From: Clostridia bacterium UC5.1-1C12
GTDB lineage: Bacteria; Bacillota_I; Bacilli_A; Erysipelotrichales; Erysipelotrichaceae
Direction: 5' to 3'
NCBI GenBank assembly: GCA_001305055.1
Contig: BBZX01000002.1
Span: 186,001 to 250,000 of the forward strand
Length of the DNA stretch: 64,000 nucleotides
The position numbers and the translations under genes are program-made. Under the pieces are notes generated by a model that was not told where the DNA came from, did not search any database, and saw nothing but the letters and a program-made list of their open reading frames with translations. Shown piece after piece: positions 1 through 64,000 of this stretch (positions are counted from its first letter, which is position 1; the number at the start of each line of letters is the position of its first letter).

Positions 1-524
1 ATTGTGTTAGCAGGCACATCTTTTGTAACTACGGCACCGGCCGCAATAATCGCGTTATCAGCAATTGTTACACCAGGCAGAATCGTAGCATGAGAGCCAA
101 TCCATACATTTTTTCCAATGTGTATCGGCGCCGGATAAATGGCTGAGCGTTCAGTTGGCTTTTGCCCGTGATTGATAGTTGCCATGACAACATATGAACC
201 TATTTGTGTTCCTTCATTGATATAGATGCCGCCATGATCTTGAAAATGGCAGCCGCAGTTGATAAAAACATGTTCCGCAATAAAGATATTTTTACCACAT
301 TCAGAATAAAAGGGAGGAAATAAGGAAAAGCTTTTGGGTACCGTTTTACCTGTCAACTCTGAAAACAATGAACAAACTTCATTTGCATCATGATAGTGAT
401 TATTAAGTTTAGCTGTTATTCGCATAGCATCAGCTGCAAGCTGATGCATGAGCTGGTGCTCATCTGAATCTTTAGCAATGGATTTTCCTTGTCTTAAATT
501 ATTCAAAAACATGTCGATATTCAT
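1..524 (-). CDS. Sugar O-acetyltransferase (LacA/Maa type), partial
   Basis: Acetyl-CoA-dependent O-acetyltransferase of the maltose/galactoside acetyltransferase group, a cytoplasmic left-handed beta-helix enzyme. The frame is open for 174 codons from the ATG at 524 to the window edge, so the C-terminus is missing. Visible are an N-terminal helical cap, the family stretch [10 protein letters not shown], the catalytic-type segment ATINHGQKP (His of the NHGQ type), and hexapeptide turns such as [16 protein letters not shown] and [15 protein letters not shown] good ribosome site (aggaga) precedes the ATG. It lies 16 bp downstream of the alcohol dehydrogenase gene on the same strand, so the two are probably co-transcribed. 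The acceptor sugar cannot be told from sequence. Confidence 0.9.
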
Positions 525-540
525 ATTATTTCTCCTGTGC

Positions 541-1712
541 TTACCGATAAGATCTTTCAAAGATTCCAGCACAATCCTCGTCTGTCATTTTACAAGGATT
601 GGCTTCAAATAAACCGCCCTGCATAGAACGTGCGCCTTTAGCCAATGTCATAGCTTCATCAATTGTAATGCCATAATCACTCATTTTTAAATCTGAAACA
701 CCGCAGGCTTCCTGTAATTGAAGTAAGGCTGTAATGAAATCTTCAGGTTTATCTGCTTGCTGCATACCCATTGCTTTTGCCATTTTAATAAATTGTTCAT
801 CACAGGCATGTTTTTCAATAAAGAATTCAGCAAAGGCTTTAGATATCATGATCAATCCTGCGCCATGCGGCAGATTATGATGATAAGCGCTCATTGAATG
901 CTCCATGCTGTGCTGGGCAGTTGTAGAGGTAAGCTGCATGGTAATACCTGCCATCGTGCTGCCATAGGCAATTTGTTCTCTTGCTTCTAAATCTTTACCA
1001 TTTTTAACGGCTTTAGGCAAATATTCAGCAATGCTTTCAATTGCTGAGAGGGCTAAAGTTTCACTTAATTTATTGATTTCTTTTGACATCATGACCTCAG
1101 TATTATGGAACAGCGCATCAAAACCCTGATAAGCGGTATACTTTGCGGGAACTGTCAGCATTAATTCAGGATCAACAATAGCAATTACTGGTGTTAGTGA
1201 GGGATTGCCGAAACCAATTTTTTCTTTTGTTTCTAAATTGGAAATAACACCGAAACCATTCATTTCAGAACCTGTACCTGAAGTTGTCGCAATCGCAACA
1301 ATGGGTAGTCCTGCATTTGAAAGCGGCTGACACTTGCCAGTACCGCCAAACACATAATCCCATAAATCACCTTTATTAGTTACCATCGCAGCAATAGCAG
1401 AAGACGCGTCAATTACAGCACCGCCGCCGAGTGCTACAATGAAATCACAGTCATTTTCTCGTGCGAAAGCGGCACCTTCCATAATCACATCTTTTACTGG
1501 ATTTTCCATAATCTTATCGAACACAACAGTTTCAACATCTGCCTTTTTTAATTCGGTAAGTGTTCGGTCAAGATAACCATTGATTTTTGTGGATTTTCCA
1601 TTTGAGATTAAAACCAACGCTTTTTTCCCGGCAATTTAAGATTTCCTAAGCGATTTAAAGAACCGCTGCCAAAGTAAAGATTTGTGGGATTGTTGAAGTT
1701 AAAGTTAATCAT
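541..1712 (-). CDS. Iron-containing alcohol dehydrogenase (frameshifted)
   Basis: Group III Fe-dependent NAD(P)H alcohol dehydrogenase, butanol dehydrogenase (BdhA/YugJ)-like, about 390 residues. The frame from 1617 lacks the N-terminus. The true start is the ATG at 1712, 7 nt after AGGAGG, giving [19 protein letters not shown], the usual start of this family. The frame is broken at the T-run 1621-1626 (A-run on the coding strand), where one extra base gives [13 protein letters not shown]. Visible motifs are the [13 protein letters not shown] nucleotide loop, [11 protein letters not shown], and the metal-site histidines in [23 protein letters not shown]. It probably reduces aldehydes in fermentation. 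It is transcribed together with the acetyltransferase. Confidence 0.9.
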
Positions 1713-2238
1713 AAAAATTCCTCCTAAATTGTAATTTTTTGAATTTTAAAAATTAGTTGTTTTGTTCAGCTCGCCATTATTAAGCAGAGCTGGCGATAAT
1801 GAGTGAATGAAAGCGGCAGAGCATCAATTTACCTTATTCACACAGGATATATATGTCTTTAATCTAATCATCATTCTGCATCGGTTAAGCTTTGATTCAG
1901 AACGTGATTATATAATTTGCGCCTGCCGGCATGTTGTACATCCTGATTTCATTATAAATAATGTCTGGCAATATAGCCAATACTTATAATCTATATCTTG
2001 GTATGCTTTATATGAATGCCAAGTCCTTTCACAATTTGTAAAGGAATGTTTGTGATTTAGTGGATATAAATCTGAATAGTGATTTCTGATGTTGATATAT
2101 AAGAGACTAAATAATAATGCCATCATCTAAAAAGATGAAAATCATAAAGAGACAGATTGTTGCGGTTATTTTCTTTACTACATATAGGAAAGTCAGCATT
2201 GTTTTATCTCAAGTTTTCGATAAATTTTGGAATGGTGC
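1713..2238. other. Divergent intergenic region, no gene seen
   Basis: This stretch of about 525 bases lies between the alcohol dehydrogenase start (minus strand) and the bgl operon promoter (plus strand). It contains short frames on both strands at 1807-1989 and 1908-2126. Neither has a convincing ribosome site or recognisable protein character, and they overlap each other, so I do not call them. The sequence is AT-rich. Apart from a short inverted repeat (tcgcc/ggcga) near 1771-1796, I see nothing I can name in it. Confidence 0.5.
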
Positions 2239-2267
2239 TTGACATAAGCGCTTTCAGCCGCTATAAT
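2239..2267 (+). promoter_or_regulatory. Sigma-A promoter of bgl operon with cre-like site
   Basis: The promoter is TTGACA (2239-2244), a 17-bp spacer, then TATAAT (2262-2267), a full consensus match. Inside the spacer, 2243-2256 reads cataagcgctttca. This matches 11 of 14 bases of the symmetric cre sequence TGAAAGCGCTTTCA, the binding site for CcpA in Firmicutes. A repressor bound there would block RNA polymerase directly. Carbon catabolite repression of a beta-glucoside operon is expected in this phylum, but CcpA binding here is inferred from the match only. Confidence 0.8.
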
Positions 2268-2280
2268 GAACTCGTATTTA

Positions 2281-2350
2281 GGATTGTAACTTGAGACAAG
2301 GCAAAGCCTAAACTATAACCAAAAATTCTATTGGGTGTAGTTTAGCTTTT
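2281..2350 (+). promoter_or_regulatory. RAT antiterminator and terminator before licT
   Basis: GGATTGTAAC...GGCAAAGCC at 2281-2309 matches the ribonucleic antiterminator (RAT) target of BglG/LicT proteins. It overlaps the upstream arm of a terminator hairpin (about 2304-2316 pairing with 2336-2347, then TTTT). LicT binding to the RAT would prevent the terminator from forming. The hairpin lies ahead of licT itself, so the gene is probably autoregulated by substrate. Confidence 0.85.
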
Positions 2351-2373
2351 ATAGTTTTAAGGGGGTGTAAAAG

Positions 2374-3218
2374 TTGAAAGTCAAGAAAGTATTCAATAAC
2401 AATATTCTGCTAGCTGAAGATGAACAAATGCTGGAAACAGTATTGATGGGAAAAGGCATTGGTTTTGCGATGAAGCCAGGTGATACACCCGATGAGAGTA
2501 AGATTGATAAAATTTTTAAACTTGATTCTAAGGGTCTTCAAAATCAGTTTGTTAAGCTGGTTGATGATATTCCGGTTAATCAGTTAGAACTGACAAGACG
2601 GATTATTGATTTTGCGGAACAGGATTTGAATACCCAGTTTGATTATTCGATTTTTATCGGTCTGGCTGATCATATCAATTTCGCTGTTAAAAGAGCTAAA
2701 GAGAATGACAGTTTAAATAACGCGTTATTGTGGGAGATCAAAAGTTCTATAAAAAGGAATTTGATACAGCTCTCAAATGTCTGGATATTATTGAGTATTA
2801 TGAGGGTATCCGGATGAGTGAGGATGAAGCGAGCTTTATTGCCATGCACTTTGTAAATGGCCAGCAAAGTGGTGAAGGCGTAAGAAGCACAGTAGCGGCA
2901 ACCAATGTAATTCAAGACATCCTGAATATTATTAAATTTCATTATAAGATTGATCTTGATGAAGAATCAATCAATTACAGCCGTTTTATCACTCATATTC
3001 GTTTCTTTCTGCAGCGGGCACATCAGCCTTCTGATAACGAGGATGATTATCTTTATGTGCAAATAAAGACAAAGTATCCGGATACATATGAGTGTGTATT
3101 AAGGGTCAAAAAATATTTGGATAATAAGCTGGCAATTGATTTATCAAATGAAGAAATGTTATACTTCATGCTGCATATCCGAAGATTAACGGATCGAGTG
3201 AAAAACCAAACAAAATAG
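2374..3218 (+). CDS. licT: Transcription antiterminator LicT/BglG family (frameshifted)
   Basis: RNA-binding antiterminator that lets transcription pass terminators in beta-glucoside operons. It has about 280 residues: an N-terminal CAT RNA-binding domain (starting MKVKKVFNNNILLA, with KGIGFAMKPGD), then PRD1 (about 70-170, including ADHINFAVKRA) and PRD2 (about 175-280, including EASFIAMHFVN and YFMLHIRRL). PTS phosphorylation of the PRD histidines sets its activity in known homologues. The start is a TTG at 2374 after an aaggggg ribosome site. The frame breaks at the A-run 2740-2743. One added A gives LLWEIKKFYKKEFD and joins the two halves. The stop codon overlaps the second RAT. Confidence 0.92.
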
Positions 3219-3304
3219 GATTGTAACCGTAAGGGCAAAGCCTGGATGATTTCAAAAGAATGTGCTGATCACATACTTTTTGAATGAAATTCAGGCTTTT
3301 ATTT
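3218..3304 (+). promoter_or_regulatory. Second RAT/terminator switch before bglP
   Basis: A second RAT copy, GGATTGTAACC...GGGCAAAGCC, covers 3218-3243 and begins on the last base of the licT stop codon. Its 3' part overlaps a terminator stem (AAAGCCTG near 3237, pairing with CAGGCTTTT near 3292-3300, followed by a T-rich run). This places the PTS and glucosidase genes under LicT control separately from licT itself. Confidence 0.85.
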
Positions 3305-3325
3305 TTATTAAAAAGGAGAAAAAAT

Positions 3326-6574
<3,249 letters not shown>

Positions 6575-6576
6575 TA

Positions 6577-6605
6577 GGCATCTCATGGGCTTGAGATGTC
6601 TTCTT
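6577..6605 (+). terminator. Terminator after bglA
   Basis: The stem gcatctca / tgagatgtc with a short loop is followed by a T-rich stretch (ttcttttg). It sits directly after the bglA stop and ends the bgl operon. Confidence 0.75.
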
Positions 6606-6691
6606 TTGAATTAACTATTTATTTTTCTGAAACTACTTGTTTTTTTGTCCAGATAAGTTAAACTTACTCATGGTAAATTTAATGTCGTAAC

Positions 6692-6746
6692 GGCCATGTT
6701 TTTTTTCGTTTTCCATTACCAAAACGAAGAAAAGCATGACCTTTTT
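6692..6746 (+). promoter_or_regulatory. Long hairpin with T-tract before MATE gene (attenuator candidate)
   Basis: Arms at 6692-6712 and 6721-6741 pair over 21 positions (one C-A mismatch, two G-U pairs) around an 8-nt loop, and ctttttattt follows. The hairpin ends about 13 nt before the aggagg ribosome site of the MATE gene. It is far larger than the terminators elsewhere in the window, and a bgl terminator already lies upstream, so it may be a leader attenuator. No known riboswitch core was recognised in 6606-6691. Confidence 0.6.
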
Positions 6747-6766
6747 ATTTGTTTGAGGAGGTATAT

Positions 6767-8106
6767 ATGGAACAAAATAAAATGGGAACCAAAGCGGTTT
6801 TCCCACTCTTGATGTCAATGGCTTTTCCGCCGATGCTGTCAATGCTGGTGCAGTCATTATACAATATTGTCGACAGCGTTTATGTAGCGCAGATTTCACA
6901 GGATGCGATTACGGCGGTATCGCTTGCTTTTCCAATACAGAATTTTTTACTGGCAGTAGCGTGGGAACGGGGGTCGGCATGAATTCTTATATTTCCAGAA
7001 AGCTGGGGATGCGGGATATCAAGGAAGCGAATAATGCAGTAACACATGGCATTCTGCTTGCGGTAATCAGTTCTATCGTATTTGCGGTTGCTTCTTTCTT
7101 TGTAATTACACCGTTTTTTAAATTGTTCACTGATGATCCTGTTATTTTTCAGATGGGTAAGCAATATATTGAAGTCATCATGCTGATTTCTTTTGGTCAG
7201 ATGGTTCATATAGCGATAGAAAAGGTTTTTCAGGCAACAGGCAAGATGTCACTGCCGATGATTATGCAGGCAGTTGGCTGTATTGTGAATATTATTCTCG
7301 ATCCAATATTTATCTTTACTTTTGGTTTAGGTGTAAGAGGTGCCGCAATTGCTACGGTTATCGGTCAGCTTACATCCATGAGTATCGCTATATATATGCT
7401 TTTTGCGAAAAAGAATGAAGTAAAATTTGATTTGAAGTCTTTCCATTTAGACTTTAACTGCATCAAACAGATCTATGCGGTAGGGGTGCCTACTATCTTG
7501 ATGAATTCATTAGGCTCAGTCTTAGTTATGGGGCTGAATTCACTTCTAGTGACATTCTCTAATATGGCAGTATCATTATTTGGTATTTATTATAAGCTGC
7601 AGACTTTTGTATTTATGCCTGTCAGCGGTTTGACACAGGGAGCTTTACCAATCTTCGGTTACAATTACGGCGCCCAAAATCATCAGCGTTTAAAGGATAC
7701 GCTGAAATATGCATTGGTTGTTGCCTTATTGATTATGGCTGTGGGCACTTTACTGTTTGAAGCTGCACCGGGTCTTCTGCTGAAAATGTTTAATGCTGAT
7801 GATGAAATGCTGGGAATTGGTATCCCGGCATTGAGGATCATCGCATTGTCTTATCTGCCGGCTGCCTTGGGTATGATTTTCCCAACGCTGTTTCAGGGGA
7901 TGGGAAAAGGATTATACAGTTTTATTATCTTCATGACCCGTCAGTTGGTGATAACTTTGCCGGTTGCTTATTTGCTTGCCCCTAAGCTGGGACTGACAGG
8001 TGTTTGGGTAGCCTTTCCGATTGCTGAATGTGCGGCAGCTTTGATTGCCTTTATCTTATATCTGAAGATCCATAAGACAGATAAAATTTTTGTTAAGCAG
8101 GCATAA
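6767..8106 (+). CDS. MATE family efflux transporter (frameshifted)
   Basis: Multidrug and toxin extrusion family antiporter, an inner-membrane protein of about 447 residues with twelve predicted hydrophobic segments in two homologous halves. The start is the ATG at 6767 after gaggagg, giving MEQNKMGTKAVFPLL. The frame breaks at 6961. One added G gives FLLAVAVGTGVGMNSYISR, the conserved end of TM2 in this family. Typical features are SLYNIVDSVYVAQ in TM1 and the half-repeat around VMGLNSLLVTFSN. It lies directly downstream of the bgl operon behind its own hairpin leader. The substrate is unknown. Export of aglycones released from beta-glucosides is a guess from position. Confidence 0.9.
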
Positions 8107-8128
8107 TTAAGCATTTTTTATTGAATTA

Positions 8129-8179
8129 AAAAGAGCTGAATAAGGTACAGCAGATCGTTGACCTTTATTCAGCTTTTTT
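8129..8179 (+). terminator. Terminator after MATE gene
   Basis: The stem AGCTGAATAAGGT (8134-8146) pairs with ACCTTTATTCAGCT (8161-8174) with one bulge, and a run of T follows. Confidence 0.8.
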
Positions 8180-8527
8180 AGTTTATGTGTAAATGTGGCT
8201 GATTTCAGTCATTGCTAAAATCACATTATGATAACTTGTTGCATAATGTATACTTTTTGAGACACTTTATTTTCTTATATTATAAGTCTTTTTGTGTCGT
8301 TTGTAAAACGATTTTTACCATATTTTGTATATTTTTTAGTGCTTTTTATGCTGTCTTATAAGGTATACCTTATAAGACAGTTTTATTTTAGCATGGAGTA
8401 TTTATTACAATTAGCCGATGCTCCATAATCATTGGGTTTGTATGAAAAGAGGGATAATTGTAAATATATTAAGTGCGATTTTGATATTTGTGTAAATTAA
8501 TGGGAATAAATGAAAAGAGGAAAACAC
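8180..8527 (+). promoter_or_regulatory. Upstream region of surface-protein gene with GTATAC palindromes
   Basis: This AT-rich leader holds two related elements. At 8249-8266 is a half-site, gtatactttttgagacac. At 8351-8380 is a perfect 30-bp palindrome with 15-base arms (CTGTCTTATAAGGTA and its complement) centred on GTATAC and followed by ttttatttt. The same architecture occurs before the next surface-protein gene (10712-10865). I read them as regulator-binding sites. No clear -35/-10 pair could be chosen. The ribosome site is agagga before 8528. Confidence 0.55.
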
Positions 8528-10586
8528 ATGAAAATAAGAAAAGTTGTAAGTGGTTTTGCGGCTTTCAGTATGGCTCTGTCTTTAATGGCAGGTTCTAATT
8601 TTGGCCTTGAGGTTAAGGCAGAGGAAAAGAGTTTAGCAGATGAGATCAGTGAATTAGTCATTAACCCTGAAGGTGATGTTGAGCTTATCCCAGCTGGTTG
8701 GGATGAGGATTTTAATGAGACACCAGCCAAATTACTGCTGCATGGCAACGCAGTGATTTTTACTGTTATCGGAGCAGCAGATAGTAGCTGGACTAAAGTA
8801 TATCTTGATGTTAATAAAAATGGTAAAATCGATAAAAGTATAGATACAGAGATAGATTTAGGAAGTTATGGGCTACTGGTATTCAAGGAAGTGCAAGAAT
8901 GGTTATGACTTAAGTGAAGTAACTGTTTATGCCATCGGAGATTTTGAAAACAGTTATACCGAACATAACGGTGATCTATTAGTTACGATCAGACAAGGGG
9001 CAACATTAGCAGGAATTGCAGGCTCGACCGATTCATGCAGTCAAACAGGTGATTTCCTATTAAATACTTTAGCTGATGAAGGAGAAATAGGATATATCGA
9101 AGGAGCAGGGGCTGGTACATGGGATGGCAGCATTACGATGAACTTAGCTGGTGAAATGATTTTAAATGAAGTTTATGGCGGCTCTAAAGAAGCGGATACT
9201 ACAATCACCGGGAATGTAGTCATAACGTCAAATAATGAAAATACGACATCAGGTGTATTCGGAGACAGTTATTATACTCCTAAATCCGGAGGGGCTTATG
9301 CTGGCGGCAGCGGAACTATAATTAATGGTGATTTTGAAATATTGATTCAAAATTCCGGCCTTAGATATATATTTTATAATATTGATGCTTCAGAAGCGAC
9401 CATTGATGGCAGTGTAAACTACAAATTAGCAAGTTCTGATTTATATGGTACATTAAAAACGAATGAAGCCGCAGCCAAAGATTCAAGAACTACAATAGAA
9501 ATAGCTGGCTTTAACACTAAAGATAATGGCAAGGTTTCTTTGTATGAGGGTGAAACAGTCAAGTATATCGATAAGAATTATGCTTTCACAGCTTTCACAA
9601 TGGAGCCTGAAATTAATGCGATCGGTACAGTAGTTGCTGAAGCTGCTGACGGCGTTACAATTACTGCTGAAGGTGATGAATTTAAAGGCATAGGCTTATT
9701 AAGAAATACAAAGCTTATTAAAGAAGACAATACAATCAAAATCGGACGTGAAACGAATGCGAAGGAGCTCACGTTTGTAACAGGTACGGATAAAACTTTA
9801 GAACCGCAGCTTGAAATTAAGGGTGATGCCATCAAGTTACCGGTGATTAAACGGGATGGTTATGAATTCTTAGGTTGGAGTGATGGTGTAAATACATATG
9901 CACCTGGCAGTGATTATACGATTCCTGAAGGAGATGTAACGCTTACGGCTGTGTGGAAATCTACTTCTTCCTCTAGTTCATCAGCTCCTTCAACAGGTTT
10001 TGTAAAGAAAAAGGGAGAAACATATTTCTATAATAAAGGCAAACCTGTGGAGAATGGTTTCGTTATTGTTAATGAAAAAGAAAAATTAGTCGATACCGTT
10101 GCTCCAGGTAAGCTGACAGAATTAGAAGATTCAGAGTATAAGGCATATTATGCTAAACCTGACGGCAGTGTTGCTAAAGGGGAATGGATCGTAATCGACA
10201 GCAAAGGTAAATTAGTGGAAACTTTACCAACCGGAGATTTTAAAAAACAATACGGCAGTGACTATAAGGTTTACTTAGCTGATGAAAATGGTAAGTTAGT
10301 CAGATCATGGAAGGATACAGAAGGAAACTGGTATTATTTCAATCCTGATTTCAGTGCTAAATATGAATACTGGCAGGCCCATTATAATGATTGGTATTTC
10401 TTTGATAACTATTCATATATCAGTAACACATGGCATGCAACAGATAACGGCAGATGGTATTACTTTGATGAAGAAGGAAAGATGCTGAGAAATCAGTGGG
10501 TAGACGGTTGTTGGATCAACGAATTGGGAATTTATTGGAGTCCGATTTATTCAGATCCTGAATATGTAGCAAATTATCAAGAGTAA
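8528..10586 (+). CDS. Secreted surface protein with InlB-like and CW repeats (two frameshifts)
   Basis: Secreted protein of about 686 residues and unknown ligand. The signal peptide is MKIRKVVSGFAAFSMALSL with cleavage near VKAEE. A long beta-rich, repeat-poor region with glycine and threonine runs follows. Then comes an InlB/Listeria-Bacteroides repeat (GYEFLGWSDGVNTYAPGSDY to TLTAVW), a Ser-rich linker (STSSSSSSAPS), and C-terminal choline-binding-like aromatic repeats (GNWYYFNPDF, NDWYFFDNY, GRWYYFDEEG). These bind wall polymers in related proteins. Two lesions break the frame, at 8870-8872 and 8901-8902. Adding a G at each yields GSYGATGIQGSARMGYDLSE. Palindromes upstream suggest shared control with the next gene. 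Adhesin is a possible role, not shown. Confidence 0.8.
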
Positions 10587-10594
10587 AAAATATC

Positions 10595-10632
10595 TAAAGG
10601 GTCTTTATGCATAAATATGCTGAAGATCCTTT
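10595..10632 (+). terminator. Hairpin after surface-protein gene
   Basis: aaagggtctttatgcata pairs imperfectly with tatgctgaagatccttt just after the stop codon. There is no T-run, so terminator activity is uncertain. Confidence 0.45.
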
Positions 10633-10890
10633 AAATGATTGTAATGCATATTAATGAATCAATATATAATTTGGAATATCGAATTATATGATTGAAATAG
10701 CAAATCGAAAAGTGTCTCAAAAAGTATACTTTTCGAGACACTGTATTTCTCTTTAATTATAGGTATTTTATGACTATTTGTAAAGAAAAAACAGTCTTTT
10801 TATGCATTTTTAAAGACGATTTATGAATTTTTCAATCGTGACTGAAAGTATACTTTGAAAGACACTTTTCAATACCTGGGGAGGTAAAAA
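10633..10890 (+). promoter_or_regulatory. Upstream region of second surface-protein gene with GTATAC palindromes
   Basis: At 10712-10741 lies a near-perfect 30-bp palindrome, GTGTCTCAAAAAGTATAC followed by TTTTCGAGACAC. At 10849-10865 a half-site reads gtatactttgaaagacac. Both are centred on GTATAC and flanked by AGACAC, as in the region before 8528. The spacing between the paired sites (125 bp) resembles that of the first pair (114 bp). A ggggagg ribosome site precedes the ATG at 10891. Confidence 0.55.
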
Positions 10891-13502
10891 ATGAAATCAA
10901 ATTGTAAAACGAAGTCAGCGATGACTGCTTTAGCCGTAGCTGCAATGCTTTGTACAGCGTCAATGCCTGTCAAAGCCGCTGATTCACAATGGGTGAACAG
11001 CAATGGTACATGGTCTTATGTAAAAGCAGATGGCAGTAAAGCTGTCGGCTGGATCAAAGAAGGTAACTGCTGGTATGCCTTTGATGCCAATGGTGCAATG
11101 CGTACAGGCTGGATCGCATCCAATGAACATTGGTATTTCATGGGTGAATCCGGTGTCATGCAGGCAGATGCATGGATTGAGGACAATGGTGCCCGCTATT
11201 ATATTAAAGGTACCGGTGTCATGGCTAAGGACTATGTCAAGGATGGCTATGAGCTGAATGCTGACGGAAAAGCGATTCCTTTAGGTGAATCGAATTCAGT
11301 GGTATTAACAGATGCAAGTACAGTGGAGGGGACAACCGTAGAAGGCAATTTATATGTAGATGTAACGGCAGCTAAGGAATTAGAGTTAAAGGGCGTTACT
11401 GTAAAAGGAAAGCTGGTACTCATTGGTGACAATGAAACAGCCGGGAAAGTAACGCTGATCGATTCATCAGTAGCTACGATCAGCACACAGACAAGAAATG
11501 CGGAGGTTGTCTTATCCAAGAATACCGAAGTAAAGAATATCATACTGGAAGAAACAGCGAAAGTAACACCTGATAAAGAATATAAGGGTGAGGTCGCAAA
11601 GATCGAAGTACAGTCAACCACAAAAGGTGAGGTTGTGATCGAAGTACCGGCAGAAGAGGTAACGGCACGAACCTATGCATCACTAGATATTCAGGCGCCG
11701 GTAGAGAACCTAGAAGTAAAAGCTGAAACAGATGTCAAAGTCAATGCAGATGTAAAGAACGTCACAGTGACAGAATCGGCGAAGGATACAACCGTAGAAG
11801 TAGCAAAGGGAAGCACAGTCGGCACTTAACGGCAGACGCACCAGTCAGTATTGAAGGTAAGGGAACCGTCAATAAGGTAGAAGCGAATGCGGATGGTGTT
11901 GAAGCCGGTAAGGATACGATCATCAAAGATGTAGTTAAGGGTGATGATGTTACTGAAGCACCGGAAGAAAATAAACCAAGCACTGGCGGCAGTACATCAG
12001 GCGGCTCAAGTGTGAGTACGTATACAATAACTTATGCAGTAGATAGCTCTATTTCATTTGATGCACCTGCTGCTGTTAGCGTGAGCAGCGGCGCTGTGAT
12101 TACTGAACCTTTAAAACCGGCGGATGCACCAGAAGGGTATGAATATAAGTGGGTAACAGCAGATGGCAGACCCTTTGATTTTAATACTAAAGTAAGAAAA
12201 AGCATGACTTTAACCTTGATTCTTACAAGTGTTGATTTTGCCGGCGGTAATGGCAGTGAAACATATCCATATTTGATAGAATCTTCAGAGCAAATTACTA
12301 AAATCGGCGATCATTTCAGTACAGCTGCCAGTTATCATTATAAACTGATTTCTGACATTGTAATTCCTGACGGTCATGTTGAAATGCTGACATTTACAGG
12401 TGTATTTGACGGTGACGGGCACACGATTACATTGCCGGATGTAGATTCAAGTATAAAAAATAAAGCCGGTAATACTGGATATGCTTGGTTTACAGAGAGC
12501 ACCTATGGTGATGCGGCATTTAAAAACTTCACGATTGAACATGGCAGTCAAGGCATATTGGCAATGGTTGAAGCTGCTAATATGAATGTAATTCAAGGCA
12601 GCGGCAATGATAAAACTTATGAGTCGGCTATCAATGAAAATACCATTTTGTTTGATTCGATTACGGTAAATGGCGGTACAGTTGAGGTAACAAATAATGA
12701 TAATAATGAATCGGCGTTTATCACCCACTCTGGAGCTTTCAATACGACTTTTAAAGATATAGAAAATAACATCAGCTTTAAACGAATTTCAGGTGATGTT
12801 TACGTTTCATTCTATGTCGGCGGATATATACAGACATCAGATAAGAGCGTAGGTGTGGATCGAACAAAAAATCTGAATTTTATCAACTGTAAAAATACAG
12901 GGAATATGGATGTTACTTATGCCTCTTTGTATTTAGGCAATGGCACAAGCAGTGACAAGCTTGTTATCAATGTGGAGAACTGTGTAAATACAGGCACTCT
13001 CAATGGATACAAAGTAGCAGAACCATTTGCAGCTATTGGACACAGTAAGCTATCTGACGATATGGAAGCTTTAAATAATGAGCTTAAAGATGGTAATTAT
13101 ACAAACATCGATCAGCTCGATGTTAAACTTGTTGATGGAAAATATAATTTTAAACATGACAATGCTGCAGAGTATCATGTAACTTATACTGCTTATGCAA
13201 GAGATAATAATGGTACGGTTATGATTGCTGTTGAATTGAATAATGAAGATTTATCGTTGACTACTTCAAAATATGGCAATCTGAGAATGGTCGCATACAC
13301 AGATGAATATGAAGCTGATAATTTTGAGCCGCTGAATTCATATGGAATGGAATACTACGTGGATGAAGTAAACAGTTTAATTGTTGTCAAACTGGGTTCA
13401 TATGCAGAAAATGAAGGTATCACACTCAATAGTGCTGCTGCCGTTACAGTTACGGCAGTTAATGCCGATGGCGATGTTATTGCCATCGGTACTGCAAAAT
13501 AG
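10891..13502 (+). CDS. Secreted CW-repeat surface protein (frameshifted)
   Basis: Secreted wall-associated protein of about 870 residues. It has a signal peptide ending near MPVKAAD and N-terminal choline-binding-like repeats (SNGTWSYVKADGSKAVGWI, GNCWYAFDANGAMRTGWI, EHWYFMGESGVMQ). A long Val/Thr/Glu/Lys-rich beta region without tryptophan follows. Then come a Gly/Ser linker (STGGSTSGGSS) and a second part with a GLUG-like stretch (FAGGNGSETYPYLIESSEQI, TFTGVFDGDGHTITL). The stop after STVGT is caused by a missing T at 11826-11827. Restoring it joins VGTLTADAPVSIEGKGTVNK to the downstream frame without a break. Like its neighbour it carries paired palindromes upstream. Function unknown; adhesin or wall-binding protein is likely. 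Confidence 0.8.
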
Positions 13503-13535
13503 ATTTAATTGCTCTCCCCAAAGCAGTTATAAAAA

Positions 13536-13569
13536 GACCCTTTCGGCAAATTTGCTGAGAGGGTTTTTT
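13536..13569 (+). terminator. Terminator after surface-protein gene
   Basis: GACCCTTTCGGCAAA pairs with TTTGCTGAGAGGGT, followed by TTTTTT. Confidence 0.9.
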
Positions 13570-13688
13570 GACAGTCAATGAATACATGCTTCAAACTATT
13601 ACCAATGATAAAAAAAGACTGCTGACAGCGATTAAGCTGAAAACAATCTATTTATATACTATTAATTTGCTTATTTCAGCTTGATAGG

Positions 13689-15185
13689 CTATTGACAGCT
13701 GATAACACTGCCGTCCTGAGCTGCTGTACAAGTATCATTACCGACTGTATATGTCCCTGAACGCTTCATACTGCCGGCAAATTCTCCGGTATTTTCAAGC
13801 AGATACTGAACGCCGTCAATCGTTTTCAAGCCAGTCTGCATGATGCCGTTTGCTGGATTTAAATAATACCAATGAGTGCTGTCACCGGCAATCCAGCCAG
13901 TCTGCATTTCACCGGTCACAAAATCAAGCAGGTACCAGCATTGATATTCATCCTTGAACCAACCGGTTACCTTTTGATCATTCTTATAATAATACCAAGT
14001 GCTGCCGCTTTGTACCCAGCCATTCTTGCCGGATGGTTTTTCGCTGCCTTGATTGTTATTCGTGCCGAAAGCTTTTTTCAGATTGTTTAATTCAGTCTGT
14101 GAACCAGAGGCTACTAATTGATCATATCTGAATAACGCATAACCGCTGTAACCTAAAGCCGCGGCTTTTTCAGCTTGTGTTGCGAGATTGTCTGAAGACC
14201 ATGCCCAGCCGGCGTCACCGCCGCCCTGACCATTAACTTTATAAAGTGCCAAGCCGACTCTTAAATCAATGTTCTTATTCGTCCAAATATTTTTGAATGC
14301 TTTGGCACGGTCGGAGAACATTGTTGTCGTACCACTGGTGCCGTATTGATCCGTCCAGTAAATCTGCGGCATGACATAATCTACATAGCCTTCCGTTGAC
14401 AGCCATGTATCAATGTCAGCACCATGATCACGGTCATTGTCCAGATTGCCCTGCGGTGAGATTCCGAAGACTTTTTCAGATCCGGCATTCTTAACCGTTT
14501 GATAGACACGTTTTACAAGCGCATTGACATAATCCTTGCGCTCCTGCTGCGAAGTATTGCCATATGTACCGGATACATAAAAATAATCATCAAAGTGAAT
14601 ACCGTCAACATCATAGTTATCAACGATTTCTCTGACCCCTTCGACAATCGCATTCTGCGCTGTCTTGCTCGCTGGATTTAAAATCATTTTATGCTGTCCG
14701 TCATTGTCATATTCAATTAAATCATCCTGCGCAAAATCTTTAAAGTATTCTGAGCTTGCAAAACGCTGTGTTTCAGATGTCTTTAATGAAACGCGGAATG
14801 GGTTGATCCATGCTTCAAATTTCAATCCCTTGCGGTGAGCAATCTCAATCATTACCGCCAATGGATCATAGCCTGGATCTTTCATTTCTGAATTCAGCCA
14901 ATCTGCCCATGGATAATTTGCCGTCGGATAGACTGCATCATTAAACGCACGCACATGGACAATCAGTGTATTCAGATTGTTGTCAAGGGCATTGTCACAG
15001 ATGGCAGTGAATGCTGATTTAAATTCACTTTCATTCTTATCCTTCAGATATTGCTGAAAGTCAAGATATGAGACCCAGACGGCTCTTGATGTCATGGCAT
15101 CTTCTGCTTTTACGGCGGTTGGAACATTAAATGCCGCCAGCATGACTAAAGCTGCCACGAACCCATTAAAAAGTTTTTTTACCAT
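13689..15185 (-). CDS. Secreted glycosyl hydrolase-like protein (FENR/DUF187, GHL10) with CW repeats
   Basis: Secreted protein of 498 residues, family 10-like glycosyl hydrolase (YngK/FenI type, PF02638). It has a signal peptide ending near AVKAED. The TIM-barrel domain (about 30-365) contains SRAVWVSYLDFQQ, WINPFRVS, VDGIHFDDYFY, GISPQGNL and VDYVMPQIYW. C-terminal CW repeats follow (GSTWYYYKNDQKVTGWF, STHWYYLNPANGIMQTGL). The acidic DGIHFDDY segment is the likely active site by family comparison. The start at 15185 follows a gaggagg site; the longer frame from 15209 places codons over that site. Family members are thought to act on peptidoglycan or exopolysaccharide. The substrate here is unknown. 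Confidence 0.85.
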   Translation of the reverse strand: MVKKLFNGFVAALVMLAAFNVPTAVKAEDAMTSRAVWVSYLDFQQYLKDKNESEFKSAFTAICDNALDNNLNTLIVHVRAFNDAVYPTANYPWADWLNSEMKDPGYDPLAVMIEIAHRKGLKFEAWINPFRVSLKTSETQRFASSEYFKDFAQDDLIEYDNDGQHKMILNPASKTAQNAIVEGVREIVDNYDVDGIHFDDYFYVSGTYGNTSQQERKDYVNALVKRVYQTVKNAGSEKVFGISPQGNLDNDRDHGADIDTWLSTEGYVDYVMPQIYWTDQYGTSGTTTMFSDRAKAFKNIWTNKNIDLRVGLALYKVNGQGGGDAGWAWSSDNLATQAEKAAALGYSGYALFRYDQLVASGSQTELNNLKKAFGTNNNQGSEKPSGKNGWVQSGSTWYYYKNDQKVTGWFKDEYQCWYLLDFVTGEMQTGWIAGDSTHWYYLNPANGIMQTGLKTIDGVQYLLENTGEFAGSMKRSGTYTVGNDTCTAAQDGSVISCQ

Positions 15186-15322
15186 ATTCAAACTTCCTCC
15201 TCTCATCAAGTATACACTACCAAATCACTAATTTCATTAGAAAATTCTCCCAAATGCTTCCAAATCAAGCTCATCATTGATAAAATAAGCGTTTGTGAAA
15301 TTATGTGAAATTAACGAACGAC

Positions 15323-15350
15323 TTGAAAGCGGCAGTTTGTTGCTTATAAT
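15323..15350 (+). promoter_or_regulatory. Sigma-A promoter of glucosaminidase gene
   Basis: TTGAAA (15323-15328), a 16-bp spacer, then TATAAT (15345-15350). It lies inside the longest open frame, which supports the ATG at 15370 as the true start. Confidence 0.75.
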
Positions 15351-15369
15351 AAATAAAAAGGGTGAATTT

Positions 15370-16749
15370 ATGGCAGCAAAGAGAAGAAGAAAACGTTACC
15401 GTTTGACTGAAAAGGGAAAAATAGCGGCAGGTGTAATCTGTGCGGCTTTTGTTTTGATGGGAACGCTGCTTTTTATGTTATCTGAGGGTTATTTTGAACA
15501 TACCGATCCGCAGATCGTCCGTCTTGTATCTGTTGATGCTACGATACCCATCTATGAAACCAGCACCTCTGAAACACCTTTTACCTATGTCACCGCCGAT
15601 AATGCTTATGGTGCTGATGCGGCGCTGATCAGTCAGTCGCGACATCGTTATGAAATTATGCTTGCCGGCTGCCGCGGCTGGATTAAAATGGAGAATGCCG
15701 AGCTGTCTGAACAGGGATATGACTATCCTTCTTATTATACGGTTGATGAGCGGCAGAATTTGATCCATATGGTTAGTACAAATCTGAATGAACCAATTTA
15801 CATGCCAATTGTGCTTTGCACTGCGCCTTCATGGCTGAAGCAGGGAGAGATTGTTTACAGTTATGACGGACATTATTTTTATCGTTCATTAGATCAATAT
15901 TTAGCGGATTTGAATAATCGCCAGATGTCAAACAGCATCCATTCAATCCCATTTTACAATTATTATCAGTATTTGCCGATGCATTCAGCAACCTCATTAA
16001 CCGGCAGTCAATTGAATGACTGGCTGAATCATGAAAAAGCCGATTATGCCGCTGCTTCAGTATTAGCTGATGCCGGTGAAGCGTTTATCGCCGCTCAGCA
16101 GGAATCAGGCTGCAACGCCTTATTGATATATGCGATTGCGATGAATGAGAGTCGCTTTGGCACCAGTGATTTCGCAGTGAATCGTTACAATCTATTCGGG
16201 TATAATGCGGTCGACAGCAATACCGCTGCCGCTGATACTTATGAATCTGTTTATGATTGTCTGCTTACTTATACGGCTGCGCATTTGAACTGGGGCTTTT
16301 TCGATGCTCTTGATACTCGCTATCACGGCAGCCATCTTGGTGATAAAGGCAGCGGTTTGAATGTGATGTATGCTTCTGATCCTTATTGGGGTGAAAAAGC
16401 CGCTGGCTATGCCTATGCTGTTGATTCCTATTATTTCAGTCAAGATTATAATAAATATAAAATTATGATCAAAACCGATACCGGTGCTGTGAATGTTAGA
16501 AAAGACGCGTCAACGCAAATAGCCGCAGTCAGCCAGCTGTCATCGGCCGTTAATATGCCGGTACTTGTATTAGAAGAAATACAGGGTGAATCGATATCCG
16601 GAAATTCACTTTGGTATAAAATTCAAGTTGATTCGGTGCTTGATGAAAATCATGAGCTGCATGAATTTAACGGTGTTTTCATTCCTTATTCATTAAGTAA
16701 TTCAATCGGCTATGTACATTCTCAAAATTTTATGCCGCTGCTTCAATAA
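15370..16749 (+). CDS. Membrane-anchored glucosaminidase-domain protein
   Basis: Probable peptidoglycan hydrolase of 459 residues. It has a basic cytoplasmic N-terminus (AAKRRRKRYRLTEKGK), one membrane segment (about 17-40), and a bacterial SH3-like region (about 50-120). The glucosaminidase domain (PF01832 type, about 235-365) carries AIAMNESRFGTSDFA, where the Glu is the likely catalytic acid, and RYNLFGYNAVDS. A second SH3-like stretch (GAVNVRKDASTQIAAVSQL) closes the protein. The domain would act on the GlcNAc-MurNAc bond outside the membrane. The start at 15370 is chosen because the promoter and an aagggtga site lie just upstream. It is divergent from the FENR-type hydrolase, another wall-facing enzyme. 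Confidence 0.85.
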   Translation: MAAKRRRKRYRLTEKGKIAAGVICAAFVLMGTLLFMLSEGYFEHTDPQIVRLVSVDATIPIYETSTSETPFTYVTADNAYGADAALISQSRHRYEIMLAGCRGWIKMENAELSEQGYDYPSYYTVDERQNLIHMVSTNLNEPIYMPIVLCTAPSWLKQGEIVYSYDGHYFYRSLDQYLADLNNRQMSNSIHSIPFYNYYQYLPMHSATSLTGSQLNDWLNHEKADYAAASVLADAGEAFIAAQQESGCNALLIYAIAMNESRFGTSDFAVNRYNLFGYNAVDSNTAAADTYESVYDCLLTYTAAHLNWGFFDALDTRYHGSHLGDKGSGLNVMYASDPYWGEKAAGYAYAVDSYYFSQDYNKYKIMIKTDTGAVNVRKDASTQIAAVSQLSSAVNMPVLVLEEIQGESISGNSLWYKIQVDSVLDENHELHEFNGVFIPYSLSNSIGYVHSQNFMPLLQ

Positions 16750-16757
16750 ACATAATA

Positions 16758-16793
16758 AAATGCACTCATTCAATTAAAAATGAGTGCATGATT
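16758..16793. terminator. Bidirectional terminator
   Basis: TGCACTCATT (16761-16770) pairs with AATGAGTGCA (16779-16788), A-rich on one side and T-rich on the other. It is shared by the convergent genes ending at 16749 and 16802. Confidence 0.85.
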
Positions 16794-16801
16794 TTAGATA
16801 T

Positions 16802-17320
16802 TTATTCCATGTTGCTGCTGTTGAGCGTATCGATGATGTTTCCTGAAGGATCGAGATAATTAACGATGATATCCTTGCTGCCGGCCTCTTCACCAAGCAA
16901 TATCTGATACATGAAGCCATACATATACAGCATCAGGATCGATAATGAATCCATTAAACCTACCTGACCATTTTCTAAAGTTACATCAAATTGGGTGAAA
17001 TCATCATTCACGCTGATTTTTGTAATGTTGGGGAAGGTTTCTGTATCCTTTTCAATCTCATCCAATGAAGTTCTGATCTGTGTCTTGTATTCATCCAAAT
17101 ACTTTGCATATTTATCTGCGTCAAAAACTAGTGTTACTGAACCATCATCATTGGTGGTCATTGACTTATAAGCATCATTATTGCTTAATGCCGTCTTGGC
17201 ATCAGTACCCGCCATTTCAAAATATTCCTTTGGCAAAGTGATTGTCACATCTTCTTTTTTAGCAGCACAGCCGCTCAGTATGAGGGTTAACGCCAACATG
17301 CCGCTTATGAATCGTTTCAT
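16802..17320 (-). CDS. Lipoprotein of unknown function
   Basis: Secreted lipoprotein of 172 residues. The signal peptide is MKRFISGMLALTLILSGC, a type II lipobox (LSGC) with the acylated Cys at 18. The mature part is acidic and mixed alpha/beta, with a central charged segment (YLDEYKTQIRTSLDEIEKD). The ribosome site ggggagg precedes the ATG at 17320. It belongs to the general small-lipoprotein type common in Firmicutes; I do not recognise a named family. It stands alone, convergent with the glucosaminidase gene. Confidence 0.8.
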   Translation of the reverse strand: MKRFISGMLALTLILSGCAAKKEDVTITLPKEYFEMAGTDAKTALSNNDAYKSMTTNDDGSVTLVFDADKYAKYLDEYKTQIRTSLDEIEKDTETFPNITKISVNDDFTQFDVTLENGQVGLMDSLSILMLYMYGFMYQILLGEEAGSKDIIVNYLDPSGNIIDTLNSSNME

Positions 17321-17493
17321 TGTTATTTCCTCCCCTTTAAATCATTTACTGATTTCTTTATCTTAATACTATCTGAATTAATCGGAGAATGCAAGTTTCT
17401 GTGAAAATTATGTGAGAGTGTGGAAATTAATGAAAGAAGTGGCATTCTCAGGCTTAAAGGTCTATAATTAAACCAATGCTGGAGGTGTTTTAA

Positions 17494-17916
17494 ATGAAAA
17501 TGAGCGATCGTTTTCGTAATTTTATGCGGGGCCGTTATGGGGTTGATCAGCTGTCTAACGGTTTAGTATTTTTATTCTTTATCTTAATTCTAATTGGTAT
17601 TCTGACCCGAAATACCATTTTTACGTGGATCGCGCTGATTCCAATGATTTTAAGCTATTACCGAATGTTTTCCAAGAATTTTTCTAAGCGTTATAATGAA
17701 AATCGCATCTATACAAATCTGATGAGTCCAATCTATGATTTACTGGATAAAATTAAGGGCTTCTTTAATCGGAAAATCAAACGATTTAAAACGCGAAAGG
17801 AATATAAGTATTTTAAATGTCCTAACTGTAAACAGGAGTTAAGGGTGCCAAGAGGCCGCGGTGAGATTACCGTTACCTGTCCTAAATGCAAACAGTCTTT
17901 CGACCGTAAATCATAG
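17494..17916 (+). CDS. Small membrane protein with C-terminal zinc ribbon
   Basis: Protein of 140 residues. Two adjacent hydrophobic segments lie at about 24-62 (LVFLFFILILIGIL and TWIALIPMILSYY), then a basic linker. The C-terminal zinc-ribbon has two CxxC pairs (FKCPNCKQEL and VTCPKCKQSF). The zinc site is intact. An ATG at 17494 follows ggagg. The function is unknown; such ribbons at the cytoplasmic end of small membrane proteins are common in Firmicutes. It is followed immediately by a terminator. Confidence 0.8.
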   Translation: MKMSDRFRNFMRGRYGVDQLSNGLVFLFFILILIGILTRNTIFTWIALIPMILSYYRMFSKNFSKRYNENRIYTNLMSPIYDLLDKIKGFFNRKIKRFKTRKEYKYFKCPNCKQELRVPRGRGEITVTCPKCKQSFDRKS

Positions 17917-17942
17917 ACAGCTTGAATGCTGTCTTTATTTTG
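17916..17942 (+). terminator. Terminator after zinc-ribbon gene
   Basis: GACAGC and GCTGTC around a 6-nt loop, followed by tttatttt, overlapping the stop codon. Confidence 0.8.
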
Positions 17943-17976
17943 GTTAAAATGGTTGAGTAATGAAAGGAGAGAGACG

Positions 17977-18548
17977 ATGCCGGAAGGGTTATATTTGCTT
18001 GTTGTTTATCCTTTATATACACTTTGGTTTGCTAATCATGCATCAATATTTGATGAAAATCTCTCCTATGTGGGAAATCTGGATCATCTGCATTGGGCTT
18101 TTATCCTTTGGGGTTTGCTGACCATTCTCGCGCTGGCTTTAGGCTTGCGGACATGCATTGCACATTCCTTATTTAAAAAACGCAATCAGAGGGTAGTTAC
18201 GCTTGCGGCTTTTTGCTGATGCTGGCAGTCACATTGCCATATCGGCCTACGGATCTGCCCCTGCTTTCCTTGATCCATATCCTTTTATCCTTTGCCGCGC
18301 CCTTAAGTCTGCTGGCAGCAGTCTTTATGATCTTTATGGATCTGCGGATGCTGTACCCATCGCTTATGGCTCCCTATCTGAACGTGTTTTTGCTGATCTG
18401 TGTCATCGCATTGGGAATTTATTTTAAATATGCCAGTGTAAATACGCTGGTTGAAATCTTTTTATCTATCACGGTATCGAACCTGCTCAAGCTTACGGCA
18501 GGAAATCTGACAAAAATGTCAGGCAAGGCTGATGAGTATCAGGTATAA
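17977..18548 (+). CDS. Integral membrane protein, unknown (frameshifted)
   Basis: Membrane protein of about 190 residues with five or six hydrophobic segments. The start is the ATG at 17977 after aaggagag. The first half ends with a stop after TLAAF. One T missing from the run at 18210-18214 explains it, and the corrected protein reads VTLAAFLLMLAVTLPYRP into a further set of membrane helices (PLLSLIHILLSFAAPLSLLA, FLLICVIALGIYF). I cannot assign a family with confidence; it resembles small polytopic proteins such as DUF998 in size and layout only. The end lies 22 bp before the DUF2500 gene. Confidence 0.7.
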
Positions 18549-18570
18549 TGGGGGTGGAAGAAGGTGTGAA

Positions 18571-18921
18571 ATGAAAACTCAATATGGTGATATTTCATTA
18601 TTTTGGCTGATTCTTTTCGGCTTAATTCTCGCTGCTTTTCTGCTGCTTATCATCGTTAAGCTGAAACGTTTATATGATAACTCCCGCGCACCCAAGATCA
18701 AAGTTTATGCAAGGCTGCTTGATAAACATGAAAATTCAGCGCCGATTCATCAGGGCGGCATCAGTTCACAAAGTATGACGGTTTCCTTCTCTTTTATATT
18801 TGAAACTGATTCAGGAATGCTGGAATTCAAGGTGAATCCTCAGGTTTATGCCGCTCATGCCGTTGGTGAGGAAGGCAGACTGGTCTATAAAGGCAAGAAA
18901 ATGCTTAACTTTGAGCGCTGA
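18571..18921 (+). CDS. DUF2500-like membrane-anchored protein
   Basis: Protein of 116 residues. It has one N-terminal membrane segment (LFWLILFGLILAAFLLLIIV). The small extracytoplasmic beta domain has the DUF2500 pattern: KVYARLLDKHE, then a gap, then TVSFSFIFET, then LEFKVNPQVYAAHAVGEEG and LVYKGKKMLNFER. The start is taken at 18571 (ATG) after aagaagg; an in-frame upstream ATG at 18532 overlaps the previous gene. Function unknown. It is followed by a second member of the same family (18998-19374), so this is a tandem pair. Confidence 0.75.
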   Translation: MKTQYGDISLFWLILFGLILAAFLLLIIVKLKRLYDNSRAPKIKVYARLLDKHENSAPIHQGGISSQSMTVSFSFIFETDSGMLEFKVNPQVYAAHAVGEEGRLVYKGKKMLNFER

Positions 18922-18997
18922 TTATGACAAAAGTGTGAGACAGAAAGGCTGAACTTTCTGTATAATAGAAGTAGATATAGGATCGGAGAGTGAAAGT

Positions 18998-19374
18998 ATG
19001 AGTATGGGAATGTTTGGTTTAATGGATACATTGTTTCCAATTATGTTTTTACCATTTTTGCTATTGTGATAGGGGCATTTATTTTTACTGCTGTTAGGGG
19101 TGTTACCACATGGCATAAGAATAATAATTCACCGCGTTTGGTTGTGAAAGCCATAGTGGCGGATAAGCATGAGGATGTCAGTGTTCATCATCATCATAAT
19201 AATGGCATGTCCCATTCAACATCTAGCACATCCTATTATGTTACTTTTACGGTTGAGGGCGGCGAACGGCTGGTGTTTGAAGTTGACCGGCAGGAATATG
19301 GCTATCTGATCGTGAATGATGAAGGGAAGCTGACCTTTCAGGGAACGCGTTATCTCGGTTTTGATCGCGAATAA
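18998..19374 (+). CDS. DUF2500-like protein, second copy (frameshifted)
   Basis: Paralogue of the gene just upstream, about 125 residues. The start is the ATG at 18998 after ggagag, with a TATAAT at 18961-18966. The frame breaks in the T-run 19046-19050. One added T gives FPIMFFTIFAIVIGAFIFTA, the membrane segment. The domain reads VVKAIVADKHEDVSVHHHHNN, then YYVTFTVEGGERLVFEVDR, QEYGYLIVNDEGKLTFQG and RYLGFDRE, parallel to the first copy. A His-rich loop (HHHHNN) sits between the first two strands and is absent from the first copy. Metal binding by the loop is possible but only a guess. Confidence 0.75.
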
Positions 19375-19377
19375 TCA

Positions 19378-19399
19378 AGCAGGTTCGCCTGCTTTTTTT
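19378..19399 (+). terminator. Terminator after DUF2500 pair
   Basis: AGCAGG-TTCG-CCTGCT with a stable tetraloop, followed by seven T. Confidence 0.9.
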
Positions 19400-19467
19400 C
19401 TGTTTTTGGCATAACTCCATACAACCTCCACAATCACATGGTATACTTTTGGAAACGGGGTGATGGC

Positions 19468-20129
19468 ATGAAGCATCTGTTAATCGTAGAGGATGAGTTT
19501 GATATTCAGGAATTGCTGCAGAATTATTTAGAACATGCGGGCTATCAGGTAAGTGTGGCTGAAGATGGTGTGCAGGCATTGGAGCTGTTTCATAAGGAAA
19601 GCTATGATTTAGTGCTGCTGGATCTGATGCTGCCAAAGATTGATGGTTTTGGTGTCTGTGAAGTAATCCGCCGTGAATCTGAGCTGCCCATTTTGATGCT
19701 GACGGCATTAGACAGTGAGGCGCATCAGCTGCGTGGGTTTGATTTAAAGATTGATGATTATATTACGAAGCCCTTCTCAATGTCGGTGCTGCTGAAGAAG
19801 ATCGAAGCTGTGCTGAGGCGCTGTCAGCAGCCTGTCTCTAAGCTTATCACCTATAAAGAATTGGTCATGGATCTGAGTGCTATCAGGCCCGTGTCAATGA
19901 TCGGATCATCGAGCTGACACAGCGTGAGTTTGATCTGCTGAGTGATTTATTGATGAATCAAGGAAAGGTCATGAGCCGCCAGAGTTTGTTGAATCGGGTA
20001 TGGGGTTATGATTATTTCGGTGATGAGCGAATCGTGGATACGCATATTAAAAATATCCGCAAGAAGTTAAACCGTGATTATATTGAAACAATACGAGGGG
20101 TGGGATACCGCATTGATAAAAGCAATTAA
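19468..20129 (+). CDS. OmpR/PhoB-family response regulator (frameshifted)
   Basis: DNA-binding response regulator of about 220 residues. The receiver domain (1-115) has the acidic pair in VEDEF, phospho-acceptor Asp in LVLLDLMLPKIDG, Thr in MLTAL and Lys in ITKPFS. The winged helix (about 125-218) reads ELTQREFDLL, VMSRQSLLNRVWGYDY, RIVDTHIKNIRKKL and IRGVGYRI. A missing T at 19874 puts a stop after IGSS. With it restored the linker reads MDLECYQARVNDRIIELTQ. The start is the ATG at 19468 after ggggtga. Its end overlaps the kinase start. The ABC/M1-peptidase genes downstream are the likely target by position. Confidence 0.92.
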
Positions 20130-21559
20130 AAGCAACCTTTCCTTAAAGGTTTTATGATTACCTTTGTTTTGCTGATGAGTGCCAGTATGCTGACTTATCT
20201 CTTTATATCATGGACGATGCCGATTACTTATAAAGCCGCGCAAAGTGAAGTGCTGAGCGCTGATGCTGAAGCATTGGCAGCGGCACTGAATCAGCATACT
20301 TTAGAAGAAAGCGTCCAGCTGCTTGAAGAATTTTCCCGACGCCATAGCGTCGAAGTGCAGCTTTCTGATAATCAGGGAAATCTGTTGACGCCGGCAAAGA
20401 ATCAAACGCCTGATTCTCAGTCTAACGCGTTACTGCTTACAGATGATTTAGAGACAGTTGATATTGCGCCAAGTGATGAAATCGATACAGCGGTTGGCTT
20501 TTCCTTTACATTTAAGGATGATAGTACGATGTATACGCTGATTGCCAAGGGCAGCATGAAGGCGGTGAATCAGGCAGTCGAGGCTTTGAAGAAAATATGG
20601 CCTTGGCTGGTTTTATCCGTCTTTATTATTTCAATCTTAAGCTCATGGTTCTACTCACGCTATTTGACTCGGCCAATTGTGCAGATTTCTGCCATTGCCC
20701 GTAAAATGTCGGAGCTTGAATTTGACTGGCGCTGTGATGATAACCGCAAGGATGAAATTGGCAGCTTAGGCGGCAGCTTAAATGAATTGTCAGAAAGATT
20801 GTCAGAAGCGATGAATGAATTAAAAAAGACCAATCAGGCACTGCAGGAGGATATTGACCGCGAGCGTGAACTTGAACGTCAGCGGCTGGCCTTTTTACGG
20901 CGGTATCCCACGAATTAAAAACCCCGCTGACAGTGCTGAAGGGACAGCTTGAGGGGATGAGCGACGGCATCGGTGTCTATGCTGATCGTGATAAATATCT
21001 GCGCCGTTCTTTAGGCGTTGTCAACCGCATGGAAGAGTTGGTTGCACAGATCGTAGCCGTATCTAAGATGGAAAAAAATGATTTTGATTTACAAAAAGAC
21101 AGCTTTGATCTGGGCCTTTTGTGTGGAGAATGCATTGATGCATGTCATGAATTAGCCTTGTCACGTCACGGTCAATGGGAGTGCATGATTGAAGATGGTT
21201 TAATGATTGTCGGCAATCGTGCGCTGATGCAGAAGGCATTGGATAACATTCTCTGCAACGCTATTGTTTATTCACCGACGCATGCGATGATAACGGTACA
21301 TGTGTATCAAAAGGAACACTCTGTTATTTTTGAATGCATCAATTCGGGCACCGAAATACCGGCCGCTTCATTACCGCATCTTTTTGAAGCTTTCTACCGC
21401 GTTGAACAATCACGCAGCCGAAGCAGCGGCGGCAGTGGTTTAGGTTTATATTTGGTAAAACTGATTGCCGAAGCTCATCATGCTCAAGCCGATATTCAGA
21501 ATACGGCAAAGGGTGTCTGCTTTACATTAAGAATGAATGGATTGAAACAGGATCAGTAA
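20113..21559 (+). CDS. Sensor histidine kinase (frameshifted)
   Basis: Membrane sensor kinase of about 480 residues, partner of the regulator upstream. Layout: TM1 (FVLLMSASMLTYLFISW), extracytoplasmic sensor of about 130 residues, TM2 (WPWLVLSVFIISILSSWFY), HAMP (RYLTRPIVQISAIARKMSEL), dimerisation domain and ATPase. A missing T at 20892-20896 splits the H-box; corrected it reads FFTAVSHELKTPLT. The G-box GGSGLGLYLVK is intact. The TTG at 20113, behind gaggggtggg and inside the regulator's last codons, gives LIKAIKSNLSLKVF. It joins the frame only if the T-run 20150-20153 also lost a base. Otherwise the start is the ATG at 20154. Confidence 0.88.
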
Positions 21560-21573
21560 GCGCTGATCTTTTT
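21549..21573 (+). terminator. Terminator after two-component genes
   Basis: GATCAG and CTGATC around taagcg, followed by TTTTTT. The stem includes the kinase stop codon. Confidence 0.8.
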
Positions 21574-21653
21574 TCTACATTCAATCTCCATAATCGCTAC
21601 ATAAAGGTTTCATATTTAACTGATACACTAAGGACAGTTAAAAGGAGAATTCT

Positions 21654-22505
21654 ATGAAAATAACGATTGAAAACCTGTCAATGGTTTATCCGAATGGTAA
21701 AACAGCGCTTGATCAAATTAGCTGTGTCTTGGAAAGTCCTAATCTGATTGGCTTATTAGGGCCTAATGGCGCCGGTAAGTCAACCTTGATGAAATTGCTG
21801 ACAGCCGCGCTTGTACCTACATCGGGCAGGATGCTTGTCGATGGCGAACCATTATTGAAACATGAACAGCAGCTAAAGCAGCAGCTTGGCTATCTTCCTC
21901 AAGCCTTTGGCCTATATGATGAATTGACGGTCTGGCAGTTTTTAGACTACATGGCGGCATTAAAGCGAATCAATCAGCCTGCAGCGGCGATTGAACAGGC
22001 TATTCGGGATACGAATTTGAATGCGAAAAGAAAAAGCCGAATCCGCAGTTTATCGGGCGGTGAACGGCAGCGGGTAGGAATTGCGCAGGCAATGCTTGCT
22101 GATCCGCAGTTTTTGATTTTAGATGAGCCAACGGTAGGGCTTGATCCCAAGGAACGGCTTGATTTTAGAAATTTGTTTTCTAAGAAGGCACAGGATCGCT
22201 TAGTCCTATTGTCGACACATATTATTGATGATGTGCAGTCGGTATGCAACCAGCTAATCGTCATCGATCATGGCAAGATTCTTTTTATCGGCACACCGGC
22301 GCAATTGATTGCATCGGCCCGCGGTCATGTCGCTTTGTTTAATGAACAGCCGGCGAGTGATAAGATTCATATTACTGCCAGAATCAATACAGCGGAAGGT
22401 ATTCAATGCCGTGGAGTCGCGGAAAAAATGCCTGATGACAGCATGCTTGTGGAGCCGACCTTAGAAGATGCCTATATGTATCTGATTCAGTATAAGGGGG
22501 CGTAA
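21654..22505 (+). CDS. ABC transporter ATP-binding protein
   Basis: ATPase subunit of 283 residues. Walker A is GPNGAGKST, the Q-loop lies in YLPQAFGLYDELTV, the signature is LSGGERQRVGIAQAM, Walker B is FLILDEPTVGLDP, and the switch His is in LLSTHIIDDV. The C-terminal 70 residues form the extra domain seen in BcrA-like exporters (VEPTLEDAYMYLIQ). The ATG at 21654 follows aaggaga. It is followed 2 bp later by the permease/M1-peptidase gene and belongs with it and the next membrane gene. The cluster is probably controlled by the two-component system just upstream. The transported substrate is unknown. Confidence 0.92.
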   Translation: MKITIENLSMVYPNGKTALDQISCVLESPNLIGLLGPNGAGKSTLMKLLTAALVPTSGRMLVDGEPLLKHEQQLKQQLGYLPQAFGLYDELTVWQFLDYMAALKRINQPAAAIEQAIRDTNLNAKRKSRIRSLSGGERQRVGIAQAMLADPQFLILDEPTVGLDPKERLDFRNLFSKKAQDRLVLLSTHIIDDVQSVCNQLIVIDHGKILFIGTPAQLIASARGHVALFNEQPASDKIHITARINTAEGIQCRGVAEKMPDDSMLVEPTLEDAYMYLIQYKGA

Positions 22506-22507
22506 AG

Positions 22508-24760
22508 ATGGTTTTTCTTCATATCTTATTTGTAGAGCTTAAGCGTCTGCTTATTTCAAAAGGTACATGGCTTGTGGTGGCATGCACTTTATGTATGCCG
22601 CTGCTGGGTTATTCTTTTTATACGCCGGCAAGTACTGCGACCTCATTCAGTGCTCAAATGGCAAATCCAATTTTAGCCGGCGGTCTGGGCGGTGCCTTTT
22701 GTTTCAGTGTCTTTACGCTGCTTGAGTATGATCGAGTCAATAAATATCAGTGTGAGGCTTTGATGGACAGCATCATATCACCATTGATTATTAGCTTTGC
22801 CAAATGTCTGTCCATTTTATTGACCGCATTTCTTACATGGCTGGCAGCCCTCTGTCTCTATATGCCAATTATGAAAGCGGCATTAGGTACAGCGTTTATA
22901 CTAAGTGAAACATTGCTGGCGTTCAGTTTGATGATGCTTCCGACATTATGGATGGGAATATTGGCTTCAGCGGCATTTTATCAGCTTTTCCGCCGCATTG
23001 ATTTAAGCTTTATCAGTTTTACAGCTTTGGCTTTATTCAGTATGAGCAAATGGTGCAGCGATCTATATCTGATACGTTGGATCAATCCATTAGTAACGGT
23101 ATTCTCAAATGATTTCAATAACACATTATTCTATCGGCTGGCGGCATACAGCCGTCTGCTTTGGCTTTTGATATTCAGCGCGTTCTATGTATTTTCATTG
23201 ATCTGCATCCGTAATCATGGCTTAGGCATCATCGGCTCATTCAGAATTCATTTGCGTAAGTCTATCTGCCTTTGCTGGCTTGTCTGTTGGCAATGGGCAG
23301 TGTCTGGCTGGTTGTTTCAGAGCCCTATATCGATAAGGCGGCGCTTGTTCAAGAAGACGAGGGGCCAATCAGCAGCGGTATGGTTTACAGTGTTCCTGCT
23401 GATGATGAAACTGATTACCCGAATATCGATCTGCTGAATCAATATGTTTGGCTGACCGTGAATGCACAAAAAGGGTATGTTGATGGCAATGCCCGCTATC
23501 AGCTGAATAATAAAACACATGAAAGTCAATGGGTGACGATGATTTTGCTGCCGGGATATACAATCAATACGATTACCGCTAACAGCAAAGCGATTGAATA
23601 TGCAGATCCGGGACTTGATCAGGAGAACAGTCAGCATCCCATCAGGATTCAATTGCCGGCTGATGAATGGATCGAGCTTGAAGTAAACTATACCGGTTAT
23701 CCTAAAGTTGCCAATGCAGCACGTTCAACGCTTATAGGAAATGAAATCAGTGCTGATTATCTTTTTATGAATTCCTTGTCAATCTTACCGAAATTGTCAT
23801 TGAATGAAGCTGAAAATTTTATTAATGAGGGAGAAGTGGTTTTGCCGGCAAATCTGGAATTGATCAGTTTAGGGAATGAGGCAGCAGTGGTCAGTGAAAA
23901 TGCTTCAACTAAAACATGGCGTTTTGCCAATACCTCAAGCAAGCTGCGCTTCATTGCCGGTGATTATGTAAAGCTGGCTGTCAAAGACAGTCCATTTCCG
24001 GTATATTTTTATTACAGCCGGCGTCATCAGCAGGAATTTGAAGCAATGGATATTGATAAGGTATTGAGTGATACATTAAATTATTGCGCCAAGCAATTTG
24101 GGCTATTGCCTTACAGTGAAGACTATCCGCTGAATATTATCATGATCAGCGCACATTTTATGGGCGGCGGTGCAAACGGCAATTTCAGCTTTATGGGTGA
24201 GACCTATTTCAGTAAAGAAAATCTAAGTAATCCAAGCAAGGGAGCCAGCGCCGCTGAGGTGATCGCCCATGAAATAATTCATCAGTGGTGGGGTGGTTCA
24301 TAGTTACTTAATGGATATGGAAAATACGGATTGGAGCTCGGAAGGCTTGACGGTTTATACTACCTATCGAATGATGAAGGAAAAATACAATGAAGCATAT
24401 GTTAAGCAGTTCTATATTGATCAATGGCTGAACAGTCTGGCCGCTCTGCGTAATAATTATTTTCTGCGCAACCCGGATATGCAGTCGATGCTGCCGGATA
24501 AATATCTATTGAATCTTCAGCAGCTGGTCTTTGACGCTACGATTTATAACAAGATGCCGCTGCAGATTCTGAAGGCTGAACAGCTGATCGGTGAAGCTAA
24601 AATGGATGAAGTGCTTGCTGGTTTGTTTGAAAATGGCGGGACAGAAATGCCGCCCTATGTGACATGGCAGGATTTCCTTGACGCATGTAATTTAAGCGAG
24701 GAAGAATTGACGCTAGATCAGGCTTTTATTGAAAGTCTTGGAGGTGAATTTAATGTTTAA
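22508..24760 (+). CDS. ABC permease fused to M1-family metallopeptidase (two frameshifts)
   Basis: Large membrane protein of about 750 residues. The N-terminal part (about 1-265) is an ABC-2-like permease with six or seven hydrophobic segments. A further helix (VYLPLLACLLAMGSVWLVV) is followed by an extracytoplasmic M1 aminopeptidase-like domain. It has zinc motif HEIIHQWWGG and third-ligand Glu in WSSEGLTVYTTYRMM, plus MGGGANGNFSFMGET where M1 enzymes carry GxMEN. First lesion: a G missing at 23260 (HLRKVYLPLL restored). Second lesion: about 24290-24300, where removing one base, or adding two, joins the frames. Exact sequence there is unsure. The gene overlaps the next one by 8 bp. It could cleave peptides linked to transport, but no substrate can be read from it. 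Confidence 0.8.
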
Positions 24761-25469
24761 AATTTATTATTATGAATTACGCAGACTTCTGGTAAATAAA
24801 TTCTTTCTGTGTCTATTGTTGATTACTGGCTTTTACAGCTATCAAACCATGAGCGGTGAAATCATTCTCGGTATTGCTGATACGGCGCCTTTTTCAGGCT
24901 GGAGTTATGGTGTTTATCTGGCGAAGGTCTTGCCGCTGCTGCTTGTCAGCCTGTTGTTTTTTATCAGCTTTCTTTATTCGAGAAAAGAACTGCAGGTTAA
25001 GGTACTGACCCAGGCGGCGCCCTTTTCAGTATCTGCTTATCGGCTGATTAAAACATTCGCGATCACCTCTGCCTTTGTTTTGATCAGTCTGGTGCCAATC
25101 GCTATCAGCAGTTGGTTCTATGCCGCTTATTTTCATCTGGGCCCCTCGCTTGAGCAAGCCGCTGCATGCCTTTATACGCTGGTGCCCGCCGCTGTTTTTA
25201 TTCTTGGCCTTGGCTTATTGTTGGGACGGCTGCATCCGCTGTTGATTTATGCCTGCATGGCGGCAGCTTTAGTTCTTGATGCCTTACCGATATCCTTTGA
25301 TCTGTATGGTCTGCGTTTTCTGTCAACATATCCGCTTACCTTAAAGCTGTTAGATCCCCTATTTCAGATTCCCTTGAATCAATTGATTCAGCGCCTGCTT
25401 TTGATCGGCGCTGGCCTGCTTATGATTCTGGCAGCATCGCGTTTGAAAAATTCAGCGGCGGCACAGTAA
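24753..25469 (+). CDS. ABC-2-type membrane protein
   Basis: Polytopic membrane protein of 238 residues with about six hydrophobic segments (LPLLLVSLLFFISFLY, AFVLISLVPIAISSWF, LYTLVPAAVFILGLGLLLG, LIQRLLLIGAGLLMILAA). The start is the ATG at 24753 behind ggaggtga, and it overlaps the end of the permease/peptidase gene by 8 bp, which suggests translational coupling. The longer frame from 24729 would place codons over the ribosome site. It is probably the second membrane subunit of the ABC system encoded by the two genes upstream. No motif fixes the substrate. Confidence 0.75.
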   Translation: MFKIYYYELRRLLVNKFFLCLLLITGFYSYQTMSGEIILGIADTAPFSGWSYGVYLAKVLPLLLVSLLFFISFLYSRKELQVKVLTQAAPFSVSAYRLIKTFAITSAFVLISLVPIAISSWFYAAYFHLGPSLEQAAACLYTLVPAAVFILGLGLLLGRLHPLLIYACMAAALVLDALPISFDLYGLRFLSTYPLTLKLLDPLFQIPLNQLIQRLLLIGAGLLMILAASRLKNSAAAQ

Positions 25470-25525
25470 GTATTTGACAACCTATCGTGCGCGGCTTAGA
25501 ATGAAGACAGATAGAGGGGTTATTT

Positions 25526-26193
25526 ATGTCGACAAGAAAAATTCATTTCACATTCTTGATGTCAGTGCTGTTATGGGCGGTACTTACGAATGCATGGGGA
25601 ACATCTGCCCTTGTGTTTGGCACACTTCCCAATCAGTGGGACAGCTATTTATATGGATATCTCAGCAGACTTGTTTGGGCTTTGCCCTTTATCCTCTTGA
25701 TTATAAAATATTCTGATCAGTTATCGGTTGATTTTAAAGCGCTGTTTACACAGCGGCCGGACTGGCGTTCAGTATGCATTGTGTTCCTCTTGATTACGCT
25801 TTATCTGCTGGCTGGCATGGCCGCAAATCATGGTGGTTTTTGGGTCAATCATGAATTGAATCTGCTTCAGGAACTGCCTAAATTTCTGATTGTGGGCTTC
25901 AGTGAGGAAATCGTATACCGCGGCTGGGGAATGAATGTGCTTGCTGCTTCGATGCGTAAGAATAAGGCGAATCTCATCGCCGGCTGTTACTTTGTTTTGC
26001 TTCATTTTCCAAGCTATTTTATCCATTGGTACTTAGAGGGTTCATTGGCGTTATCCGCAATGCTGACACAGGCGGTTTATGTGCTGATTCTCGGTTTGGT
26101 ATTCGGTTATCTATTTAAAAAAGCAAGAATATTCTGCCTGCGATGTTGATTCATTTCTGGTCTGATTTTGGCTCTATTTTATTGATTGGTTAA
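25526..26193 (+). CDS. CPBP-family intramembrane metalloprotease (frameshifted)
   Basis: CAAX-protease/bacteriocin-processing (CPBP, Abi) membrane protein of about 222 residues. The family motifs are present: EEIVYRGWG (EExxxR, motif 1), [10 protein letters not shown] (motif 2) and, after correction, [10 protein letters not shown] (motif 3). An A missing at 26117-26122 causes the early stop after FCLRC. Restored, the end reads [19 protein letters not shown] and stops at 26193. The ATG at 25526 follows gaggggtt. Family members process peptides or give self-immunity to bacteriocins. The position next to an ABC/M1-peptidase system fits a peptide-related role, which is inference. Confidence 0.82.
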
Positions 26194-26214
26194 GGATGAT
26201 ACAGGGGAAGCAGG

Positions 26215-26528
26215 ATGAAAAGGATTACGAATCATCGCCAACAGGCAATTTATTGGAGTGTCAGTTTTGCTTAGTTGGGCGTTAGTTGGGCGTTGCCAAT
26301 TTGATCAGCATGTTGAATAACTGGCTGTTGATTGTGCCGATAGCGTATCTGTTTGGGTGGTACAGGTTTACTCAACATAGGATTGAAGAGCATATCGGCT
26401 ACAAAGAAAAAAGATCTTTTAAAGATCTTTTGATTTTGCCAGTGCTTATGTTCATGCGTGAAACAAGCTGGTACATTGATATTTTCATTAACTGGCTTAC
26501 TCAGACACTGGGCAGTATGCTTGGCTGA
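26215..26528 (+). CDS. Small membrane protein, frame disrupted
   Basis: An ATG at 26215 behind aggggaagcagg starts MKRITNHRQQAIYWSVSFA and meets a stop. The open part resumes from about 26286 as ANLISMLNNWLLIVPIAYLF, then a loop rich in charge (EEHIGYKEKRSFKD) and a second hydrophobic segment. The two parts look like one two-helix membrane protein of about 100 residues. The break coincides with a tandem duplication of the 11-mer ttagttgggcg (26271-26292). No single-base change repairs it, so the exact original sequence is unclear. Function unknown. Confidence 0.5.
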
Positions 26529-26538
26529 TAAGATATTG

Positions 26539-26565
26539 AGGGCATCTTTTTATGGATGCTCTTTT
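26539..26565. terminator. Bidirectional terminator
   Basis: gagggcatc pairs with ggatgctc around a short loop, followed by ttttaa. It lies between the convergent genes ending at 26528 and 26564. Confidence 0.65.
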
Positions 26566-27520
26566 AATGATGCTTACGATAGCCAGTAGCATGGTCAACG
26601 ACATTTTTTAGAGGCTCGCCTTTTAAATAAGCTTCAAGATTCTCACTGACAAGTGTATAAATCAGCTCGGTGGTCAGCTTGAGATTGCTGCCGCCGGCGA
26701 TATGCGGTGTAAGCAGTAAATTGTCGCAGTTCCACAGCGGATGGTTTAAAGGCAGCGGTTCAGGATCAACGACATCAAGGGCGGCGCCATAGATTTCATG
26801 AGCTTTCAAAGCATCATATAAGGCGTCGGTATCGACGGCCTGTCCACGTCCGACATTAATAAAAATCGCGGAGTCCTTCATCAGCTTAAACTGCTTAGCA
26901 GTAAAAACCTTTTCGGTAGCTTTTGAGTTAGGCAGGCATGAAGCAACGATGTCCATTTCAGGCAAAAGCTCATCAAGCTGATCCAAAGCCGCAATCGCGT
27001 CAACAAAGTCCGGCTTATCGTCAGTATTGCGGCGGATACCGGTGATTTCTGCCCCTAAGGCACGCATTTTGATGGCAAACTGTGAGCCGATATCTCCTAA
27101 TCCGACAATTAAAACCTTCGATCCTAGGACGGAGGAAACCTTGCCTGCATTCTGCCATGCGCGCAGATGCTGCTGATCGCGGTAGCTTGGCAGTCTTAAC
27201 ATCAATGACAGACAGACACCAATCATATATTCTGAGATTGCCGGGCCATAACAGCCGCTGGCGTTGCATAAGAGTACCGATTCATTTAAAGCAGCGGCAT
27301 AGGCATCTGAACCGGCACTGCCTAACTGCATCAGTTTTGTATTTTCACAAAGGTCTAATTGATTCAGCAATAGATTGCCGATGATGCATTCGGCCTGACG
27401 GATTTCTTGATCGCTGACTTCATGCTTTGATTTAAAGGTAAACGCACAATCCGCAAATCGTTTTTGAAGCTGCTGACGCTGTTCCTCACTCGTCTCAAGC
27501 AGATATAATATATTTCTCAT
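26564..27520 (-). CDS. D-2-hydroxyacid dehydrogenase
   Basis: NAD(P)-dependent D-isomer-specific 2-hydroxyacid dehydrogenase of 318 residues, cytoplasmic. The Rossmann motif is VGLGDIGSQFA. The family signature CLPNSKATEKVF is followed by FINVGRGQAVDTDAL and LDVVDPEPLPLNHPLW. The catalytic His lies in LLTPHIAGG and the supporting Glu in VDPEPLP. The length is standard and there is no lesion. It has an unusually short N-terminal domain (RNILYLLETSEEQRQQLQKR) of the phosphoglycerate-dehydrogenase-like type without an ACT domain. Whether it acts on lactate, glyoxylate or another 2-keto acid cannot be told. It is a single-gene unit. Confidence 0.88.
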   Translation of the reverse strand: MRNILYLLETSEEQRQQLQKRFADCAFTFKSKHEVSDQEIRQAECIIGNLLLNQLDLCENTKLMQLGSAGSDAYAAALNESVLLCNASGCYGPAISEYMIGVCLSLMLRLPSYRDQQHLRAWQNAGKVSSVLGSKVLIVGLGDIGSQFAIKMRALGAEITGIRRNTDDKPDFVDAIAALDQLDELLPEMDIVASCLPNSKATEKVFTAKQFKLMKDSAIFINVGRGQAVDTDALYDALKAHEIYGAALDVVDPEPLPLNHPLWNCDNLLLTPHIAGGSNLKLTTELIYTLVSENLEAYLKGEPLKNVVDHATGYRKHH

Positions 27521-27660
27521 AAGATCCCAACTTTCCTGTTCTTTTCGGACTCAGTGTATCATAAAAAGGTGTTTTCTTCAATGAATTGAGCAGGCTGAAT
27601 GAGATTTGATGAAAATTATGAAAAATATTTGATAATATGAAATAAATTACATATTTAGTA

Positions 27661-27689
27661 TTGATTTGCTTTTCAAAGGGCGGTAAAAT
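27661..27689 (+). promoter_or_regulatory. Sigma-A promoter of ABC importer operon
   Basis: TTGATT (27661-27666), a 17-bp spacer, then TAAAAT (27684-27689), 31 bp before the start codon. No T-box or other leader structure was seen between it and the gene. Confidence 0.6.
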
Positions 27690-27719
27690 AACGATATACT
27701 TTATGAAAGAGGGACGAAT

Positions 27720-28730
27720 ATGAAAAATAGAAAGATCATGCCTTTAATTCTGGCATTCAGCATGTGTTCGGCAGGGTTAAGCGGATGCTCGCAGGATGCG
27801 GCAAATCCGAATAATGATTCAGGAAGTGACGATAAGCTGACTATCGGTATTGTTCAGCATCAGGAACATCCGGCGCTTGACTCAGCGCGGGAAGGCTTCT
27901 TGGCGAAGCTGAAGGAATTAGGTTATGATGAAACTAAAGTTGATTTTCAAATTAAGTATGCGCAAGGGGAGGCAAGCACTGACGATCTGATCGCTAAGCA
28001 GTTTGTGAGTGACAAGGTCGATTTAATCTATGCGATTGCGACACCGGCGGCTCAATCCGCTTACAATGCCACGATGGATACTGAGGTGCCGGTAATTTTT
28101 AACGCCGTTACCGATGCTGTGGAGGCGGGTATTGTTCAAAGCAACGAACAGCCGGGCGGCAATGTGACGGGTGTCAGCGATGCGGCGCCGTTAGAGGCAC
28201 AGATCAAACTGATTCGGGAGATGCTGCCGGAAGCTGAAACGATCGGTATGCTTTATAACTTAGGGGAAGTGAATGGTAAAATACAGGTCGATCAGGTAAA
28301 GGCAATGGCGCCTGATTATGGCTTTGAGGTAAAAGATTTAGGTGTCAGTGCGACGACGGAAATTCCAACAGCGGCTGAACAGTTAAGCGGCGATGTTGAT
28401 TGTTTCTATAATATTACCGATAACATGGTAGTAAATGCGACCGCCAGTGTTGTTGATAAGGCTAACGCGAAGAACCTGCCGGTATTTGCCGCTGAGGACG
28501 GACAAATGGCACAGGGGCTGCTGGCTTCCGATTCAATCAGCTATTACAGTCTGGGTGAGCAGGCCGGGCAGATGGCTTATGATATTCTCATTAATGGCAA
28601 AGCACCGGCTGATATTCCGGTAGAAACAGCTAAGGATACGACTTTGATTCTAAATCAAAAGGTTGCAGAGACACTGGGCATCGAAATTCCGGATGATTTA
28701 TTGAAACGTGCTTCCCTGTTTGAAGAATAG
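27720..28730 (+). CDS. ABC importer substrate-binding lipoprotein (TrpX-like)
   Basis: Surface lipoprotein of 336 residues. The signal peptide ends at the lipobox LSGC (Cys at about 23). The mature part is a type I periplasmic binding fold: KLTIGIVQHQEHPALDSAR at the start, DLIYAIATPAAQSAYN, VPVIFNAVTDAVEAGIV, and NLPVFAAEDGQMAQGLLAS. It is the family of the Firmicute TrpX proteins (PF04392, ABC_sub_bind). The ATG at 27720 follows gaggga. Permease and ATPase genes follow in the same operon, so it delivers the ligand to them. Tryptophan or a related compound is expected from the family, but no leader element here confirms it. Confidence 0.85.
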   Translation: MKNRKIMPLILAFSMCSAGLSGCSQDAANPNNDSGSDDKLTIGIVQHQEHPALDSAREGFLAKLKELGYDETKVDFQIKYAQGEASTDDLIAKQFVSDKVDLIYAIATPAAQSAYNATMDTEVPVIFNAVTDAVEAGIVQSNEQPGGNVTGVSDAAPLEAQIKLIREMLPEAETIGMLYNLGEVNGKIQVDQVKAMAPDYGFEVKDLGVSATTEIPTAAEQLSGDVDCFYNITDNMVVNATASVVDKANAKNLPVFAAEDGQMAQGLLASDSISYYSLGEQAGQMAYDILINGKAPADIPVETAKDTTLILNQKVAETLGIEIPDDLLKRASLFEE

Positions 28731-28738
28731 GTGAGCTT

Positions 28739-29653
28739 ATGGCTGATTTCATATTAGATGTACTGATACAAGGACTAGCCTACGGCTTTCTTGCCCTTGG
28801 CGTCTATATTACTTATAAGGTCTTGGATTACGCGGACCTAAGTGTTGAGGGTTCATTCCCGATGGGAGCGGCAATTGCAGCCATGTGTATCATCAATGGC
28901 TGGAATCCGTTTCTGACGCTGATTGTTTCATTTATCGGCGGTCTGCTGGCGGGCTGCGTGACCGGTCTGCTGCATGTGATGTTTAAAATATCATCACTAT
29001 TAAGCGGTATCTTGGTCATGACCGGTATGTATTCAATCAATCTGATCATTACTGCCGAGAAAAGTAATCTGCCAATTTTTAATTATGATACGATTTTTAC
29101 GATCGGCACCAAGCTGGCTAAACAGATCGACGGTGAATTGGGAATCTGGCTGGCTAAGCTTTATCCGGTTTTCCTGCTTTTGATTTTGATAGTGCTGGCT
29201 AAAGGCTTATTGGACTGGTTCTTAAATACGAAGCTTGGCTTCATGCTTCGCATTACCGGTGACAACCCGCAATTAGTCGCTTCGCTAGGACAGAATATCG
29301 GTCTGATTAAGATTATCGGACTGGCAATTTCCAATGGCTATGCGGCACTGTCCGGCGCGGTGGTATGCCAAGTATTAAAATACTTTGATATGCAGTTAAA
29401 GGACGGCATTATTGTACTGGGACTTGCCTCCGTAATTCTTGGTATTTCAGTTTTTGGCAAGAGTAAGCATCTGAAATCAACCAGTGTGGTAATCTTAGGA
29501 GCTATTGTGTACCGTTTGACAATTGCAGTTGCCTTAAAGTTCGGTTTGCCGGCTTATTATCTGAAGCTGATTATGGCTGTGATCTTCATTTTGGCTTTAA
29601 TCAGCAACAATGGCGTCTTTACCAAATGGCTGCCTAAAGGAGGCAAAGAGTGA
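28739..29653 (+). CDS. ABC importer permease (TrpY-like)
   Basis: Permease of 304 residues with eight or nine hydrophobic segments, of the branched-chain-amino-acid-like permease group (PF02653). Typical segments include GLAYGFLALGVYITYKVLDY near the N-terminus, VEGSFPMGAAIAA, and ALSGAVVCQVLKYFD. The ATG at 28739 lies 8 bp after the binding-protein stop, and the last codon overlaps the ATPase start by 4 bp, so translation is coupled. No lesion is seen. It forms the membrane channel of the TrpXYZ-like importer. Confidence 0.87.
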   Translation: MADFILDVLIQGLAYGFLALGVYITYKVLDYADLSVEGSFPMGAAIAAMCIINGWNPFLTLIVSFIGGLLAGCVTGLLHVMFKISSLLSGILVMTGMYSINLIITAEKSNLPIFNYDTIFTIGTKLAKQIDGELGIWLAKLYPVFLLLILIVLAKGLLDWFLNTKLGFMLRITGDNPQLVASLGQNIGLIKIIGLAISNGYAALSGAVVCQVLKYFDMQLKDGIIVLGLASVILGISVFGKSKHLKSTSVVILGAIVYRLTIAVALKFGLPAYYLKLIMAVIFILALISNNGVFTKWLPKGGKE

Positions 29654-30454
29654 TGCTGGAGCTGAAGCATATCGCAAAAACATTTAATAAGGGACTGGCC
29701 AATGAGGTTGTTCTTTATACCGATCTGAATGTGGAAATCAAGCAGGGTGAATTTGTGACAATCATCGGTTCAAACGGCAGCGGCAAATCAACCTTCTTTA
29801 ATATTGTGTCAGGCAATATACGTCAGGATAAGGGTAAAATTCTGTTTAAAGGCATGGATATTTCCAACCTGCGTGAGCATAAGCGTTCAAAGTTTATCGG
29901 CCGTGTCTTCCAAGATCCGCTGAAAGGGACAGCTCCCTCATTGACGATTCTTGAAAATATGGCTATGGCTTATAATAAGGGGAAGTTTTATGGCTTGAGC
30001 CGCGGTGTTAAACCAGAGCTGAGAGAATTGTTTTCTAAAGAGCTGGCAGGCATGCATCTTAATCTTGAGAATAAAATGGATGTCAAGGTCGGGGCTTTAT
30101 CCGGCGGTCAGCGGCAGGCCTTGTCACTGCTGATGGCAACCATGATTACCCCGGATCTGTTGCTGCTTGATGAACACACGGCGGCGCTTGATCCGAAAAC
30201 CAGTGATTTAATCATCGATTTGACCGAACAGATTGTAAAAGAAAAGGCAATAACGACGATCATGATTACGCATAATCTAAAGCATGCCATCCAGCATGGC
30301 AATCGGCTGCTGATGTTTCATGAGGGCAAAGTAATCCTTGATATCAGCGGCGAAGAAAAAGCAAAAACTGACTACTGAAAAATTGATCGAACAGTTTAAT
30401 TCATTAAATGTGATCGATGATATCGGTGATAAGTTAGCATTTAGTCAGATGTAA
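29650..30454 (+). CDS. ABC importer ATPase (TrpZ-like, frameshifted end)
   Basis: ATPase of about 267 residues. Walker A is GSNGSGKST, the signature LSGGQRQALSLLMA, Walker B LLLLDEHTAALDP, and the switch His is in MITHNLKHA. The uncorrected frame stops at 30378 after KTDY. Removing one A from the run at 30361-30368 gives GEEKAKLTTEKLIEQFN and a stop at 30454, matching the usual end of the family (GEEKxKLTxExLL). This is one of the few lesions of the insertion type. It overlaps the permease gene by 4 bp and is the last gene of the importer operon. Confidence 0.88.
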
Positions 30455-30469
30455 AGCATCTGACTTTTT
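30442..30469 (+). terminator. Terminator of ABC importer operon
   Basis: AGTCAGATG and CATCTGACT around taaag, then TTTTT. The stem overlaps the corrected ATPase stop, which supports that reading of the gene end. Confidence 0.9.
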
Positions 30470-30494
30470 ACTTGTTTGAATGACGAGATTGTTA

Positions 30495-30523
30495 TTGTAT
30501 TAGCGTTTTGATTTAGCTATAAT
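30495..30523 (+). promoter_or_regulatory. Sigma-A promoter of GNAT gene
   Basis: TTGTAT (30495-30500), 17-bp spacer, TATAAT (30518-30523). The GNAT start at 30543 lies 20 bp downstream, so the leader is very short. Confidence 0.7.
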
Positions 30524-30542
30524 GGTCGCAAGAGGTGAAATT

Positions 30543-30986
30543 ATGGAAAAAAAGGTTACTATTCGCAAAGCTGAAAAGTCAGACGCAGAAATGATCTGGC
30601 AATGTAATTGTGAAGGCTTGGGATATACATTTGCTCTTGAAGATACGATCCGCAGAGTTCATGACATCATGGATCGCTTCCCGCAGGATTTATTTCTGGT
30701 GGCATGTGTTGGTGATCAGCCAGCTGGTTACATCCATGCGACAGATTATGAATGCACTTATATGGAAGCATATAAAGATATTGAGGAACTGGCTGTGCTG
30801 CCGGGTTATCAGGGCTATGGCATCGGACGTAAACTGCTGAATGAGGCAGAAGCATGGGCACGTGAAAGCGGTGTTGCCGGTGTTAGATTAATCAGCGGTT
30901 TTGCCCGTACCGGTGCCCATCAATTTTATTTAAAATGCGGTTATACACATCGCAAGGATCACAAAAATTTTGTGAAGAACTTCTAG
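30543..30986 (+). CDS. GNAT family N-acetyltransferase
   Basis: Acetyl-CoA-dependent N-acetyltransferase of 147 residues, cytoplasmic. The GNAT fold shows KVTIRKAEKSDAEMIWQ at the N-terminus, then ELAVLPGYQGYGIGRKLL, which is motif A with the acetyl-CoA P-loop QGYGIG. The last part (RTGAHQFYLKCGYTHRKDHK) is motif B, with the Tyr common in this family. The ATG at 30543 follows agaggtga. The acceptor substrate is unknown. The next gene, a lipoprotein, starts within about 10 bp and is probably co-transcribed. Confidence 0.87.
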   Translation: MEKKVTIRKAEKSDAEMIWQCNCEGLGYTFALEDTIRRVHDIMDRFPQDLFLVACVGDQPAGYIHATDYECTYMEAYKDIEELAVLPGYQGYGIGRKLLNEAEAWARESGVAGVRLISGFARTGAHQFYLKCGYTHRKDHKNFVKNF

Positions 30987-30995
30987 GAGCCAGTG

Positions 30996-31598
30996 ATGAA
31001 AAAACGTACAATTTGTATTGCATTGGCGGCTTTGCTGCTGTTTAGTGTCAGCGGCTGCGCTAAAATCAGAAATGCTTTTCAAAAATGGAAGGGATCACTG
31101 ATCGGCCTTGAATTTAATATCTATACCTATGATGATTACGGCAATACGACATTAACAGTGCATGGCAAAAATGTAGAGGTTGAAGTCAAGCAGGAGGAGG
31201 GAGCCAGTGAAAATGCTGATTTTACCTCTGAAGTGCTTGAGATTACGGTTGACGGCAATCAGATGCTGCAGATCGGCAATACAATGGTCTTTGCAGAAGC
31301 GGGACTGGATCAAATTACTGACTTTGAAATGCAGGATGAAATCAACACCGATGACGGAATTATTAATTTTATTCCATTTGACCGGGTGCTGAATCAATAT
31401 AAGAATGATATCGGCAAAGCTAAGACTATCCTGATTTCATCACAGCAGGGAATACCGATTGCTGTTTATCAGGGGAATAGTGTGTATGTGGAGATTCCTA
31501 ACGATTTACCTAAAATGACACGTCTGAATATAGACGGCAAGAGCTTATATATCCATCGGGCCAATTATGTCATTCTTGATTCGGAAATGATTGAATGA
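30996..31598 (+). CDS. Lipoprotein, possibly DUF5052 family
   Basis: Lipoprotein of 201 residues (a GTG start at 30993 is also possible). The signal peptide is MKKRTICIALAALLLFSVSGC with lipobox VSGC. The mature protein has a conserved-looking core: KWKGSLIGLEFNIYTYDDYG, then DGNQMLQIGNTMVFAEAGL and RLNIDGKSLYIHRANYV. I believe this is the DUF5052 family but cannot verify it. Function unknown. After its stop, 31605-31685 holds a short open stretch (LYYEGHYYDAKEIHF and on) with no start codon. It looks like a fragment of another protein. Confidence 0.72.
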   Translation: MKKRTICIALAALLLFSVSGCAKIRNAFQKWKGSLIGLEFNIYTYDDYGNTTLTVHGKNVEVEVKQEEGASENADFTSEVLEITVDGNQMLQIGNTMVFAEAGLDQITDFEMQDEINTDDGIINFIPFDRVLNQYKNDIGKAKTILISSQQGIPIAVYQGNSVYVEIPNDLPKMTRLNIDGKSLYIHRANYVILDSEMIE

Positions 31599-31761
31599 GG
31601 CTTGTATTATGAAGGACATTATTATGATGCGAAAGAGATTCATTTTAATGAAATAATCAATTATTTAGAAATTATTGCTGAGTAGAAATAGATGTTTTAT
31701 CAATATTACAGCTTTTTCATCAAACAAATAATGCAAATATCAGGCAGTTTTTTGCGAAGTG

Positions 31762-31790
31762 TTGTTCAGATCGCCGAAAAAGTTTATAAT
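31762..31790 (+). promoter_or_regulatory. Sigma-A promoter of Bax inhibitor-1 gene
   Basis: TTGTTC (31762-31767), 17-bp spacer, TATAAT (31785-31790), 23 bp before the start codon. Confidence 0.7.
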
Positions 31791-31813
31791 ATTGCATATA
31801 TGGAGGGTTAAAC

Positions 31814-32506
31814 ATGTACGAAAGTCCAACTTATGTACCTGGCGTGAGTGAGAATTCATATGCTAGGAAAGTATTTTTATGGCTGTTTATAGGATTGATG
31901 GTTACGGCGGCAAGCGCCTTAGTGTTTACGGAAACTAATCTGTGGATGGTTGTTTTCAGTAATCAGCTGATTTATTGGGGAATGTTCATTGTCGAATTAT
32001 TCCTGGTATTTAAAATCAGCGCAAGTCTGCATAAGATTTCAGCCGGTGCGGCAAGAGTTTATTTTCTGATTTATTCTGTGATGACGGGTCTGACTGTGGC
32101 GGGCATCACCTTTATTTTTGGAATGTATACAACATTTGTCGCCTTTGCTTATACGTCCTTGCTGTTTGGCAGTATGGCTCTGATCGGCTTTACAACGAAG
32201 CGTGATTTAATGAAGTTCTCAAGCATAGTGATGGCCGGGTTGATTACTCTGCTGATTGCCAGTGTAGCTAATATCTTTCTGCGTCTTCAAGGGCTTGATC
32301 TTGTATTGAGCTATGCCGGTATAATTCTGTTTATGGGGATCACGGCTTTTGATATTCAGAAGATGAAGCGCTTATATGAAGCAAATGAAGGAAATGATGA
32401 GGCTTTAAATAAATTAGCAATTTTCAGTGCTCTTGATTTATACCTTGATTTTATTAATATCTTCCTGCGCGTTGTTCAAATTTTAGGAAGAAGCAGCCGT
32501 AAATAA
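31814..32506 (+). CDS. Bax inhibitor-1/YccA family membrane protein
   Basis: Integral membrane protein of 230 residues with seven hydrophobic segments. Family features include SENSYARKVFLWLFIGLMVT in the first helix, MTGLTVAGITFIFGMYTT in the middle, and the C-terminal FMGITAFDIQKMKRLYE, where acidic residues near the last helices are typical of BI-1 proteins (pH-sensitive leak of calcium in B. subtilis YetJ). The ATG at 31814 follows tggaggg. It stands between its own promoter and a strong terminator, so it is a single-gene unit. No lesion is seen. Confidence 0.9.
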   Translation: MYESPTYVPGVSENSYARKVFLWLFIGLMVTAASALVFTETNLWMVVFSNQLIYWGMFIVELFLVFKISASLHKISAGAARVYFLIYSVMTGLTVAGITFIFGMYTTFVAFAYTSLLFGSMALIGFTTKRDLMKFSSIVMAGLITLLIASVANIFLRLQGLDLVLSYAGIILFMGITAFDIQKMKRLYEANEGNDEALNKLAIFSALDLYLDFINIFLRVVQILGRSSRK

Positions 32507-32509
32507 GTT

Positions 32510-32549
32510 TAAGATCATATCTGGGTTAACCGGATGTGGTCTTTTTTTT
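32510..32549 (+). terminator. Terminator after Bax inhibitor-1 gene
   Basis: AAGATCATATCTGG pairs with CCGGATGTGGTCTT around gttaa, followed by eight T. Confidence 0.9.
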
Positions 32550-32623
32550 GTGATAAAAGTGACTTTTGATTGTGAATTTACGTAACTGTATTAAAAAGCC
32601 TGGCAAGAGGTAAGGGAAACACA

Positions 32624-32652
32624 TTGTAAACGCTGCCATAAAATCTTATAAT
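32624..32652 (+). promoter_or_regulatory. Sigma-A promoter of SIS-domain gene
   Basis: TTGTAA (32624-32629), 17-bp spacer, TATAAT (32647-32652), then gcggagg and the ATG at 32676. Confidence 0.7.
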
Positions 32653-32675
32653 AGTTTATAAGCGGAGGTACATTT

Positions 32676-33410
32676 ATGAAAGTCATGAAGGAATTTTATG
32701 AAGTGATTGAAAAGGAGCTGGCGGCTTCCTTGGCACAAGAGGAGGTTTTAAATCAAGCCGCGGAGGCAATGAGTGAAACCGTGGCAGCCGGCGGCGTTAT
32801 TCATGTATTTGGCTGCGGTCATTCTCAGATGTTTGGTGAGGAGCTATGCTTCCGTACCGGTGGCTTGGTGCCCGTGAATGCGATTATGATTCCACAGTAT
32901 AATATTTATCCAAGGGTTCGTTATTCACAGATGATGGAGCGTACAGAAGGCTTTGCGCAGGGTGTATTAGAAGCGATGCATCCGCGCAGTTATGATACGA
33001 TGATTATTGTTTCGGTATCCGGGCGCAATGCGGCCGGTGTAGATATGGCGCTGGCAGCGAAGGCAATGGGCATGAAGGTTATCACTTTGACTTCATTGAA
33101 GTATACTAATGGTGTAACCTCACGTCATTCATCCGGGAAGCTGGTGCGTGATGTGGCGGATATTGTCATCGATATGGGCGGTATAAAGGGTGATGCGGCA
33201 CTGCATCGTGAAAATGTGAAGGAAAACTTCTGTTCACCATCAACAATTATCGGTATGTCAATTCTGGTAGGCTTAGTTGGTGAAGTCATCGTCAAGCTTG
33301 CGGATCAGGGTATTGAAGTACCGATTTGGGTCAGCGGCAATCTGGACCGCGGCGATGCTGTGAATCAGGAATACATTCAAAACTACCATGGTAAGGTGGA
33401 TATCCTATAA
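32676..33410 (+). CDS. SIS domain protein, UPF0309 family
   Basis: Sugar isomerase (SIS) fold protein of 244 residues. Phosphosugar-binding loops are seen in VFGCGHSQMFGEELCFRTGG and in TMIIVSVSGRNAAGVDMAL. Further family segments are VNAIMIPQYNIYPR, VARDVADIVIDMG-type (here VRDVADIVIDMGG), NFCSPSTIIGMSILVGL and VWVSGNLDRGDAVNQ-type ends. SIS proteins bind or isomerise phosphorylated sugars or amino sugars. In this family the reaction is not established. It has its own promoter and is followed by an independent promoter, so it is not in an obvious operon. No lesion is seen. Confidence 0.87.
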   Translation: MKVMKEFYEVIEKELAASLAQEEVLNQAAEAMSETVAAGGVIHVFGCGHSQMFGEELCFRTGGLVPVNAIMIPQYNIYPRVRYSQMMERTEGFAQGVLEAMHPRSYDTMIIVSVSGRNAAGVDMALAAKAMGMKVITLTSLKYTNGVTSRHSSGKLVRDVADIVIDMGGIKGDAALHRENVKENFCSPSTIIGMSILVGLVGEVIVKLADQGIEVPIWVSGNLDRGDAVNQEYIQNYHGKVDIL

Positions 33411-33430
33411 TATCAGTTCTGTAAGAAAGA

Positions 33431-33459
33431 TTGAAATGTCGAAATCCCTCTTTTATAAT
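33431..33459 (+). promoter_or_regulatory. Sigma-A promoter of DUF3137/LemA pair
   Basis: TTGAAA (33431-33436), 17-bp spacer, TATAAT (33454-33459). It covers the 5' end of the longest open frame, so the gene must start further down at 33485. Confidence 0.75.
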
Positions 33460-33484
33460 AGAAAACATAAAGGGGGATTTTTCT

Positions 33485-34375
33485 ATGGAACCAAATATTC
33501 AGGCACTTGAAATCAGAAGACGTCAGCTCTCTGCACGGGTCAGCCGCTTCTTTGTGTTAACCGGTGTACTGGCAGTGATTTTTCTAATGCTGTCGATGAT
33601 CTGTTCCTCAATGCTTTTTTTAATACCTTTGGTGATTGTCCTGCTTATTTCCTTGGCAGTTTACTACGGAGCTATCAATCCAGAAACAAAACAATTTAAA
33701 CTGGATGCCAAGCAATTGCTGGTTCAGAATGTGCTGGCGGAAAAATTTACTGATTTAACTTATTCACCTAATGGTTTATCTCAAACACGCTTTGATGCAG
33801 CTGAATTGTATAATCATTATACAAATTATAAATCTAATGATTTGATCCGCGCACGGTATCAGGGACGGGCGTTTATCTGCAGTGATGTTTATATTAATGA
33901 AGTGCGTTCAGCGGGCAAAACCACGGTTACAGTAGATATATTTAAGGGTCATTTCTTTATTTTTGATATCAGCCGTCAGATTCATTCACTGACTCAGGTG
34001 TATCCGAAAGTGTTTATCGGCAATGACAACCACTCCGGCGGCTTCTTTGATGATACGCCGCAAACAGAAAAGGTAAAGCTTGAAAGTGTTGAATTTAACA
34101 GGCAGTTTGCTGTTTATAGTGAGGATGGTCATGAGGCTTTTTATCTGCTGACACCAAAAGTGATGGAGATTCTGTTAGATTTGAAAAAAAGGCTTGATTT
34201 CAGTGTCAGTTTTTATGATAATAAGTTATATGTGGCGGTAGCTGATGAAAATGATCCTTTTGAAATCAAGTACCATGATGCTATTGACGAGACACTGCTC
34301 AGAAAGCTGCACCGGGATTGCGCGGATTTATGCGAAATTCTGAATCTGATTAATCAGATAGAATGGAATACATAG
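33485..34375 (+). CDS. DUF3137 domain membrane protein
   Basis: Protein of 296 residues. It has an N-terminal coil (IQALEIRRRQLSARVSRF) and two hydrophobic segments (about 21-62; FFVLTGVLAVIFLMLSMIC and MLFLIPLVIVLLISLAVYYG). The soluble domain is of the DUF3137 type: SPNGLSQTRFDAAELYNHYT, then YQGRAFICSDVYINEVRSAG, then GHFFIFDISRQIHS, VEFNRQFAVYSEDGHEAFYL and LYVAVADENDPFE. The ATG at 33485 follows aaaggggg. It is followed by lemA 11 bp downstream. DUF3137 genes are regularly next to lemA in bacteria, and the function of the pair is not settled. Confidence 0.85.
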   Translation: MEPNIQALEIRRRQLSARVSRFFVLTGVLAVIFLMLSMICSSMLFLIPLVIVLLISLAVYYGAINPETKQFKLDAKQLLVQNVLAEKFTDLTYSPNGLSQTRFDAAELYNHYTNYKSNDLIRARYQGRAFICSDVYINEVRSAGKTTVTVDIFKGHFFIFDISRQIHSLTQVYPKVFIGNDNHSGGFFDDTPQTEKVKLESVEFNRQFAVYSEDGHEAFYLLTPKVMEILLDLKKRLDFSVSFYDNKLYVAVADENDPFEIKYHDAIDETLLRKLHRDCADLCEILNLINQIEWNT

Positions 34376-34386
34376 GAGGCATTTTT

Positions 34387-34925
34387 ATGGAATTAAGTAT
34401 TGGGACAGTACTCCTGCTGATTTTGGCAGTTATTATTACAATGCTGTACAACATGGTCATTCGGGCAAGGCTGAAGATGGATGAGAGCGGATCAACCATT
34501 GATATTTTGCTGAATAAGCGCTTTGATCTGATTACAAATCTTGTAGAGGTGGTAAAGGGTTATACAAAATATGAGGAGGATGTATTAAGCAAAGTTATTG
34601 AACTGCGAAATACATGTCATGTGAAACCAAATAAGAATAAGTATAATGAGGGGCTGAATGAGGCGGAAACCAAGCTTTTGGCAGTTGCTGAGGGGTATCC
34701 AAAGCTGAAGGCTGACACGTTATATCTCGAATTAATGAAACAGCTCAGCGATGTTGAGGAACAGCTGCAGGCTGCCCGCCGTTTCTATAATGCCAATGTG
34801 ACGAATTACAACAATCGGGTAACGACGTTTCCAAGTGCGTTGGTGGCTAAGGCTATGAAGGCGAAGACGAGAAAATATTTGCGGCTGAAGAAGATGTGAA
34901 GGCAAATGTTAAGGTTGAGCTGTAA
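34387..34925 (+). CDS. lemA: LemA family protein (frameshifted end)
   Basis: LemA protein of about 180 residues. It has one N-terminal membrane segment (IGTVLLLILAVIITMLYNM), then a long helical bundle outside the membrane with the family core LNKRFDLITNLVEVVKGYTK and RRFYNANVTNYNNRV. The ATG at 34387 follows ataggagg. A missing T at 34854 produces an early stop at 34899. With it, the C-terminus reads LVAKAYGFEGEDEKIFAAEE and ends VKVEL at 34925, as in other LemA proteins. It is coupled to the DUF3137 gene upstream. Confidence 0.92.
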
Positions 34926-34943
34926 GAGATAAACGAAGTATGA

Positions 34944-35014
34944 AAAATAAAAAAGATTGTGAAAAGGTGTAAAGCAGACAGCTGATTGATACACTTTGCT
35001 GACACAATCTTTTT
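34944..35014 (+). terminator. Terminator after lemA
   Basis: aaaaaagattgtg pairs with cacaatctttttt around a longer structured loop with internal pairing (ggtgtaaagc with a partner near 34993), then T-rich sequence. Confidence 0.8.
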
Positions 35015-35189
35015 TGTTCAATTGTTTTAAAAACATGAATAATGGCTTAATTATAACGGTTTAAGCGTTCCATGCTTTCCTTATCTTTTGTTTCAGATAA
35101 ATGGTGTGTATGAATATATGCCTATATCCTTTATTATTGTCAGAAAAGTGTGATAAAATAAATACAACCTTGGAAGTGTATTATTGTGA

Positions 35190-37890
35190 ATGAGCGGTAA
35201 TTCAATTCAAATGAGAAAAGGGAGGGAATCGGAGAGCCGGCAGGCGGCTTCTTCAAAATATATGCGAATAAAAAACCGTGATCTGATTTTAGAATTTTTG
35301 GGCAAGTGTTATGAAAATGAAAGCCGCGGCGCGACGACTTCTGATATATCTAAAACGCTTCAGATGCAGCGAACCAATGTCAGCAAGCTGTTAAATGAAT
35401 TGTGTGCGGAAGGTCTTGTTGAGAAAGACAGTGCCAATTATCCGGTAATTTATCGAAGAACTAAAATGGGAAAATCGCGTGAGGCACAGATTTTTGAAAC
35501 GCTGATCGGCTATGACGGCAGTTTAAAGCGAGCTGTGCATTTGGCTAAATCAGCAGTCCTATATCCAAAGAAAAGTTTGAATATGCTGCTGTTGGCGAAG
35601 CACGGCACAGGCAAAGATTTATTCATCAGAAAGATCTTTGAATTTGCGGCTGCTTCAGATGTATGCGCGGAAGATGCACCTTTTGTGAAAATGAACTGTC
35701 TCTATTATAAAGATAATGCGGAAGAGATGAATGTGAAATTTAATGAGGGATTGCTTGCAAGTGAAAATGGTTTCTTTTTCATCGATAATTGCCATTTTCT
35801 TGACGCGGAGTCTAAAACACATCTTTCGACGATTCTCGATAACAGTTATGTGAAGAATCCGGATATCGATCATGCGCCGATCATTGTCTGTGCCATGCCG
35901 CCGATGATGAGTTCCGATGCGTTCTTTGACAATATTACTTCAAAAATCTCAATCATTATTTCACTGCCTGAATTAAATGAGCGGGCTTATATGAACGTTT
36001 CAAGTTTATTGAGAAGTTTTTCTGCAATGAGGCTCATGAGAGCGGCTGCCAGATAAAGGTTAATTCTGAAGTGCTGATTGCCCTCTTATTGTATCCGTGT
36101 GATAACATTAAACAGCTGTTTCACGACATACGGCAAGCGTGCGCCAGTGCCTATTCACGCGAATTAGAGGCTGAAAAAGAATCCATTGATGTCTTAATTG
36201 TGGACTTCTCACATAATGTCCGTTCCGGTTTATTGAATTATAAGAATAAACGGATGGATGTGGATAATATCATTCGTGAAGAATCAGATTATGTGTTTAA
36301 TTCTGATAAGCTGTCTATTCTGGATATCAGACCTAAAGAAAACGAGTCGATTTATGACTGGATTAACGCAAAGAAGCTGGAGCTGCATAAGCGTGGTTTT
36401 TCATCATCAGAGATCAATACGATCGTGAATGTTGGCATTGAGACTGAGTTTAATAAATATCGTAAAAATCTCTTTAATAATACGATCAATAAAGAGCAGC
36501 TGTCACAGCTTGTAGATTCTAAAATCATTGAGTTGGTGGATGATTTGCTTGCCAAGGCCAGCAGCTTGCTGAACCGATATTATGCTGCTTCTATTCATTA
36601 TGGCTTATGCTTCATATCCAGGCACTGATAGGGAAACGAGTGGCTACGCATCCGATAAAAATTGAAAAAATGATGGAATTTATTGAACATAACAAGGAAG
36701 AGTATTCATTGGCGATGAGTCTTTGCGACCGCATTACAGCTGCTTACGATATAGAACTGCCAATTGATGAAATAGTGATTATCGCTATGTTTTTATGCAC
36801 GCATAATGTTGGTGATGATCAAAGCCGTCATCCGTCACTGTTAGTTGCGATGCATGGTGTTGGCGTTGCGAAAGCGCTGGCAGAAACGGTAAAGATACTC
36901 AATGATATGACGATTTATTCCTATGATCTGTCGTTGAATAAGAAGCCGCTGGACGCATATGAAGATATCAAACAAACTGTCTTAAATATACCGCATGAAA
37001 ACGGGATTCTGATTGTTTATGATATGGGATCGCTGAAGGATATATTCAATATGGTTGCGATTGAAACGGGGATTCGTATTAAGCTGATTGAGCTGCCGGT
37101 AACACTGATGCTGATGGACTTCTGCCGTAAGCTCATGCTGTCAGAAAATGTGAATGATGCATATGATGTGCTTGTTAACCGCTTTAAGTCATTAGATGCC
37201 AGTGCGGAGTATGATACAATGAAAAAGTCCAAGGCTATTGTCAGCTTCTGCATGACCGGTGAGGGCGGTGCGGTACAGATCAAGCGTTATATTGAACAGC
37301 AGTTTAATCTTGAGGGAATTGAAATCATACCGGTGCAGCTTGCCGAACAAAGTCTCTTTCTTCAGGAGCTGAATACCATCAGTAAAGAGAAAGAAATCCT
37401 TTGCATTGTCGGGACCTTTAATCCTAATGTTTATGGCATTCCATACATTCCTATCGAGGATCTATTCAACAGTGATAATCATGACCTCAGTCAGCTGCTT
37501 TATCAGGACAATCTGAATAAGCAGGATTTTCTAAGTAATTCTGAAACGATTTTTGAACATCTGGCAAAAGAATTGAAAAATATTGATGCTCTTGAAGCAA
37601 AGAATAAGCTGATTCAATTTATATTTGATGTGGAAAAGGATATGGGAATCGTGGTGGAAATGAATGAGAAGATCGGTCTGCTTGTTCATCTTGCCTGTAC
37701 GCTGGATCGTTTAAAGGCTGGCAATACCACACCTAATAATTTGAATAAAGAGGAAGTTATCAGAAAAAATATGTACCTTTACAGAATCATCGTGAAGCAT
37801 ATGATTGAATTAGAAAAGGCATTTTCAGTGAATGTCAGTGATGACGAGATCTGTAATATTATCTACATTTTAAAGAAAAGCCGCAGCTAA
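35190..37890 (+). CDS. LevR-like PRD transcriptional regulator (two frameshifts)
   Basis: Multidomain PTS regulator of about 900 residues. Order: N-terminal winged helix (TTSDISKTLQMQRTNVSKLL), AAA+-type ATPase remnant (Walker A AKHGTGKDLF, Walker B FFFIDN), PRD1, mannose-type EIIA domain (VAMHGVGVAKALAETVK with the phospho-His), EIIB-like domain (VSFCMTGEGG), and C-terminal PRD2. The GAFTGA loop that contacts sigma-54 is absent between NCLYYKDNAEEMN and ENGFFFIDN. Lesions: a T missing at 36017-36021 (LLRSFFCNEAHESG restored) and an A missing at 36607 (HYGLMLHIQALIGK restored). The start at 35190 has only a weak ribosome site; 35211 is an alternative. It controls the PTS genes downstream, presumably. 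Confidence 0.85.
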
Positions 37891-38106
37891 TAATATTGCT
37901 TAACTGGCGGATAATCAGGTAATCACCCTTTTTGAACTGATTTTATCGGTAATATTAAAAAAATAAAAATTATTTAAAAATTTATTTGTATACATTTAAT
38001 GATGAAAAACACGGGCTTTTCTATACACGGTTTGAAGAATCTGACAACTGTATGAATTTTGACAAAAAGTGTATAAGTGATTGATGGGAATGAGTTTTAA
38101 TAAATA

Positions 38107-38155
38107 TAAAAAAGAGATACAAATTCGGTTAAGTTTGTATCTTTTTCTTTTATAT
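38107..38155 (+). terminator. Terminator after regulator gene
   Basis: AAAAGAGATACAAA pairs with TTTGTATCTTTTT around a 10-nt loop, T-rich on the 3' side. The rest of 37891-38106 (about 216 bases) is AT-rich, and I see no gene in it. Confidence 0.85.
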
Positions 38156-38162
38156 AGCCGAT

Positions 38163-38191
38163 TTGACAAAGGAATTTAGTGAATATACAAT
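38163..38191 (+). promoter_or_regulatory. Sigma-A promoter of cellobiose-type PTS operon
   Basis: TTGACA (38163-38168), 17-bp spacer, TACAAT (38186-38191), upstream of EIIA. I looked for a sigma-54 element (GG-N10-GC) before the operon and found none convincing. Confidence 0.75.
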
Positions 38192-38248
38192 GGAGTTATC
38201 AATAGTTGTATCAAAAAATACACAATCATGAAAAGAGGAGGTGATATT

Positions 38249-38574
38249 ATGAATAATAGTGAGATGGAAGCACTCATCATGCAGTTGATTATGAACAGCG
38301 GCAATGCTAAAAGCTTAGCATGGAGGCTATCAAGTTTGCACGCAGCAATCAGTTAGGGGAAGCTGAAGCCAAAATCAGTGAAGCATCAGATGCGATCAAT
38401 CTTGCCCATACCATCCAGACGCAGCTGTTAACACTGGAGGCAAGCGGTCAGGACTTTAAGTTCAGTCTGCTGCTGACTCACTCGCAGGATCACATGATGA
38501 ACTCGATCACAACCATCGATTTAGCCAAGGAAGTTGTCTATCTGTGGAAAAGCTTGAAAGGAGAAACTAACTGA
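38249..38574 (+). CDS. PTS lactose/cellobiose EIIA (frameshifted)
   Basis: Cytoplasmic phosphocarrier of about 108 residues that passes phosphate from HPr to EIIB. The protein is all-helical, and the active-site His lies in LLLTHSQDHMMNSITTIDLA, the standard site of EIIA-Lac. The start is the ATG at 38249 behind gaggaggtga. An A missing at 38320 interrupts the N-terminal helix. Corrected, it reads MNNSEMEALIMQLIMNSG and then AKSLAMEAIKFARSNQLGEA, matching the family. EIIB begins 2 bp later. Confidence 0.93.
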
Positions 38575-38576
38575 TT

Positions 38577-38878
38577 ATGAAAAAATTGTTTTGTTGTGTG
38601 CCGGCGGGATGTCAACCAGTCTGATGGTTACGAAAATGAAGGATTACGCTGACTCTATTGGCTTTGAATGTGAAATAAATGCTTATGCGGTGAATACAGC
38701 GGCCAAAAATGCGAAGGATGCGGATATGATCTTGCTTGGGCCGCAAGTGCGTTTCAGTATGGATGAAATAAAACTACAATGTCCAGGGGTTCCCGTAGAA
38801 GCGATGGATATGATGGATTATGGCATGATGAAGGGCGAAAAAGTCATGAAACATGTCCTTGAAGTGATCGGCAAATAG
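38577..38878 (+). CDS. PTS lactose/cellobiose EIIB (frameshifted)
   Basis: Phosphotransfer protein of 101 residues. Its active-site Cys is in IVLLCAGGMSTSLMV (the CxxGxST loop). It accepts phosphate from EIIA and gives it to the sugar in EIIC. The start is the ATG at 38577, immediately after the EIIA stop. A missing A in the run 38580-38585 breaks the frame at the third codon; one more A gives MKKIVLLCAGG. The rest (DADMILLGPQVRFSMDEIK) is regular for the family. EIIC follows 32 bp later. Confidence 0.93.
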
Positions 38879-38910
38879 CTTAAATACCATTATCTATAAG
38901 GAGAAATAAT

Positions 38911-40170
38911 ATGCAAGATCTAATGAATAAGCTAACTACCATGCTTGAAAAGCATCTGGTACCCGTAATGAATAAAATGGCAAACAACAGATATTTCGGC
39001 GCTATCCGTGATTCACTGATCGCCACTATGGGACTGACAATTATCGGTTCTCTCTGTCTGTTGATCGCAACCTTTCCGTTTCCTCAAAGCTATGTAGAAT
39101 TTATAGCTGCTAATCCTGAATTGCAGTCAATTCTGATGATTCCATTTAATTTATCTGTAAGTATCATTTCCGTTTATGTAGCTTTTGGTATCGGTTACTA
39201 TCTGTCAGAAAGCTATAACCTGAATAAATTGGTTGGCGGTATTACCGCATTGTTCACTTTCCTGATCATGGCTGGCGGTATCAACAGTTCTTATCTAGGG
39301 GCTGAGGGGATGTTTACCGCAATTATCGCGGCAATTTTCAATGTGGAAGTAACGCGTTTCTGTGTTGCGAAAAATATTGCGATCAAGATGCCGAAAGCAG
39401 TTCCGGCCAATATTGCCGGCGGCTTTACTGCATTGATTCCATGTACGCTGTCAACGTTGATGACGATCGTGCTGATTTACTTCATCGGCTTTGATGTAAA
39501 TTCCATTTTAGCGACTGTCTTAACACCGATTATCACATTGGCGGGTGATTCGATCTTTACCGCATTAATCTATGTTATTCTGGCAACCTTAATGTGGTTC
39601 GCAGGCCTGCATCCGCAAGTATTAGCTTCCTTGCTTACACCCGCATGGACGATTATGTCAGTTGCCAATATGAATGCTTATGCAGCGGGTATGCCGGCAA
39701 CTCATATCTTTGTAAAGCCGTTCTTCTTCACCTTTGTCTTCATCGGCGGACAGTGCGGTACGCTGGCGCTTAACTTCATCATGCTGAAATCGAAGAGTAA
39801 AACGCACCGTGATCTGGCAAAACTCGCATTACCGGCAGGCCTGTTCAATATTAATGAACCAATGCTGTTCGGTCTGCCAATCGTATTGAATCCTACCTTG
39901 ATTATTCCGGCTTTGATTGGTCAGGTAACGACCGTACTTACAACCTGGCTGGCATTTGCTTCCGGCATTGTACCGCCGATGGTGAATCCGGAAGCTGCAC
40001 TGTGGAATCTGCCGGCACCCATTGCCGCTGCTATTTCAACCTTCAGCTGGCAGGCAGTTGTACTGCTCTTTGTGAATATGCTGATTCAAGGCTTATTATA
40101 TATTCCATTCTACCGCATTGTTGAGAAAGATATGGTAGCTAAAGAAACTGCAGAAATAGAAACAAATTAA
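38911..40170 (+). CDS. PTS lactose/cellobiose EIIC permease
   Basis: Membrane permease of 419 residues with about ten hydrophobic segments, intact. Family marks: MANNRYFGAIRDSLIATMGL near the N-terminus, HPQVLASLLTPAW, and FNINEPMLFGLPIVLNP, which is the conserved NEPxxFGLP substrate loop. The ATG at 38911 follows aaggag. It transports and, with EIIA and EIIB, phosphorylates a beta-linked disaccharide or glycoside. The GH1 gene begins 13 bp after its stop, so the product is presumably a 6-phospho-beta-glycoside. Confidence 0.93.
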   Translation: MQDLMNKLTTMLEKHLVPVMNKMANNRYFGAIRDSLIATMGLTIIGSLCLLIATFPFPQSYVEFIAANPELQSILMIPFNLSVSIISVYVAFGIGYYLSESYNLNKLVGGITALFTFLIMAGGINSSYLGAEGMFTAIIAAIFNVEVTRFCVAKNIAIKMPKAVPANIAGGFTALIPCTLSTLMTIVLIYFIGFDVNSILATVLTPIITLAGDSIFTALIYVILATLMWFAGLHPQVLASLLTPAWTIMSVANMNAYAAGMPATHIFVKPFFFTFVFIGGQCGTLALNFIMLKSKSKTHRDLAKLALPAGLFNINEPMLFGLPIVLNPTLIIPALIGQVTTVLTTWLAFASGIVPPMVNPEAALWNLPAPIAAAISTFSWQAVVLLFVNMLIQGLLYIPFYRIVEKDMVAKETAEIETN

Positions 40171-40183
40171 AGGAGGACATACT

Positions 40184-41608
40184 ATGTCAAATCGAAAGCA
40201 ATTTCCAAAAGATTTTATGTGGGGCGGCGCAACCGCTGCCAATCAGTGGGAAGGTGCCTATAAGACTGGCGGCAAGGGTTTATGCGTAGCTGATATAAAT
40301 GAATTTAAAGGCAATCTGCCCCCGGAAGAACGCTGTAATACAGAGCTGAGCACAACAGAAGTTGAAGAATTGCTGAACAGCAGTGATAAATATTTTCCTA
40401 AACGCTGCGGTATTGATTTTTATCATAATTATAAGGAAGATATCGCAATGCTGGCTGGCATGGGAATGAATACCTTAAGAACCTCTGTCAACTGGGCCCG
40501 CATCTTCCCGAATGGTGATGATGAAACACCGAATGAGGAAGGCTTACAGTTTTATGAGCATGTAATTGATGAAATGCTTAAACACGGCATGGAGCCGCTG
40601 ATTACTATTTCACATTATGAAATGCCTTTAAATATTTGTATGAAATATAATGGCTGGTATAGCCGCAAAACAATTGAACTGTTTGTCAGGTACTGCAAAA
40701 CTTTATTTGAACGTTTCAGCGGTAAGGTGAAATATTGGATATTAGTGAATCAAATCAACTTATTTGATGTGGAAAGCTTTAATCATCTCGGTATCCCAAG
40801 CGATCGTGTGGATAATCTGATGGAAGCTAAATATCAGGCGCTGCATCATGAATTAGTTGCATGCGGACAAGCGATTGCCGCTGCCCGTGAAATCAATCCT
40901 GATTTTAAACTGGGAGTTATGCCATGCTATGGAAATGTATATTCTGAGCTGGGCAGTTCTGAAAATGAAATGGCGGCTTTGAAGTATAATCAGCTCCAGT
41001 TCTATTATACTGATGTGGAAACAAGAGGAAAAATACCTGGATATATGTATCGTTTCTATGAAGAAAACAATTATCATATTGAAATTACTGAGCAGGATAT
41101 TGAGGATTTGAAGCATACAGTTGATTTTGTAAGCTTTTCCTACTATGGTTCATCCACCTTGGATGAGCATGGCACCCGCATGCGCAATAAATTCTGCAAG
41201 GCAGTGAATGAATGGGGCTGGACTTCTGATCCGATTGGATTGCGCTATGCGCTGAATGAATATTATGACCGGTATCAATTGCCGATCATCATCGCAGAAA
41301 ACGGCATGGGTTTTTATGAAAAAATCAGTGAAGATGGAAAAATACATGATGATTACCGCATTGCTTGTTTGAAGGAATATATTGAACAGCTGAAGGAAGC
41401 TATTTATGACGGTGTTGAAGTAATTGGCTATTATCCTTGGGGGCCTATTGATATAGTAAGCTGCTCTTCATCAGAAATGGAAAAGCGCTATGGCTTTATC
41501 TATGTTGATTATGATAATCATCATAATGGTACTGGCAAACGCATGCCTAAGGACAGCTATGAGTGGTATAAACGGGTAATCGCTTCTAACGGCGAAAATT
41601 TAGAATAA
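40184..41608 (+). CDS. GH1 family protein with Gln at acid/base site
   Basis: GH1 fold protein of 474 residues, related to 6-phospho-beta-glucosidases (FYHNYKEDIAMLAGMGMNTL, TSVNWARIFPNGDD, ISHYEMPLNI, VDFVSFSYYG). The nucleophile Glu372 is in IIAENGMGF. The acid/base motif, normally NE in TFNEIN, reads YWILVNQINLF with Gln190 (codon caa, 40751-40753). The N-terminus carries an extra segment (LPPEERCNTELSTTEVEELL) absent from BglA in this window. The frame is otherwise unbroken, so this is not one of the window's indel lesions. Myrosinases of plants show the same substitution. The activity may differ from normal O-glycoside hydrolysis. It is the fourth gene of the PTS operon. Confidence 0.9.
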   Translation: MSNRKQFPKDFMWGGATAANQWEGAYKTGGKGLCVADINEFKGNLPPEERCNTELSTTEVEELLNSSDKYFPKRCGIDFYHNYKEDIAMLAGMGMNTLRTSVNWARIFPNGDDETPNEEGLQFYEHVIDEMLKHGMEPLITISHYEMPLNICMKYNGWYSRKTIELFVRYCKTLFERFSGKVKYWILVNQINLFDVESFNHLGIPSDRVDNLMEAKYQALHHELVACGQAIAAAREINPDFKLGVMPCYGNVYSELGSSENEMAALKYNQLQFYYTDVETRGKIPGYMYRFYEENNYHIEITEQDIEDLKHTVDFVSFSYYGSSTLDEHGTRMRNKFCKAVNEWGWTSDPIGLRYALNEYYDRYQLPIIIAENGMGFYEKISEDGKIHDDYRIACLKEYIEQLKEAIYDGVEVIGYYPWGPIDIVSCSSSEMEKRYGFIYVDYDNHHNGTGKRMPKDSYEWYKRVIASNGENLE

Positions 41609-41611
41609 AGA

Positions 41612-41642
41612 TTGGTCTGCTGCGAAAGCGGCAGACTTTCTT
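41612..41642 (+). terminator. Hairpin between GH1 and MATE genes
   Basis: GTCTGCTGC and GCGGCAGAC with a GAAA tetraloop, then tttcttctt. It lies before the MATE ribosome site (aaggaggg), so it may be a partial terminator inside the operon. Confidence 0.75.
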
Positions 41643-41659
41643 CTTAAGGAGGGTCAAGG

Positions 41660-43015
41660 ATGCGTAAGTATTTTGGCAGCCGGCAATTTAATGGGCAGTT
41701 AATGAAGCTGGCAATACCGATTATGATCCAGAACGTGATCACTTCAAGCCTGAACTTCATTGATAATTTAATGGCAGGACAGTTAGGCAGTGCGGTGATC
41801 GGCGGTATTGCGGCATCAAATCGTTTCTTTGCGATCATGAATTCAGGCACTGCCAGTATTACCGGTACCTGTGGGATTTTTATTTCTCAGTTTTGTGGTG
41901 CAAATAATGAGGGGAAGATAAAAGAAAGCTTTCGCATTGCGATTTGGATTTCTTTTCTGTTAATGATTCCATTTCTTATTGGTGCCTGGGGGTTTCCTAA
42001 TTTAATCATTTCTTTCTTTATTGATGATCAGCGGATTATCGACGTGGGTGTACGCTATATGCGGATCATGGGCTTCTCTTACATTCCGCTTTGTTATTCA
42101 TCCGCTGTCGGCAGTGCAATGCGGGCGATTGGCAAACCGAAGATGCCGATGACGATTTGCGGAATCAGCGTCACAATTAAGCTTTTTTTGAATTTTATCT
42201 TTATGTTTGGCGCTTTTGGAATAACGGGAATGGGCGTAGAAGGAGCCGCTGCCGCGACAGTAATTACGCGTTTTATCGAAGCAGGCTTATACGCGGCGGC
42301 AATGAAAATCAATGTGTTTTCATTTTCAACGAAGCTGCGCGAAATGCATCAAATCACATGGCCGCTGCTGAAAAGAATCGTATATAAGGCAGTTCCTTTC
42401 TATCTGAATGATATGCTTTGGCAAGCCAGCAATTCAGTGATTTTAAAATGCTTCGGCACCCGCGGAGAACTGAATTACAGTGCTTATGCGATTGCATCGA
42501 CAATCATGGATATTTTCCATGCTTTTGATGGCGGAATAGGCAGTGCAGTGACCGTATTTATTTCTCAGAAGCTTGGTAACGGTGATCTGAATCATGCTCA
42601 AAAGAGCGGTTATCAGGCAAAAGGATTCAGTATGAGTGCCGCCGTGATATTATTTATCATGATGATATGCAGCAGCGTAATCATACCGTTTGTTTATAGC
42701 GGTTCACCGGCAAAGGTTATTTCAATAAGTCAGAAGCTGATCCTTCTGCAAAGCGTCGGTTTCCTGTTTTATGAATTAAGTATGATGAATTATTATATTT
42801 TTAAAGCTGGCGGTGATACCCGATCTATCGTCATCATGGACTGCGGATTGGTTTGGATCATTCATGTGCCATTATTGGCAGCCGCGGCCTATTTAACCGG
42901 CTTAACTATTTATGCTTTGATGGGCGTCAATATTTTTGCGGAGATGGTTAAGTCTCTGGTTGCCGCCGGCTTATTTAAGCGGGAGCATTGGTTAAAGAAT
43001 CTAGCTAAATCATAA
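41660..43015 (+). CDS. MATE family efflux transporter
   Basis: Intact MATE antiporter of 451 residues, twelve hydrophobic segments in two halves. Family-like pieces are IMIQNVITSSLNFIDNLMAG in TM1, SAVGSAMRAIGKPKMPM, and SVILKCFGTRGELNYSAYAI. The ATG at 41660 follows aaggaggg. It lies 50 bp after the GH1 gene behind a hairpin. The same order (PTS, GH1, MATE) occurs in the first bgl region. Substrate unknown. Export of toxic aglycones is a hypothesis drawn from position only. Confidence 0.92.
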   Translation: MRKYFGSRQFNGQLMKLAIPIMIQNVITSSLNFIDNLMAGQLGSAVIGGIAASNRFFAIMNSGTASITGTCGIFISQFCGANNEGKIKESFRIAIWISFLLMIPFLIGAWGFPNLIISFFIDDQRIIDVGVRYMRIMGFSYIPLCYSSAVGSAMRAIGKPKMPMTICGISVTIKLFLNFIFMFGAFGITGMGVEGAAAATVITRFIEAGLYAAAMKINVFSFSTKLREMHQITWPLLKRIVYKAVPFYLNDMLWQASNSVILKCFGTRGELNYSAYAIASTIMDIFHAFDGGIGSAVTVFISQKLGNGDLNHAQKSGYQAKGFSMSAAVILFIMMICSSVIIPFVYSGSPAKVISISQKLILLQSVGFLFYELSMMNYYIFKAGGDTRSIVIMDCGLVWIIHVPLLAAAAYLTGLTIYALMGVNIFAEMVKSLVAAGLFKREHWLKNLAKS

Positions 43016-43027
43016 ACCCGATATAAA

Positions 43028-43055
43028 AAAGTCATGTTTATATTCAAACATGACT
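43028..43055. terminator. Bidirectional terminator
   Basis: AGTCATGTTT and AAACATGACT around atattc, with A-rich and T-rich flanks, between convergent genes. Confidence 0.85.
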
Positions 43056-43060
43056 CTTTG

Positions 43061-43936
43061 CTATTTTTGAATCCAGCGGCCATAGATACCGCATGGCAGT
43101 ACCGTATGGGAACGTGTAATCGGCAGTCCGATTTCACCGGCGGTAATGCTGCCCTCAGGGTGTTTCTTACCGATCGTGCTGACTAACAGATTATTTAAAA
43201 CTGTGGGCGGGAATCCGGTCGTATATGAATTAACAAGGAAGAATAATGGCTCATCATCCAGAATTTCCAGACATGCACGAATTAAAGGATACAGCTGTTC
43301 CTCAATCTTCCAGATTTCACCATTCGGTCCGCGGCCATAGCTTGGCGGGTCCATGATGATTGCATGATATGTATGCCCGCGGCGCTTTTCACGTGCTACA
43401 AATTTTAATACATCATCAACAATGAAGCGAATTTTTTTATCTTCCAGATGTGAAAAGGCCATGTTTTCTTTTGCCCATTGAACCATTCCCTTACTGGCAT
43501 CGACGTGAACAACTTCCGCAGCACCGGCACTTGCGCAAGCCATCGTTGCACCGCCGGTATAAGCGAATAAATTCAAAACTCGAATCTCACGGCCAGCTTC
43601 ATGAATGGCTTTCATCATCCAATCCCAATTTGCTGCCTGTTCAGGAAATAAACCCGTATGTTTAAACCCTGTTGGACTTACTTTAAAGGTTAAATGCCGG
43701 TAATTGACTGTCCAAGTATCCTTTACCGGTTTTAAAAACTCCCAGCTGCCGCCGCCTGATGATGAGCGGTGATAATGCGCATGGGGGTGTTTCCATAAGT
43801 TATCTTCATGATCGATCGGCCAAATGGTTTGCGGGTCAGGACGTCTTAAAATGATATCCTTCCAACGTTCTAATTTCTCACCGTTACCGGTATCGATACA
43901 TTCATAATCTTTCCAATTTTCTGCGACTTGATTCAT
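43061..43936 (-). CDS. Class I SAM-dependent methyltransferase (RlmI-like)
   Basis: Methyltransferase of 291 residues in the rRNA methyltransferase-like group (PF10672). SAM-binding motif I is LNLFAYTGGATMACASAGA, followed by VVHVDASKGMVQWAKEN. The catalytic motif IV is IIMDPPSYGRGPNGE (DPPSY). The N-terminus is rich in Trp and His (RRPDPQTIWPI, HPHAHYHRSSSGGGSWEFL) as in this family. Intact. The likely substrate is 23S rRNA by comparison with RlmI/RlmK, but it lacks a PUA domain, so the exact target is unclear. It has a single-gene layout. Confidence 0.87.
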   Translation of the reverse strand: MNQVAENWKDYECIDTGNGEKLERWKDIILRRPDPQTIWPIDHEDNLWKHPHAHYHRSSSGGGSWEFLKPVKDTWTVNYRHLTFKVSPTGFKHTGLFPEQAANWDWMMKAIHEAGREIRVLNLFAYTGGATMACASAGAAEVVHVDASKGMVQWAKENMAFSHLEDKKIRFIVDDVLKFVAREKRRGHTYHAIIMDPPSYGRGPNGEIWKIEEQLYPLIRACLEILDDEPLFFLVNSYTTGFPPTVLNNLLVSTIGKKHPEGSITAGEIGLPITRSHTVLPCGIYGRWIQK

Positions 43937-44042
43937 AGGTACACCTCATTTTGCTTAATCATTATAGCATAGATAAGACCGGATTTACGACAATTTCACA
44001 CATTGTTTTGATGTTATGATTCAATTTTGACCCTGATTGGTG

Positions 44043-44048
44043 TATAAT
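44043..44048 (+). promoter_or_regulatory. -10 element before AlaX-like gene
   Basis: TATAAT at 44043-44048 with a weak -35 (TTCAAT at 44020-44025, 17-bp spacing). The ATG at 44077 follows aaaggagggg. Confidence 0.5.
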
Positions 44049-44076
44049 AAAAAGTAAGAACAAAAGGAGGGGTCGT

Positions 44077-45239
44077 ATGATAAATAAGAATTATGATCAG
44101 TGCTTTCATTGTGAATGTACCGCTCGTGTTAAAGAAGTAGTTGAAGAAAAGGACTTTTATTGGCACTATTTGGATAATACAATTTTCTTTGTAGAGTCAG
44201 GCGGCATGCGCAGTGATATAGGAACGATCAACAATCTTCCGGTACTTGGATTGAAAGTTGAAAACAATAAAGTCTGGCATTTGCTGGATCAAAAGCTTGA
44301 TGGAACTGTATTTTTATCAGTGAATCTGCATGAACGTTTCCGCAAAGCGCAGGTACACACTGCCCAGCATTTGATTTCAGCGTTAGTTGGGGGAATTTAT
44401 GGAGCTAAGACGATCTCACATCATGTGGGGATGATGAGAATGATGTAGAGTTTGAAATGACATCATTTACGCAGAGACAATGCAGCGAATTACAGATTCT
44501 GACCAACGGCTTGATCCGCGATGATCTGCCGGTCACGATTACTTATCCAAGCAAGGCTGAAGCGATGAAATTCGCTCCGAAGGATAATTGTGAGCATGAT
44601 GAGATTCGTGTTGTTAAGATCGGCAATCTTGATTATAATCTCTGCGGCTGCATTCATGTGCCAAGTCTAAAATATATTCAGATGATTAAAATACTGGGTT
44701 TTGAGAAAACAACACGCGGTATCAAAATCAAATACTTGTGCGGCGATCAGTTCTTAGACGCATTTGAAAAGCGCTATGATGTTCTGGAAGAAATGTCTCA
44801 TACATTAGCACTGCCGCATCTGTATGTGATGAGCGGTGTCAATAAGCTGATGAATGACAAAAAGAAACTGACTGAGCAGCTTGTGGAAATGAAGAATAAT
44901 TATTATACTTATCTTGCGAAGGAAATAGCAACAACGAATAAGAAGAATACAGTAATCCATGAGTTTACAGACTTTGATGCGAAAGATTTGAGTCAGTTCA
45001 CTTTAGCGTTTGTCAATAACTATGATCGGGTGGCAATTTTTATTACTCATACAGATTCCGAAAATATGCACATTACGATCGCTCATAGTCCGAATATCGC
45101 TTTTAATTCTCAGGTATTCTTTAAATTATTGGCAGAGAAGTTCGGACTGCACGGCGGCGGCAATGCGGCTCTTGCGCAAGGCGGCGGAAAATATGATCCG
45201 CAAATTCTTGAATTTCTTAAAAATAGTCCGATATTCTAA
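44077..45239 (+). CDS. Alanyl-tRNA editing protein, AlaX-like with DHHA1 (frameshifted)
   Basis: Free-standing relative of the AlaRS editing domain, about 387 residues, with no aminoacylation domain. It hydrolyses mischarged tRNA-Ala in characterised relatives. Order: beta-barrel (WHYLDNTIFFVESGGMRSD), zinc motif HTAQHLISA (HxxxH), tRNA-SAD region with CGCIHVPS as the second zinc pair, RGIKIKYLCG, a coiled linker, and a C-terminal DHHA1 domain ending GLHGGGNAALAQGGGKYD. A G missing at 44427-44430 splits it; restored it reads ISHHVGDDENDVEFEM. The start is the ATG at 44077. It has no obvious partner gene nearby. Confidence 0.88.
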
Positions 45240-45276
45240 TAAATATGATATACTTAATGCGGTTTGGAGGTAAAGC

Positions 45277-45882
45277 ATGAAAATGAAGATAAAAACATTG
45301 CTGAGCATGGGGGTTGCTTTAACCCTTGTATTAAGCGGATGTTCAAAACCGGAGGAAGAACCTGCTCCGATAGAAGATGTAGTTGAGACGCTGCGCGGCA
45401 ATGATGCCTATGCGTCACCAGTTAATCCGACCAATGAACAGATTTTGGCATTTAATGCACTGACGGATGCGGTTGCCAGCGGCAACACTGAAGAGATTGC
45501 GAAAAATGTTGCGATCTGCTTCGCGTTTGATTTCTTTTCCATGAAGAATAAAACCGGACAGGACGATGTCGGCGGCTTAACTTATCTGCCGGATGACCGC
45601 ATTGAAGAATTTAAAACTTATGCTGTCTCACATTATTATCAAAATTATGCAGCAATCGTAAATGATTATGGTCAGGAATCACTGCCATGCGTTAAGTCGG
45701 TGACGATCAATTCCACAACTTCTCAGCAGGTACAGTACCTTGGCAATGCATATGATGGCTATGTGGTTAAGGCCTCCATTGAATATCAGAAAACCAAGAT
45801 GGATGAAACTGCATTGAAGACTGAAATTACAGCCACCATGATTGTAGATAACGGCATCGTAGGATTAATTGCAGTAGAATAA
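45277..45882 (+). CDS. Lipoprotein of unknown function
   Basis: Lipoprotein of 201 residues. The signal peptide is MKMKIKTLLSMGVALTLVLSGC with lipobox LSGC. The mature part begins with an acidic linker (SKPEEEPAPIEDVVETLRG). A mixed helical/strand region follows, with VASGNTEEIAKNVAICFAFD and DVGGLTYLPDDRIEEFKTYA. I do not recognise a family. The ATG at 45277 follows ggaggt. It is intact and probably monocistronic, followed by a terminator. Confidence 0.78.
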   Translation: MKMKIKTLLSMGVALTLVLSGCSKPEEEPAPIEDVVETLRGNDAYASPVNPTNEQILAFNALTDAVASGNTEEIAKNVAICFAFDFFSMKNKTGQDDVGGLTYLPDDRIEEFKTYAVSHYYQNYAAIVNDYGQESLPCVKSVTINSTTSQQVQYLGNAYDGYVVKASIEYQKTKMDETALKTEITATMIVDNGIVGLIAVE

Positions 45883-45895
45883 AAGTTTAAATAGC

Positions 45896-45922
45896 CTCAT
45901 TTCATAGTGAGGCTTTTTTGTG
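45896..45922 (+). terminator. Terminator after lipoprotein gene
   Basis: AGCCTCA and TGAGGCT around tttcatag, then six T. Confidence 0.9.
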
Positions 45923-45937
45923 CTTTATTGATAAATA

Positions 45938-45962
45938 AAACCCGCTGTTAAACAGCGGGTTC
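45938..45962 (-). terminator. Terminator of LCP gene (minus strand)
   Basis: AACCCGCTG and CAGCGGGTT with a short loop. On the minus strand it is followed by a T-rich stretch. It lies just after the LCP stop at 45966. Confidence 0.85.
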
Positions 45963-45965
45963 ATA

Positions 45966-47831
45966 CTAGGGTTCAAGTGTTGGATCGATTGGCTGCGTTG
46001 GATCGACAGGCAGTGTTGGATCGATAACCGGTGCTTCAGGCTCTTGATCCGGCGTTTCAGCCGGCGGCTCTGGAATATCAGGTTCAGGATCGGTTGGATC
46101 TGAAGGTTCACCTGGATGATCGGGCATATTCGGATCTTCATTTGGTTTTTCACCTTCTGGGTCATTTGGATCAATTTCACCCTCAGGATTTTCCTCATCT
46201 TCACTTGGTTCAGTTTCTGGATATTCCAAAGAATAGAATTGGTATATTTTTGTTGTTACATTATCTGTCCACAGCATATATGGACTTTCAAGCGGATATT
46301 CAACAGGATCACTTAAATCATCAAGTCTGAATGCAAATTCATTTAGCTTCATGGTTTCAAACATCTGCAGGTACTTGCGATAAACTGCCCGCACATCCTC
46401 ACGGTTCAAAATATAGACGCTGAGCGGCAGATCCGCTCCCATGCTGGCAGTCGGATACATGTCAGAGTAACCATTTTCCATATGCAGTGTTTCAAATGTC
46501 CATGGCTGAATTTCCTCGGCTTCTGATTTAATGAGCCGTTTCACCAGATCCATAGGGATATTTGTCGATACATATTTAGGGCCAATCTCTAATAAGGTAG
46601 GAACCTTATTGATACCATCGGCTGATAATACTTTATTGATGATACCTTTAATGATTTCCTGCTGAGCCATGGTGCGTTCAATATCACCATAAGATTTACG
46701 ATGACGGGCATAAGCAAGTGCCTGCTTGCCGTTGAGCATCTGTTCACCTTGATTAAGGCAAATCAAATCCTCAGGAGCAAAGCTGCGGTTTTCGTCCTGT
46801 TCACAGAAAGTGACGGCAACATTCGCATTGATACCGCCCAGTGTATCAACAATTTCAATAAGTGAAGTAAAGCTTACCTTGGCATAATAATCAATAGGGA
46901 AGCCAAATACTTTCTCCATGGTGGAAATCGTTGTATCAATACCATAAATGCCCGTATGTGTCAGCTTGTCCGGGAAATTTGCGGCTGCAGTGTTCGGCAC
47001 ATAAGCATCACGCGGAATGGAGACCATTTCAATGTGATTGGTCAGCGGGTTTACCAGCAGCAGAAGGTTGACATCACTGCGTAAATTAATGGTTGGTTCA
47101 CCTACTTCATCCATGCCGGAGATGTAAATCGTAAAAGGTTCTTTACTGATATCCTTGGTTGACTGTGAAGTGGTGTTACTGTTCGCACGATCGAAAGTTG
47201 CGATAATTTTAAATTTAGTATCAAAATCTTCAATCTGTTCATCAAGAGTAGAAGCATAAGAAGAAGTAAAGATCATTGCTTCTACTTTGCCGCTTAATAC
47301 ATCCTGGGCAAGTGTCAGGTAATTGGTATAAGCTTCGTACGTTGGGTTGACGAGTGTTGGTTCACTTAACAGCTGATCGATTACATAGTTAGCGTTGTCA
47401 GCGTCATTACCCTCTTGATAGCCTATTTTGGCATTGCTCAAATCAGCTAATGCGTTGACTGATGAATCAGCGGGTACCATCACGGTGATTCGGTTTGTCA
47501 TAACCGTAGGACTATTGTCAATGCTGGCCATCGCACTGTTGACCTTCCACATGAAGAAAGCACCAAAACATAAGAAGATACTAAGCACGATACTGCACGC
47601 TCGTTTTGTAATCTTGATCCAGCCTTTGTATTCAAGTATATCTATAATAATAAGGATAAAGGCTAAAATCAGTAAAGCGGCTATGATTAATACAAGAAAT
47701 TTAGTAGGTATCATGTTTAAATGGAAGCATTCAAACATAAAAATCAGCATACAAAGTATATAAAAAACGTCTAAACCTATATCTAAAGCATTCCTTTTCA
47801 GCTTTTCAATCAATGCAGAATCAATATGCAT
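45966..47831 (-). CDS. LytR-CpsA-Psr (LCP) family protein
   Basis: Membrane-anchored LCP enzyme of 621 residues, which in known cases attaches teichoic acids or capsular polymers to peptidoglycan. Layout: three N-terminal hydrophobic segments (about 15-120) and a domain of about 100 residues resembling a solute-binding fold (ITVMVPADSSVNALADLS, KIGYQEGNDADNANYVIDQL, VEAMIFTSSYASTLDEQIED). The LCP domain comes next (about 230-470) with SDVNLLLLVNP, MVSIPRDAYVP, LTHTGIYGIDTT and GKQALAYARHRKSYGDIERT. The conserved Arg residues of the phosphate site are present. The tail of about 75 residues is rich in Pro, Glu and Asp. The start at 47831 follows gaggtgat. A second LCP gene lies upstream. Confidence 0.9.
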   Translation of the reverse strand: MHIDSALIEKLKRNALDIGLDVFYILCMLIFMFECFHLNMIPTKFLVLIIAALLILAFILIIIDILEYKGWIKITKRACSIVLSIFLCFGAFFMWKVNSAMASIDNSPTVMTNRITVMVPADSSVNALADLSNAKIGYQEGNDADNANYVIDQLLSEPTLVNPTYEAYTNYLTLAQDVLSGKVEAMIFTSSYASTLDEQIEDFDTKFKIIATFDRANSNTTSQSTKDISKEPFTIYISGMDEVGEPTINLRSDVNLLLLVNPLTNHIEMVSIPRDAYVPNTAAANFPDKLTHTGIYGIDTTISTMEKVFGFPIDYYAKVSFTSLIEIVDTLGGINANVAVTFCEQDENRSFAPEDLICLNQGEQMLNGKQALAYARHRKSYGDIERTMAQQEIIKGIINKVLSADGINKVPTLLEIGPKYVSTNIPMDLVKRLIKSEAEEIQPWTFETLHMENGYSDMYPTASMGADLPLSVYILNREDVRAVYRKYLQMFETMKLNEFAFRLDDLSDPVEYPLESPYMLWTDNVTTKIYQFYSLEYPETEPSEDEENPEGEIDPNDPEGEKPNEDPNMPDHPGEPSDPTDPEPDIPEPPAETPDQEPEAPVIDPTLPVDPTQPIDPTLEP

Positions 47832-47939
47832 CCAATCACCTCGTTTATTTATTATACATTAAAAGTTCCCATTTGAAAGGATTTCAGTTAATTTTCCATA
47901 ATTTATAGGAATTATATGTGCAAATTAGCAGGTGATTGA

Positions 47940-48125
47940 TATTTCAAATTTTATTTAGATGAGATTCAGCAAACGGCTATCTTGAGAGATGTATACGAGA
48001 AGAATTCGAAATTGGAGGAATGTATCATTCCTGAAGAAGTGGTCAAAGATGACAAACGGTATAAAGTAATTGCATTTGGTGATTTTCAGTTTCAAAATGA
48101 CGGCAGTATATCTATAAGAGTTTAA
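47940..48125 (+). pseudogene. Remnant of BspA-like leucine-rich repeat protein
   Basis: Open frame of 61 codons without a start codon and with no signal peptide. It reads FYLDEIQQTAILRDVYEKN, then LEECIIPEEVVKDDKRYKV and IAFGDFQFQNDGSISIRV. This resembles the N-terminal cap and first LRR_5 repeat (IPE...Y.V..IG...F.N..SI) of BspA-type surface proteins. The rest of such a gene is missing. It is most likely a leftover fragment in the LCP intergenic region. The alternative is a chance match, since it is short. Confidence 0.5.
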
Positions 48126-48673
48126 GCTATACAAATTAAGTTTAACAAAATTGAGCTGAAAACCAGCTCTCTCACTATGGGGATGGAATCATAATGGATG
48201 AAGTCTCCGCCGGTTAGAAAAAGAAATGATGTTTTTCTCCAAGTTTCATCATTTCTTTTTTGCGTTATTATAGAGAATTTCATGTTTCAAGCAATAATGA
48301 AAGTTAGAAAATATTCAGCGGAAATAGAATTCTTATTACAACCGGAAAAGCCCATGAAATAGTATTACTGTTGTTTGCAATACTTTCCCGCGAAGGGTGA
48401 AATGCCCATCCCATGCGGGCTGCGGTGTATTCCTATGCAGCTCCTTGCTCCTTATAACGGCTAAAACAGCTATGCAGGCAATATAATATTAAATCAATAA
48501 GCACAGTAACAGAAGCAATATAATGACAGAGGGTAATTTAAAATAATTTTATTAGTGCATTTTAATATAGAAAAATCAGTATATTTGAAGTTCGGCAAAT
48601 TCAAAAATAAAAGTCATAGATGAATAAGGATTCAACAATCAGCATCTATGACTTCATTTTATGTTTAATAGTC
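48126..48673. other. Intergenic region with terminator-like hairpin and GC-rich element
   Basis: About 550 bases without a gene. At 48218-48261 a hairpin (AAAAAGAAATGATG with CATCATTTCTTTTTT) can act as a terminator in either direction. At 48387-48480 is a block more GC-rich than its surroundings with several self-complementary stretches, described separately. The rest is AT-rich, and I see nothing in it. Confidence 0.55.
48387..48480. ncRNA. Possible structured RNA or conserved element
   Basis: CCCGC (48387-48391) pairs with GCGGG (48415-48419), enclosing GGG/CCC pairings. Next, gctgc (48419-48423) can pair with gcagc (48437-48441). The block ctatgcag occurs twice (48433-48440 and 48470-48477). 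The element stands out in composition from the AT-rich flanks. Short frames on either strand read like peptides I recall as common hypothetical proteins in gut Firmicutes (plus strand GKAHEIVLLLFAILSREG). That memory is not verified. Strand and boundaries are not settled. Confidence 0.35.
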
Positions 48674-50241
48674 TTATTGATAATTCTCTGCCCAAACTAA
48701 ATTTGGATTAGACGGCATCTGCTTCACATAACGATTCAAATCGTTCAAATCAAACTTCAGGTCATTCAGTTCTACAGGATCATGCATTGCTTGATAGCGC
48801 TCATATACCTTTACTACATCGCTATAGCTAAGAATCATTACATCCTGATACAGATCAGGAACACTTGCCGTTGGCATCAGCTGTGAGATTCCATTTGTCA
48901 ATGCAATTGAATCGAACGTCCAGTCACCGATATTGTTCATCTCAGCGGATACAAAGTTGGTGATTGCTGAATAGGGCATATTTGTTACCATATACTGCGG
49001 AATGATACTCAGCACATCAGGGATGCGGCTGAAGCCAACCGGTGTCATCATCCGCTTAACAATAGCCTTAATGATATCCTGCTGAACCTGATTGCGTGTC
49101 AGTTCATTCGCATAGCTTGCACGATGTCTTGCCAGTGCTAAAGCCGCCGGACCATAGATGAATCGTTCACCTTCTTCAAGGCAGATTTGATCATCCCATA
49201 AATAGGAACGTTCAGCATTCTGTTCACAGAAGGTAACCGGTACATTAACGGTTATGCCATCTACTGTATTAACAATTTCAATCAATGAGGAAAAGCTTAC
49301 CTTTACATAATAGTCAATCGGGAATCCAAATAATTCCTCGGCAGCTGCAATCGTTGTATCGATGCTGTAAAGACCGGTATGGGTCAGCTTATCCAACTGA
49401 TTATCCTTTGCCGGGTTAGGCACATAGGAATCTCGCGGAATCGAAATCATTGTCACATGATTGGCAGCGGGATCTACCAGCATTAAAATATTCACATCAC
49501 TTCTCAGCTGCTGATGCGGATCACCTAATTCATCCATTCCTGATAAATATACGGCAAATGGCTCGTCCGGCAGCTTGGCATTCACATCGGACGGAGCAAG
49601 TTCAGTTTCCCGAGTAAACGTCTCTATGACCTTATATGAACCGGCAAAACCTTCTACTGAATCAGCCATCATCTTGATGTATGCGTCATTGATGAGAATT
49701 GCATCATCATAGCCAAGCAGGAAATCATTGATCATAACGGAATAATCAACATATTCATACTTCCCATATTCAATTCTAGGTCTATTTTATCAAGGGCAAA
49801 CTCAGTCAGCTCCTTATCTGTACCAGTCTGTAAACCAATTGTTTTTCCATTAAAATCTTCAATTGAATTGCCTTCATTATCTGCAAGTGCCAGCAGTGAT
49901 ATTTTATCGATCCGTGTCTGTTTCTCATCAGTGATTGTTTTGAGTGTATTAGTTAAAGTTCCGGCATAGTGATTACCCACCAGCATAAAAACAATGATCA
50001 ATACTTGCAGTACACGTTTAACATTCGTTATTCCAGCTTTTAGCTTCATCATCATCAGCACGATAAACATGGCCAGCAAAACAATCAGCAATGCGAGTAT
50101 CAGTATCAGCCATTTGAAATTAAGCATGTTTAAGTTTATTAACGTGAAAATAAATATGACTGTGACAACGATTTGAATCACAGATAGAATAAGATCAGGT
50201 ATTCTGGTTCTTTTTCTTCTTGGTCTTTTTTCTGCCTTCAT
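48674..50241 (-). CDS. LCP family protein, second copy (frameshifted)
   Basis: Second LytR-CpsA-Psr protein, about 523 residues, parallel to the one downstream. It has a basic cytoplasmic N-terminus (KAEKRPRRKRTRIPD), three hydrophobic segments, a solute-binding-like domain (ISLLALADNEGNSIEDFNGK, IGLQTGTDKELTEFALDK), then LCP (DVNILMLVDP, MISIPRDSYVP, LTHTGLYSIDTT, PAALALARHRASYANELTRN). It lacks the proline-rich tail. An A is missing on the coding strand at 49761-49762. Corrected, the join reads NMGKYEYVDYSVMINDFLLG. The start is the ATG at 50241 behind ggagg, 30 bp inside the longest frame. Redundant LCP genes are common in Firmicutes. Confidence 0.9.
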
Positions 50242-50418
50242 AAAAAACCTCCAATTAATATCATAAAACATTATACCCTATGCATTTAAAGAATAACAGA
50301 AGTTTCAGAAATTTGAAAGAAACATTAAATAGCACATCATTTTTGTCATAAAAGATAAATGTGAAAGAAAAGGTTTCTTTAAATCATAATTTACTAAAAA
50401 AGTAGTCATGATTTTTGG

Positions 50419-50424
50419 TATAAT
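50419..50424 (+). promoter_or_regulatory. -10 element before pcrA
   Basis: TATAAT at 50419-50424 lies about 20 bp before the pcrA start. No good -35 is visible 17 bp upstream (A-run). It could be an extended -10 type promoter. Confidence 0.45.
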
Positions 50425-50443
50425 GATACGCAGAGGTGATCGC

Positions 50444-55795
<5,352 letters not shown>

Positions 55796-55809
55796 CAGGA
55801 GGAAGATCG

Positions 55810-56103
55810 ATGGAGAAATTTGAAAAAGGAATGCTGAAAAAACTGGCCAATGATGTCATGTTTGATTTGAATGATCAGGAAATCAGCGAATTGCAGGAAG
55901 AGCTTGAAATTTATGTGCGGCAGATGGATCTGTTAAACCGCATAGATACGGAAAATGTAGAGGAAATGGTATATCCGTTTGAAACACCTACTACGTTTAT
56001 CCGTGATGATGAGCATGAGTACGCACTAAATGCGGCAGACGCGCTGGCGAATGCTCCGCGTGTGGCAGCGAATCATATTGTCGTACCAAAGGTGGTGAAA
56101 TAA
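55810..56103 (+). CDS. gatC: Asp-tRNA(Asn)/Glu-tRNA(Gln) amidotransferase subunit C
   Basis: Small subunit of 97 residues that stabilises GatA against GatB. It is helical, with the family end NRIDTENVEEMVYPFETPTT and NAPRVAANHIVVPKVV. The ATG at 55810 follows acaggagga. Its stop overlaps the gatA start by one base. Intact. Confidence 0.95.
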   Translation: MEKFEKGMLKKLANDVMFDLNDQEISELQEELEIYVRQMDLLNRIDTENVEEMVYPFETPTTFIRDDEHEYALNAADALANAPRVAANHIVVPKVVK

Positions 56104-57521
56104 TGAAGCTGAATGATTTAGGAAAGAATGTTGAAGCAAATGTAGAATGTGTGCTGTCTAAGGCTCACGCGAGTCAGGATAAGCTGAATGCGGTTGTTAC
56201 ATTTGTCGATTGTGAAAAGCAGATTGAAGAAGTTAAAAAGCTGGATCAGAATTTACCGCTTTATGGTGTACCGGTGGCTGTTAAGGATAACATTTCCACG
56301 AAGGGTATTCGTACGACCGCTTCTTCAAGAATTTTGGATAACTATGTGCCGGTTTTTGATGCCCATGTCATTGCGAAGCTGAAAGCGGCAGGGGCCGTTG
56401 TTGCTGTGAAAACAAGCATGGATGAGCTGGGTATGGGCGGAACCAATCTGAATGCCTATACTGGCAAAGTGAACAATCCATATGACTTTGAACGCATCTC
56501 AGGCGGCTCCAGCGGCGGCAGCGCGGCATTAACTGCAGCAGGTGTTGTTGCGTTAGCACTGGGCACGGATACCGGTGACTCGATTCGTAAACCGGCAGCC
56601 TATTGTGGGGTTGTTGGCTTTAAACCTACTTATGGACGCATTTCCCGCTATGGTGTCATTCCATATGCTTCTTCTTTAGACCATGTCGGCTGTTTCACAA
56701 GCTGTGTTAAAGATGCGGCTGTTGCTTTAGAAGTGCTGGCCGGCAGAGATGACCGGGATATGACTTCTTCCTATGAACCGGTAGGTCATTATGCGGAAGC
56801 GTTAAACAGTGACTTAAAAGGAAAGCGTATTGCGGTGCTTGCTAATGTGATGGATTCAATTAAGGATGAGGCGATCTTAAAGAACTTTGACGCTTTATGT
56901 GAAAAGCTGAAAGCCCGCGGTGCGATTGTGGAAAAGGTTAAAATGAATGATGAGCTTTTAGAAACTTTGCTGCCGGTATATCTGATTATTGCGAATGCGG
57001 AGGCATGTGCAAACCATTCTAACCTTGATGGTGTGCGTTTTGGTATGCGTGAAGAGGGAGCTAATCTTGAAGAAATCATGATCAATTCCAGAACTAAGGG
57101 CTTCTCATCCGCAGTGCGCAAGCGTTTTGTTTTGGGCAGCTGGTCACTGTTTGTGGAAAACCAGGAGAAATTGTTCAGAAAGGCTCAGAAGGTACGCCGT
57201 GTGATCGTTGATGCATATGCGGACGTACTAAAGGATTATGACGCGGTTTTGGCAAGTGCTGCCAGCACAACCGCACCGAAACCGGATGAATCGAATGATG
57301 AAAAGATGTCGGATACTTATCTGGTTGCTGAAAACCATATGGTGCTGGGCAATCTGTCCGGTTATCCAAGTATTACGGTACCATGCGGTTTTGCGGAAGG
57401 CCTGCCAATCGGTGTGAATTTGACAGCTAAGGCATTTGATGAACAGAATTTATTGAATATAGCAAAAGCTATTGAAGAAGAAACAGGATTAGAAGGAAAG
57501 ACTGTGGAGGTAAACGCATGA
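56103..57521 (+). CDS. gatA: Asp-tRNA(Asn)/Glu-tRNA(Gln) amidotransferase subunit A
   Basis: Glutamine amidase subunit of 472 residues, intact. It releases ammonia for amidation of Glu-tRNA(Gln) or Asp-tRNA(Asn). The Ser-cisSer-Lys triad is visible: Lys in VAVKDNIST, Ser in [10 protein letters not shown] and nucleophile Ser in [16 protein letters not shown]. The amidase signature region is complete ([20 protein letters not shown]). The usual GGS here is GDS; this also occurs in some Firmicute GatA proteins. The start overlaps the gatC stop by one base, and its stop overlaps gatB by 4 bp (ATGA). Confidence 0.95.
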
Positions 57522-58941
57522 ACTTTGAAACCATCATCGGGATTGAAATCCACTGTGAATTAAAAACCAATACCAAGATGTTCTCCGCCGGACCGGTACG
57601 CTTTGGCGCGGCGCCGAATACTTGTACCAATGAAATTGATCTGGGGATGCCGGGAACGCTGCCATGTTTAAATATGCATGCGGTAGAATTAGCAATCCGT
57701 GCTTGCAGCGGTGCTCACTGTACCATTGATCCATTAATTAAATTTGATCGTAAGAATTACTATTATTCGGATTTGCCAAAGGGCTTCCAGATTACTCAGC
57801 AGTTCCACCCAATCGGCAGCAATGGTTATTTGACTATTGATACTGAAGCCGGTAAGAAAAAGATCCGCATTAACCGCATTCATATGGAAGAGGATACGGC
57901 GAAGCAGTTCCATACTGCTAATGGTACGATGATTGACTTCAACCGTGCCGGTACACCGCTTGTGGAAATCGTTTCTGAACCGGATATCCGCAGCGGGAAG
58001 GAAGCGGCTGCCTATGTGGAACAGCTGCGCAATATGCTTTATTATTTGGGTGTATCAGATTGTAAGATGGAAGAGGGCAGCATGCGCTGTGACGTAAATA
58101 TATCATTGCGTCCTTATGGCTATGACGGCTATGGCACAAAAACAGAAATCAAGAACCTGAATTCATTAAGTAATGTGCAAAAAGCAGTGGATGAAGAAAT
58201 TCAGCGGCAAAGTAAAATCTATCTTGAAGGCGGTACGGTGATTCAGGAAACCCGCCGTTTTGATGAAGCAAGCAAAACGACCATTTCGATGCGTAAAAGG
58301 AAGGCAATGTCGATTATAAATTCTTCCCGGAGCCAAATATCTTCCCGATTCAGCTTGATGAGGCATGGATCAAGAGCATTCAGGAGAATTTAAATGAGGT
58401 ACCTGAACAGCGCAAAGAGCGTTATATGAATCAATATGGCTTGAGCGATTATGACGCCGTTACCTTGACAGCTACGAAGGAATTATCTGATTTCTATGAT
58501 GAGGTAATCAAGCATACCAATGAGTACAAGCTTGCCAGCAACTGGGTGACTACTGAGATGGTGGCTTATCTGAATAAGGAAGGCATCAGTTATGAAGAAA
58601 ATAAACTGCAGCCGGAACATCTTGCGGCAATGATCGATATGATCATTAAGGGTGAGATCTCCGGCAAGCAGGCTAAGGTTGTCTTCGAGGAAATGATGCA
58701 GGGGAAGGACCCAAAAGTTGTTGCGGAAGCGAAGGGCATGAAGCAGATGAGTGATCCGTCTGCAATTCTGGCATTGATTACTGCGGCTATTGAAGCGAAT
58801 CCGCAGTCAGTAACAGACTTTAAAAATGGTAAAGATAAGGCAGTCGGCTTTTTAGTCGGTCAGGTTATGAAGGCCAGCAAGGGCACTGCTAATCCGGCTA
58901 TGACCAATAAGATGGTTCAGGAAGAGCTTAAGAAAAGATAG
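57518..58941 (+). CDS. gatB: Asp-tRNA(Asn)/Glu-tRNA(Gln) amidotransferase subunit B (frameshifted)
   Basis: tRNA-binding and kinase-like subunit of about 475 residues. Conserved segments include [48 protein letters not shown] and [18 protein letters not shown]. The C-terminal GatB/YqeY domain ([20 protein letters not shown]) is complete. A missing A in 58295-58298 gives a premature stop. Restored, [20 protein letters not shown] joins into [20 protein letters not shown]. It ends 47 bp before the next gene. Confidence 0.95.
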
Positions 58942-58988
58942 CCAAACAGCATAATTTGAAGTACAATAGTACGTGAAGGAGTGAGTTG

Positions 58989-59898
58989 ATGGCTAAAAAA
59001 CATCGAATCCCGTTAAGCTGAAAAAGCCGCATGTTATTTTGTGGCTGGGCATTATCATTGTATTGGTACCATGTATCATCCTGGGTGTCGTGCTGATGAA
59101 TTCATTAGAAAACAGCCGTGAACCAGTGGTTGCGGATCGTTTCAAGAATGAGTTGAATCCGGCAATTACCGAAACTGATCTTGCCAGTATCAGAAGTAAT
59201 TTGAATTATGACAATATCGATAATTTGGAAGTAAATCTGATCAGCGCAACGCTTAGGGTGATGATTAATACCAGTGATGATATGGCAGAGGGAGATCTTC
59301 TTTGGATCTTAAATGATGCTGCTGATAAAATAGCGGCGGTACTGCCGATTGAAACCTATTTCACAAACAGTGCTGCGACAAAGATGTATGATCTTGAAAT
59401 TCATGTGTATAACACAACCAAGGGCAGTGAAGCATTGCCGCAGATTTATTATGTGAAAACAAAGAATGCAGCTAATGAGGATTGGGTCATTGATAATTAT
59501 ACCGTGGCAAAAAATCCTGAATTGGCAAAATCAATTCTTGATCCCAATATTACAGATACGGATATTGAAAATGTGAAGGCTGCATTAAGCTATGACAATG
59601 CCGACAGTGTGCGGGTCAGTGTTATAGACAATCTTCTGCGGGTTACCATTGACGCAAATGATACCATTAGTGAAGATGATCTGCTTTGGCTTTTGAATGA
59701 TGCCGCTGAAAGGTTGTTTCAGTATTGCCGATCGAAACATATTTCTCAGCTGCAGAAGATGCTAAAAATATGAATCTTGAGGTTCATGTTTATAATATAG
59801 CGGAGGGATCCGATGATCTGCCGCAGATCTATTATGTAAAGGCAAAGCTGGCTGATGCGGCGGACTGGACGGTTATTAATCAAGCCGAAAGTAATTAA
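58989..59898 (+). CDS. Membrane-anchored protein with two tandem repeats (two frameshifts)
   Basis: Protein of about 303 residues and no recognised family. It has a basic N-terminus (MAKKHRNPVKLKKPHVILWL after correction), one membrane segment (LGIIIVLVPCIILGVVLM), then two copies of an extracytoplasmic repeat of about 125 residues. Shared positions: LNPAITETDLASIRSNLNYD versus LDPNITDTDIENVKAALSYD, EGDLLWILNDAAD versus EDDLLWLLNDAAE, VLPIETYF in both, and LPQIYYVK in both. Lesions: an A missing at 59006-59007 and a G at 59712-59713. The second correction completes repeat two. The start is the ATG at 58989. It follows gatB and is probably co-transcribed. Function unknown. Confidence 0.75.
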
Positions 59899-59904
59899 TA
59901 AGTG

Positions 59905-59928
59905 AAACCTGGAGTGATCCGGGTTTTT
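59905..59928 (+). terminator. Terminator after repeat-protein gene
   Basis: AAACCTGGA and TCCGGGTTT around gtga, followed by TT and T-rich sequence. It ends the pcrA-to-gat block. Confidence 0.8.
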
Positions 59929-59977
59929 CTTGCCAATTGCAGTTTTAAATCAGTTATAAGAGGAAGCAGGTGAGGGA

Positions 59978-60900
59978 ATGGATTACCATCAGAAATTATT
60001 GAGTAAAAACGGTCTTTCAACAATGACATTAGCGAAGGAGTTTTTATTTTGGCAGCTTGGGGAGAAGATACCAACCGTTTCTGATCTAAAAGAGAAAGTA
60101 GGACTTGCACGGGGGACGATTCAAAATTCCATTAAATTCCTTCAGGAAAATGGTGCAATCAAACTTGAATCGAAGGGACATCTGGGTACTTTTCTAATTG
60201 CGAAGAACACGGCGATCTTATTGGCCTTTGCCGGCATTACATCGATTGTCGGAGTTATGCCGCTGCCGTATTCGAAACGCTATGAGGGATTTGCGACGGG
60301 TTTGATTGTAGCGATGGAAAACCAGTATAATTTACCGGCATCCATGGCCTATATGCGGGGAGCGACCAACCGTATCGCGATGCTGCTTGCGGATCGGTAT
60401 GATTTTGCGATTATATCTCGTTATGCGGCGAATAATATTATGAAGAAAAATGATTCTGTACAAATTGTGAAGGCCTTTGGCCGTCATTCTTATTTGTCAG
60501 AGCATGTGATCGTATTTCATGATGCCAAGTGCAAAGCAATTGAAAATGGCATGAAATTGGCATTGATAATGATTCTATCGACCAAAAGGTATTGACCGAG
60601 CATGCGTGTGAAGGCAAACAGGTGGAGTTTGTCCAGGTGGAATATAACCAAATCCTTGAAAAAATCATCAGCGGTGAGCTTGATGCGGCGATTTGGAACG
60701 AAGATGAAATTACTGATAAGCATCTGCATATCAATTATGTATCGCTGCCATCCGATAACATTGATGATACGGAAGCTGTTATGGTAGTGAATACACAGCG
60801 GCGTGAAATGGCTGGCTTGCTGAGTGAACTGATTGATGTACAGATCGTACTGGATAATCAGAAGCTGGTGCTGGAAGGAAAGATTACGCCAAGCTATTAA
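59978..60900 (+). CDS. yhfZ: YhfZ-like transcriptional regulator (frameshifted)
   Basis: Regulator of about 308 residues. The N-terminal winged helix is GntR-like (IPTVSDLKEKVGLARGTIQN, SIKFLQENGAIKLESKGH). The C-terminal ligand-binding domain is of the YhfZ type (MPLPYSKRYEGFATGLIVAM, NRIAMLLADRYDFAIISRYA, ISGELDAAIWNEDEITDKHL). A G missing at 60559-60560 splits it; restored it reads MKLGIDNDSIDQKVLTEHAC. The ATG at 59978 follows ggaagcaggtga. It stands immediately before the promoter and operators of the yhf-like operon and is their likely regulator. Confidence 0.85.
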
Positions 60901-60916
60901 TTTTTAAAATCTAACC

Positions 60917-60943
60917 AAAGGTAACGGTATTTCGTTGCCTTTT
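60917..60943 (+). terminator. Terminator after yhfZ
   Basis: AAAGGTAACG pairs with CGTTGCCTTT around gtattt (one G-U), followed by a short T-rich stretch. Confidence 0.7.
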
Positions 60944-60998
60944 ACTTTACCGGTATTACAGGTATCCGTGTAAGTATGAATACTTACGAATAATAGGG

Positions 60999-61027
60999 TT
61001 GACAATCATGAGGAATCAGTCTATAAT
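60999..61027 (+). promoter_or_regulatory. Sigma-A promoter of yhf-like operon
   Basis: TTGACA (60999-61004), 17-bp spacer, TATAAT (61022-61027), a full consensus match. A perfect 8-bp inverted repeat (gtaagtat-ga-atacttac, 60970-60987) lies just upstream of the -35. Confidence 0.88.
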
Positions 61028-61029
61028 TT

Positions 61030-61122
61030 ATTTGTACAAAAAATGTATATTGAAAATCATTACTATGAATTTGCATGATGCAAATCTTATTCATTCAATC
61101 AATATACAAAAAAATGTATATT
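61030..61122 (+). promoter_or_regulatory. Paired operator-like sites in yhf leader
   Basis: Two related elements lie about 70 bp apart. The first, 61033-61051, reads tgtacaaaaaatgtatatt. The second, 61102-61122, holds a perfect inverted repeat ATATACA-AAAAA-TGTATAT. Half-sites TGTAT/ATACA around an A-rich core resemble GntR-family operators. The first covers the expected transcription start and the second sits before the ribosome site. A YhfZ dimer is the obvious candidate. Confidence 0.65.
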
Positions 61123-61135
61123 AAGAGGAGGAGTT

Positions 61136-61477
61136 ATGCTGAAGGAGCGTATATCGATTTTAGAAAATGCAGGAGTTATCTCAGCGGAAGTTGCAGAGTT
61201 TGTGAACCGAGTCATCGATGAGGATCTGGTGACATTCACGGATAAAGAAAGTGTTCTTGAAATGTTTACGACTCACTTGGCGATGGCTGCCCAACGGATA
61301 TGCACAGGTCAGGAAGTAGAAACATTAGATGAGAGCATCTGGAATGAAGTAGTGAATAGTTCGGGTATTCATCAGGCAGAAAAGCTTTATGAAACAGTGA
61401 CGGAAAAGGCGCCTTGTACTTTCCCGGAAGGTGAGAAGCGCTTTCTGCTGATGCATCTATGCAATCTATATCAATAA
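61136..61477 (+). CDS. yhfY: PRD domain protein (YhfY-like)
   Basis: Protein of 113 residues formed by one PTS regulation domain (PRD) without a DNA-binding part. Segments are ILENAGVISAEVAEFVNRVI, then MFTTHLAMAAQRICTGQEVE with the PRD-type His, and FPEGEKRFLLMHLCNLYQ. E. coli YhfY has the same composition. The ATG at 61136 follows agaggagg. It is the first gene of the operon behind the consensus promoter. The role is unknown; it may sense phosphorylation state. Confidence 0.8.
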   Translation: MLKERISILENAGVISAEVAEFVNRVIDEDLVTFTDKESVLEMFTTHLAMAAQRICTGQEVETLDESIWNEVVNSSGIHQAEKLYETVTEKAPCTFPEGEKRFLLMHLCNLYQ

Positions 61478-61495
61478 GAAAGGAGGATTTGCGGG

Positions 61496-61863
61496 ATGGT
61501 GAGAATCGTAGTCGGCGGTCAGATCAATAAGCAGGAAATTCATGATTTTCTTCAAAAAATTATGAAGGAATTGAATTAGCAATTAAGAATGATCTGGACG
61601 CAGTAAATGCTTTAAAGATGGGGAAGTTTGATTATTATGTAGGTGCCTGTAATACGGGCGGCGGCGGTGCATTGGCAATGGCAATTGCTTTATTGGGACA
61701 GAATCAATGTAAGACAATTTCAATGCCGGGCAAGGTTTTTCCTGATGAGGAAATCATTGCAGCTGTTAAGGAGGGCAAAAAAGCATTTGGATTTACAGCC
61801 CAGCATGCTGAACAGGTACTGCCTGTTCTGATGAAAGCTATTCTAGAAAAAATGGAGGACTAG
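61496..61863 (+). CDS. yhfU: YhfU/DUF2620-like protein (frameshifted)
   Basis: Small soluble protein of about 122 residues. The frame starts at the ATG 61496 after ggattt and reads MVRIVVGGQINKQEIHDFLQ. It breaks in the A-run 61554-61559. One more A gives FLQKNYEGIELAIKNDLDAV and joins KMGKFDYYVGACNTGGGGAL. The end (KAFGFTAQHAEQVLPVLMKA) is like E. coli YhfU. The Gly-rich CNTGGGGAL loop suggests nucleotide or phosphate binding, but no function is known. It is followed 3 bp later by yhfT, as in E. coli where the two genes are adjacent. Confidence 0.85.
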
Positions 61864-61866
61864 AAA

Positions 61867-63174
61867 ATGAAGTATATTATCATCGCAGCGATTGGTGCGT
61901 TGGCATCAATTCTGGCGAATAAGGGGATTGCAGTGTTCAACGATGGTTTCAGACCTATCGTACCGCAGTATTTTGACGGACAGATTTCTCGTAAAGAATT
62001 AGCAACGATGAGCTTCGCAATCAGCTTTGGTTTGGTTATCGGCTTCGGTATTCCAACCTCGATTGCGGCTACGATTATATTAATTCACTGTCTGCTTCTG
62101 ACAACGGATATCATTGGTACATGGTGTCCTGATAATAATAAAGGAACGATCATGGCCGGTGTCATCGGTGCGCTGTATGGCTTGCTGATTCTAATCGGAC
62201 TTGATTTTGTCGTAACAGCATTTAGTTATCTGCCATATAATTTCCTTGATGCATTAGGCAGCGTTTCTAAATATGTAACGGTTGCGTTTGCCATTTTCCC
62301 TGCCCTTGCTGTTGCTTATCAGCATGGATTCAAAAAAGGTGCTATTACTGCATGTATCGTTGTTGCCGTTTATTTCCTAGTTAAGAAGTTTGGCGTTATT
62401 ACCGTTGGTGAAGGCGTTAGTATCGCATTGAATGGCGAAGGTATGGCGATGCTGGCCGGTACGATCGCGATGCTTGCTTTCGCAGCGGCAGTGAAGGCTG
62501 AAGGCGGCAGTGCAAATACTGATTTAGTCAATGTTTTCTCTGAAAAAGTAGCTAAGATCAGAAAGAATTGGTTCCTGCTTGCTATCATGGGCGGCTTGCT
62601 TGCCTGCGGTACAAGCATGGCAATGATTGCCGGTGACCCAATTTCATTAGCTTTAGTCAGCAATGGCGCAATTTCAGAAGCCGCAATGGCTGCGGCAGCC
62701 CGTGCTATCGGCTTTATTCCTTTAGTATTCACAACAGCCATCGTTACCGGTGTTTATGGACCGGCCGGCTGTACGTTTGTCTTCGTTATGGGTCTGTTAT
62801 TCTTCAATAATCCATTAGTTGCAATGATTGCCGGCGCAGCGGTCATGATTATTGAATTATTGCTGATCAATGTTTTCGCAAAAGGCATGGATAAATTCCC
62901 TGGTGTAAAAGACATGGGTGAGCATATCCGTACTTCAATGAATAAAGTCTTAGAGGTTGCCTTACTTGTTGGTGCTGTCGCATCAGCTGAAGCTATGTCT
63001 GCGGCAGTTGGTCTAAGCGGTATCGGTGCATTATTCGTTATTGGATGTCTGCTGCTGAACCGTGTTTCCAAGAAACCGATTGTTGAACTTGCCGTTGGAC
63101 CGGTTGCTTGTATTCTCTATGGTATTTTGATTAACCTGCTGGTTGTTATTCAATTAGTAACACTGGTAGCTTAA
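61867..63174 (+). CDS. yhfT: YhfT-like membrane protein
   Basis: Integral membrane protein of 435 residues with about twelve hydrophobic segments and many small residues. Family-like pieces: LANKGIAVFNDGFRPIVPQY near the N-terminus, SFAISFGLVIGFGIPTSIAA, DIIGTWCPDNNKGTIMAGVI, and VYGPAGCTFVFVMGLLFFNN. Intact. E. coli YhfT belongs to the same uncharacterised group and is thought to be a transporter. The ATG at 61867 lies 3 bp after yhfU. It probably imports the compound metabolised by the rest of the operon. Confidence 0.87.
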   Translation: MKYIIIAAIGALASILANKGIAVFNDGFRPIVPQYFDGQISRKELATMSFAISFGLVIGFGIPTSIAATIILIHCLLLTTDIIGTWCPDNNKGTIMAGVIGALYGLLILIGLDFVVTAFSYLPYNFLDALGSVSKYVTVAFAIFPALAVAYQHGFKKGAITACIVVAVYFLVKKFGVITVGEGVSIALNGEGMAMLAGTIAMLAFAAAVKAEGGSANTDLVNVFSEKVAKIRKNWFLLAIMGGLLACGTSMAMIAGDPISLALVSNGAISEAAMAAAARAIGFIPLVFTTAIVTGVYGPAGCTFVFVMGLLFFNNPLVAMIAGAAVMIIELLLINVFAKGMDKFPGVKDMGEHIRTSMNKVLEVALLVGAVASAEAMSAAVGLSGIGALFVIGCLLLNRVSKKPIVELAVGPVACILYGILINLLVVIQLVTLVA

Positions 63175-63243
63175 ATTTCATGAAAATGGCGGGTAAAGTG
63201 GCAATCACTTGCTCGTCATTTATTTTAAGAAAGGAGTACACGA

Positions 63244-64000
63244 ATGAAATTAAACGACGGATATACGATGATGCATGAGCATATGCATATTGATTTATCA
63301 GGTGTGAAAAAAGATCAGGATTGCTGTCTTGACTGTTATGATGAAATTTGTGCTGAATTAAAACAGCTGTATAAACAGGGTGTCCGCAATATCTGGGAAG
63401 TAACAAATATTGGTATGGGCAGAGATATCAGTACGATTTTAAAGCTTGAAGAAGCGACAGGGATTCATTTTATGATTTCTACCGGCTGTTATAAAGATCC
63501 ATTCATCCCTGAAGCAATGAGTGCATTCGATACAGAGAAGCTTGCTGAATTGATGATCAGAGAAATCAATGAGGGTATTGAAGGAACCGGTGTTAAAGCA
63601 GATGCGATCGGTGAAATCGGAACCAGTAAAAATGAGTGGACAGAAAATGAAAGAAAGCTGTTTGACGCCGCCATAATTGCACATAGTGCAACACATAAAC
63701 CTATTTATACTCATACAACGCTTGCTACACTGGCGAAGGAACAGGCTGATTATCTGGTAAGCCATGGTGCTGATCCTACGAAGGTAGTTATCGGTCATGT
63801 TGATTTAAGCGGCGATCTTGATTTCATTCGTTCTGTACTGTCAACCGGGGTAACCGTTGGTTTTGATACGATCGGCAAGAATAATTATCTGCCTGATCAG
63901 AAACGTATCGAATTTCTGCTTGCATTAGAAAAGGAGGGCTTGCTGAATCAGGTGGTGTTATCTGAGGATCTGACTAGAAAATCACATCTTAAATATAAGG
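63244..64000 (+). CDS. php: Phosphotriesterase homology protein (Php), partial at window end
   Basis: Amidohydrolase-fold enzyme, open for 252 codons and cut by the window end. The two-metal site is nearly complete: HxH in MMHEHMHIDL, Glu in AIGEIGTS, His in IYTHTT, His in VIGHVDLSGD, and Asp in LSEDLTRKS. This is the set found in E. coli PHP, where a Glu replaces the carboxylated Lys of phosphotriesterases. The ATG at 63244 follows aaggag. Known PHP relatives hydrolyse lactones or esters; the natural substrate of this branch is unknown. In E. coli, yhfW, yhfX and yhfS would complete the set, and they may follow outside the window. Confidence 0.9.
   Translation, partial: MKLNDGYTMMHEHMHIDLSGVKKDQDCCLDCYDEICAELKQLYKQGVRNIWEVTNIGMGRDISTILKLEEATGIHFMISTGCYKDPFIPEAMSAFDTEKLAELMIREINEGIEGTGVKADAIGEIGTSKNEWTENERKLFDAAIIAHSATHKPIYTHTTLATLAKEQADYLVSHGADPTKVVIGHVDLSGDLDFIRSVLSTGVTVGFDTIGKNNYLPDQKRIEFLLALEKEGLLNQVVLSEDLTRKSHLKYK

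Follow-up and report, generated by a model that had tools for sequence, protein, structure and literature searches.

The last part of the window (the whole stretch of 64,000 nucleotides that was analysed) encodes YhfZ, a PRD protein (YhfY), the DUF2620 protein YhfU, YhfT and Php. All five genes lie on one strand and the gene calls were confirmed by Pfam or NCBIfam matches, so the set is of the E. coli yhf operon type, as the preliminary description had recognised. Our best reading, a tentative one, is that the operon may serve the YhfZ-controlled salvage of an imported (amino)sugar phosphate substituted with an amino acid or an amide. This reading is drawn from an amidase gene found in related loci, a conserved operator, a predicted ribose-5-phosphate isomerase B (RpiB)-like fold of YhfU, and PBP4B-like and NagB genes that share the operator in some genomes. 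The gene set was already known; the palindrome, the ninth gene, the YhfU fold and the accessory genes appear to be new.

Organisation and control of the yhf locus

The features of the locus are listed in Table 1. The E. coli K-12 operon yhfZYXW-php-yhfUTS (b3383-b3376) has counterparts to all five window genes, but in a different order, and the Php of the window was 49% identical to that of E. coli over 245 residues. Comparison of neighbourhoods across relatives showed that yhfS, yhfX and yhfW are also carried by most of 81 related loci, where they lie downstream as had been anticipated, and the near relatives L004 and L006 have all three. From the gene content of relatives, then, the operon very probably runs on beyond 64000. 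YhfW and YhfU were kept together with Php in most loci. Among 199 genomes of one phylum (counting the centre genome), 3 had DUF2620, and YhfT occurred in 39 of 244 genomes of one family.

Table 1. Positions of the yhf genes and control elements in the window
Feature	Position	Strand	Evidence
yhfZ, first piece: HTH_41 DNA-binding domain plus beginning of YhfZ_C	59978..60595	+	PF14502 E 5e-16, PF14503 E 1e-35
yhfZ, second piece, different frame: rest of YhfZ_C	60550..60900	+	PF14503 E 3e-25 on 60592-60897
Sigma-70 promoter TTGACA-17-TATAAT for the operon	60999..61027	+	12/12 consensus positions
Operator-like palindrome TACA-N5-TGTA, just 3' of the promoter	61035..61047		sequence
Presumed YhfZ operator AATATACAAAAAAATGTATATT	61101..61122		0 mismatches to conserved palindrome
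yhfY, stand-alone PRD protein	61136..61477	+	PF00874 E 1e-8
yhfU (DUF2620), N-terminal piece	61496..61579	+	translation resembles N-terminus of relatives
yhfU (DUF2620), remainder, different frame, with CNTGGGGAL motif	61546..61863	+	PF10941 E 2e-31 on 61618-61860
yhfT, polytopic membrane protein, presumed transporter	61867..63174	+	PF10797 E 2e-150; mainly helical model
php, phosphotriesterase-homology metallohydrolase, cut by window end	63244..64000	+	PF02126 E 3e-68

The consensus promoter and operators reported earlier behind yhfZ were found again, as a promoter with all 12 consensus positions and two palindromes. The promoter was the best of 20 promoter-like matches in 58900-64000, where shuffled sequences gave 14.8 of any quality. 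In 60 of 102 loci, operon genes are preceded by the palindrome AATATACA-N6-TGTATATT. A variant lies ahead of yhfZ and ahead of yhfX in E. coli, with the half-site TTCA where the conserved family has TACA. When up to 2 mismatches to the conserved palindrome were allowed, the window gave 2 matches against 0.05 expected, one at 61101-61122 (0 mismatches) and one at 48564 (2 mismatches). The former scored 27.4, in comparison with 13.1 for the next best site in the 64 kb and 20.0 for the 10th percentile of the training sites, and was the only site within the 64 kb scoring like most known sites. In the second palindrome, at 61035-61047, the half-sites are 5 bases apart, one base below the conserved N6. 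The short core TACAAWWWWWTGTA showed no genome-wide enrichment in 10 genomes (39 forward matches versus 39 for the reversed control). Close YhfZ homologues have Pfam domains that we take to be substrate-binding-protein domains. We infer that YhfZ represses the operon by binding the palindromes and that an intermediate of the pathway releases it.

The frame of yhfZ changes near 60550-60595 and that of yhfU near 61546-61579, and gatB, just 5' of the yhf genes, was likewise split. Because of the broken frame, YhfZ gave two partial scores against NF041241 (253.9 and 96.3 bits; cut-off 260) and not one full-length match. Three frame breaks within 57.5-61.9 kb could mean that the window copy is decaying and that the operon is perhaps non-functional in this strain, and remnants were seen in other genomes, namely yhfX with no other yhf genes nearby (L160-L162) and yhfZ with yhfX (L164). 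However, the yhfU break adjoins an A run, where sequencing indels often fall, and gatB is expected to be essential. In addition, full-length YhfZ copies of 307 aa, with 97% identity across the part compared, are present elsewhere. Either assembly error or strain-level decay could thus account for the breaks; we consider decay of the operon unlikely.

Core enzymes, the ninth gene and accessory genes

DUF2620 was predicted to adopt the RpiB fold with a CxTGxG motif, in which C54, T56, G57 and G59 of YhfU were invariant in 32 rows and aligned to the RpiB motif; the cysteine is presumably catalytic in RpiB. On this model, YhfU looks like a sugar-phosphate isomerase. The similarity by sequence alone was weak (PDB search E 0.045; hhalign E 0.005, probability 7%). 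E. coli YhfU (E 0.065) was not assigned to the RpiB/LacAB family PF02502, since its score of 13.6 bits was under the cut-off of 24.7 bits. YhfU also differs from these proteins in length (about 118 residues versus about 145 in RpiB/LacAB), and it shows no conservation of the N, K and R, which hardly vary across the RpiB set compared.

The ninth gene, found in 57 of the 81 loci, encodes a small amidase-signature protein. No amidase was found in 16 of the 56 loci that span 19 kb or more, or in 8 of the 39 genomes with YhfT. K36, S86-S88 and S110 were invariant in 30 rows and fit a Lys-Ser-Ser triad, which we take to be that of the amidase signature family. The serine region aligned to GatA of the window (hhalign E 1e-4, probability 55%), and in comparison with PF01425 (cut-off 27 bits) two members scored 20.8 and 21.3 bits, while the best member gave E 9e-11.

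The catalytic residues of Php, YhfS, YhfX and YhfW were conserved. Php was related to lactonases (phospho-furanose lactonase model E 7e-19), and YhfS had a distant relationship to the models of methionine gamma-lyase and of cysteine desulfurase. YhfW, which has its own model (NF009049), was related to solved phosphopentomutases (DeoB, alkaline phosphatase superfamily) and kept the positions that we match to the metal and nucleophile roles of DeoB; it has GHQE where DeoB has GHWE, with Gln for Trp. YhfT gave no convincing match to any known fold. No kinase was seen in the operon core, and therefore the phosphate must arrive with the substrate or from another source.

A PBP4B-like hydrolase gene was found in or beside the operon in 10 of the 81 loci and a NagB gene in 5 of the 81, and 5 of these 15 genes had their own palindrome. 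At L006, the palindrome ahead of the PBP4B-like gene is at the expected position of the operon's own operator. The best model for all 10 PBP4B-like proteins was NF002968 (PBP4B/YfeW), with 221-309 bits; all were under the cut-off of 385 bits and are termed PBP4B-like only. PF00144 was present in 7 of the 7 tested, and the enzymes are apparently secreted. The NagB model TIGR00502 (cut-off 236.9 bits) was passed by all 4 proteins tested (L014, L056, L073, and L082; 248-310 bits), and the L015 copy was 93% identical to that of L014. In the E. coli MurNAc operon murQ-murP-yfeW, the PBP4B gene lies together with a sugar-salvage system, as in some yhf loci, whereas the core yhf enzymes are not among the genes described there (PMC5061867).

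A possible salvage pathway and its alternatives

On the favoured reading, the window would hold the first part of a salvage operon under the repressor YhfZ. YhfT would import a small conjugate whose (amino)sugar phosphate is linked to an amino acid or bears an amide; in some species a secreted PBP4B-like hydrolase would beforehand trim a wall-type substrate of larger size. The amide bond of the conjugate and its (phospho)ester or lactone bond would be cleaved by the amidase and Php, and YhfX (racemase/aldolase-like) and YhfS (a fold-type I PLP enzyme) would convert the amino-acid part. YhfW would shift the phosphate on the sugar, YhfU would turn the aldose phosphate into a ketose phosphate, and with an amino sugar NagB would take off the nitrogen. 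The accessory genes occur in a minority of loci and, like the amidase, are absent from the E. coli K-12 locus, so neither an amino sugar nor wall material is required as the core substrate. The earlier suggestion that the operon degrades a specific ester, lactone or phosphorylated compound is compatible with this pathway but general, and the amidase, the operator, the predicted YhfU fold and the PBP4B-like and NagB genes together point to an (amino)sugar phosphate linked to an amino acid or amide.

The operon could instead build or remodel a cell-envelope or signalling compound, with YhfW converting a sugar 5-/6-phosphate to the 1-phosphate, YhfX and YhfS giving a D- or modified amino acid, YhfT exporting the compound and the PBP4B-like enzyme working on it outside. 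Phosphomutases serve biosynthesis as well, the core has no visible sugar kinase, and export would accord with apparently secreted PBP4B-like enzymes and a membrane protein. However, the domains of close YhfZ homologues are such as a ligand-sensing regulator would be expected to have, and the patchy distribution of DUF2620 and YhfT, the many hydrolases and the degradative enzyme NagB suit catabolism better, so that we give synthesis a low probability.

Alternatively, the operon might break down an unsubstituted lactone, ester or carbamate; Php would then be of lactonase type, the PLP enzymes would use homoserine-like products and YhfU and YhfW would not act on sugar phosphates. The kinship of Php to lactonases and the distant relatives of YhfS speak for this alternative, but it appears improbable, because most loci retain YhfW and YhfU alongside Php and because the mutase positions of YhfW and the CxTGxG motif of YhfU are kept. 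We likewise put little weight on a route that would recover amino acids of Amadori type (fructosamine or ribulosamine) or some other compound of a sugar and lysine. The E. coli operon adjoins frlABCDR, with frlR and yhfS adjacent in MG1655, and at L165 yhfW-yhfS-amidase lies next to a galactosamine-type PTS and a GlmS/NagB-II-like protein. However, frlR and yhfS are convergent, the L165 protein matched GlmS and NagB-II models and no deglycase model, and only two cases of this kind were seen.

The favoured salvage reading can be extended to a more speculative proposal, which we hold to be doubtful. Here yhf would be an unrecognised pathway, running in parallel with MurNAc salvage, that recovers (amino)sugar phosphates which carry an aminoacyl or amide group and have been shed by bacterial envelopes. 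YhfU would be its sugar-phosphate isomerase and YhfW its phosphomutase, and in species that encounter the polymer the YhfZ regulon would recruit NagB and a secreted PBP4B-like hydrolase.

The yhf operon sits in the best-studied bacterium, and no function for it was found in the literature searched, in agreement with the earlier statement that its role is not established. Several yhf proteins have solved structures (4J8L, 4KBX, 1BF6/4LEF, and 2OZZ), and the predicted fold of YhfU offers an assay. The palindrome is a ready reporter for an inducer search, and both E. coli K-12 palindromes are testable immediately. Together with the amidase, the NagB and PBP4B-like genes limit the kind of substrate to be considered.

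Gene content of the window and of related loci

The preliminary description named yhfZ, a PRD protein (yhfY), yhfU (DUF2620), yhfT and php, and both Pfam and NCBIfam confirmed these genes, in this order on the plus strand. Php is cut at position 64000; E. coli Php shares 49% identity with it over 245 residues. A 12/12 promoter and two near-identical palindromes were found in the region behind yhfZ. In the protein collection, the best YhfT match was 97% identical to the window's protein. Lachnospiraceae, Anaerorhabdus and Erysipelotrichaceae are named among the closer matches, which makes a Firmicute related to these the probable host. One frame change each was seen in yhfZ and yhfU, and gatB upstream has a third break near these two. 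Because full-length YhfZ with 97% identity is present in other assemblies, either faulty assembly or decay in the strain may account for the breaks; the split of gatB close to the other two breaks suggests indel errors in the window's assembly. In two Lacrimispora genomes (L020, L021), yhfW also lies in two ORFs.

Features with coordinates in the window and in two comparison loci
Feature	Position	Strand	Remark
Weaker match to the YhfZ-type palindrome	48564-48585		2 mismatches, score 9.3
gatB	57518-58941		two ORFs, GatB_N and GatB_Yqey
ORF without any Pfam family	59039-59897		signal-like start, two similar segments; appears to run on in another frame
yhf operon	59978-64000	+	reaches the window end
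Palindrome, second copy	61035-61047		5-base spacer
Perfect 8-bp inverted repeat	61069-61085		ATTTGCAT-G-ATGCAAAT; flanked by the two YhfZ-type sites
Palindrome, presumed YhfZ operator	61101-61122		perfect site, N6 spacer
Lactose/cellobiose-family PTS, DUF7916 protein and porin	L003:3082-7157		Vibrio halioticoli; directly upstream of yhfZ
Small surface-type protein	L060:1998-2801		palindrome region common to it and the divergent PBP4B-like gene

The YhfT search covered one genome per species; the best 80 of 220 relatives were kept, a choice biased to close relatives, and one plasmid locus (Cetobacterium) was added. The genes expected beyond the window end were found in these 81 loci (yhfS 79, yhfX 77, yhfW 71), together with php (77), yhfT (77), yhfZ (76), yhfU (70) and yhfY (63); all counts are lower bounds, because many contigs are cut and long antisense ORFs can mask short genes in ORF picking. 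Downstream of yhfT, the two loci nearest by identity (L004 and L006) have the order php-amidase-yhfS-yhfX-yhfW. No yhfS was recognised in V. halioticoli (L003) or in L154, from one genome in the family of genome G001. A solitary yhfX occupies one conserved locus in L160-L162 and L164, once accompanied by yhfZ; it may be what is left of an operon since lost, or YhfX may have a role of its own.

A second operon type was found among 20 regions from YhfT genomes in the family of G001, each 19 or 20 kb long unless the contig was too short. Its order is yhfZ-small protein-yhfY-yhfT-yhfU-php-yhfX-amidase-yhfS-yhfW, and in L140-L153 the small protein between yhfZ and yhfY bears CxxC pairs and membrane-like segments. 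Downstream of yhfW, four of the regions (L147, L148, L149, L153) carry another copy of php and an additional yhfS-like gene, which is longer, at about 450 aa.

The residues that we take to be the Php metal ligands were kept in 79/79 sequences, the presumed PLP lysine in 73/73 YhfX and 76/76 YhfS, and the presumed metal and nucleophile positions of YhfW in 70/70 (Thr or Ser at 84, Gln at 89), after length limits had left out 0/79 Php, 6/79 YhfX, 4/80 YhfS and 3/73 YhfW. Structure prediction gave a fair model of YhfT (pLDDT 82.6), which had no convincing fold match.

The amidase and other accessory genes

A ninth gene, absent from the E. coli operon, encodes a putative amidase-signature protein of about 330-345 residues in 57 of the 81 loci (40/56 of those of at least 19 kb). 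Pfam Amidase was matched at E 0.01 by 30/30 aligned members, with no other family, and the residues that we take to form the amidase-signature triad were invariant. The position of the gene is variable: on either side of php, downstream of yhfW, or in divergent orientation to yhfU. It was present in 16 of the 20 regions and not found in L154, L155, L156 and L159. Across the 244 genomes of the G001 family, 33 had the amidase, 39 YhfT and 31 both, so that 8 of the 39 YhfT genomes showed none; in the two amidase genomes outside the 39 (G308, G320), the gene adjoins other yhf genes.

PBP4B was the best NCBIfam model for one protein in 10/81 loci, always with a score below the model's cut-off. These proteins appear secreted, as judged by eye, and matched PF00144 in 7/7 run against Pfam. 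Their genes lie in the yhfZ/yhfY or yhfU/yhfT gap, upstream of either yhfZ or yhfY, downstream of either yhfW or nagB, or divergently; four of the ten (L006, L011, L060, L068) have their own palindrome, although that in L006 may be the operon's own site. In E. coli, the PBP4B gene yfeW is a member of the MurNAc operon (PMC5061867). A NagB gene lies directly 3' of yhfW in 5/81 loci, with gaps of 16-192 bp; the copies fall into four lineages (37-52% identity, one close pair), and that of L056 has its own palindrome.

The presumed operator palindrome

The half-site spacing was read from the window and searched in 102 other loci. TACA-N6-TGTA occurred at 89 sites within 250 bp upstream of operon genes, in 60/102 loci (171 sites overall), against 6, 5, 4, 4, 17 and 1 upstream sites with spacers of 3, 4, 5, 7, 8 and 9. 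The consensus was AATATACAAAATATTGTATATT. The 89 sites precede yhfZ (33), yhfY (27), yhfU (17), the amidase (7) and internal genes (5). Paired sites lie 59-67 bp apart in L004, L030-L032, L034, L154 and L157, and 70 bp apart in the window; other spacings exist too.

E. coli MG1655 has an exact copy of AATATTCA-N6-TGAATATT between yhfY and yhfX and a copy with 1 mismatch immediately before yhfZ, where 0.04 were expected, an optimistic figure because the pattern was picked after those places were seen. The short core was not enriched genome-wide (39 vs 39 in the control); sites with at most one mismatch were (18 vs 4, 7 genomes), and 13 of the 18 lie at the yhf locus. The only two such sites in G452, the 5.9-Mb genome of L056, are at the yhfY start and before nagB. 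Among other genes in the loci, 5/603 had a site scoring at least 20 within 300 bp, and all five, by position, share it with a yhf or accessory gene. Because the palindrome stands before yhfZ itself and accompanies the operon, it is probably bound by YhfZ. The inverted repeat between the two window sites is possibly the site of a second regulator.

Function of the operon

As the preliminary description had held, no assigned function was found in the available parts of the literature on the yhf gene names, DUF2620 and Php; PMC7513527 names DUF2620 and YhfX among genes marking one group of clinical L. rhamnosus isolates. Beside one regulator, the operon encodes a mutase, two PLP enzymes, a metallohydrolase, an amidase, a membrane protein and what is predicted to be an isomerase of sugar phosphates; in some species NagB and a wall-type hydrolase, bearing the same palindrome, are added. 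This set fits a salvage pathway whose substrate would be an (amino)sugar phosphate linked to an amino acid or amide. The E. coli core operon, which lacks the three accessory genes, could have a simpler substrate.
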